A stretch of 37,019 bases of DNA, from NCBI GenBank assembly GCA_002724675.1, contig PBPL01000223.1:1-37019 (forward strand). The letters run 5' to 3'. The notes below the pieces were generated by a model that searched no databases, had not been told where the DNA came from, and saw only the letters and a list, made by a program, of their open reading frames with translations. Shown in pieces: positions 1 to 37,019 of the stretch; position 1 is the stretch's first letter; every line of letters begins with the position of its first letter. Both the position numbers and the translations under genes were made by a program. The DNA comes from Deltaproteobacteria bacterium (GTDB taxonomy: Bacteria > Myxococcota_A > UBA796 > UBA9615).

Positions 1-10
1 AAGTAGAGGG

Positions 11-886
11 CTACTGACTGGGTAACGACTCGGGAGTTGGCTGGGGGTCTCCCTCCACCGGCGCCGGAGAGACTTCTCGCTTATCCAGAAAGCGTCGAGC
101 CTTGAGAGCTGTGCGGCTCTCGGGATCGCGAGCGGCCAGAGCTTCGAGCGCGGTTCGAGCTTCCTGCTGCCGACCCAAATTCCACAAGCAGACTGCTTGC
201 CGGTAGCGGCAGCGCACAGCGAGCTTCGAGTCGGGGAACTGCTCGTAAGCCAACCGGTAGCGACGCTCTGCAGCCTTCCAGGCCTTTCGTTTCCAGTAGA
301 AATGGCCAACCTGCGTCGCCCGACGAACGAGCCGAAGCTCCGCCTTTTCACGCAAGCGCTGTACCTCCTCCAAGTAGATGGAGTCGGGGAAGCGCTCGAC
401 AAACCCCTTCAGTCGCTTCAGCCCACGAACCGTATGGGACTGGTCACGCTGAGCCACAGACGGAGCAAGCTTGAACTCGGAGCGTGCAATTCGATAGACC
501 ACGTAATCCACTTCCGGGTGCCGTGGGTGCAATCGAGCAAACTGTCGATAGGCATCTACAGCCTCCGCAAAGGCGGACTTCTCGTACAGACAATCAGCCA
601 CCCGAAGCTCTGCAAGAACTGAATACTGGTTGAATGGAAAGTGATTGCGAACCTTGTCGAACGACAACACGGCCTCGTCGTAGTAGCCCCGTCGCATCTG
701 CCTGAGTCCGCGGTTGTAGAGTTGCTCTGGGGTCTCGGCGACACGCACTTTCTTGCGCGACCGCGGCGCCTCCTTCGTCGATGCTAGGGGGTCCAGGCCA
801 GCAGTTTCTCCAGCCGCGAAGGCGGTCTTTGGCCCGGTGGCAGTACCCACCACGGCAAGCCCGAGGAACAACAGCAGCGACCGCAT
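11..886 (-). CDS. bamD: Outer membrane assembly factor BamD-like TPR protein
   Basis: BamD is the TPR-repeat partner of BamA in the complex that folds beta-barrel proteins into the outer membrane. The match is recognised from the BamD pattern: an opening TPR starting at EQLYNRGLRQMRRGYYDEAV, the NHFPFNQYS segment, the diagnostic HPEVDYVVYRIA motif, then FVERFPDSIY and two further TPR-like helical pairs, about 291 residues in all. The start is placed at ATG 886, preceded by an AAGG-type ribosome-binding site, because the upstream frame adds sequence unlike the family. The N-terminus is a signal peptide (MRSLLLFLGLAVVGTATG, probable cleavage after TAFA). It has no cysteine, so unlike most BamD proteins it should not be lipidated; upstream alternative starts (for example 937) do not create a lipobox either. 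The C-terminus is a short proline-rich tail. It is divergent from the clpB block. Alternative: a YbgF/CpoB-like TPR protein, less likely given the HPxxDYVxY motif. Confidence 0.85.
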   Translation of the reverse strand: MRSLLLFLGLAVVGTATGPKTAFAAGETAGLDPLASTKEAPRSRKKVRVAETPEQLYNRGLRQMRRGYYDEAVLSFDKVRNHFPFNQYSVLAELRVADCLYEKSAFAEAVDAYRQFARLHPRHPEVDYVVYRIARSEFKLAPSVAQRDQSHTVRGLKRLKGFVERFPDSIYLEEVQRLREKAELRLVRRATQVGHFYWKRKAWKAAERRYRLAYEQFPDSKLAVRCRYRQAVCLWNLGRQQEARTALEALAARDPESRTALKARRFLDKREVSPAPVEGDPQPTPESLPSQ

Positions 887-1028
887 CCGCGCCGCCTTCA
901 CACCGCAAAGAAACCAGGCTGTAGTGGTCGAGTCCATGGCGAATCCGGTAGGGCGCACCTGCCACTCAGTTGTGCCAGAGTCGGCGCAATCTGGCAGGCC
1001 AATCCCGCTTGCGCAAGGGGCAGTCGGT

Positions 1029-1056
1029 TTGACAACCCCCAAGCACCTCTTAAGTT
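1029..1056 (+). promoter_or_regulatory. Putative sigma70 promoter for the DUF1844-clpB block
   Basis: A perfect -35 hexamer TTGACA (1029-1034) is followed after 16 bases by TAAGTT (1051-1056), which keeps the TAnnnT core of a -10 box. Transcription would begin near 1063, about 65 bases before the first start codon. I saw no CIRCE inverted repeat and no convincing heat-shock sigma motif, although clpB is often heat-induced. The call rests on hexamer matches alone. Confidence 0.35.
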
Positions 1057-1128
1057 TCCTCCGATACCCTTGATGTTCGGTACTGGTCCAAAGCAATGGG
1101 CCGGCGAACTGAGGAGAGGACACGCGGT

Positions 1129-1470
1129 ATGGCTGAAGAGACACCCCAGGACTCCAAGAACGATGCGCCGATGGACGCGGCAGTGGGCGACGACAGCCTG
1201 AGAGGCGCAGGACGGCGTCCCCTGGACTTCTCCACCTTTCTCATCTCGTTGGGCACCTCGGCGCTCGTGCAGCTGGGAGAGGCTCCCGATCCCACCACAG
1301 GTGGTCAGATGACCGCCGACATCACGGGAGCCCGCCAGACAATCGACCTGCTGGGCATTATCGAAGAGAAGACTCGCGGCAACCTCTCCGAGTCCGAAGA
1401 CGCATTGCTCAAGAACCTGCTCCGAGACCTTCGACTTCGGGCCATTCAAGGCAATCGACAGGAGCAGTAG
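1129..1470 (+). CDS. DUF1844 family protein
   Basis: This small (113-residue) soluble protein belongs to DUF1844, a family of unknown function common in deltaproteobacteria and related phyla. The recognisable core runs from DFSTFLISLGTSALVQLGE through the ITGARQTIDLLGIIEEKTRG helix to a leucine-rich C-terminal helix (ENLLRDLRL-like). The start at ATG 1129 is chosen because the purine-rich GAGGAGAGGA at 1111-1120 sits eight bases upstream; an earlier ATG at 1096 lies before that ribosome-binding site. The first 35 residues are acidic and probably disordered. It lies six bases upstream of clpB and is probably cotranscribed with it. No catalytic motif is visible, so the molecular role cannot be stated. 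Confidence 0.8.
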   Translation: MAEETPQDSKNDAPMDAAVGDDSLRGAGRRPLDFSTFLISLGTSALVQLGEAPDPTTGGQMTADITGARQTIDLLGIIEEKTRGNLSESEDALLKNLLRDLRLRAIQGNRQEQ

Positions 1471-1476
1471 CCACCC

Positions 1477-4152
1477 ATGCGAAGCGAGCAACTGACCGTC
1501 AAGAGCCAGGAAGCCATCGGCGCCGCCCGAGAGTTGGCTCGCGAACACGGCCAGCAAGAGGTGGACCTCGAGCACCTGCTCATGGCTCTGCTCAGCCAAA
1601 AAGACGGCATTGTCCCCCAGGTCATCCGCAAGATCGGAGCCGACCTCAAGGCCGTGGAAGCGGACCTGGCCCAAGACCTGACCAAACGACCGAAAGTAGA
1701 GGGCGGTCGCTACTACGTCTCGGATCGACTCCACCGAACCGTGGATAAGGCGCTCGATGAGGCCACAGATCTCAAGGACGACTACATCAGTACCGAGCAC
1801 CTCTTGCTCGCGGCCACCGTCGCCAAGAAAGCCGCGGGGAGAGTCCTTCGCGAGCACGGCATCACCCGAGATGCGGTGCTCCAGGCAATGGCTCATCTGA
1901 GGGGAGCCCATCGAGTGACGGACCAGAGCCCAGAGGACAAGTTCCAAGCCCTGGAGAAGTACGGGCTCGACCTCTGTCAACAGGCCCGACAGGGCAAGCT
2001 CGATCCAGTCATTGGACGTCAAGAAGAGATCCGACGCATCGTGCAGATCCTCTCTCGGCGCACCAAGAACAACCCCGTACTCGTGGGTGAGCCCGGGGTG
2101 GGCAAGACAGCGCTCGCCGAAGGACTGGCCAATCGAATCGTCCAGGGAGACGTGCCAGAGACGCTCCGTAGCAAGCGCCTGATTGCGCTGGACCTGCCAT
2201 CCATGGTTGCCGGCGCCAAGTACCGCGGTGAGTTCGAAGAGCGGCTCAAGGCCGTGCTTCAAGAAGTTCAGGGAGCCGGCGGCGAGATCATTTTGTTCAT
2301 CGACGAGCTCCACAACATCATCGGCGCCGGCAAGAGCGAAGGAACCATGGACGCGTCCAACATGCTCAAGCCTGCGCTGGCCAGGGGCGAGCTCCGATGC
2401 ATTGGCGCCACCACGCTCGACGAATACCGCAAGCACATCGAGAAAGACTCTGCCCTGGAGCGGCGCTTCGCCCGCATCTTCGTGGACCAGCCCACTGTCG
2501 AGGACACCGTTGCCATCCTACGGGGCCTCAAGGACAAGTACGAAGTACACCACGGCGTCCGGATCCGAGACGCAGCGCTGGTGGCCGCTGCCCACCTGTC
2601 ACACCGCTACATCGTCGGACGCTTTCTGCCAGACAAGGCCATAGACCTCATGGACGAGGCCGCCTCTGCGGTTCGCATGGAGATCGACTCGATGCCGGCG
2701 GAGATCGACACCTTGCAACGTCGCATCCGCACCTTGCAGATCGAACAGCAGGCCCTGAAGAAGGAGGACGACCGAGCCAGCCGAGAGCGAGTCTCTGCCA
2801 TTGAGCTGGAGCTGTCCCAGATCGTCGAAGACGCCAATGCACTGCAGGCCCGATGGCAAGCCGAGAAGGCCGCCATCGCGGGCGTTCGTGAAAAGAAAGA
2901 GCAGCTGGAAGAGGCCCGCAACCAGATGGACCGGGTCGAGCGGGAGGGCGACCTGACCCGGGCAGCAGAACTCAAGTACGGCGTAATCCCTGAGCTAGAG
3001 AAGGCGATCGCGACAGAACAAGAGACCCTGGACGGCCGACAAGGCGATCACCCGATGCTCGTGGAAGAAGTGGATGAGGAGGGGATCGCGGCGGTAGTGG
3101 CCAAGTGGACCGGCATCCCTGTCAGCCGGCTACGAGAGTCCGAGGTGGCCAAGCTGCGGCGGATGGAAGACGAGCTCCGCAAGCGGGTCGTGGGCCAAGA
3201 CGAGGCCTTGTCCCTCGTGTCGTCGGCGGTTCGACGAGCGAGAGCGGGCCTGCAGGAAGACAGTCGACCCATCGGCTCATTCATCTTCCTGGGCCCCACA
3301 GGTGTCGGAAAGACGGAAACAGCAAAGGCCTTAGCCGAGTTTCTGTTCGACGACGAACAAGCCGTAGTGCGCATCGACATGTCCGAGTTCATGGAGAAAC
3401 ACGCCGTCGCACGCTTGATTGGCGCGCCACCCGGCTACGTGGGCTACGACGAAGGAGGCGTGCTGACCAATGCCGTCGCCACGCGGCCCTACTCGGTCGT
3501 ACTGTTCGACGAGATCGAGAAGGCTCACAGCGATGTCTTCAACGTGCTGCTTCAGATGCTCGACGATGGACGTCTCACCGACTCCCATGGCAAGACCGTC
3601 GACTTCCGAAACACCGTAATCATCATGACCAGCAACGTGGGCGCCCCGAGGATCATGGAGAGCGCAGGTGACCGAGAACAGATGCAGTCCATCGCGTCCG
3701 ATGCGCTGCAGGCCTCGTTCCGCCCCGAGTTTCTCAATCGAATCGACGACATCGTCGTGTTCAATCCTCTGAATCGGAAACATATCGGCGCGATCGTCCA
3801 CATCCAGTTGAACCAACTCCGACGCCTGCTGGATGGCCGCAACATGACCATTGAGCTGGACGACACGGCCACCACGCTGCTGGGTGACCTCGGCTACGAC
3901 CCGGCCTACGGTGCGAGGCCGCTCAAGCGAGCCATTCTGAGACACCTCAAGGACCCCTTGAGCCTTCAGATCCTCGATGGAGCCTTCGGCGAGGGAGACC
4001 ACCTCATGGTGGGTGTGCAAGAGGGCTCGTTTGTATTCGAGCTCACGGAGCGTCCCACGACCTTGGAGACAGCAGCTGTCGGCCCTACCGATTCGGGGAC
4101 CTCGGACCAGGACGAGGGCGAGAGCGCTCCCGGCGATCAGCCAGGCCTCTAA
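1477..4152 (+). CDS. clpB: ATP-dependent disaggregase ClpB
   Basis: ClpB is the cytosolic hexameric AAA+ chaperone that pulls polypeptides out of aggregates together with DnaK/DnaJ/GrpE. All domains are present in order: the Clp N-domain repeats (about 1-145); NBD1 with Walker A GEPGVGKT (204-211) and Walker B FIDELHN near 275; the long coiled-coil M-domain (about 405-520) characteristic of ClpB rather than ClpA/ClpC; NBD2 with Walker A GPTGVGKT (606-613), the [13 protein letters not shown] pore segment and [10 protein letters not shown]; and a D2-small domain with the GARPLKRAI sensor-2 motif. At 891 residues it is slightly longer than the usual 850-870 because of an acidic, Ser/Asp/Glu-rich tail of about 35 residues after FELTERP. 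It follows the DUF1844 gene by six bases. I saw no clear dedicated heat-shock operator. Confidence 0.98.
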
Positions 4153-4258
4153 TGGCCGAGGACACTGATGGGAGTGGCTGGTCGACCCAACAGGAGTCTC
4201 CCGCCAGTCAGGCCAAACCCCAACGACAGACGCGGGCCATGTAGAGTACGCGCTACCG

Positions 4259-5374
4259 ATGGGCACCAACAACACTGAAGAGGAACCGCTCGAGGACACG
4301 ACAGGCAAGTCTCCTGTGTGCGACACGACCGGAGAGTCGCCCACGATGACGGCCCCTCAAGCCACACTCGATGACGAGCAAGCCCCCCGGGTACCCACCT
4401 TGATCGTCCAATCGGGCCCGAACATTGGTGATTACTTCGTGTTCCCGCAGGACAAAGAATCCATCATCGTCGGCCGCGGTCGCGACAGTGACTTCCGCAT
4501 CCCAGACACGTCGGTATCGCGGAACCACGCTCGATTTCGCGAAGTTCCCGGGGTGGGCGACTCAGACATTCGAGTCAATGATCTCGGCTCAACTAATGGG
4601 ACTCTCATCCAGGGAATGGCGGTCGAGGCAGAGATCACCGTCTGCGATGGGGATGTCCTGCAGCTGGGAGACGTGACCATCCGCTATCGGCGCATGGATC
4701 CCACGGATCGCGCTTTTCAAGAGGAGATCGCATCCAAGGTCGAGAACGCACGAACAGATCCGCTGACAGGTCTCAACACACGTCGCTACCTGGACGACTA
4801 CCTCAGCGACCTCGTCGCTGCTCACGAGCGCAACGCACGCGCCATCTCCGTCCTAATGATCGACCTCGACCACTTCAAGCAAGTCAACGACGGCTTCGGC
4901 CATGCCATCGGCGATCAGGTTCTTCAAGATGTCTCTCAGCTCATCCAGACCGCCATCCGCAGCGGGGACACAGCCGTTCGCTACGGTGGAGAAGAGTTCT
5001 GCGTTGTGCTTCCCGGCGCCTCCGAAGCCATCGCTCTGCGTGTCGCCGAGCGCATCCGAAGTTCCACCGAGACGTCTTCGAGGGAGCGGGAAGGTCGCGC
5101 CCCCAAGGTCACGGTCTCCATTGGGGCGGCAACGCTTGCACCCAATGAGGACGCTGCACACTGGCTGGAGCGAGCAGATGCAGCCCTCTACATCGCGAAA
5201 CGGGATGGTCGAAACCGGGTGGTGAATGCAGCCCCAGGCACCGCGACTTTCGAGGTCGAGACCGTGCCGGCCCCCGGTGGATTCCAGGATCGAGACACCC
5301 ACCGAGTGCTTCGCGTCGACAACCAAACGCGGACAGCAGCGCGCATCAAGAAGAGCGACCTGGACAACTCCTGA
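4259..5374 (+). CDS. FHA-GGDEF protein, probable diguanylate cyclase
   Basis: The protein joins a phosphopeptide-binding FHA domain to a c-di-GMP-synthesising GGDEF domain. The FHA domain (about 48-143) shows GRGRDSDFRIPD, SVSRNHARF and LGSTNGT, the loops that contact phosphothreonine. The cyclase domain (about 165-325) begins with DPLTGLNTRRYL and has DLDHFKQVND for metal binding and an intact GGEEF active site (243-247). An RSGD sequence (234-237) five residues before GGEEF matches the RxxD inhibitory site, so product feedback inhibition is likely. There is no signal peptide or membrane segment, so it should be cytosolic. The start is uncertain: ATG 4346 has a GGAGAG ribosome-binding site about nine bases upstream and would drop a poorly conserved 29-residue N-terminus, while ATG 4259 has a TAGAGT -10-like box just before it and could be leaderless. 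The input kinase is not evident nearby. Confidence 0.93.
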   Translation: MGTNNTEEEPLEDTTGKSPVCDTTGESPTMTAPQATLDDEQAPRVPTLIVQSGPNIGDYFVFPQDKESIIVGRGRDSDFRIPDTSVSRNHARFREVPGVGDSDIRVNDLGSTNGTLIQGMAVEAEITVCDGDVLQLGDVTIRYRRMDPTDRAFQEEIASKVENARTDPLTGLNTRRYLDDYLSDLVAAHERNARAISVLMIDLDHFKQVNDGFGHAIGDQVLQDVSQLIQTAIRSGDTAVRYGGEEFCVVLPGASEAIALRVAERIRSSTETSSREREGRAPKVTVSIGAATLAPNEDAAHWLERADAALYIAKRDGRNRVVNAAPGTATFEVETVPAPGGFQDRDTHRVLRVDNQTRTAARIKKSDLDNS

Positions 5375-5378
5375 ATCG

Positions 5379-5669
5379 ATGCGCTTGCCCACGGCTCACT
5401 GCCCCAACTGTCGTGTGGAGGTGCTCGTCTATGGCTGGGTTGATCCAGACAGCCACGAGCAGGACGCCAGAATACGAACCCGATGTGTGGACTGTGACGC
5501 CGTCCTAGACCGCTTTGGAGCGGATGTCACCATCACCGAGAAGCCCATCGCCGAGTTGGTCGCTGCGGGCTACACGGACCTCGATCGGGGGCGCCCCGTG
5601 GGCCCAGGGGGCTGCTTCGAGAACAACGGCTGCGACGGCTGTCCAAAGATCGAGACGAGGCCCTGGTAG
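5379..5669 (+). CDS. Small cysteine-rich zinc-ribbon-like protein
   Basis: This 96-residue protein is not assigned to a named family. It starts at ATG 5379, four bases after the stop of the FHA-GGDEF gene, so it is probably translated from the same message. Two CxxC knuckles (C8/C11 and C36/C39) flank an acidic segment and would form a classic four-cysteine zinc ribbon. A separate C-terminal cluster GGCFENNGCDGCP (C79, C85, C88) follows a conserved-looking glycine/proline loop. This second cluster has three cysteines in a C-x5-C-x2-C spacing and could complete another metal site with a histidine, a partner protein or a dimer mate. No nucleic-acid-binding or enzymatic motif is visible. The gene is supported by frame, spacing and cysteine spacing rather than by homology. 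Confidence 0.7.
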   Translation: MRLPTAHCPNCRVEVLVYGWVDPDSHEQDARIRTRCVDCDAVLDRFGADVTITEKPIAELVAAGYTDLDRGRPVGPGGCFENNGCDGCPKIETRPW

Positions 5670-5807
5670 CAACCCCGAAACAGACCGGTCCACTGGTATG
5701 CTGTATCCCGCTTCGGGACTTGGCCGCTCAGCCCCACCGAAACGAACGAATGCAACACCCAGTCCGGCACCGTCAGGAGCCGGAAGAAACGGTCTACAGG
5801 AGTCGGA

Positions 5808-6575
5808 ATGGCCGGCCATAGTAAGTGGGCGAACATCAAGCACCGCAAGGGCGCACAGGACGCGAAGCGGAGCAAGGTATTCAGCAAAGTCGTCAAGGAC
5901 ATCATGGTCGCTTCACGCATCGGAGGGCCTGACCCCGAGGCCAACCCCCGGCTTCGGCTGGCCATTGAGAAGGCCAAGGCTGTCAGCCTGCCCAAAGACA
6001 ACCTGGAGCGTGCCATCAAGAAAGGTGCTGGACTCCTGGAGGGCGTCGAATACGAGGAAGTGATGTACGAGGCCTACGGACCAGGCGGAGTCGCCATCCT
6101 CATCGAGTGCCTGACAGACAACCGGAACCGAACCAGTCCCGAGATTAAGGCGATTCTCAGCAAGCGCGGGATCGCCCTGGCTGCGTCGGGAGCCGCTGCC
6201 CACTCTTTTTCACGGCTGGGGCAGGTGCTGGTCGATGCCGCGAGCACTGACGAGGAAGAACTCACGCTCGCCGCTCTCGACTTGCCCGTGGATGATGTCC
6301 TGCTGGACTCCGACGACTCAGGCACAGACGTCTTTCAGGTGCTCACCGAAATAGGAGCACTGGAGGCCGTCCGGGAAGGGCTCGAGACGTCGGGGTTCAC
6401 AATTAAAGAGTATGGCCTGACGTGGGTGCCGTCGGTCTCGGTCCAGGTGCAAGGAGATGACGCTGAGAAGTTGATGGCGGTGTTGGATGCCATCGACCAG
6501 AACGATGATGTTCAGAACCTCTACGCCAATTACGAGATCTCCGATGCGGAGATGGAACGCCTGGCGGCGAATTGA
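5808..6575 (+). CDS. yebC: YebC/PmpR family regulator (TACO1-like)
   Basis: YebC proteins are cytosolic and were described as DNA-binding regulators; members of the family are also reported to help translation of difficult peptide stretches. The N-terminal signature MAGHSKWANIKHRKGAQDAK is essentially invariant in the family, followed by KAVSLPKDNLERAIKKG and the GGVAILIECLTDNRNRTSPE motif. The length of 255 residues is normal for the three-domain fold. AGGAGTCGGA immediately precedes the start and serves as ribosome-binding site. A TATGCT sequence at 5697-5702 could be part of a promoter in the 138-base gap before the gene. It directly precedes ruvC, the classical yebC-ruvCAB arrangement. 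Confidence 0.96.
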   Translation: MAGHSKWANIKHRKGAQDAKRSKVFSKVVKDIMVASRIGGPDPEANPRLRLAIEKAKAVSLPKDNLERAIKKGAGLLEGVEYEEVMYEAYGPGGVAILIECLTDNRNRTSPEIKAILSKRGIALAASGAAAHSFSRLGQVLVDAASTDEEELTLAALDLPVDDVLLDSDDSGTDVFQVLTEIGALEAVREGLETSGFTIKEYGLTWVPSVSVQVQGDDAEKLMAVLDAIDQNDDVQNLYANYEISDAEMERLAAN

Positions 6576-6610
6576 GCCGGTCTCCGGCACCATCCATCGG
6601 AGCGACTCCA

Positions 6611-7201
6611 GTGCCCGCACGAGACAAGCAGAGAGCGCCACACCGAATCCTGGGCATCGACCCCGGCGGACATGTGGCGGGCTGGGGTCTCATCTGCCAG
6701 ACCGGCAACAAGCTCAGCCTCGAAGAGTGCGGCACGCTGAGGCCCGGCTCAAGGATCGAGTTCCCGGAGCGGCTCCGGCGCCTCCACCAGGCGATGGGCG
6801 AGGTGATCGAACGGCTCCAACCCCAGGCCGTCGCTATCGAGTCCGTGTTCTTTGCCCGGCACCCCAAAGCTGCGCTGCAGCTGGGGCATGTGCGCGGGGT
6901 GCTGATTCTCGCCGCAGCCGAGCGAGAGTTGCCCATCTTTGAATATCCACCAGCCACCGTGAAGAAGGCGGTCACCGGTCACGGGGCAGCAAAAAAAGAG
7001 CAGGTACGGGACATGGTCAATGTGCTCCTGGGAACCCGTGTGGAGGGTGCTGCAGACAAGTCCGACGCGCTCGCCATTGCCATCTGCCATGCCCACAGTG
7101 GCAGTCTCCTAGCTCGCTTGAAGAAACTCGACCCCGGGCCCAAGCGACGTCGCACCACAAAGTCTGTGGCGCGCCGAAGCCCGGTGCGAAAGGCAAAGTG
7201 A
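6611..7201 (+). CDS. ruvC: Holliday junction resolvase RuvC
   Basis: RuvC is the dimeric endonuclease that cuts Holliday junctions after RuvAB-driven branch migration. The RNase H-like fold is recognised from RILGIDPGG and AIESVFFARHP and from ADKSDALAIAICHAH near the end. The four acidic metal ligands of the family are present as D17, E77, D149 and D152 (numbered from this start). The start is placed at GTG 6611 because GGAG (6599-6602) sits eight bases upstream. A TTG at 6572 overlapping the yebC stop would add 13 residues not typical of the family. The product (196 residues) exceeds the usual 165-175 because of a basic C-terminal tail rich in Lys/Arg, possibly aiding DNA binding. The stop overlaps the ruvA start region. 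Confidence 0.95.
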   Translation: MPARDKQRAPHRILGIDPGGHVAGWGLICQTGNKLSLEECGTLRPGSRIEFPERLRRLHQAMGEVIERLQPQAVAIESVFFARHPKAALQLGHVRGVLILAAAERELPIFEYPPATVKKAVTGHGAAKKEQVRDMVNVLLGTRVEGAADKSDALAIAICHAHSGSLLARLKKLDPGPKRRRTTKSVARRSPVRKAK

Positions 7202-7821
7202 TGATTGGCCGACTCAGAGGACGCCTCCTGACCCAAGAAGCGGACCGCATCCTGATTGAGACCAGCGCTGGGGTGGGCTACGAGGTCATCGTCGCGCCGC
7301 GCGCGCTGGTGGACCTGCCGGCGCAAGGAGAAGAGACTACGTTGCATGTGCACACGCAGGTGAGAGAGGACGCCATCACCCTGTACGGCTTCCTCCAGGC
7401 ATCAGACCGGGCCGCGTTCCGACTCGTCCAGAGTGTCTCCGGCATTGGCCCCAAGCTCGCCCTCGCCATCATTGGCACCTGTGAGCCAACGGCACTGGCG
7501 ACAGCAATTGCTCGCGAAGACACGGTAGCGCTCTGCCGCATTCCAGGTCTGGGCAAGAAGACCGCGGCCAGGCTGTGCCTCGAGCTCAAGGACAAGCTTG
7601 ACCGACTCCTGGGCCAGGACGGAGCTGGCCTGCCCTCCTTGACGGACATCGGGGGATCCGGAGGCGCCTCGCCCGCCGTCGGCGATGCGAGCGCAGCGCT
7701 CGAAGCGCTCGGCTACAGTTCCCGCGAAATCGCCAAGGCGATCAAGAACGCCAACCCCACCGACGATGACACGGTGCAGTCGCTGCTGCGGCGGGCCTTG
7801 AAGAGTCTGAGCCCAGCCTGA
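7201..7821 (+). CDS. ruvA: Holliday junction branch migration subunit RuvA
   Basis: RuvA binds the four-way junction as a tetramer and loads the RuvB motor. The protein opens with the canonical [10 protein letters not shown], continues through the OB-fold domain ([20 protein letters not shown]), and has two helix-hairpin-helix motifs, [14 protein letters not shown] and [16 protein letters not shown]. The C-terminal RuvB-binding domain III is marked by [16 protein letters not shown]. The 206-residue length is normal. ATG 7201 is chosen over an in-frame GTG at 7198 because family members begin at MIGRL. The start shares a base with the ruvC stop codon, indicating translational coupling. Confidence 0.97.
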
Positions 7822-7822
7822 G

Positions 7823-8845
7823 ATGGACCGAGAACTGAGCCCAGCGCAGGAACCTGACATCGACGGATTCGTCGAGGAGATAAGCCTGCGTCCCGCGACG
7901 CTCTCGGAATACGTGGGCCAGGGCAATGTCCTAGACAACCTCAAGATCTTCATCCAGGCAGCACAAGGTCGAGGCGAAGCTCTCGACCACACCCTGTTCG
8001 CGGGTCCGCCTGGGCTGGGCAAGACGACCCTAGCCCACGTCATTGCCCACGAGATGGGGGTTCAGCTGAAGGCCACCTCGGGACCCGTGATCGAGCGAGG
8101 AGGCGACCTGGCCGCGATCGTGTCGAACCTGGACGAGGGCGATGTCCTGTTCATCGACGAGATCCATCGCCTCAACCGAGCCGTCCAAGAGGTCCTCTAT
8201 CCGGCAATGGAGGACTTCGAGATCGACATCGTGCTGGGACAGGGGCCAACGGCGCGCTCCATCCGCTACGACCTGCCCCGGTTCACGCTGGTGGGGGCGA
8301 CCACCAGAGAGAGTCTCCTCAGTCCACCGTTCCGTTCGCGGTTCGGATGGGTGGCCGTACTGGACTTCTACACCCCCGAGGAGTTGTCTTTGATCATCGC
8401 GCGATCCGCCGACCTGCTCGAGGTGCCCATCTCCAAGACCGCGGCTCTCACCCTGGCGAGGCGATCCCGCGGCACACCGCGCATCGCCAACCGTCTCCTT
8501 CGACGGGTGCGTGACTTTGCACAGGTCATGGGCGACGGGCGAATCGATGAAGGCACCGTCGACGAAGCTCTGGCTCGACTGCAGGTGGACTCAGCAGGCC
8601 TCGACAAGATGGACCGCCGCATCCTCACCATACTCGTGGAGCGATTCTCGGGAGGACCCGTGGGCATCGAGTCGCTGGCGGCCGCCTTGGGCGAAGAGCG
8701 GGACACCTTGGAAGACGTCTACGAGCCCTACCTAGTCCAACAGGGCTACATCGTCCGCAGCCGCCAGGGCCGCATCGCCTCCAGCCAGACATACGCGCAC
8801 CTGGGACAGTCGCCGCCCGCCGGCACCACTGGTTCGCTTTTCTGA
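7823..8845 (+). CDS. ruvB: Holliday junction DNA helicase RuvB
   Basis: RuvB is the hexameric AAA+ motor that drives branch migration with RuvA. Family marks include [13 protein letters not shown], Walker [27 protein letters not shown], Walker [13 protein letters not shown], the sensor region [20 protein letters not shown] and the C-terminal winged-helix domain with [28 protein letters not shown]. The length of 340 residues is usual. The gene begins one base after the ruvA stop. Some usually conserved positions differ mildly ([14 protein letters not shown] where many proteins have AGLLTSPLRDRFGI), but no functional residue appears lost. Confidence 0.97.
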
Positions 8846-9294
8846 TGGGTGAAAGGGCCCTCCGTCTCCTGCTGGTGACGGCGCTGGCGTTGCTGGTCAG
8901 TTGCTCGTCTCGCTCCCCCGCAGGACTCCCCGTAATCTCCATCGATGTGGAGGGACACCGCATCCGCGCCGAGGTTGCCGAGGAGCCCGAGGACCACAGC
9001 AGAGGGCTCATGTACCGTCGGAAGTTGGGAACCAACAGCGGCATGCTGTTCGTCTACGCACAACCGGAGCCCCTGAGCTTCTGGATGAAGAACACCTTCG
9101 TACCCCTGAGCATCGCATTCATCGACGACGACGGAACGATCGTGCACATCGCGGACATGGCTCCCCAGACGACCGTGAGCCACCGCAGCCCAAAGGCCGT
9201 GCGCTACGCCCTCGAAGTAAATCGTGGCTGGTTTGCCGAGCGAGGCATCAAGGCCGGGCACCGGACTCAATTTCAACACCTGAACGCGGACTAG
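8845..9294 (+). CDS. DUF192 lipoprotein
   Basis: This 149-residue protein belongs to the DUF192 family, whose biochemical role is unknown to me. The conserved family segments are present: RGLMYRRKLGTNSGMLFVY, FWMKNTFVPLSIAFID and the C-terminal ALEVNRGWFAERGI. The N-terminus is a signal sequence ending in a lipobox-like LLVSC (cysteine about residue 20), so it is predicted to be lipidated and processed by Lgt and LspA, both encoded in this window. The start overlaps the ruvB stop by one base (TGATG), implying coupling. Its TAG stop lies in the same reading frame as the downstream lpxC homology. Confidence 0.9.
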   Translation: MGERALRLLLVTALALLVSCSSRSPAGLPVISIDVEGHRIRAEVAEEPEDHSRGLMYRRKLGTNSGMLFVYAQPEPLSFWMKNTFVPLSIAFIDDDGTIVHIADMAPQTTVSHRSPKAVRYALEVNRGWFAERGIKAGHRTQFQHLNAD

Positions 9295-9429
9295 GGTCAC
9301 GATGCTTGCACTTCGAGTCTGCTCGCCTGCTCGAGATACATCCTGAGCATCGACCTACCCCCACGACGCCGTCTACGGCGCTCAACGCGTGTTCTGGGGC
9401 GCTGCCTGTTTAGCGGGCGGCCTGGAGCG

Positions 9430-10131
9430 GTGACCCTGCGCCCAGGGTCACCGGGCCAAGGATGGCGTTGGGCCCAGGCAGGCTCGCCACTCCAACGCTT
9501 GTGTCCCGAGCACTGGGCCCCCCTCCCCCATCGAAGCACTCTTCAGAGCCCCAGTGGGGCGCGAGTGCAGGTCTGCGAGCACGTCCTGGCCGCTTGTTTC
9601 CTGCAAGACTTGGACGACGTAGACATCCTCTTCGAGGGCGGAGAGGCCCCCATTCTCGATGGCTCGGCGGGCCCCTATCTCCGGGCTATACGTCACGCTG
9701 GCATCGCGGGAGAGCCCCGGCCCCATGGGCTTCGGCTCTCCATCACCTGGCAAAGACACACCGTCTCTTGGCCAGGCGACACCCAACCTGAGAGGGCCCG
9801 CACCTTCATCGATCTCAGCGACGGGGCCCAGTTGCTCTCGTCGGGGCTCTTTCGCGGCGCTCGACCTGACTGCGCGCTCGTCTTCGATTCAACGGGAAGC
9901 AGCCGCTACGGTGCACGGCCCAGGTTCCCCAAAGAGCCTGCCTGGCACAAGCTACTCGATCTGATGGGAGACCTCGGGCCCTACCGAGCCCAGGGACGGC
10001 TAGAGGGAGACCTGCACGTGAAAAACCCGGCTCACCAGTCCAATGGAGTCTCCATCCAGTCCGCTCTCGCCGACGGCCGACTTCGCTGGCAACGCGACGC
10101 CAAGGCATCCACTCTCACACACCGAAGCTAG
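9430..10131 (+). CDS. lpxC: UDP-3-O-acyl-N-acetylglucosamine deacetylase LpxC (start unresolved)
   Basis: LpxC is the zinc hydrolase catalysing the committed step of lipid A synthesis in the cytosol. Recognised motifs are VCEHVLAAC (zinc histidine with its glutamate), APILDGSAGPY, AWHKLLDLMGDLG (second zinc histidine and aspartate) and the NPAHQSNG histidine near the end. The start given, GTG 9430, is only the first canonical start codon. The same frame upstream encodes LRRSTRVLGRCLFSGRPGAV, which aligns with the LpxC N-terminal pattern (RTLKR...GVGLHTGKKVTLTLRP). The true protein should therefore begin near 9340-9360, where no ATG, GTG or TTG exists back to the DUF192 stop; CTG 9343 is one candidate. 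GTG 9430 has GGAG only two bases away, too close for a good ribosome-binding site. With the extension the protein is about 260 residues, shorter than the usual 300. The family's GLH(S/T)G is CLFSG here. Confidence 0.85.
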   Translation: MTLRPGSPGQGWRWAQAGSPLQRLCPEHWAPLPHRSTLQSPSGARVQVCEHVLAACFLQDLDDVDILFEGGEAPILDGSAGPYLRAIRHAGIAGEPRPHGLRLSITWQRHTVSWPGDTQPERARTFIDLSDGAQLLSSGLFRGARPDCALVFDSTGSSRYGARPRFPKEPAWHKLLDLMGDLGPYRAQGRLEGDLHVKNPAHQSNGVSIQSALADGRLRWQRDAKASTLTHRS

Positions 10132-10143
10132 AATCCACTCGTC

Positions 10144-11082
10144 ATGCCAACCACCACCCACTGGACCGCACCGCCGTGGCTCCAAGCCCTCCCCGACCAG
10201 TTGCCATCCTGGGTGGACGAGCGCCCACAAGTGCCATGGAACCTTGTGGGCTTGCTACGAAGTTGGTCACAGCACCCCAAGTCCATGGACTTTCTCGACC
10301 CCGAGTCCCCCAACTTTTCGTGGAAGGCTCTACAGACCCGCATGTACCAGGAGTTGCTGGACGGAGTCGTCGAGCTCAGCCCCACTCGGCCCCAGCGCAT
10401 CCTGGACGCCGCCTGCGGTGTTGGGCGGTTCCTGGTGCCTCTGGTGAACGACGGCCACGAAGTGGTGGGGATCGACGCCTGCCGGCCATCGCTAGAAGCA
10501 GCAGAACGGCACCTGGTTGGGCTATCTCAAGAATCGGGCAAGGGCTCCGCCACTTTAATTTGGGGGGATGTGGAGGAGCTCGTCGTCCCCTACGATCTCG
10601 TGCCCGACGAGTCCTTCGATGTCGTCCTAGCCATGGAGCTCTTGTGCTATCTGGCCGACCCAGCATCCGTGGCACGCTCCTTGGCCAAGCGACTCAGGCC
10701 AGGCGGCTGCATGGTGGTGTCCGTGGAGGCATGGCCGGGAGCGCTCCTGACCGACCTGCACGCCGCAAAAACTGTTGGAATGGAGCGCTGTTTGGAGGAG
10801 CGGGTGCTGGCGGTTCCTCTCGACCGGTGGGTGCATCCGTTCGACGCACAGGAACTGGCGTCTATACTGCAAGGCGCAGGCCTAGAGGTGCTCTCGATCC
10901 GTGGCACCCATTACCTACCCGATGGACCCATGATGGACCTGATTGACCCGAACCGCGTCGGAACACCGGACTACGACAACGAGGTCCTGCGACTGGAGGC
11001 TGCCTTGCGGCAAGAACCCGAGACAGCCCAACTAGCACGCGCTTGGTTGGCCGTAGCACGCGCACCGGAGACAAACCCATGA
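10144..11082 (+). CDS. Class I SAM-dependent methyltransferase
   Basis: A cytosolic methyltransferase of the Rossmann-fold class. The SAM-binding motif I is RILDAACGVGRF (about 85-96), followed by the acidic motif EVVGIDACRPS at the end of strand 2. Later come DESFDVVLAMELLCYLADP and LRPGGCMVVSVE, the usual post-motif II/III segments. The N-terminal 75 residues (PWNLVGLLRSW, SPNFSWKALQTRMYQELL) are not a domain I recognise and may bind the acceptor. The substrate is unknown. A TAGAAT sequence (10129-10134) overlaps the lpxC stop nine bases before the ATG, and no ribosome-binding site is visible, so translation may start on a leaderless message. The stop overlaps the next gene by four bases (ATGA), coupling it to the B12-type radical SAM protein. 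Confidence 0.88.
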   Translation: MPTTTHWTAPPWLQALPDQLPSWVDERPQVPWNLVGLLRSWSQHPKSMDFLDPESPNFSWKALQTRMYQELLDGVVELSPTRPQRILDAACGVGRFLVPLVNDGHEVVGIDACRPSLEAAERHLVGLSQESGKGSATLIWGDVEELVVPYDLVPDESFDVVLAMELLCYLADPASVARSLAKRLRPGGCMVVSVEAWPGALLTDLHAAKTVGMERCLEERVLAVPLDRWVHPFDAQELASILQGAGLEVLSIRGTHYLPDGPMMDLIDPNRVGTPDYDNEVLRLEAALRQEPETAQLARAWLAVARAPETNP

Positions 11083-12617
11083 AGGTGATGCTCATCTTCA
11101 GCCCCCGCTACTACTGGCCTTTTGTCAGTGAGGGAGACAACTACCTAGTCCCCCAGAGCCTCGTGTACCTGTCGGCCGTCCTGAGAGAGGCCGGCCATGA
11201 CGTGCGCGTCTACGACTGCATGCCGCTTAAGATGGGTTGGCGGAGTCTCGAAAACGCCATGCGAGACTTCGACCCTGACGCAGTGTGCGTGGGCGAGAAT
11301 CACGCGCTGTACGCCCACGAGGCCATGAAGGTCGTGCAGCTGGCAAAAGATGTGGTGCCCCGAGCTCGCCGGATCGTGGGCGGCGCACACTTCACCAATC
11401 TCTACAACAAGTACATGTCCGAGCACCCCATCGAGTTCGTGGTGTGTGCGGAGGGCGAGTACACGCTCCGAGATCTCATCGAAGAGCTCGAGCAGCCCGA
11501 CCCGGACCCCTCCAAGGTCCAGGGGATCGTCTATCGACAAGGCGAGGGGGACGACGAAGAGTTCATAAAGACCCATCCCCGGGTGCTGATCGAAGACCTC
11601 GATGCGCTACCACTGCCCGCCTATGACCTGGTCCCCATGGACCGCTACGGCACCAGCAAGCTTCTCTTCTCTCCAGGAGGCACGACGATCCACCACAGCC
11701 GGGGCTGCACGGCCTCGTGCTCCTTCTGTGTGTGGTGGACCCAGATGGCGCATCGTGAAGAGTGGGACGACGGTACCGTGGAGCTCCGACCCCGATGGCG
11801 GACCAAGTCCGTGGACCGGACCATGGAGGAGATCGAGGAGCTCTACTACCGCTACGGCAAGAAGTGTTACGTGTGGGTGGACGAGAGTTGGAACATCGAC
11901 GCACGCTGGAACGACCAGTTCGCCGACGAGGTCATCCGCTCGGGGATGGACATCACCTGGTTCGCCTTCATGCGGAGCGACTGCATCATCCGTGATGAGA
12001 AGCGCGGCATCCTCGAGAAGCTGGTGCATGCGGGGCTTCGCCACCTGTGCATCGGGGTGGAGCGAGCAGAAGACGAGCGCCTGAAGCAATTCAACAAGGG
12101 CTTCTACAACAACGATCAGTTGCGAGAGACCTTCCGAATCCTCGACAAGTACCCGGCCATCTTCAAGCAAGCCACATTCATCGTGGGGACACGGTACGAG
12201 ACCCGGGAGAGCATGTTCCGACAGGCCGAGCTGGCCAAAGAGCTCAACGTCGACTACCCGGCATTTCATCCCATCACGCCCGTCCCCGGCACGCCGGTCT
12301 TCGACCAGGCCATGCAAGAGGGGTGGATCACACTGGAGGACTTCACCGAGTTCGACTGGATGACACCGATGATGGACAGCGACTACATGACCCGAGAAGA
12401 GATCGGGCGCGCGCTCTACGACATCAATCGCAAGTTCGTCACACCACGGTGGCTACTGAAGGGCTTGCTCTCCAAGAACAAGTACAAGCGCGATATGTAC
12501 AAGTGGTGGCTCAAGGTCGCTCTGGGCGTCTCCGTTGATGCACTGAAGCATCGCGTCAATCCGGTGAAAGAGCAGAGCTTTACCAACCTGGTCAAGCCCG
12601 ACTGGTACGACCTCTGA
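11079..12617 (+). CDS. B12-binding-domain radical SAM protein (first of two)
   Basis: This 512-residue protein has the architecture of cobalamin-binding-domain radical SAM enzymes. Residues about 1-140 form the Rossmann-like B12-type domain (LVPQSLVYLSAVLREAGHDV, VVGGAHFTN-like segment IVGGAHFTNLYNKYM, VVCAEGEYTLRDLI). The radical SAM core carries the [4Fe-4S] ligands in GCTASCSFC (C210, C214, C217; a Cx3Cx2C motif), then HLCIGVERAEDERL and HPITPVPGTP. The DxHxxG cobalamin-ligating motif is not evident, so B12 may bind base-off without a histidine, or not at all. The C-terminal 90 residues are basic and aromatic (WLLKGLLSKNKYKRDMYKWW). Family reactions include methylation of unactivated carbons and ring rearrangement; the substrate is not inferable. 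Start ATG 11079 has GGAG upstream and a four-base overlap with the methyltransferase gene. Confidence 0.9.
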   Translation: MKVMLIFSPRYYWPFVSEGDNYLVPQSLVYLSAVLREAGHDVRVYDCMPLKMGWRSLENAMRDFDPDAVCVGENHALYAHEAMKVVQLAKDVVPRARRIVGGAHFTNLYNKYMSEHPIEFVVCAEGEYTLRDLIEELEQPDPDPSKVQGIVYRQGEGDDEEFIKTHPRVLIEDLDALPLPAYDLVPMDRYGTSKLLFSPGGTTIHHSRGCTASCSFCVWWTQMAHREEWDDGTVELRPRWRTKSVDRTMEEIEELYYRYGKKCYVWVDESWNIDARWNDQFADEVIRSGMDITWFAFMRSDCIIRDEKRGILEKLVHAGLRHLCIGVERAEDERLKQFNKGFYNNDQLRETFRILDKYPAIFKQATFIVGTRYETRESMFRQAELAKELNVDYPAFHPITPVPGTPVFDQAMQEGWITLEDFTEFDWMTPMMDSDYMTREEIGRALYDINRKFVTPRWLLKGLLSKNKYKRDMYKWWLKVALGVSVDALKHRVNPVKEQSFTNLVKPDWYDL

Positions 12618-12669
12618 GGCCCTCGGGTGGTTCCCACGGAGCCCCAGAGCTACCGGCTGAGTCTCATCC

Positions 12670-13089
12670 ATGCGCATAGAAATCATCCGAGGGCTGCCTC
12701 TCGAGAGCCGAGGCCTCCGCGCCTTCCTGGGAACCATCGGTCTGATGGCCATCGCGGCAGCTCGGTTCTTCCCCTTCGACCAAATGCCGCCCATCTGCAC
12801 CTTTCGAAGGCTGACTGGTCACCCGTGCGTCGGCTGCGGCATGACCCGTTCTTGGGTCCATTTCGCCCACGGGCGAGCCGCGGATGCCTTCGTGCAAAGC
12901 CCCCTGGGTGCGGTGCTATTCCTGGCCATGATTGGGGCGCTCCTCTACCTAGCCCTCCGGTCATTCACCGGTATCCCGGCACTGCGAGTTCGCATGAATC
13001 CGGTGTCGTGGTGGGTGCTCGGCGGAACGAGCGTCGTGCTGGTCGCCATCCACTGGCTCTACCTGGAGCTGAGTGGTGTGGCTCTCTGA
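12670..13089 (+). CDS. DUF2752 membrane protein
   Basis: A 139-residue integral membrane protein of the DUF2752 family, function unknown. The hallmark is the short cysteine-rich loop CTFRRLTGHPCVGCGMTRSW, followed by FAHGRAADAFVQSPLGAVLF. Three hydrophobic segments are apparent: about 20-36, 77-97 and 115-135. The cysteine loop lies between the first and second. Its place among glycosyltransferase and radical SAM genes suggests a membrane role in the same pathway, but that is inference from position. No ribosome-binding site is evident before the ATG. Confidence 0.85.
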   Translation: MRIEIIRGLPLESRGLRAFLGTIGLMAIAAARFFPFDQMPPICTFRRLTGHPCVGCGMTRSWVHFAHGRAADAFVQSPLGAVLFLAMIGALLYLALRSFTGIPALRVRMNPVSWWVLGGTSVVLVAIHWLYLELSGVAL

Positions 13090-13160
13090 GGAGCTCCATC
13101 CAGACCCCAACGAGCAACAACTCAACACCCCTGCCCGATCCCCGGTAGGATGCCGATGCC

Positions 13161-13970
13161 ATGCTCTCCACCGCCCGGCCTAAGCCAGCAGTAGACGAAG
13201 CTCTTGACTCCTCGCCGCAGACGCAAGGCGCACCGAGCATCTCCGTCATCGTGCCTGCCCACAATGAGGCGCGCAGCCTGCCAACCCTGGTCGAGCGAGT
13301 CGGTCAGACATTGCAGGCGGAAGGGTGGTCTTACGAGATCCTGGTTGTCGATGACGGAAGTCGCGACAACACACGCGCCGTGCTCGAGGAGCTCCAGGGT
13401 AACCACCCTCGGCTACGAGCCCGATTCCTCGATCGCCAGCGAGGCAAGTCCTACGCGCTCAGCTGTGGACTGCGAGCCGCTCGAGGCGACACTGTCGTGT
13501 TCATGGATGCCGACCTTCAGGATGTCCCGGAAGAGGTGCCTACACTGCTAAGAGCCCTTGAAGATGGGCCGCTCGACCTGGTCCAAGGGTGGCGCGAGCA
13601 CCGGGCAGACTCCCCCATCAAGACCCTGGCCTCCGTCGCGTTCAACCGCATGTGCTCCAGCCTCTCCGGACTACACCTCCACGACGTCAATTGTGGTCTC
13701 AAGGTGTTTCGTCGATCCGCGCTTACCGACCTGCGTTTGGCGGCTGGAGAGCACCGATTCGTGCCCCTTCTCGCTCACCGTACGGGGCTTCGGGTGGGCG
13801 AGGTGAAGGTGCAGCACTCGCCCCGTGCTTTTGGGAAGAGCCGGTACGGCTGGAGCCGCTACGGTGTCGGGCTCCGCGACCTCGTTCGCATTGCGCTGTT
13901 GCCGCGACTCCTCGAAGCGCTGCATCCCGACCGACAGAACCCAGGCGAGTCTCAGCACGAACTCACCTGA
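13161..13970 (+). CDS. Family 2 glycosyltransferase (DPM1-like)
   Basis: A 269-residue GT-A fold glycosyltransferase resembling polyprenyl-phosphate mannose/glucose synthases. Visible motifs: ISVIVPAHNEARSL at the N-terminal strand, ILVVDDGSRDNTR for nucleotide binding, the donor/metal site VVFMDADLQDVPEE and VNCGLKVFRRSAL. The C-terminus shows RAFGKSRYGWSRYGVGLRDL, similar to the segment preceding membrane helices in related enzymes, but no clear transmembrane helix follows, so it is probably peripheral. Donor and acceptor cannot be read from sequence; members of this subgroup commonly transfer a sugar to a polyprenyl phosphate. A TAGGAT box (13146-13151) nine bases before the ATG, with no Shine-Dalgarno sequence, hints at a leaderless transcript. 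Confidence 0.9.
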   Translation: MLSTARPKPAVDEALDSSPQTQGAPSISVIVPAHNEARSLPTLVERVGQTLQAEGWSYEILVVDDGSRDNTRAVLEELQGNHPRLRARFLDRQRGKSYALSCGLRAARGDTVVFMDADLQDVPEEVPTLLRALEDGPLDLVQGWREHRADSPIKTLASVAFNRMCSSLSGLHLHDVNCGLKVFRRSALTDLRLAAGEHRFVPLLAHRTGLRVGEVKVQHSPRAFGKSRYGWSRYGVGLRDLVRIALLPRLLEALHPDRQNPGESQHELT

Positions 13971-14003
13971 GCAAACCAGCGGGGCAGCCGCTATTCTCTG
14001 GCG

Positions 14004-15023
14004 GTGCCGCTACCGAACCACCCTTTCCAGATCGCCAACTCGCTAGCCAAGGCGCGCCTGGGGGGGCGGACCCCGCTGAAGGTCACACACCTCTTGACCT
14101 ACGCCTGCAACGTCGAGTGCGGCTTCTGCACACGCATCCACATCCCATCGGAGACCATGGAGCCACACCAGGTGCTGGCAATGATGGACTCTTTTGCTCG
14201 CCTCGGGACACGTTGGTGGGTCTTCAATGGTGGCGAGCCCACGCTCGTGAAGCCTCTCGGCCAATACATTGAGCGAGCGCGCTCCCTCGAGTTCCACGCA
14301 ACCATGGTCACCAACGGCACGGGCGTCGCTGCTCGCATCGACGAGCTCAAGAGACTGGACCTTGTCATCTGCTCGATCCATGGCCCACGAGACACCCACG
14401 ACCGCACACTGGGACGGGAAGGAGCCTTTGACGAGGCCATGCGAGGTGTACGCATGCTCCGGGACGAAGGCGTGGAGGTCTGCCTGCTCTGTGTACTCAA
14501 CGAACGCAATCGGGACTTGCTGGACGCGATGCTCTGCCTAGGAGAGGAACTGGGCGTCGGAGTCGCGTTCCAGCCCGTAGTGGAGACCCAACTGGGCGGA
14601 GCGCAAGTGCCCCTAGACTTGGTGCCCCGGCAGACTGCAATGACCGATGCGGTCAACTGGCTACTGGAGCAGAAAATGGCCGACCGACCGGTGTCCTGCT
14701 CTCGGGCCTACCTGGAAGCCCTCATGGACTCTTGGCCCAACCGACCGTTCGGAGCCAACTGCTGGGCAGGCCGACTGTTCTGTGAGGTCACACCCGAGGG
14801 CTTCGTAGTCCCTTGCTGCTCCGAAGAGGAATACACCTTTGCCCGCTGTCACGGCCCCACTGTGGGTTGGGAGCGGGCCTTCCTCGCGCTGCCAGACCGA
14901 TCTGAGTGCAGGTCCTGTTGGTTCAAGGGGCCGCAAGAGATCAACCTGCTGCTCAGCATGCAGCCCAGCCACCTGAAGCGAGCAGCCACCAACGCAGCTC
15001 GCGGCCGGCTTCTCTGGGACTGA
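14004..15023 (+). CDS. Radical SAM protein with SPASM-like C-terminus
   Basis: A 339-residue radical SAM enzyme of the MoaA/SPASM type. The first [4Fe-4S] cluster motif is YACNVECGFC (C35, C39, C42), close to the N-terminus. The partial barrel follows with WWVFNGGEPTL, the GGEP-type SAM-binding motif, and ATMVTNGTG. The C-terminal region has many cysteines (NCWAGRLFCEVTPEGFVVPCC, then RSECRSCW), the usual pattern of a SPASM or twitch domain holding auxiliary Fe-S clusters. Such enzymes modify peptides, sugars or cofactors; no precursor peptide gene was seen beside it. The start is GTG 14004, with TATTCT (13992-13997) only six bases upstream and no ribosome-binding site, suggesting leaderless expression. 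The next gene begins three bases after the stop. Confidence 0.9.
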   Translation: MPLPNHPFQIANSLAKARLGGRTPLKVTHLLTYACNVECGFCTRIHIPSETMEPHQVLAMMDSFARLGTRWWVFNGGEPTLVKPLGQYIERARSLEFHATMVTNGTGVAARIDELKRLDLVICSIHGPRDTHDRTLGREGAFDEAMRGVRMLRDEGVEVCLLCVLNERNRDLLDAMLCLGEELGVGVAFQPVVETQLGGAQVPLDLVPRQTAMTDAVNWLLEQKMADRPVSCSRAYLEALMDSWPNRPFGANCWAGRLFCEVTPEGFVVPCCSEEEYTFARCHGPTVGWERAFLALPDRSECRSCWFKGPQEINLLLSMQPSHLKRAATNAARGRLLWD

Positions 15024-15025
15024 CC

Positions 15026-16480
15026 GTGCGACTCGTCTTCGTGCAAAAGGATCCCATCGCCAACCTGGCGACGATGTGTCTTTCGGCCGTCGCCAAGGAG
15101 GCGGGACACCAGTGCGAGGTGTTGATCGATCCGGCCGAGCCACGGCTCCTCCAGTCCATTCGACGGCTGGACCCCGACGTCGTGTGCTTGTCAGCGACGA
15201 CAGGACAACATCTCTGGCAACTGAGGCTCGCCGAAGCCATCAAGGCCCGCTGGAACCCGGTGGTGCTCATGGGTGGCCCGCACCCGACCTTCTACCCTCG
15301 AGTGCTCGAAGAGAACGAGAGTGTCGACTACATCTGCATGGGCGAAGGCGAAGATTGCCTCCTGGAGTTGCTCGATGTCCTGGAGCACGGGGGCGACGTC
15401 GCCACGGTTCCCAACCTCGGCTGGCGCGATGACGACGGCATGGTGGTCTCCAACCCCATGCGCCCTCTGGTGCAGGACCCCGACGCCTGGCCCTTCCCGG
15501 ACCGGAGCATCTACGACCGATATGACTTCGTCTCGAAGCGGCGCACGATCTCGGTGATGAGTGCGCGAGGCTGCCCCTACAAGTGCACGTTCTGCTTCAA
15601 CGTCACGCTCCAAGAGATGTACAGGGGCAAGGGCAAGTACGTGCGCACGAAGTCCGTGGACTACATGATCCGCGAGCTAAAGGATGTGGTCGAGCGATAC
15701 CCGCACGTGCGACAAGTTGGGTTCGCCGACGACATCTTCGTCATCAACTTCCGCGGCTGGGGACGAGAATTCCTGGAGCGCTATGGGCGCGAGATCGGCC
15801 TGCCGTTTTCCTGCCTATTGAGACCCGACCTGGTCACCCCAGAACTCGTGCGTTCCTTGGCCGAGGCCAACTGCAAGATGATCAAGATTGGTGTCGAGAC
15901 CGGTGACGAAGACCTACGCATTCGAGTCTTGAAGAAGGGACGACTCGACAACGAACAGATGCGAATTGCCGGGCAGCTCATCAAGGAAGCCGGAATCCTC
16001 TTGTACACCTTCAACATCGTCGGCATCCCGGGCGAGGATCTCGATCTCGCCATGAAGACCGCCGAGTTGAACATGGCCATGGGCGCCGACCACGCCTGGG
16101 CGAGCATGTGCCAACCCTACCCAGGGACTCACCTGGAGAGTTGGTCGGTAGAACATGGCTTCTTGGATCCGGAAACAGCTCAACGAGATTTTCAGTACAC
16201 GTACTTCATCGACACACCACTGGAGCTCGACCAGAAGCGGGAGCTCTGCAACTTCCAGAAGCTTCTACCGCTGCTGGTCAGCTTCCCGCGACTTCGTCCC
16301 CTTGTGGAGCGGGCGGTCCAGCTCCCACCCAACCGAGGCTTTGAGTTGCTGTTCAAGGCGCACTACGCCCTCGGCCTGGCAAAGACCGGGCAGCTGGACT
16401 GGGTAGACATGGCGAGGCTCCTGCCGCTCACTGCCAACTACTGGACTGGCGACGGCACGCTCGATCCCGGAACTATGTAG
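15026..16480 (+). CDS. B12-binding-domain radical SAM protein (second of two)
   Basis: A 484-residue protein with the same overall architecture as the gene at 11079 but clearly divergent. The N-terminal B12-type domain (about 1-120) shows DPDVVCLSATTGQH, VVLMGGPHPTFYP and DYICMGEGEDCLLELLD. The radical SAM motif is ARGCPYKCTFCFN (C183, C187, C190), with MIKIGVETGDEDLRIRVLKKG and YTFNIVGIPGEDLD further on, typical of BchE/hopanoid-methylase-type relatives. The start is GTG 15026, immediately after the upstream stop (TGACC between) with GGGA close by; upstream in-frame sequence encodes the end of the previous gene in another frame. The C-terminus (FELLFKAHYALGLAKTG) is helical. The reaction is unknown. 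It is certainly cotranscribed with the preceding gene, given the two-base spacing. Confidence 0.9.
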   Translation: MRLVFVQKDPIANLATMCLSAVAKEAGHQCEVLIDPAEPRLLQSIRRLDPDVVCLSATTGQHLWQLRLAEAIKARWNPVVLMGGPHPTFYPRVLEENESVDYICMGEGEDCLLELLDVLEHGGDVATVPNLGWRDDDGMVVSNPMRPLVQDPDAWPFPDRSIYDRYDFVSKRRTISVMSARGCPYKCTFCFNVTLQEMYRGKGKYVRTKSVDYMIRELKDVVERYPHVRQVGFADDIFVINFRGWGREFLERYGREIGLPFSCLLRPDLVTPELVRSLAEANCKMIKIGVETGDEDLRIRVLKKGRLDNEQMRIAGQLIKEAGILLYTFNIVGIPGEDLDLAMKTAELNMAMGADHAWASMCQPYPGTHLESWSVEHGFLDPETAQRDFQYTYFIDTPLELDQKRELCNFQKLLPLLVSFPRLRPLVERAVQLPPNRGFELLFKAHYALGLAKTGQLDWVDMARLLPLTANYWTGDGTLDPGTM

Positions 16481-16512
16481 CTGCACACCCCTCGCCCCAC
16501 CTCGAGCCAACT

Positions 16513-17589
16513 ATGAACACGACGGACACCGAGCAGCCTCGGGTCTCCATCATCGTTCCGGCCTATCAGGCCGCGAGTCATCTTCCCAGCTGTGTCGAAG
16601 CCTTGAGTCATCAGACGGCAGCCAAAGACAGCTTCGAGGTGCTGATCGTCGACGACGGCAGCTCCGACAGAACAGCCGAGACCCCACTGCCACAGGGCTA
16701 CCGACTACTCCACCACGAGCGCAACCGAGGTGCAGCCGCCGCCCGCAACACCGGCGCTCGAGCGGCCCGCGGGCAGGTGTTGCTCTTTGTGGACGTGGAC
16801 GTCGTGCCGTCCGAAGCGCTCGTCGAGGCCGTACTGGATCTGTTCTTCGACCCGAGCACCGGTGAGATCCGCTGTCGTGCTGCCACGGGGTGTTACGACC
16901 CCGAGCCTGCCAATGACGGCTGGTTCCCCCGGTACAAGGCCTTGTGGACATGGTTCTGCTGGAGACGAACCGGCGAAGCGCGAAGCGACAGTGACCACCT
17001 ACAAGGAGCGCTGTGCGCTATCTCCAAGGCTATTTTCTGGCAGTTGGATGGCTTCGACGAGGGCTACCTGGGAGGCAGCGTAGAGGACTACGAATTCTCC
17101 ACGCGCCTCCGGTCCGATGGCTCGCAGATCATGTTTGACGCACGCATCCGGGGAAAGCACCGGTTCCCCGGCTTCCTGACAGTGGCCCGCAATTACTGGG
17201 CCCGAACGCGCATGTGGCTGAGGCTTCGCTTCGGCACACAGTCGCCAAGAGCCCGGACACCCCTGCGCTCGGGGCAGGCCAATGCTCGGGCAGGCGCTGG
17301 TGCCTTGTTGGCCCTGGCTGCAGTTGTCACTCAGACTCTTAGCTTCCTACCCATCGCCATCGACCACGGGTCACTTCTGCAGGGCCTAGCGCTGGCCAGC
17401 GCCGTGGGCTACCTAGCTACTGTCTCGTCCTTTCTGATCTTCGCCCTCCGACGCCACGGCATCCCCTTTGCTAGCTACGCTCTGGTCGTCCACTTTGCGC
17501 TGTCGGTTGTTGTGGGCATCGCCGCCTTGTCAGCGCCCTTGGGTGCGGGCAGCCACCGGAGCGCTGCTACCACGGGCACCACAGTCTGA
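16513..17589 (+). CDS. Family 2 glycosyltransferase with C-terminal membrane helices
   Basis: A 358-residue GT2 enzyme. The catalytic domain shows VSIIVPAYQAASHLPSCVEA, VLIVDDGSSDRTAE, HERNRGAAAARNTGARAARG and the DxD site LLFVDVDVVPSEAL. The segment GGSVEDYEFSTRLRSDG matches the ED catalytic-base region of processive-type GT2 enzymes. After about residue 260 there are three hydrophobic helices (GALLALAAVVTQTLSFLPIA, LALASAVGYLATVSSFLIF and YALVVHFALSVVVGIAALSA), which anchor the enzyme in the inner membrane with the catalytic domain in the cytosol. The acceptor is unknown, but an undecaprenyl- or lipid-linked glycan is plausible. It closes the radical SAM/glycosyltransferase block and is followed by a separate promoter-like sequence. 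Confidence 0.9.
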   Translation: MNTTDTEQPRVSIIVPAYQAASHLPSCVEALSHQTAAKDSFEVLIVDDGSSDRTAETPLPQGYRLLHHERNRGAAAARNTGARAARGQVLLFVDVDVVPSEALVEAVLDLFFDPSTGEIRCRAATGCYDPEPANDGWFPRYKALWTWFCWRRTGEARSDSDHLQGALCAISKAIFWQLDGFDEGYLGGSVEDYEFSTRLRSDGSQIMFDARIRGKHRFPGFLTVARNYWARTRMWLRLRFGTQSPRARTPLRSGQANARAGAGALLALAAVVTQTLSFLPIAIDHGSLLQGLALASAVGYLATVSSFLIFALRRHGIPFASYALVVHFALSVVVGIAALSAPLGAGSHRSAATTGTTV

Positions 17590-17631
17590 GGGGAACCAGC
17601 CAAGTTCCTGTGACGGATCCCGCTGGGGGAC

Positions 17632-17659
17632 TTGTCATCTCAGGCTTCTTCATTACAGT
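17632..17659 (+). promoter_or_regulatory. Putative sigma70 promoter for the gldF/gldG/DUF4340 operon
   Basis: TTGTCA (17632-17637) and TACAGT (17654-17659) are separated by 16 bases, a good match to -35/-10 elements. The predicted start of transcription near 17667 leaves a short leader that still contains the GAAGGA ribosome-binding site before ATG 17683. This separates the transport genes from the glycosyltransferase block. Sequence match only. Confidence 0.42.
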
Positions 17660-17682
17660 TCCTTGCCCGAAGGATAAACCTG

Positions 17683-18405
17683 ATGGACAAGGTCCGCGCC
17701 ATTTGCCGGCGGGAGTTCGCCGGCTACTTCAACACACCACTCGGCTACATCGTCGTAGCCGTGTTTCTGCTGTGCTTTGGCTTCTTCTTCTTCTACGTCG
17801 TGGACGTGCTGGGCTCCCAGGTGGCATCCATGCGCGGGCTGTTCCAGCTCGCCCCGCTGATCCTGGCGGTGCTCACCCCCGTAGTCACCATGCGACTGGT
17901 TGCTGAAGAACGCGCCAATGGCACGATTGAGTTGCTGCTGACCCTACCGGTGACTGAGTGGCAGGTGGTCTTGGGGAAGTATCTCGCGGCCATCGGAGTC
18001 GTGGCGCTCGCCACGGCGCTGACGCTCCCCTACGCAGCAACCCTCATGCTCTTGGGCGACCTCGACCTCGGCCCTGTCCTCGGCGGCTACTTTGGCCTGC
18101 TCCTGATGGCCGGTGGCTATGTCAGCCTAGGCTTGATCTGTTCGTGCATCACCAACAGCCAGGTCGTCGCAGCACTGTGGGCTCTGCTGTTGTGCATCGG
18201 TTTCTGGATCGCAGACAAGCTGGCGGCAGGCCTACCGGGTGGACCTCTCTCGGACGGTCTCCGATCGCTCGGCTTTGGCTATCACTTCCGCAACATCCAG
18301 CGCGGCGTTCTGGACACTCGTGACCTGCTGTACTTCCTGTCGGTCATCGTGGTCTCGCTTGCACTGTCGGTGCTCGTGCTCAAGCGACAGCGGCTTCGGA
18401 CCTAG
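17683..18405 (+). CDS. GldF-like ABC-2 type transporter permease
   Basis: A 240-residue, six-helix inner-membrane permease of the ABC-2 family, resembling GldF and related efflux permeases. It starts with ICRREFAGYFNTPLGYIVVA, the conserved element at the first helix, and has VTMRLVAEERANGTIELLLTLPV, the coupling segment recognised in this family. Further hydrophobic segments are near 110-135, 140-165, 170-195 and 215-235. ATG 17683 is chosen because GAAGGAT precedes it by eight bases; upstream codons in frame add non-family sequence. It is followed by gldG-like and DUF4340 genes, the standard set, but the ATP-binding subunit normally next to it is absent here. The substrate is unknown. Confidence 0.88.
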   Translation: MDKVRAICRREFAGYFNTPLGYIVVAVFLLCFGFFFFYVVDVLGSQVASMRGLFQLAPLILAVLTPVVTMRLVAEERANGTIELLLTLPVTEWQVVLGKYLAAIGVVALATALTLPYAATLMLLGDLDLGPVLGGYFGLLLMAGGYVSLGLICSCITNSQVVAALWALLLCIGFWIADKLAAGLPGGPLSDGLRSLGFGYHFRNIQRGVLDTRDLLYFLSVIVVSLALSVLVLKRQRLRT

Positions 18406-18414
18406 GAAGTAGAC

Positions 18415-20001
18415 ATGCAAGACCGTCGGTCCCTTTGGGCAAACGCCGTCCTCACGCTCCTGCTACTGGCAGCGATCTTTGCCTGTCTGAACACCTTGTC
18501 GCGGGACAGCTACGCTCGCATCGACCTGACCCGAGACAAGGAGTTCACCCTCAGCCCCGCCGCGCGGACAATCCTCCGCGGCCTGGAGGATGAGCTTCGC
18601 ATTGAGGTGTTCCTCAGCGAGAACTTGCCCCCACAGTTCGCCCTGCACACCCAGCGCATCAAGGACAAGCTCGCTGAGATGACGGCAGTCTCCCCCGTGC
18701 CGATTCGGGTGACCTACATCGACCCAGGCGAGAGCGACGAGGCCACCGCTAGGGCTCAGCGACTGGGTGTCTCTCCCCGGGAGACCTCCATTCGAAGCCG
18801 CGGGAAGATGGAGGCGCAGGTCACCTGGCTCGGGCTCTCCATTCACTACCGAGACCGGAGCGAGGTGTTGCCGTTCATCGACAGCACGGCGTTCCTGGAA
18901 TACGAGATCGGCCGAGCGATCCGGTCGCTTCAGACAGAGGCTGGGCGAGCGGTCATTGGCTGTGTCACGGGGCACGGCGAACCAGACTTCGCGGCCGCCG
19001 CAACGGAGCAGGGCAATCAACTGGCTCCACTGGCCAACGTGCTTCAAGAGAACTACGACCTAGTCTCAGTGGACCTCACGGCCGACGTGCCCGAGAACAT
19101 CGATGTGCTCCTCTTGATGGGACCCCAGCAGCAGCTGTCTGAAGCCGAGCTGTTTCGCCTCGACAGCTACGTCATGAAGGGCGGCGCACTGGGAGTGTTC
19201 CCCCTCGTGTCGCTGCCCGATCCCCAGACGCTCCAGCTGCGGCCCGCGCCAGTAGACCTGTCGCCGCTTTGGGCCACCTGGGGCATCGAAGTAGACAAGA
19301 GCCTGGTCATCGATCGTCACCTGAACGGGCTAATCCCCCTACCAGCCACAATTCGCACGGCAAGAGGCGCGATGCGAATCAACCGGCGCGTGAGCTCGCC
19401 GCTGGTCCCGATCGCCAACAACCTGGACCGCGAGCACCCCATCACGCGACGCCTAGACACCATTGTGGCCCCGTTCGCATCGTCCATAGACGCGCAGGCT
19501 GCGGTCTCCGATGTGGCGATTGACGCCACAGTGCTCGTCGCCACCTCCGACCGCTCCACTGCAGGAGCAGTAGTCACCTCTCTAGACCCGCGCCTAACGC
19601 CGGCGCCCAGCGACAAGGAGATCGCTGGGCCCCACGCGGTGTTCGTCAGCCTCAAGGGCAGCTTTGCCTCCGCCTGGGCAGGCCGAGTGCCGGAGGACAT
19701 CGGCGACAGCAGCACCGGCATCGAGGTCCCCGAGAGGTCTCCCGACGGCACCCGACTGGTCATTGGAACCTCCTTCGAGATGCCCATCGCCAACCCCCAG
19801 CTGCTCCTGGCCATGGTCGACTGGATGGCTGCCGATGAGACGCTATTGGGCATCCGGCCAAGCATGAGCGCACCGCCAGTCCTAGAGCTGCCCGAGGGTG
19901 GGGGGCTCGAGCTCATCAAACAAGCGAACGTAGTGGGAATGCCCCTCCTGGTCGTCCTCTTTGGTGTCCTGCGCCTACGTCGACGAAAGCGTCGGGGATA
20001 G
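18415..20001 (+). CDS. GldG-like ABC transporter auxiliary protein
   Basis: A 528-residue protein of the GldG / ABC-type uncharacterised transport auxiliary family. One N-terminal membrane helix (about 8-27, LWANAVLTLLLLAAIFACL) is followed by RIDLTRDKEFTLSPAARTIL, a strongly conserved start of the extracytoplasmic domain. The long soluble part contains the GHGEPDF motif and VDVLLLMGPQQ-like Rossmann segments. A second membrane helix lies at the very C-terminus (VVGMPLLVVLFGVLRL) ending in a basic cluster RRRKRRG. The protein should therefore span the inner membrane twice with a large periplasmic domain. A GGAAG ribosome-binding site lies just before the start, ten bases after the gldF-like stop. 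In Bacteroidetes GldG serves gliding; no gliding role is shown here. Confidence 0.87.
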   Translation: MQDRRSLWANAVLTLLLLAAIFACLNTLSRDSYARIDLTRDKEFTLSPAARTILRGLEDELRIEVFLSENLPPQFALHTQRIKDKLAEMTAVSPVPIRVTYIDPGESDEATARAQRLGVSPRETSIRSRGKMEAQVTWLGLSIHYRDRSEVLPFIDSTAFLEYEIGRAIRSLQTEAGRAVIGCVTGHGEPDFAAAATEQGNQLAPLANVLQENYDLVSVDLTADVPENIDVLLLMGPQQQLSEAELFRLDSYVMKGGALGVFPLVSLPDPQTLQLRPAPVDLSPLWATWGIEVDKSLVIDRHLNGLIPLPATIRTARGAMRINRRVSSPLVPIANNLDREHPITRRLDTIVAPFASSIDAQAAVSDVAIDATVLVATSDRSTAGAVVTSLDPRLTPAPSDKEIAGPHAVFVSLKGSFASAWAGRVPEDIGDSSTGIEVPERSPDGTRLVIGTSFEMPIANPQLLLAMVDWMAADETLLGIRPSMSAPPVLELPEGGGLELIKQANVVGMPLLVVLFGVLRLRRRKRRG

Positions 20002-20005
20002 ACCA

Positions 20006-21361
20006 ATGCAACTGGACCGAACCAACCGGTTTCTGCTCGCGACGACCGCGCTCTTGGCCATCGCGACGTTGATTCGTCTCGGTCAGAGCGTGCAGGCACC
20101 CGAACCCATGTGGTCGACAACCGAGGTCACTGACTCCGAAGTCCGAGGGATCACCTTCAAGAAGCCCGACGGTGCCGTCGAACTGGAGCGATCGGGCATG
20201 GGTTGGCGCATGACAGCACCGGCAGCTTTCCCGGTCGAGGCACAAAAAGTGGTCGCCTTGCTGCGGGACTGGCAAGAGCCGTTCGCCCCGGATCTGAAGC
20301 TGGCAGACAGTGTCTCCGATGACGACCTAGCCACATACGGACTCGACGAAGCCCAGCGCACCGAGTTCGCACTGTTGGCTGCTTCGGGGCCGTTGGTGGA
20401 GCTACACATCGGCAAGAGCATCGCCGGCGGCAGCCACTATCTTCGCCGCCCCAACGACCGGGGTGTCTATCGGGGGCGCGTACCGGGTGTGCTGCGGCTC
20501 AAGACCGGCAAAGACGCATGGCGAGACATGACGGTGTTGGCCATCGACGAGGACAGCATCATCTCCTTGCAGCTCAGCAACAGCGACGGAGAGTTTCACT
20601 TCGTGCGGAGCCCAACAAGCCCGGGCCAGCAGCCTGAGTGGCAAGCTCGAGCTCCCGAAGGGCTCCGTGTCGCCCAGCGAAGCCTAGACTCCATGGCGAA
20701 GAGCCTGAGCAAGCTCAAAGCCACCAAGTTCCTCGAGGGTAAAGAGGCCGAAGCGGGCCTGGCCCGCGCCAGTCTCGACAATCCCCGAGTGACCGTCCGC
20801 GTCGGCAGCAAAGAAGAGGGGGGCGACCAGCACACACTCCGCTTCGGAGCCGACGAACAAGCCAACAGCACGGTCTTCGCCCAGGTCGAGGGACAAGACA
20901 GCCTACTGGTGCTTTCCGTGGCGAGTCTCAAGCAGTTCGACAAGAGCAAGAAGGACCTCCAGGACCGCACGGTGCTCAGCTTGGACCGCGAGGCAGGGGT
21001 CGAAGTGCGCTTCATCGAAGGCGAACACACAGTCGTCGCCAAGCCCGACGGAGCAAGAGACTGGAAGGTGCTCGAGCCCAGCGGCGTCGACTCCAACAAC
21101 ACCGAGCTCAAGCTGGCCATGAACAGCCTGGTGAACATGCAGGCGGTGGAGCTCCAGAGCGACAGCGAACGAGCGGAGACTGGACCGGACAGCCCACGCA
21201 TCGAGATCAAAGGCCCCAAGGGCTCTCAGATCCTGCGGATTGGCTCGGGACCCCGTGACGGCAAGTACCTAGGCACGGTAGACGGTCGAACCGAACTCTT
21301 CGTGCTTCGAGGAACAGTCGTGGAGCGACTGCTCAAGGTCTTCCGGGCCCTAAAGCCGTAG
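20006..21361 (+). CDS. DUF4340 domain protein
   Basis: A 451-residue protein of the DUF4340 family, usually the third member of gldF-gldG-DUF4340 operons. One N-terminal membrane anchor (about 9-26) is followed by a periplasmic region made of repeated beta-rich units, with KPDGAVELERSGMGWRMTAP and LHIGKSIAGGSHYLRRPNDR as recognisable segments; the pattern recurs at 310-451 (GVEVRFIEGEHTVVAKPDGA, GPRDGKYLGTVDGRTELFVL). The function is unknown. It may act with the GldG-like protein in the periplasm. The start is placed at ATG 20006, four bases after the upstream stop with GGGGA nearby. It converges with the OmpA gene. Confidence 0.87.
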   Translation: MQLDRTNRFLLATTALLAIATLIRLGQSVQAPEPMWSTTEVTDSEVRGITFKKPDGAVELERSGMGWRMTAPAAFPVEAQKVVALLRDWQEPFAPDLKLADSVSDDDLATYGLDEAQRTEFALLAASGPLVELHIGKSIAGGSHYLRRPNDRGVYRGRVPGVLRLKTGKDAWRDMTVLAIDEDSIISLQLSNSDGEFHFVRSPTSPGQQPEWQARAPEGLRVAQRSLDSMAKSLSKLKATKFLEGKEAEAGLARASLDNPRVTVRVGSKEEGGDQHTLRFGADEQANSTVFAQVEGQDSLLVLSVASLKQFDKSKKDLQDRTVLSLDREAGVEVRFIEGEHTVVAKPDGARDWKVLEPSGVDSNNTELKLAMNSLVNMQAVELQSDSERAETGPDSPRIEIKGPKGSQILRIGSGPRDGKYLGTVDGRTELFVLRGTVVERLLKVFRALKP

Positions 21362-21390
21362 CGAAAACAACGGACTGCAAACGAAAGAGG

Positions 21391-21408
21391 GGCAGGCAGG
21401 GGCCTGTC
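21391..21408. terminator. Possible hairpin between convergent genes
   Basis: GGCAGGC (21391-21397) can pair with GCCTGTC (21402-21408) around an AGGG loop, a seven-base stem with one G-T pair. It sits in the 80-base gap between the convergent DUF4340 and OmpA genes. There is no T-run on either side, so it is not a textbook intrinsic terminator; pairing may be fortuitous in GC-rich DNA. Confidence 0.28.
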
Positions 21409-21441
21409 GCTATGGGGCGGATGCTCCCGGAGCCCTAGCCG

Positions 21442-23316
21442 TCACTCCTCTGCAGCAGGCGACGGCTCTGCCCCCCACAGATCAAGCTGCTCGCTCCCCA
21501 CATCCTTGAGCATTCCCTGAGCCAGGATCTTGAACTCGACGCGGCGGTTGCGTTCTCTGCCGGTCTCGCTCTCATTGGGGGCAATGGGTCGAGACTCTCC
21601 ATAGCCCACAGCTTCCAGACGACCGGCATCGATGCCCTCTTTGATCAGCCGGCGCATGACGGCCTCCGACCGACGCTGAGACAGCTTCTGGTTCGTGCTC
21701 TCGCGGCCACGGCTGTCCGTGTGGCCCTCCACTCGAACCTGGAGGATGTCTGGATTGCCCCGCAGCACCGCGGCCACCGCCCGCAACACCGAGTCGGAAC
21801 GCCGAAGAATGCGATCGCGCCCCGATGCGAAGTAGAGCTTCTCTAGAATCACGATGGCCTCACTGGCACGAACCGCCAGGATGTCGTCGGGGCACCCGTC
21901 TTCGTCCTTCACCTTGTTGACGACCTCGGCCTCGTCCGGGCAGAGGTCATCCTCGTCCAGAATGCCGTCTTGATCGTTGTCGGGGTCGGGGCAGCCATCT
22001 TCGTCGGCCCAGCCATCGAAGGTCTCGGCGTTTAGAGGACAGGCATCTGTGAGATCGGGCACGCCATCTTGGTCGTTGTCGAGATCGGGGCAGCCGTCCT
22101 CATCTTCGAAGCCATCCGCGTCTTCGGGGTCCATGGGGCACCCATCGTCCACATCGTCAACGCCATCACCGTCGTTGTCGGTGTCCGGGCACCCATCCTC
22201 GTCTTCAAATCCATCGGCGTCCTCGGCCACATCGGGACAACCGTCGTCCACATCCAGCACTCCATCCGCATCGTTGTCCGGATCGGGGCAACCGTCAGAG
22301 TCTTCGAAGTCATCCTTGTCTTCGGGATCCTTGATGCAGTCATCGTCAGGATCGACGATGCCATCCTTGTCGCGATCGATGGGGCGGAAGATGCCCCACG
22401 AGACACCGGCAAAGAATCGAATGCGAGGGGAGCCAAAGCCGGCCGTCAGGCCCTTGCCCAGACCACCGTCAATGCTGATGCCATTCTTGAACTTGTAGCG
22501 AACCGACACCAGCATCTCAAGCGGGCTGTGAGCCCCATTGAAGGAGCGCTCGTCGCCCAGATCGCTCGGTCCACCGGTGAGGCTCCCGTCGAACTCCAGC
22601 TGAATGGCAAGTCGGTCGACAATGGGACTGACTCCCACCCCCACACCGTAGGTAAACTCATCGCCGGTCGTCAGGTTGGCGATTGTGGCTCTGGGGTAGA
22701 AGCCGTAGCCGAGGTTGGCAGCGAAATGGAACCGCTTCCAGGCCTGTGAGACAGCAACTCGGAGCCCTCCTCCTGGCTTACCCCGACCCAGCCCGACGGT
22801 CTCTGTGCCCGTCGGCAGCGTCAAGAACAGGTTCGCCACCAGCCCGACCGGGAACTTCGCTGGGTCCAAGGGCCGGAGTCGGGTCTCCAGGCGGATGTCC
22901 CCGATCCCAAATGCCACAAGAGCCCCACCCACCCCCGGGCTCTCGATAAACTCCGTCTCCAGTGGGATCTGGATCAGCGGAAAATGCAGACCCATCTCCC
23001 AAAACGTGAAGATGCCAAATGCGCCGGTCAGATCACCGCCCAAGATCCCATCGACGAGGCCAAACTCCCGGACACTGCCTCCAGACTGCACCTCCAGAGG
23101 ATGCATGGCGTAGTTGAGGCGGAAGGAGAACGCCGGCCGAAATTGAGGCAGCAGCGTGGCGTCGTGCAGGAGCACAAAGCCATGCGTGTCCGTGACCGGC
23201 TTGAACTGCTGAATGTCCGGCGCATTGACACGAGCAAAGCTCGGGCTGCTCACCAGCAGAGCCAGGCCAACGAAGACGGCTGTGGGGAAGAGTCTGGGCA
23301 TTCTGGGGGTCTGCAC
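21442..23316 (-). CDS. OmpA-family porin with thrombospondin type-3 repeats
   Basis: A 624-residue outer-membrane protein. A signal peptide (cleavage likely after PSFA, residue 28) is followed by a probable beta-barrel of about 280 residues rich in alternating aromatic/Gly strands (NLFLTLPTGTETVGLGRGK, FAANLGYGFYPRATI). Residues 313-478 are five thrombospondin type-3-like calcium-binding units built on DxDxDGxxDxxDxCP motifs. The OmpA C-terminal peptidoglycan-binding domain (about 488-598) has VEGHTDSRGRESTNQKLSQRRSEAV and the GYGESRPIAPNE motif. Thus it would tie the outer membrane to the wall through a calcium-stiffened rod. The start is GTG 23316, preceded by AAGGTGAT about ten bases upstream; ATG 23301 has no ribosome-binding site. 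It is divergent from the Nudix gene. Confidence 0.92.
   Translation of the reverse strand: MQTPRMPRLFPTAVFVGLALLVSSPSFARVNAPDIQQFKPVTDTHGFVLLHDATLLPQFRPAFSFRLNYAMHPLEVQSGGSVREFGLVDGILGGDLTGAFGIFTFWEMGLHFPLIQIPLETEFIESPGVGGALVAFGIGDIRLETRLRPLDPAKFPVGLVANLFLTLPTGTETVGLGRGKPGGGLRVAVSQAWKRFHFAANLGYGFYPRATIANLTTGDEFTYGVGVGVSPIVDRLAIQLEFDGSLTGGPSDLGDERSFNGAHSPLEMLVSVRYKFKNGISIDGGLGKGLTAGFGSPRIRFFAGVSWGIFRPIDRDKDGIVDPDDDCIKDPEDKDDFEDSDGCPDPDNDADGVLDVDDGCPDVAEDADGFEDEDGCPDTDNDGDGVDDVDDGCPMDPEDADGFEDEDGCPDLDNDQDGVPDLTDACPLNAETFDGWADEDGCPDPDNDQDGILDEDDLCPDEAEVVNKVKDEDGCPDDILAVRASEAIVILEKLYFASGRDRILRRSDSVLRAVAAVLRGNPDILQVRVEGHTDSRGRESTNQKLSQRRSEAVMRRLIKEGIDAGRLEAVGYGESRPIAPNESETGRERNRRVEFKILAQGMLKDVGSEQLDLWGAEPSPAAEE
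21883..22380 (-). repeat. Coding repeat: five thrombospondin type-3 units
   Basis: Within the OmpA-family gene this stretch encodes residues 313-478, made of about five units of 32-37 residues each containing DGCPD and DNDxDGxxD calcium-binding motifs. The units are similar at protein level but not identical in DNA, so they look old rather than freshly duplicated. Confidence 0.85.
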
Positions 23317-23521
23317 TGCGCAGCATCACCTTACTGCAACAAGAGGCGGAACAGGGAACACGCCTCGGAATCCATCCACCGAAGATCAGAACGGTTTGCG
23401 CCCCACCGGAACGAAGACGAGCTCCCAGACCACGCCCTCGCCCACACTTGCCGGATGTGGTACTTTCGCCCGCCATCGATGGTTGCAGCAACCGTCATCG
23501 CTCGGTCCTTGGAGGGCGATC

Positions 23522-23959
23522 ATGACCAAGTACGCAGGGCAGAAGATCCGTGTCGTCACAGCCGAGGTTCGGCGCGATGGCCGCTATCTCATCACCCAGC
23601 GACTCGCCAAGAGCATCCTGCCCCACCTGTGGGAGTTCCCCGGTGGAAAGGTGCCCGATGGAGAGAGTTCTGAGGATGTGCTGATTCGACTCCTTCGCGA
23701 CAAGCTTGGAGTGACGGCAGAGATCGGTGAGTTGGTGATGGAGGTCGTCCACGAGTACGACCACTACGCGGTAGACATGCAGGTCTACCGGTGCGAACTC
23801 CCCGAGGACGAGGAGGTCCAGTTGCTCAAGGTGCAAGATGCCCGCTGGGTATCTCCAGCCGAATTTGGAGACTACGAGTTTCCTGGAGCGGACGAGGCAA
23901 CCATCTCGGCGCTGCTCGATCTCGACGACCCCGCCTTGACCGAACAGGACTACAACTAG
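23522..23959 (+). CDS. Nudix-fold protein with degenerate catalytic box
   Basis: A 145-residue MutT-like Nudix domain: ILPHLWEFPGGKVPDGESSE is the family opening and VHEYDHYAVDMQVYRC and ARWVSPAEFGDYEFPGADEA are typical later strands. ATG 23522 has a near-perfect GGAGG (23511-23515) six bases upstream. The Nudix consensus GX5EX7REUXEEXGU reads here as G-x5-E-x7-RLLRDKLGV. The first glutamate and the arginine are kept, but the RE glutamate is Leu and the EE pair is Asp-Lys. In MutT these glutamates bind the catalytic magnesium, so pyrophosphohydrolase activity is doubtful and a binding or regulatory role is possible. It leads an operon of two lspA genes and lgt, with 30 bases before the next gene. 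Confidence 0.88.
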   Translation: MTKYAGQKIRVVTAEVRRDGRYLITQRLAKSILPHLWEFPGGKVPDGESSEDVLIRLLRDKLGVTAEIGELVMEVVHEYDHYAVDMQVYRCELPEDEEVQLLKVQDARWVSPAEFGDYEFPGADEATISALLDLDDPALTEQDYN

Positions 23960-23989
23960 GGCCGCGGTCCCGACGACAGTGCCGACTCC

Positions 23990-24604
23990 ATGCCGTCGCC
24001 CAACACCCACAACGAGACAGGACACGTGAAACTCTTTTACCGCCGGTTCGCGATCTTCGTTCCCATCCTGGTCGTGCTGGATCAAGTCACGAAGTACTGG
24101 ATTCGCGAGACCATGATCTACGGTTCTCGTCGGGAGGTGATCCCGGGGTTCTTCAACCTCACCTACCAGGAGAATCGGGGCGCTGCCTGGGGCATCCTCG
24201 CCGATGCTGAGTACCGACTCCCGTTCTTCGTGGTCGTCACCATCATCGCCTTCGTCGTCATCCTCGGTTACTACCGAAACCTCAAGGAAGACGAGGGGCT
24301 GATGGCCTGGAGCCTTCTGTCGATCTTCGCAGGTGCCCTGGGCAACTTCATTGATCGACTCAGTCCTCGCCACAGCGTGACGGACTTCCTGGATTTCTAT
24401 GCCTCCGGGTGGGCTGCTCCCATCGCTCGCAAGATCATCGGGCACAACCACTGGCCCTCGTTCAACGTGGCGGACAGCTGCATCACCATCGGGGTGGTCT
24501 TGTTCGCTTACCACGCGATCGTCCTCGAGGTCCGAACCCGCAAAGCCGCCAAGGCGGCCCCTGCCGACGAGTCAGCGGCGGAGTCCACCGAACCGCAACC
24601 CTGA
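23990..24604 (+). CDS. lspA: Lipoprotein signal peptidase LspA (first copy)
   Basis: LspA is the inner-membrane aspartyl protease that removes signal peptides from diacylglyceryl-modified prolipoproteins. Four hydrophobic segments are visible. Conserved motifs are LVVLDQVTKYWI (helix 1), NLTYQENRGAAWGIL, GALGNFIDRL with catalytic D122 and WPSFNVADS with catalytic D162. The 204 residues exceed the usual 160-170 because of a longer loop before FNVAD (YASGWAAPIARKIIGHNHW) and a charged, Ala/Glu-rich C-terminal tail. The start is ATG 23990; GTG 24026, nearer to the first helix, is possible and has AGGA close by. The stop overlaps the second lspA by four bases (ATGA). Confidence 0.95.
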   Translation: MPSPNTHNETGHVKLFYRRFAIFVPILVVLDQVTKYWIRETMIYGSRREVIPGFFNLTYQENRGAAWGILADAEYRLPFFVVVTIIAFVVILGYYRNLKEDEGLMAWSLLSIFAGALGNFIDRLSPRHSVTDFLDFYASGWAAPIARKIIGHNHWPSFNVADSCITIGVVLFAYHAIVLEVRTRKAAKAAPADESAAESTEPQP

Positions 24605-25230
24605 TGCGCCACGGTCGCATCTTCTTGCTGTTGGTCACCAGCCTCGTGGTGTTCGACCAGGGGACCAAGATCGCCATCCGCCAGTCTCTGCCGGTAGACG
24701 ATGCCGGCTGGGCAGCCTCCTGCACCTTCGACTGCCGGGCCAACCCGACTCACGCCGAGTTCCACCCCGAGCGAAAGACACGACACCAACACTCGGTCGT
24801 GCCCAGGATGTTCAACATCGTGCACACCCGGAACCGGGGAGCGGCGTTCGGCATCTTGGCCGGACACCCCTACCGCATGGCGCTCTTCAGCGTGGTCACG
24901 ATGCTCGCCTTCGTGTTCATCCTGGGCTACTACCGACGTCTGAGAGAGGACGAGGGCTTATTGGCTGTGGCGCTCAGTTGCGTGTTCGCGGGCGCCCTGG
25001 GCAACTTCATCGATCGGCTTCTCTACCGACAAGTAACCGACTTCCTACAGTTCTACGTGCCTGAAGACACGAGCACCGGCGCCCTGCTGGTCGACATGTT
25101 CGGGAGCAGCCGCTGGCCTTCGTTCAACGTGGCGGACAGCTGCATTTGTGTCGGTGTCGCGCTCCTACTGCTCAACACAGCCCAGGAATACCGGCGGCTC
25201 GCAGCTTCTGAACCGGAGGCCGGACCGTGA
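24604..25230 (+). CDS. Lipoprotein signal peptidase LspA (second copy, with insertion)
   Basis: A second LspA paralogue, directly following the first in a one-base TGATG-type junction. It keeps VTSLVVFDQGTKIAIRQSLP, VHTRNRGAAFGILAG, GALGNFIDRLLYRQVTDF with D137, and WPSFNVADS with D178, so both catalytic aspartates remain. It differs by an insertion of about 35 residues (30-64) after helix 1, carrying two cysteines (ASCTFDCRAN) and a His/Lys/Arg-rich stretch, which would lie on the periplasmic side next to the substrate-binding cradle. A longer frame exists upstream in the first copy, but the family start is MRHGRIF at 24604. The product is 208 residues. Both copies resemble each other strongly around the active site (LGYYRxLxEDEGL in each), pointing to tandem duplication. 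Confidence 0.93.
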   Translation: MRHGRIFLLLVTSLVVFDQGTKIAIRQSLPVDDAGWAASCTFDCRANPTHAEFHPERKTRHQHSVVPRMFNIVHTRNRGAAFGILAGHPYRMALFSVVTMLAFVFILGYYRRLREDEGLLAVALSCVFAGALGNFIDRLLYRQVTDFLQFYVPEDTSTGALLVDMFGSSRWPSFNVADSCICVGVALLLLNTAQEYRRLAASEPEAGP

Positions 25231-26066
25231 ACACCTGGCTCGTCAAGTGGCACGTCCCCATCCTGGGCGACATCGCCATCTCTACGTACTTTGCCTGCCT
25301 CGTGCTGGGCTTGGTGCTTGCTCTGCACGTCTGCGTCCGCGAAGCCAAGCGCAGCGGAGAAGACCCCCTGCTTTTCTTCCGGCTAGGCCTGATCGGCATT
25401 GGATGCGGGCTCATTGGCGGACGACTGGGCCATGTCCTCCTGGCGCGCCCCGACATCTACCTAGAGAATCCCGTTCGCGTCCTCGAGTTCTGGCGCGGAG
25501 GGATGGTCTTTTACGGGGGCGCTATCGGGGGGGCTATCGGAGTCCTGCTGGCCTGCCGCCGTTACAAAGTGAACCTCCTGAGAGCCTGCGACATCTGCGC
25601 TGCACCTCTGATGCTGGGCCTGGCCCTGGGACGCCTTGGCTGCCTGTCGGCTGGCTGCTGCTTTGGCCGCCCCATCGACTGGCCCTGGGGAATCGAGTGG
25701 CCCTGGGCCGTCACCTTCTTGAGCGGCCAGGTGCCCTCCCCCCTTCGAGGCATCCCGCTGCATCCCACCCAGGCTTACGCGGCATTCAACGCCCTGGCCT
25801 TGTTCGTGTTGTTGATCGAGGTGCGCCGACGCCAGCGCTACGCAGGCCAGGTAACTGGAGTGCTACTCGTAGCCTATGGCTTGAGTCGAAGCATCATCGA
25901 GTTGTTTCGCCTCGACCTAGAGCGCGGCTTCGTGTTCGAGCAATGGCTCGGCCAAGTCCTCTCCACCTCTCAGGCCGTTTCCATCCCCATGGTGCTCGCC
26001 GGGATCGTGTTGCTTGTTCGAGGCTCAAGAACCCACGACAGCGACCGCCCCAGCAGCCCCAACTGA
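25227..26066 (+). CDS. lgt: Prolipoprotein diacylglyceryl transferase Lgt
   Basis: Lgt attaches diacylglycerol from phosphatidylglycerol to the lipobox cysteine, the step before LspA. It is a multi-helix inner-membrane protein of 279 residues, normal length. Motifs seen: GLIGGRLGHVLLARPDIYL, WRGGMVFYGGAIGGAIGVL (the YGG/H region), LGRLGCLSAGCCFGRP (the Lgt signature in its cysteine-rich variant, replacing GRxGNFxNxE) and HPTQAYAAFNA. The start GTG 25227 overlaps the second lspA stop by four bases (GTGA). With the two lspA genes this forms a compact lipoprotein-maturation operon. It converges with the comEC MBL gene across a 41-base gap that contains only a five-base GC stem. Confidence 0.93.
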   Translation: MNTWLVKWHVPILGDIAISTYFACLVLGLVLALHVCVREAKRSGEDPLLFFRLGLIGIGCGLIGGRLGHVLLARPDIYLENPVRVLEFWRGGMVFYGGAIGGAIGVLLACRRYKVNLLRACDICAAPLMLGLALGRLGCLSAGCCFGRPIDWPWGIEWPWAVTFLSGQVPSPLRGIPLHPTQAYAAFNALALFVLLIEVRRRQRYAGQVTGVLLVAYGLSRSIIELFRLDLERGFVFEQWLGQVLSTSQAVSIPMVLAGIVLLVRGSRTHDSDRPSSPN

Positions 26067-26107
26067 GGTCCAAAGGCCCCTTGGGCCCTCTCTGAGTCGA
26101 ACCGTGG

Positions 26108-27358
26108 TCATGGCCCTTTCCAGGGGGCTCTTAGCCGTGACCTGTGGCGGCGCTGCCGACGCCAGGCTCCGGTGACCGTCAACTCCGGCGAGTGCATGGC
26201 ACTTATCGGTGGAGGGGGCGTAGCAGCTGCCGGCACCGGCGAAGCCGACCCGTCCAGACCTTCTTGGTGACCCAATGGAAGAACGTCATTACTCCGATCG
26301 ACGCCCTGGCTACTGAAACTCTCTTCAGCCACAAGCCGCCTTGGTGTCTGTCCCATCGCGTCCCCCGCAGGACCCACTGTGTGTTCCCCGCCCGCGTCTC
26401 CTGACGAGAACCACCTCAACACCTCGGCCGGACTCCACGAGCGCAATTCAGACCATTGACCGGCCCCCGCCTCCTGCTCCACAGTGAGACCATAGCCATC
26501 CGTACAAGCACGCACCGAACCGTGCCTGCCTGTCCAGTACAGGCTACTCCCCCGGGCCAGATAGGTTGACGAAACCGATGCGTGGGGAAAACCGAACCGG
26601 TTCTCTCGACCGATCCCGGCCACTGCTACGAGCGGATCGACCGCAGCGACAAAACTAGGGGTCGAGCTGGTTCGACTGCCGTGGTGGGGCACCTTGAGCA
26701 CAGTGCTGCGGCGAACCCGTCCCAGAGCCACGAGTTGCGACTCCGCGAGCTCCTCGATGTCACCGGTCAATAAGAAGCTAACGGCTCCCAACTGAACGCG
26801 AAGGACAAGGGAGCGATTGTTCTCGCTTCTATGGTGGCTAGCCAGACCATCCTCCCACCCGGGCCAAGGCTGGAGGAGCGTTGTACGTATGGGGGCAGTT
26901 ACAGGACCAAAGGGGTCACCCTGATCGGCAGCGAAAACACGAATCCCACGGGATTCCGCGGACTCCAACAAGGACATCATGCGCCTGGGAAGACGCCGAC
27001 GAGACGGGACCCACAGAGCCCCCACAGAGACCTGCTTGATCACCGAGAAGAGGCCTTCGAAATGGTCACCATCCGCATGGGACACCAGCACGCGTTCTAG
27101 ATGATCGACCCCCTGTCGCCGCAGCGCTGGCAGAACTCGTCCCGCACCCACATCGTAGCCACCTCCAGGCAGGCCACCGCCATCAATCAACCAGTGCTCA
27201 CCCCCTGGGAGCGAAAGCAACTGGGAGTCACCCTGGCCCACATCGAGCACCGTGAGGCAGGCCTCGTAGCCCACGCCATCTGAGGTCCGTACTGCTCCAA
27301 GTGTCCAGAGGCAGGCCGCCCCAGCAAGAAACACGACGAGCATTCGCGTGTAGCTCAT
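26108..27358 (-). CDS. ComEC-type metallo-beta-lactamase-fold nuclease domain (separate cistron)
   Basis: This 416-residue protein corresponds to the C-terminal metallo-beta-lactamase domain of ComEC/Rec2, here a separate polypeptide. After one hydrophobic N-terminal helix (MLVVFLAGAACLWTLGAV) comes CLTVLDVGQGDSQLLSLPGG, then LIDGGGLPGG, the metal motif SHADGDHFEGL, FLLTGDIEELAE and VLKVPHHGSRTSS, all ComEC landmarks. The final 100 residues are proline-rich and end in an arginine-rich basic stretch, not typical of the family. ATG 27358 overlaps the stop of the membrane-channel gene by four bases (ATGA), so the two halves are likely made together. In ComEC this domain is thought to degrade the non-transported DNA strand. 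Confidence 0.9.
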   Translation of the reverse strand: MSYTRMLVVFLAGAACLWTLGAVRTSDGVGYEACLTVLDVGQGDSQLLSLPGGEHWLIDGGGLPGGGYDVGAGRVLPALRRQGVDHLERVLVSHADGDHFEGLFSVIKQVSVGALWVPSRRRLPRRMMSLLESAESRGIRVFAADQGDPFGPVTAPIRTTLLQPWPGWEDGLASHHRSENNRSLVLRVQLGAVSFLLTGDIEELAESQLVALGRVRRSTVLKVPHHGSRTSSTPSFVAAVDPLVAVAGIGRENRFGFPHASVSSTYLARGSSLYWTGRHGSVRACTDGYGLTVEQEAGAGQWSELRSWSPAEVLRWFSSGDAGGEHTVGPAGDAMGQTPRRLVAEESFSSQGVDRSNDVLPLGHQEGLDGSASPVPAAATPPPPISAMHSPELTVTGAWRRQRRHRSRLRAPWKGP

Positions 27359-28968
27359 GGTCGCTGTCTCGGAATGGGGGCCCACGTCAGCCCAAGGGCC
27401 ATAGCCCCCAGCAACAGATAGAGACCGACGACAACCTCATGGGAAACGCCGCCAACGAGAACAGGGCAAATCTCCGGTCGGGACCACCAGTGAATCCAGG
27501 TGAGAGCACCAGACGCGGGCAATGCAGCCAGCTGAAGAATCGGCGCGCCCCAGCTTGGATGAATCAAGCCTACTGCAGCCCCGGTCAAGAGGATGGGAAC
27601 GCACAGCGTTCCGAGCAGCGGCACCGCCAACAGGTTGACCCAGAGACCAGCGAGGGAGACCCGCCCCCACACAAGAGCACACAGCGGAGCGGTCGCGATC
27701 GTTGCTGCTGCAGATGCCAGAGCACAAGTCACGGCACCGTCGAACCAGCTTCGTGTCCAAGACTTTCGTCTTTCGGACACTCGCATGCGACCCACGGTCA
27801 AGAGGCCGACTACTGAAATCACGGACAACTGAAACCCAACCTGGTGAAGAACCGTGGGCCCGGCCCAGACAAGGACAATCACTGCGCCTGCCAGAGCATT
27901 CCAACCGCTCGGCCTCCTCTCGAGCCCCTGCGCGACCGCAACCAGCGCGACCATCAACAGAGCCCTCAAGCCGGACACTGGTCCACCAGCGACAGCCACG
28001 TACAGTGCGGCACCGACCACCCCGAGCAAGGAAGTCATTGGCCGCCAGTTCCCCGAACGTAGAAGGGCAGCAGCGGAGGACAAGCCGTACGTCCCGAAGA
28101 GTGTGAGCACCCAGGGCAAGGTGACCCTGGCCAACGACGTCAGGGCAACGGTTGCAGAAACAACATGGAGCCCGGAAATCGCCAACAGGTGTGCGGTCCC
28201 GCTTCGCACGAAGTCCTCAGTCATCGGACGCGGGAGGGCAGACTTGTCCGCAAGAACAAGAGCCAGAAAGAGGCCTCGGACTCTCTCTGGCGAGCCGAAC
28301 TCAATCGCCCGGCGTGCCCTCCGCCCGAGACCCGAGAACGCCCTATCAGAGAGCTGTAGACAGTGGTCTGCGAAGCTCTCGACGCCCCGAAGACGAACCC
28401 CATGTTCCACCGAAGCCACCCGGAGCACAGGAGCCCGCCACCGAGGACCATGCTGGGCCTCACGAAGACGGCCGCGAAACATCCAACGTTCACCGCGACG
28501 CGGTGACGATGCTACGTGGCTCCAGGTAGGCAGATGGACCTGTACAGGAGCCTTGCCAATCCAGCGCGGGGTGCTGCGGTCGACTCGAGGCCCCGGAGCA
28601 TGGGCGACTTGTGCGTGTGCGCTCCAGCGCGCATTCACCGGAGGACCCATCGACCGCAGCACTTCCACCTCCCAAACCTGGAGGGACCCGACCGGAGGAC
28701 CCATGGAATTCGGGGACGGCAAACCGCGCGCGAGCCCTAGCAAGAGGAACACCAGCAAGGGCCACAGCAAGGACCCTCGACCAGACCTCTGGTACACAGC
28801 GATGCCACCCCCCACCACAGCAAGGATCAGCCATGCCTGCGTCCTGGCCACCAGAGGGGAAGCAACTAGACCAAACACAAGAGCAATGGCAGGACCAAGC
28901 AGAGGCGCTCGCCCCCTCTCTGTTCCTAGCCACCTCAACTCGGCATCCGACCTCAGGCCCGAAGACAT
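27355..28968 (-). CDS. comEC: ComEC/Rec2 membrane channel domain protein
   Basis: A 537-residue integral membrane protein matching the N-terminal DUF4131 and Competence domains of the DNA-uptake channel ComEC. N-terminal helices (about 22-95) are followed by a soluble OB-like region (about 95-195, VEVLRSMGPPVNARWSAHAQ), then the Competence domain with the hallmark GTAHLLAISGLHVV and a run of about eight helices to the end. Family members normally continue with a metallo-beta-lactamase domain; here the frame stops at 27355 and that domain follows as its own gene with an ATGA overlap. No other competence gene is in the window. The ATG at 28968 has only AGG four bases upstream. Confidence 0.92.
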   Translation of the reverse strand: MSSGLRSDAELRWLGTERGRAPLLGPAIALVFGLVASPLVARTQAWLILAVVGGGIAVYQRSGRGSLLWPLLVFLLLGLARGLPSPNSMGPPVGSLQVWEVEVLRSMGPPVNARWSAHAQVAHAPGPRVDRSTPRWIGKAPVQVHLPTWSHVASSPRRGERWMFRGRLREAQHGPRWRAPVLRVASVEHGVRLRGVESFADHCLQLSDRAFSGLGRRARRAIEFGSPERVRGLFLALVLADKSALPRPMTEDFVRSGTAHLLAISGLHVVSATVALTSLARVTLPWVLTLFGTYGLSSAAALLRSGNWRPMTSLLGVVGAALYVAVAGGPVSGLRALLMVALVAVAQGLERRPSGWNALAGAVIVLVWAGPTVLHQVGFQLSVISVVGLLTVGRMRVSERRKSWTRSWFDGAVTCALASAAATIATAPLCALVWGRVSLAGLWVNLLAVPLLGTLCVPILLTGAAVGLIHPSWGAPILQLAALPASGALTWIHWWSRPEICPVLVGGVSHEVVVGLYLLLGAMALGLTWAPIPRQRP

Positions 28969-29204
28969 GAGGCCTGCTGAGGCAAGAGCAGTGCCAGAAC
29001 CCAGCGAGGATCACCCGCTCCGCACTAGCCCAATCATTTCAGCTGCCTCACGACGATTCCTGCAGGCACAGACCCACCAGCGGTGGCCTACATCTGTCCA
29101 GGGATGTCTGGCCGTGTCCTGGGCCCCTGCACACGCCCCTCCAGCCCTCGAGTGGGTGTCGAAGTGGAACGCCCCGCCCTGCTATCCTTGAGGACCAGCC
29201 AGCT

Positions 29205-30008
29205 ATGGGCCTCTTCGATGTACATGCACACCTGACCCATCCGCGCCTGCTGCCACAGGTAGACGAGGTGCTCGACCATGCCCGCAGCGCAGGACTGAGC
29301 TCGATCATCAGCAATGGGCTCAACCCAGAAGACAACCAGAGTGTGCGAGACCTGGCCGCGCGCTGCCCCCTCGTGCGCCCCGCCTTTGGCTTGTACCCCG
29401 TCGACGCCGTCCTGACCGAAATGGCACAGCAAGGACTCGGCTACCCCAGAGAGCCGGGAGACTGGACCGCAGAAGAAGCGGTGGAGTGGGTGCGTGAACA
29501 CGCCCATGAGGCCATCGCAGTGGGCGAGATTGGTCTGGACGGCTACTGGGTTCCCGAGGACCTCTGGCAGCGCCAAGAACAGATCTTTCGAAGCCTCGTC
29601 CAGGTCGCTCTGGACGCCGACAAGCCCATCATCATTCACAGCCGGAAGCGGGAGCAGCGGTGCTTCGAGATCGTGCAGGAGCTGGGGGCGAAGCGGGTCA
29701 ACTTTCACTGCTTTGGCAGCAAGGTAAAGCGAGCTCGCCGCTACGCCGGCGAAGGCTACTACTTCTCGATCCCCGCCAACGCCCGACGCTCGGAGAGCTT
29801 TACCCGCATGCTCGAGACGCTGCCTCGCGATCGACTCCTCTTGGAGACCGACTGCCCCTACCTGTCGCCGGAACGCGACACGACGAACGAGCCCGCCAAC
29901 GTCTCGGGCACACTGGCCTATGCTGCGGAGCTGTGGGGCGAGACCGAGACCTCGGTCCTGGAGCAGCTGGAAGAGAATTACTGCCGGCTCTTTGGCTCAC
30001 CGCCCTGA
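29205..30008 (+). CDS. TatD family metal-dependent hydrolase
   Basis: A 267-residue TIM-barrel amidohydrolase-type enzyme of the TatD family, generally described as a metal-dependent DNase/exonuclease. The metal-binding motifs are all present: FDVHAHL at the N-terminus (D5, H7, H9), AVGEIGLD, KPIIIHSRK, VNFHCFG and LLLETDCPYLSPE. The end NYCRLFG is typical. Lacking a signal peptide it should be cytosolic. The start is ATG 29205; GAGG lies 11 bases upstream and TATCCT (29183-29188) could be a -10 box. The last twelve bases overlap, tail to tail, the HAD-like gene on the other strand. Confidence 0.93.
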   Translation: MGLFDVHAHLTHPRLLPQVDEVLDHARSAGLSSIISNGLNPEDNQSVRDLAARCPLVRPAFGLYPVDAVLTEMAQQGLGYPREPGDWTAEEAVEWVREHAHEAIAVGEIGLDGYWVPEDLWQRQEQIFRSLVQVALDADKPIIIHSRKREQRCFEIVQELGAKRVNFHCFGSKVKRARRYAGEGYYFSIPANARRSESFTRMLETLPRDRLLLETDCPYLSPERDTTNEPANVSGTLAYAAELWGETETSVLEQLEENYCRLFGSPP

Positions 30009-31037
30009 GCGAGCTCTGAGACGCTCCAGCAGACCCACATAGTCCAAGGGCTCCGTGCTGGTAGAGAGGCCAACGACTCGGGCATTGCCCAGGTCTCCTG
30101 CTCGCTCCACGCACTTCCAGACAACCTCGGCTTCACTCACACTGTCTGCTCGCTCTTGGACAGCCATTCCCAGGTCTTGCATGGCCGAGGTCGGCAGATA
30201 GCCCCGCCGCATGACGTCCTGAAACAGGTTCGCCAGCTGATCAGCCGGCTTTTGGTCCGCCTTGAGGAAGGCTCGGGTGACATTCATGACCGAGGCCGCA
30301 TCGAGATGCCCTCGCGCAAAGAGCACAAGGGCCGCCTGAAAGTAGTTAAAGACAGGCACGAGCCGCAGCCCAAAGGGGGCAAAGACCGAAGGTGGGCTGC
30401 TGCGATCTAAGTGAATGAAGATGCTCTCGACCCCCTCGCCACCAGAGCACTCTTTGGACTGGACCACCTGTTCTCTCCACTTCAGACACCGCTCTACCGA
30501 CTCCCGATCCGAGCCTGCGGTCTCCAACACAGCGATCAGCAGCGCCTCATCGACCTGACCGGCGAGGATGTCGGCATACAGCGAGTAGACAAACGCATCA
30601 TCCTCGGCATCGTCGCCAAACAGCGTCTCGCCCACAGACACGCCCAGCTCGAACCGCGAACGCAGCAACAGCGGGAGCTTGTAACCGACCTGCTCCCGGA
30701 GGGCACGAAAGCGCCCCTGCCGGATGTTTCGGAGCTGCGGCTTGAGGTGAAACTCGTGCCAGGACACACCGTCCAGACGCAGCTTCTCCTCCAGCACACC
30801 GCGCATCTGACGCGGGGAGCCCGAGATGATGGTGACACGGGACGGACCCAGCCCTTCATGAGCCGCCGCTAGCTCCCGAAGTAAGGATGCGGAGCCCGGA
30901 ACATTCACTTTGTGCTCCGCGCGCTCGAAGGGGATCCGAACCAGGCTCTTGAGTTCTTCGAAGTGCGTGTCCAGGTAGGTCTTGTCGAGATCCCACCGAT
31001 ACACATGACGCCATGCGGGCCGGGGGTGCCGCGCCAT
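29997..31037 (-). CDS. HAD-fold phosphatase domain protein, App1/DUF2183-like
   Basis: A 346-residue protein whose first 170 residues look like the App1/DUF2183 catalytic domain, a HAD-superfamily fold linked to phosphatidate phosphatase in yeast App1. HAD motif I is YRWDLDKTYLDT (D16, D18), motif II is TIISGSPRQM, a lysine (K99 or K120) fits motif III and FGDDAEDDAFVYSLYADIL supplies the acidic motif IV. Residues 170-346 form a helical region I do not recognise, lacking membrane segments. The start overlaps the plsX stop by one base (TGATG). Position after plsX, whose product makes the acyl-phosphate precursor of phosphatidic acid, suggests a lipid-phosphate substrate, but this is inference. 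Confidence in the HAD fold is higher than in substrate. Confidence 0.75.
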   Translation of the reverse strand: MARHPRPAWRHVYRWDLDKTYLDTHFEELKSLVRIPFERAEHKVNVPGSASLLRELAAAHEGLGPSRVTIISGSPRQMRGVLEEKLRLDGVSWHEFHLKPQLRNIRQGRFRALREQVGYKLPLLLRSRFELGVSVGETLFGDDAEDDAFVYSLYADILAGQVDEALLIAVLETAGSDRESVERCLKWREQVVQSKECSGGEGVESIFIHLDRSSPPSVFAPFGLRLVPVFNYFQAALVLFARGHLDAASVMNVTRAFLKADQKPADQLANLFQDVMRRGYLPTSAMQDLGMAVQERADSVSEAEVVWKCVERAGDLGNARVVGLSTSTEPLDYVGLLERLRARSGR

Positions 31038-32053
31038 CAGAGTGCGTCCTCGTCAAACGGCAGATCAGTCATCGCCCGCTCCACGGTGCGGACCATGTCC
31101 GAGCGAGCAGCCTTCGCCGCGACCTTGCACGCATTGGCGATGGCGCGATGGCGGCTTCGCCCGTGAGCCTTGATGACGGGCCGGGTGAAGCCCAAGATGG
31201 GTGCGCCTCCGTACGATTCCCAGTCGAGCAGGCGACGCACTCGCTCCACCCCCGACGACAGCAAGAGCAGCCCCAGCCCTTGCAGGTACTTGCGGGCGCG
31301 CACATCGGCGGTCAGGTCGGCGACCACCTCACCCAGCCCTTCGAGCATCTTCAACACCACGTTGCCCAGGAAGCCCGAGGTCACGACCACGTCCACGGTT
31401 CCCCGCGGTATATCCAGCCCCTCGATGTTGCCAGCGAAGTCCAGAGCATCGATCTCGGACAGGATGCGGTGCGCCTCGACCACCTCAGACGGGCCCTTGT
31501 GGCTCTCGGTGCCGTTGCTGAGCAAGGCGACTCTCGGGTTCGGGTTGCCCGACACTGCGCTGGCATAGGCCGAGCCCATCGCAGCAAAAGTAACAAGGTC
31601 GCGCGCCGTCGCATCGAGAGTCGCCCCCACATCGAGGAGCAACGCAAATGGATCCTGCCGGGGTCCGTGGCGTCTCTCGGTGGGGATGACCGCGGCAAGG
31701 CAGGCTCGCCGCACGCCGGCAACCCGCCCCAGGTGTTCGGCCGAGGCCAGGATGGCAGCACCCGCAGAGCCGGCGGTAACCGCCGCATCGGCTCGACCCT
31801 CCGCCACCAGGCGCGCAGCCAACAAGATGGAAGCGTCTGGCTGCGCGTCCAGCTGGTCGCGCGGCGGCGCATCGGGACGAACCCACTGCTCTGTATGGAC
31901 CACGGACAGTCGGGCGGGGTCGTAGCGCTGCTCGTCCAAGAGCTGGGACACGGCATCACCGGGCCCCACCAGAAGTGTCCTAAGATCGTCCCGATCTTGC
32001 GACAGTTGAGCCGCCGCGTTCACAACCTCTTCGGGCCCGTGGTCTCCACCCAT
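31037..32053 (-). CDS. plsX: Phosphate acyltransferase PlsX (start unresolved)
   Basis: PlsX converts acyl-ACP to acyl-phosphate, feeding PlsY in phospholipid synthesis, and works at the inner face of the membrane. Family marks are MGGDHGPEEVV, TAGSAGAAILASAEHLGRV, LLDVGATLDATARDLVTFA, NPNPRVALLSNGTESHKG, FAGNIEGLDI and VVVTSGFLGNVVLKMLEG. ATG 32053 is the only canonical start, yet the frame continues upstream as SSVVTTIALDC, which matches the first strand of the family (usually like MRIAVDAMGGD). No ATG/GTG/TTG lies in that stretch. A strong GGAGA (32100-32096) sits six bases before an ATC at 32089-32087, which would give a 350-residue protein of normal layout. Usual length is about 330-350. 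Its stop overlaps the HAD-like gene. Confidence 0.9.
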   Translation of the reverse strand: MGGDHGPEEVVNAAAQLSQDRDDLRTLLVGPGDAVSQLLDEQRYDPARLSVVHTEQWVRPDAPPRDQLDAQPDASILLAARLVAEGRADAAVTAGSAGAAILASAEHLGRVAGVRRACLAAVIPTERRHGPRQDPFALLLDVGATLDATARDLVTFAAMGSAYASAVSGNPNPRVALLSNGTESHKGPSEVVEAHRILSEIDALDFAGNIEGLDIPRGTVDVVVTSGFLGNVVLKMLEGLGEVVADLTADVRARKYLQGLGLLLLSSGVERVRRLLDWESYGGAPILGFTRPVIKAHGRSRHRAIANACKVAAKAARSDMVRTVERAMTDLPFDEDAL

Positions 32054-32095
32054 GCAGTCCAGGGCGATGGTGGTGACAACGGACGAGATAGCGGG

Positions 32096-32100
32096 TCTCC
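32096..32100 (-). promoter_or_regulatory. Shine-Dalgarno sequence suggesting a non-canonical plsX start
   Basis: Read on the minus strand the sequence is TAGGAGA, combining the stop codon of the preceding gene with GGAGA, followed by six bases and ATC (32089-32087) in the plsX frame. It is far too distant (about 42 bases) to serve ATG 32053. This is the reason for suspecting an AUC start. Confidence 0.5.
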
Positions 32101-32714
32101 TACTGGCCTTGCGCGTCCACCCGCAGGAACGCGACCACGAACCACAAGAGCCCCATCACCACCGCGCCGACAGCGACACCATGGGCCTTTCGGAAACGAT
32201 CTTCGATCTGGTTGACCCGATCCTGAAAGACGAGCCACGTGCGTCCAGAAAATGGCAGGAGCACCTCTCGGACGCGCAAGAAACCAAAGCCAGCGGGCAG
32301 CAGGCCAACCAACAGGAGCTTGGCGATGGGAGGGTAGGCCAAGAAGAACGGGGGGAGGGCGAACGAGGCCAGGATGAGCCCGGCATAGACCTTGAATTCC
32401 TTCTGGGCCGCCTCCAGGAGACTCTCGTCTTCGGCTCTTCGCTCTCGCTTCACTCGCTCGTCGACGGCCGCCTCCTCCTCGACCTCGGCGCTCGCCAGAT
32501 CCAAGAGATCACGCTGGGCCTCGGCTTCACGAATCACGTCATCCAGCGCACCCACATCAGCCACCACGTCATCTCGACGGGCCACCAGGTCTTCCACCAG
32601 GCTGGACGCAGCCTTCCACTCATCGCGCTGCTGAAGCTGCATCGGAGCCTCCTCCAGGCGATGTCGGAGACTCGCGATCACATCATCCAGTCGACCCACA
32701 GCATCGGTTGTCAT
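32100..32714 (-). CDS. Coiled-coil membrane protein of unknown function
   Basis: A 204-residue protein I do not recognise. Residues about 8-110 are highly charged and heptad-like (RLDDVIASLRHRLEEAPMQL, DLLDLASAEVEEEAAVDERV), predicting a long coiled coil. A membrane hairpin follows (about 114-150: VYAGLILASFALPPFFLAYP and IAKLLLVGLLPAGFGF). A final helix near 182-198 (GVAVGAVVMGLLWFVVAFL) ends the protein. ATG 32714 with GGAAGG upstream is chosen; it overlaps the stop of the 4-TM gene by four bases. The next gene is plsX. The arrangement suggests an accessory membrane protein of the phospholipid operon, by position only. Confidence 0.75.
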   Translation of the reverse strand: MTTDAVGRLDDVIASLRHRLEEAPMQLQQRDEWKAASSLVEDLVARRDDVVADVGALDDVIREAEAQRDLLDLASAEVEEEAAVDERVKRERRAEDESLLEAAQKEFKVYAGLILASFALPPFFLAYPPIAKLLLVGLLPAGFGFLRVREVLLPFSGRTWLVFQDRVNQIEDRFRKAHGVAVGAVVMGLLWFVVAFLRVDAQGQ

Positions 32715-33094
32715 GCTTCCTTCCCGGGGAAGAGCCCCCACAAGAGCCAAGACCACAATCCAGCGGCCACGGCAGGCCCGAAGAGCACCATGGGAAGGCT
32801 GGACTTGTGTATGAAGAAACAGAGAATCAGGAGGCCCACCAGGTTCAGTGTGACCACAGCACAGAGAATCCCAGGGCAAAGCTCGGTCCGGCGGACGGCC
32901 ACCTCCAAGAGGGCAGCCATAACCAACAGCACTCCCGCCACGAGGTAATAGAGCAGCCAGTGTCTAGGCGGCTCGAGGCTCAAGAAAGAGAGCAGGTCGT
33001 GCGGCAACAGCGCAGGCACGCCCCCTAGGACACCGTGATAAACGGCAGCTAGGCGGAGGATGCGCTCCGGTCTCAGTGTCACCTCGTCAGCCAT
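32711..33094 (-). CDS. Small four-helix membrane protein of unknown function
   Basis: A 127-residue protein with four hydrophobic segments: about 14-32, 45-66, 75-93 and 98-121. Short charged loops separate them (RRTELCP, HKSS). There is no signal peptide cleavage site, no cysteine pair and no enzyme motif, so no function is proposed. It is first in the minus-strand operon leading to plsX and overlaps the following gene by four bases (ATGA). The 120-base gap before it is shared with the divergent pseudoprotease gene. Confidence 0.72.
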   Translation of the reverse strand: MADEVTLRPERILRLAAVYHGVLGGVPALLPHDLLSFLSLEPPRHWLLYYLVAGVLLVMAALLEVAVRRTELCPGILCAVVTLNLVGLLILCFFIHKSSLPMVLFGPAVAAGLWSWLLWGLFPGKEA

Positions 33095-33181
33095 TGAGAG
33101 AGCATAGCGACTGGCGGGCCTGTCCGTCCCAACCGAGCGCAGAGTCAGCGCGAGCGAGCCCGCCCAGTTAGGATTGGCCGA

Positions 33182-33205
33182 CCCTGCCCTGCCCTGCCCT
33201 GCCCC
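33182..33205 (+). repeat. CCCTG pentanucleotide repeat in the pseudoprotease leader
   Basis: Four perfect tandem copies of CCCTG (33182-33201) plus CCCC (33202-33205) lie directly before the ribosome-binding site GGAG (33206-33209) and the ATG at 33215. The tract is outside the reading frame, in the short intergenic region between divergent genes. Changes in copy number would alter promoter or leader spacing by five bases per unit. Confidence 0.8.
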
Positions 33206-33214
33206 GGAGTATCC

Positions 33215-34651
33215 ATGCTGCGCTTGTCATCACTGAGGACCCGTTGCCGGTTGTCCTGCACGCCCATCTCTTTGTTGTCCGTCCTACTGGCCACCCTCCT
33301 CGCCACGCCCGCGATCGCAGACACTGACGATGCAGTCTCTGACAGCGAAGTCGAGGCCGTGCCGGCGGACACTGCTCCCCCCGCCCAGACCTCAACGGAA
33401 GCATCCGGCACAGAGAAGGCCCCAGCAGCCAAAGCCGCCGAAACTCCCGCGGGGGACGAGGCCCAGGACGACCAGCCCACTAAAGCGACACCAGCAACGG
33501 CCATGGCCGCTGTGGCTCGTCTCGTCTCGGGCAGTCGGGTGGGCGGTGGCGTCCTCGTCGCCCCAGATCTCGTGATGACACTCCTAGACCGGGTCGGTCT
33601 GGGCTATCGGGTCGACGTTCGTCTGGGCAATGGCCACCAAGCCACCGGGCGCATCAGCAAAGTAGACAAGGCGCGGGGTCTGGCGTTAGTTCGCCTGGAC
33701 GAGCCGGCACCGGCCAGCGGAGTAGCCACCCTCGCCACACGCCCAGCAGCACGGGGCGATGCGGTCACCATCATCGGTCACGGCGGCTCTGTCGGTCTGT
33801 CGGCGGACTATGCGGAGCTCCGCGGGCTCACCAGCTTCAGCACGGTGCAGGCCCAGGTAGCGGCCGACGCCTACGAGAGACCAGGAGACTACGATGGCGA
33901 CTGGGCAACCAACTTCCTGGTGGACCGCAGCGCCGGCTCAGGGGATGAAGGGAGCCCCGTGTTCTCGGCATCCGGCGAGCTGCTGGGGCTCCTGCGAGGA
34001 GCCGTCGAAGGGGGTGGTGGCCGAGGCTTGGTCGCAGCCACAGCCGATCTCCGGAGGCTTCTGGACGCGCCAGAGCCCGAGCGCGCCTACCGAAAGCCAC
34101 ATCACATGCAGTCGTGGGCGGGCTTTGGGGTCGCCTTCCACAACCGGCCCAGCCACATCGCGGGACTCGTCACCCTCGGGCTCCGCATTGCCTTTCTGGA
34201 TGCGCTCCGTCTCGAGCCTTGGTTCGAGGTGGACATGGGCTCTCGCGCCGCCATTCAGACGCCCGTCGAGCGTCCCCGAGACTTGTGGTGGTCCGTGGAG
34301 GGTGGGCTCAGCTTCGGCTACAGGCTCCCGCTGTTCTCCGAGGGCAGCCGCAGCTATGTCGTTCCCACCGCGGGTCTGCGTCTCGGCTGGAACCGCTTCC
34401 AGCACAATCAACAGTCACTGGTACCGAGCTGTCAGGACGGCGACTGCAGCTGGATCGTCCAAAAGACGACGGACCAGGAGCGAAGCTTCCGCGCCGGAGC
34501 CGACCTGGGTGTCGATGTACGGCACGGGAAGATCCGCATCGGCTATCGCTACTTCTTGTCCCCCGCAGACATGAAGGGGCATGCCATGCACCGCATCGTC
34601 ATGACGGTCGACGGCTGGCCGATCCCCCTTGGCCTCGGCGACACCCACTGA
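33215..34651 (+). CDS. Trypsin-fold pseudoprotease fused to a probable outer-membrane beta-barrel
   Basis: A 478-residue exported protein. A signal sequence (cleavage near TPAIA, residue 35) is followed by a disordered Ala/Pro/Glu/Thr linker (37-96). Residues about 97-284 look like a chymotrypsin/HtrA-type fold: VGGGVLVAPDLVMT, ARGLALVRLD, GDAVTIIGHGG and GSGDEGSPVFSASGELLGLL. The catalytic positions are all changed: the TAAH-type histidine is D125 in MTLLDRV, the DLALL-type aspartate is G155 in RGLALVRL, and the GDSGSP serine is E245 in GDEGSP. It should be inactive as a protease. Residues 300-478 alternate in a strand-like pattern (WAGFGVAFHN, GLSFGYRLPL, AGLRLGWNRF, KIRIGYRYF) and probably form an eight-to-ten-strand barrel. 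GGAG at 33206 gives the start; it is preceded by the CCCTG repeat. Confidence 0.72.
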   Translation: MLRLSSLRTRCRLSCTPISLLSVLLATLLATPAIADTDDAVSDSEVEAVPADTAPPAQTSTEASGTEKAPAAKAAETPAGDEAQDDQPTKATPATAMAAVARLVSGSRVGGGVLVAPDLVMTLLDRVGLGYRVDVRLGNGHQATGRISKVDKARGLALVRLDEPAPASGVATLATRPAARGDAVTIIGHGGSVGLSADYAELRGLTSFSTVQAQVAADAYERPGDYDGDWATNFLVDRSAGSGDEGSPVFSASGELLGLLRGAVEGGGGRGLVAATADLRRLLDAPEPERAYRKPHHMQSWAGFGVAFHNRPSHIAGLVTLGLRIAFLDALRLEPWFEVDMGSRAAIQTPVERPRDLWWSVEGGLSFGYRLPLFSEGSRSYVVPTAGLRLGWNRFQHNQQSLVPSCQDGDCSWIVQKTTDQERSFRAGADLGVDVRHGKIRIGYRYFLSPADMKGHAMHRIVMTVDGWPIPLGLGDTH

Positions 34652-34714
34652 GCGGCGATGAACTAGAGAGGGTTGCGTTGCCTCGGGGGCACTCGCAGTC
34701 GATCGCTCCGACGC

Positions 34715-37019
34715 TCAGGGCCACACAGGAACAGAGATCATGTCCTGAAGCTCGGGGAAGTCCCACATGTGCGTGGTGTAGCCCAGGTCGACCAGAGAAA
34801 AGTTGGCGTCCCCATCGTTGACGGCCAGCATCAAGGTGCGGTCTAGATCCCACCATGGGTCCTGGTACGACACCACCAGATCGACATCGCCATCTGCATC
34901 CCAGTCATAGGGATAGAGCCAGCCATAGCCAGGCAGGTTGTCGTCGGGCAGCCCACCCCCTGGATCCGGTGTGACATCAAAGCTCTCTACACCGAGACCT
35001 GAGGGATTGCCGGGATTGAGTGGGTCCTGGAGCCAGATCCAAGTCTGGCCCGCATCCCCGTCATCATCGAGACCACCGATGAAGTCAACCAATCCATCGC
35101 CATTGAAGTCGGCCATGGCGGCTCCGTTGATTCGGCGAGAGAGCACGAACACCCCAAAGATGCCCGCGTCGAAGCTGCCTGTACCAAGCCCCTCGTGCAC
35201 CTGACAGTAGGTAAGCGGCGCAATGGAGAACGACTGGTTGCTGCACTCGACAAGGTCTACGAACCCGTCGCCGGTCACATCCAAGGGCGGCGAGATGAAC
35301 AACTCGCGGGTGTCCGGCGTCTGTGGGTTGGGGTGCCAGCTGAGGTCGAAGGGGCGAGCCCCTGTTGTGCTGCTGGGGATTCGCTCCCACTCCACACCAT
35401 CGCCTTCATTAAGCCAAGTCCACCCCCGCCCGTCGAAGAAGTCCCAGCCGACTACATCCAGATCGCCATCGTTGTCCAGATCCGCAGCCGCGTAAGGGTC
35501 CGACAGTCCCCACAGATCCATGCCGTCGTTGTTGTCGATGTTGATCTGATCGAAGCCCCCCACGCAGTCGGATCGGAACAGGCGAGCATGCATCACGTTG
35601 TTGGTGCCCAAGACCTGCTCTCGACTCGTGATGAAGTCTTGATACCCATCCCCATCAAAGTCTCCGGCAACCGCACCAAAGGCGGTTCCTAGACCGAATG
35701 GGTTGTAGGTCTCCGGAGAGTCGAATTGTCCGGAAGATCGGTCATAGGCCCACAGCTCCACAGAGTCTTCGTGGATGCCTTTGACAAAGAACTCATCGTC
35801 CACTGCCCCATCGTCCACGACGTCGTTGCAGTCATTGTCGACATCGTCACAGAGAATCTCGTCGGCATCTGAGTTGATGTCGTCATCGGTGTCATCACAG
35901 TCACCGTCGCACTCCGCCTCACCGTCACCGTCGTCATCGGTCTCTTGGCCGGGCTCACCAGGGTCGCCCGAGTCCTCGAGGCCATTGCAGTCGTTGTCGA
36001 CACCGTCACACCGCTCGGGCGCTCCTGGATAGTCGTTCGCTGCCGCGTCGTTGCAGTCGGCAAGAGCACCGTAGGTGGCTAGGCAGCCTGGATCATCGGC
36101 ATCGAAGTAGCCGTCCGAGTCGCCATCAAAGCCCTCGTCGACAGAGTCATCACAGTCGTTGTCCTCGTCATCGCAGATCTCGTCCGCATCGGGATGGATG
36201 AGGTCTTGCTCGTCGTCACAGTCCCCATCCACAGCGGAGTAGCCACCCGGCTGGTCACAAGCGGTGACCGTCTGGGCCGTCAGACCGTAGTCGTCACCAT
36301 CCCCATCCAGGTACCAGGTCGACGCTTCCGGCCCATCATCTTCGTCCGTGTCGTCGTTGCAGTCGTTGTCCAGCCCATCACAAAGCTCTGGAGCCTCTGG
36401 GTTGGTGAGCTCATACGTGTCGTCGCAGTCCCCGTCGACAGCCGCGTAGCCCACGGGCTGCTCGCAAGCCGAGACTGTGTCGCTCCCTAGACCATAGTTG
36501 TCACCGTCCACATCCAGGTACCAGGTCGATGCGTCGGCGCTATCGTCCTCGTCGGTTCCCGGGTCGCAGTCATTGTCCACTCCGTCGCAGACCTCAGCCT
36601 GACCGGGATACACAGCCGGATCCGAATCGTCGCAGTCGCCCTCGCTTACAGTGAAGCCATCCGAGTCGGCATCGATCTCCGCCGAATCGTCGTCGTCACC
36701 GGTGTCGTCATCGCCCACATCATCATCGTCGTCGTCGTCGCCGGTGTCGTCGTCGTCACCTAGGTCATCGTCGTCGCCGGTATCGTCATCGCCCGCATCA
36801 TCGTCGTCGCCCGCATCATCGTCGTCGCCCGAGTCATCGTCGTCACCGGAATCATCGTCATCACCGGAATCATCGTCATCACCCGTGTCGTCGTCATCGC
36901 CGGTGTCGTCGTCACCCGTATCGTCGTCACCTAGGTCATCGTCGTCGGCGGTGTCGTCGTCGTCGTCATCGTCGCCGGTGTCGTCGTCGTCATCACCAGC
37001 GTCGTCATCGTCATCGCCG
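34715..37019 (-). CDS. Large secreted repeat protein: acidic GDDDD linker, MopE-type repeats, FG-GAP/VCBS domain (5' partial)
   Basis: The 3' part of a large surface protein; the frame is open to the window edge, so start and signal peptide are not seen. In protein order it has at least 110 residues of Asp-rich GDDDD units (37019 to about 36675); a Cys/Asp-rich region (36673-35810) with four to five MopE/putative-metal-binding units such as DGDCDD, PGAPERCDGVDNDCNG and two near-identical units around ASTWYLDxDGDxYGL; then a beta-propeller-like domain with FG-GAP/VCBS calcium motifs (FDGDGYQDFITS, LDNDGDLDVVGW, VTGDGFVDLVEC, FNGDGLVDFIGG, WDADGDVDLVVS). Such proteins are exported and may bind calcium or other metals at the surface. 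The end is TAA-side MISVPVWP. Function (adhesin, metal capture) is not determined. GTG 36718 is an internal codon, not a start. Confidence 0.88.
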   Translation of the reverse strand, partial: GDDDDDAGDDDDDTGDDDDDDDTADDDDLGDDDTGDDDTGDDDDTGDDDDSGDDDDSGDDDDSGDDDDAGDDDDAGDDDTGDDDDLGDDDDTGDDDDDDDVGDDDTGDDDDSAEIDADSDGFTVSEGDCDDSDPAVYPGQAEVCDGVDNDCDPGTDEDDSADASTWYLDVDGDNYGLGSDTVSACEQPVGYAAVDGDCDDTYELTNPEAPELCDGLDNDCNDDTDEDDGPEASTWYLDGDGDDYGLTAQTVTACDQPGGYSAVDGDCDDEQDLIHPDADEICDDEDNDCDDSVDEGFDGDSDGYFDADDPGCLATYGALADCNDAAANDYPGAPERCDGVDNDCNGLEDSGDPGEPGQETDDDGDGEAECDGDCDDTDDDINSDADEILCDDVDNDCNDVVDDGAVDDEFFVKGIHEDSVELWAYDRSSGQFDSPETYNPFGLGTAFGAVAGDFDGDGYQDFITSREQVLGTNNVMHARLFRSDCVGGFDQINIDNNDGMDLWGLSDPYAAADLDNDGDLDVVGWDFFDGRGWTWLNEGDGVEWERIPSSTTGARPFDLSWHPNPQTPDTRELFISPPLDVTGDGFVDLVECSNQSFSIAPLTYCQVHEGLGTGSFDAGIFGVFVLSRRINGAAMADFNGDGLVDFIGGLDDDGDAGQTWIWLQDPLNPGNPSGLGVESFDVTPDPGGGLPDDNLPGYGWLYPYDWDADGDVDLVVSYQDPWWDLDRTLMLAVNDGDANFSLVDLGYTTHMWDFPELQDMISVPVWP
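35810..36673 (-). repeat. MopE-type metal-binding repeat region
   Basis: This part of the terminal gene encodes repeats of about 45-70 residues with the pattern DGDCDD...PxAxExCDGxDNDCxxxxDE. Two neighbouring units share ASTWYLD and YGL segments and are close copies; the others are more diverged. The pattern matches the putative metal-binding motif first noted in MopE-like proteins. Confidence 0.8.
36665..37019 (-). repeat. In-frame acidic tandem repeat (GDDDD, 18-base units)
   Basis: GAC/GAT codons in blocks of three to seven are separated by a pair of the type Thr-Gly, Ala-Gly, Ser-Gly, Leu-Gly or Val-Gly, giving about sixteen hexapeptide-like units in tandem. Most units are 18 bases; a few are 15 or up to 27, always multiples of three, so the frame is kept. 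The array runs off the end of the window. Confidence 0.9.

Follow-up and report, generated by a model that had tools for sequence, protein, structure and literature searches.

In MarP an active protease is joined to inner-membrane helices at the N-terminus, and classical autotransporters possess a C-terminal barrel of 12 strands. Few bacterial trypsin-fold pseudoproteases have a known role. The best case that we found is MamO of magnetotactic bacteria, an HtrA-like protein with an altered and dispensable catalytic triad and a C-terminal membrane domain, which acts non-catalytically by binding metal and promoting the activity of the protease MamE (PMC4794232). Loss of activity among prokaryotic serine protease homologues is in itself no rarity: a survey of 91 genomes counted 42 inactive ones among 966 (PMC2605481). 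The sections of that survey on which we draw mention no two-domain S1 family with an outer-membrane anchor.

The locus reported here lies within a window of 37,019 nucleotides, the whole stretch of DNA that was analyzed. It encodes a protein that probably belongs to a dead branch within a family of trypsin-like proteins, unnamed and for the most part active, with a probable outer-membrane anchor. This two-domain family, trypsin-like domain plus barrel, is apparently undescribed, and our literature search found nothing on such a layout in this phylum.

Results

The focal gene is single-copy in its own genome, and its features are collected in Table 1. Leaders similar to its signal peptide were observed in two orthologues, L006 and L007. 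The linker that follows had pLDDT values of about 30–36 over most of its length and showed 5–29% identity among orthologues.

Table 1. Features of the focal gene and of two conserved neighbours (positions in the window).
Feature	Position	Strand	Basis or remark
Whole gene, intact ORF, 478 aa, ATG start	33215..34651	+	Putative secreted trypsin-like pseudoprotease with predicted C-terminal outer-membrane barrel
Putative Sec-type signal peptide, residues 1–36	33215..33322	+	Sequence reading: arginine-rich N-terminus, hydrophobic core and AIA ahead of D37
Low-complexity A/P/E/D/T-rich linker, residues 37–99	33323..33511	+	Disordered in AF2 model
Trypsin/HtrA-like double barrel domain, residues 100–285	33512..34069	+	PF13365; AF2; Foldseek to DegS/MarP
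D125 at catalytic His position	33587..33589	+	Alignment with intact relatives
G155 at catalytic Asp position	33677..33679	+	Alignment with intact relatives
E245 at nucleophile Ser position	33947..33949	+	Alignment with intact relatives
Lengthened, mostly acidic loop, residues 218–233	33866..33913	+	In 4/4 clade members; absent from intact relatives compared
Clade signature FL[VI]DRxxGxGDxGxPV, residues 234–249	33914..33961	+	In place of [IVL]QTDAxxNPGNSGGP
C-terminal domain, residues 294–473, eight predicted strands	34094..34633	+	Resembles 8-strand outer-membrane barrel
Conserved C-terminal tail, residues 467–478, past last main strand	34613..34648	+	Stands where other members have terminal aromatic
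PlsX, fatty-acid/phospholipid synthesis, conserved neighbour	31037..32053	-	PF02504 E=1e-84; synteny
Small hydrophobic protein, divergent neighbour	32711..33094	-	No Pfam match; linked to focal gene in 4/4 genomes

A Pfam scan of the focal protein identified Trypsin_2 (PF13365; E 1.3e-10, 42.6 bits against a cut-off of 27.6) and nothing else above cut-off. The AF2 model, built from a four-sequence alignment, displayed a confident HtrA-like trypsin domain (pLDDT mostly 80–94, with weaker loops), which Foldseek matched to the protease domains of DegS and MarP at target-normalised TM values of 0.75–0.80 and E-values down to 2e-10. A protease fold is predicted with high confidence. The original prediction had read a trypsin-like domain stripped of its catalytic residues, and alignment with 36 intact relatives bore this out: D125, G155 and E245 occupy the His, Asp and Ser columns and the triad is absent, while the oxyanion-loop glycine, G243, is kept. 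Among the four sequences of the focal clade no Ser or Cys was invariant in the protease domain, which makes a re-invented nucleophile unlikely.

The C-terminal domain had been described beforehand as strand-rich, and this description agrees with what we obtained. Eight strands were observed in both AF2 runs, of the full-length protein and of the isolated domain, in a model that was likewise built from a four-sequence alignment (pLDDT 69, mostly 55–83). The best fold matches found by Foldseek were OmpW and OmpA, with Ail and OmpX further down the list (E 6e-3 to 0.2, TM about 0.41), and the alternating hydrophobicity of the domain exceeded that of 1000 shuffles (p=0.001). Of the anticipated architecture, structure prediction supports the protease fold, whereas a closed barrel is a candidate reading of the eight strands at these lower scores. 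We regard the C-terminal barrel and its outer-membrane location as predicted with moderate confidence. Outer-membrane barrels inserted by BAM are expected to end in an aromatic residue (F/W/Y), and such a residue was found in 45 of the 48 barrel-layout members outside the focal clade versus none of 13 other, non-barrel S1 proteins. In the focal clade a tail of 12–13 residues takes the place of the terminal aromatic.

Scans with Pfam and NCBIfam assigned no family to the C-terminal domains of the relatives, and a class-wide search with the C-terminal profile alone recovered only the focal clade; a weak match in genome G009 (E 0.007) proved to be unrelated. When the C-terminal domain of the focal clade was compared directly with the class set by hhalign, no match was obtained (0.6–0.9%). 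Unrelated barrels, as this class-only comparison would suggest, were overturned by homology through the added phylum relatives: the focal domain matched these at 98.2% (E 3.4e-14 over 160 columns), with reversed-sequence controls not exceeding 4%, and the match between these relatives and the class set was weaker (84%, E 7e-6; reversed 6%).

A class-wide search revealed many trypsin-like proteins that combine an intact triad with a strand-rich C-terminal domain, and a search of 379 genomes of the window's phylum yielded full-length relatives, both live and dead. From the phylum, 52 proteins of the two-domain layout were collected as a ranked sample; in the triad columns 36 of them retain H-D-S and 16 have lost the triad. 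Since relatives across the phylum share the layout, mostly with H-D-S, the focal protein is better described as a pseudoprotease branch than as an orphan fusion. The earlier statement that no named family has this layout holds insofar as neither Pfam nor NCBIfam offers a model for the C-terminal domain or for the layout, but the layout itself is phylum-wide rather than unique.

In a tree built on the trypsin domain with the triad columns removed, the barrel-type proteins grouped to one side of a branch (99/92). A dead relative, L101 (GDL; 99/93), was joined on a long branch by the focal clade (100/99). Because of their long branches, the positions of L101 and L106 are unreliable. The tree requires at least three changes of triad state; however, a single dead clade was not rejected (p-AU 0.38), and we therefore do not claim repeated independent loss. 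Genomes G003 and G004 possess an intact two-domain paralogue (L023 and L016) alongside the dead one, and genome G241 carries both kinds (L076 and L125). In the focal protein's own genome only the dead protein, and no intact two-domain paralogue, was present among the matches found.

Elsewhere in the family, the two-domain proteins L125, L126 and L127 read E/G/E, D/G/E and D/D/E at the triad positions, Glu recurring at the Ser position as in E245. Three close kin, L094, L096 and L099, have Arg at the Asp position and Thr or Ile at the Ser position (HRT, SRT and SRI), and this group is apparently at differing stages of triad loss.

The scan of genome contigs found only three near orthologues, all from the same bacterial family and 43–48% identical to the focal protein (L006 in G003, L007 in G004 and L008 in G001); no relatives were found in the viral contigs scanned. 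L008 is cut by a contig end and the other two are full-length. Their triad columns read H/E/R, R/G/A and E/G/L, respectively, so that all have lost the triad, each differently. The presence of triad-less orthologues in three other assemblies indicates that the loss in the focal protein is neither chance nor an assembly error. The neighbourhood of the orthologues is the same as that of the focal gene and comprises the small hydrophobic protein, an unnamed protein, PlsX, an APP1-like protein (scoring below its Pfam cut-off) and TatD. In G005, of the same family, this neighbourhood is kept and the pseudoprotease gene is absent, which shows that at least one lineage can do without it.

Some further observations were made at these loci. 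On the minus strand of the window, positions 34715–37018 encode a protein in which a GDDDD-type acidic repeat, running off the window, precedes five Cu-binding motifs of the MopE type (PF11617) and FG-GAP repeats; a homologue is found at the same place in G005. In L002 and L003 a class I methyltransferase-like gene, recognized by eye, separates the gene for the small hydrophobic protein from that for the pseudoprotease, which is not the case in the window. At L005 (G003, contig C197) an intact HtrA-like gene is followed immediately downstream by a second S1-like ORF (2700–3608, plus strand); the His, Asp and Ser motifs of this ORF also look replaced (LVLISGTV, GLNMLGAPLW), and the two are possibly a live/dead HtrA pair.

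Codon position 2 of the trypsin domain differed less than position 3 in every orthologue pair, with divergences of 0.35–0.40 versus 0.59–0.62 in the window pairs. The bias was stronger in the barrel domain (0.23–0.27 versus 0.50–0.58), and identity to the orthologues was 53–55% for the barrel and 39–44% for the trypsin domain. As the better conserved of the two domains, the barrel may account for a larger share of the function.

The remodelling of the dead site could be read from residues fixed in the clade, a signature resting on four sequences. In comparison with the 36 intact relatives these were L123 (Ala in 36/36), G190 (Pro in 36/36), L235 (Gln in 35/36), R238 (Ala in 33/36), D244 (Asn in 28/36) and R270 (Leu, Val or Ile); L235, R238, G241 and D244 are present in 4/4 clade members and each in fewer than 10% of the intact relatives. 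Roughly 10 extra, mostly acidic residues form a loop that precedes FL[VI]DR. When HtrA proteins are aligned with the clade, the loop presumably corresponds to L3, which has a regulatory role in DegS. That triads were lost differently and yet new residues became fixed around the dead site points to selection rather than decay. A selected non-catalytic role, as first proposed, is thus favored by both the loss common to the orthologues and the lineage-specific fixed residues.

Discussion

We propose that the focal protein is probably a catalytically dead trypsin-like scaffold, anchored in the outer membrane and periplasmic, which most likely binds a peptide or protein. The protein would be exported by Sec, its C-terminal eight-strand barrel would insert into the outer membrane, and the N-terminal trypsin-like domain would remain in the periplasm. 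With the nucleophile and general base missing it would not cleave; the remodelled active-site face (FL[VI]DR, GxGD, GHGG, R108/R238/R270 and the acidic loop) may instead bind a periplasmic peptide or protein, and the focal protein could in this way act as a tether, decoy or regulator.

We infer the periplasmic topology and the binding function from the following considerations. An outer-membrane barrel with an even number of strands has both its termini on the periplasmic side, which should place the trypsin-like domain in the periplasm. With no usable lumen in a barrel of eight strands, neither a plug nor surface display is favored, and binding is the role that remains. The plug envisaged in the original prediction is implausible since there is no lumen to plug, and display of the domain on the cell surface would not be expected of a trypsin domain that precedes an even-stranded C-terminal barrel. 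The peptide-binding sensor that the original prediction also named is a conjecture, and of the two domains it is the trypsin-like one that is less conserved.

The main challenge to a binding scaffold is that the barrel could be the working part and the trypsin domain a relic, kept as a folded stalk or for stability. The higher identity and lower position-2 divergence of the barrel are in line with this, as are the long branches of the dead clade; however, the trypsin domain is still constrained, lineage-specific polar residues have been fixed near the dead site and the acidic loop is common to the clade, and we consider a relic rather unlikely. Outright decay, with the gene caught before frame damage, would account for a triad that is both gone and variable, but is scarcely credible: the frames are intact, full-length orthologues persist in two other genomes besides one truncated by a contig end, and the third-position bias and the new fixed residues already contradict it.

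Residual cleavage through other residues or a re-invented site might be argued from the His retained in L006 and from G243 in the oxyanion loop. No Ser or Cys of the domain is invariant and all three triad positions vary among the orthologues, and we judge such cleavage very improbable. Slightly less remote, but still improbable, is a mini-autotransporter in which the trypsin-like domain is the passenger shown outside via the C-terminal barrel. The order of passenger and C-terminal barrel fits type Va secretion, and subtilisin-autotransporter fusions, known from the part of the survey cited here (PMC2605481), were counted in its favor. Against it stand a C-terminal domain of about 185 aa with eight predicted strands and the lack of any autotransporter Pfam match.

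The scaffold that we favor need not be confined to the focal clade. Tentatively, the phylum may possess a family of outer-membrane-tethered periplasmic proteins in which several independent losses have produced binding scaffolds (about one third of those sampled), some perhaps regulating intact paralogues in the same genome. Live and dead members occur on one architecture, sometimes in one genome, and such a series allows the role of a non-cutting protease fold at the outer membrane to be asked directly. The architecture also probably represents a new mode of outer-membrane anchoring for an S1 domain, on the periplasmic face.

Among described systems, the serine-protease autotransporters likewise have a protease-like N-terminal domain followed by a C-terminal barrel, from which the focal protein differs in having 8 rather than 12 strands and no autotransporter family match. 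MarP (Rv3671c) is the best solved-structure match to the focal protease domain, but is active and attached to the inner membrane through its N-terminal helices. With HtrA, DegS, DegP and DegQ (S1C) and with Trypsin_2 the N-terminal domain shares both the fold and detectable sequence homology; unlike these proteases the focal protein lacks the triad, and in place of a PDZ domain, of which the Pfam scan found none, it has the strand-rich C-terminal domain. The MamO model gave no match in the focal protein, and the orthologue L006 scored 16 bits against a cut-off of 800. MamO is nonetheless the closest characterized precedent, in that an HtrA-like domain with an altered triad is fused to a C-terminal membrane domain, which is a TauE-like transporter in MamO and strand-rich and outer-membrane-like in the focal protein.
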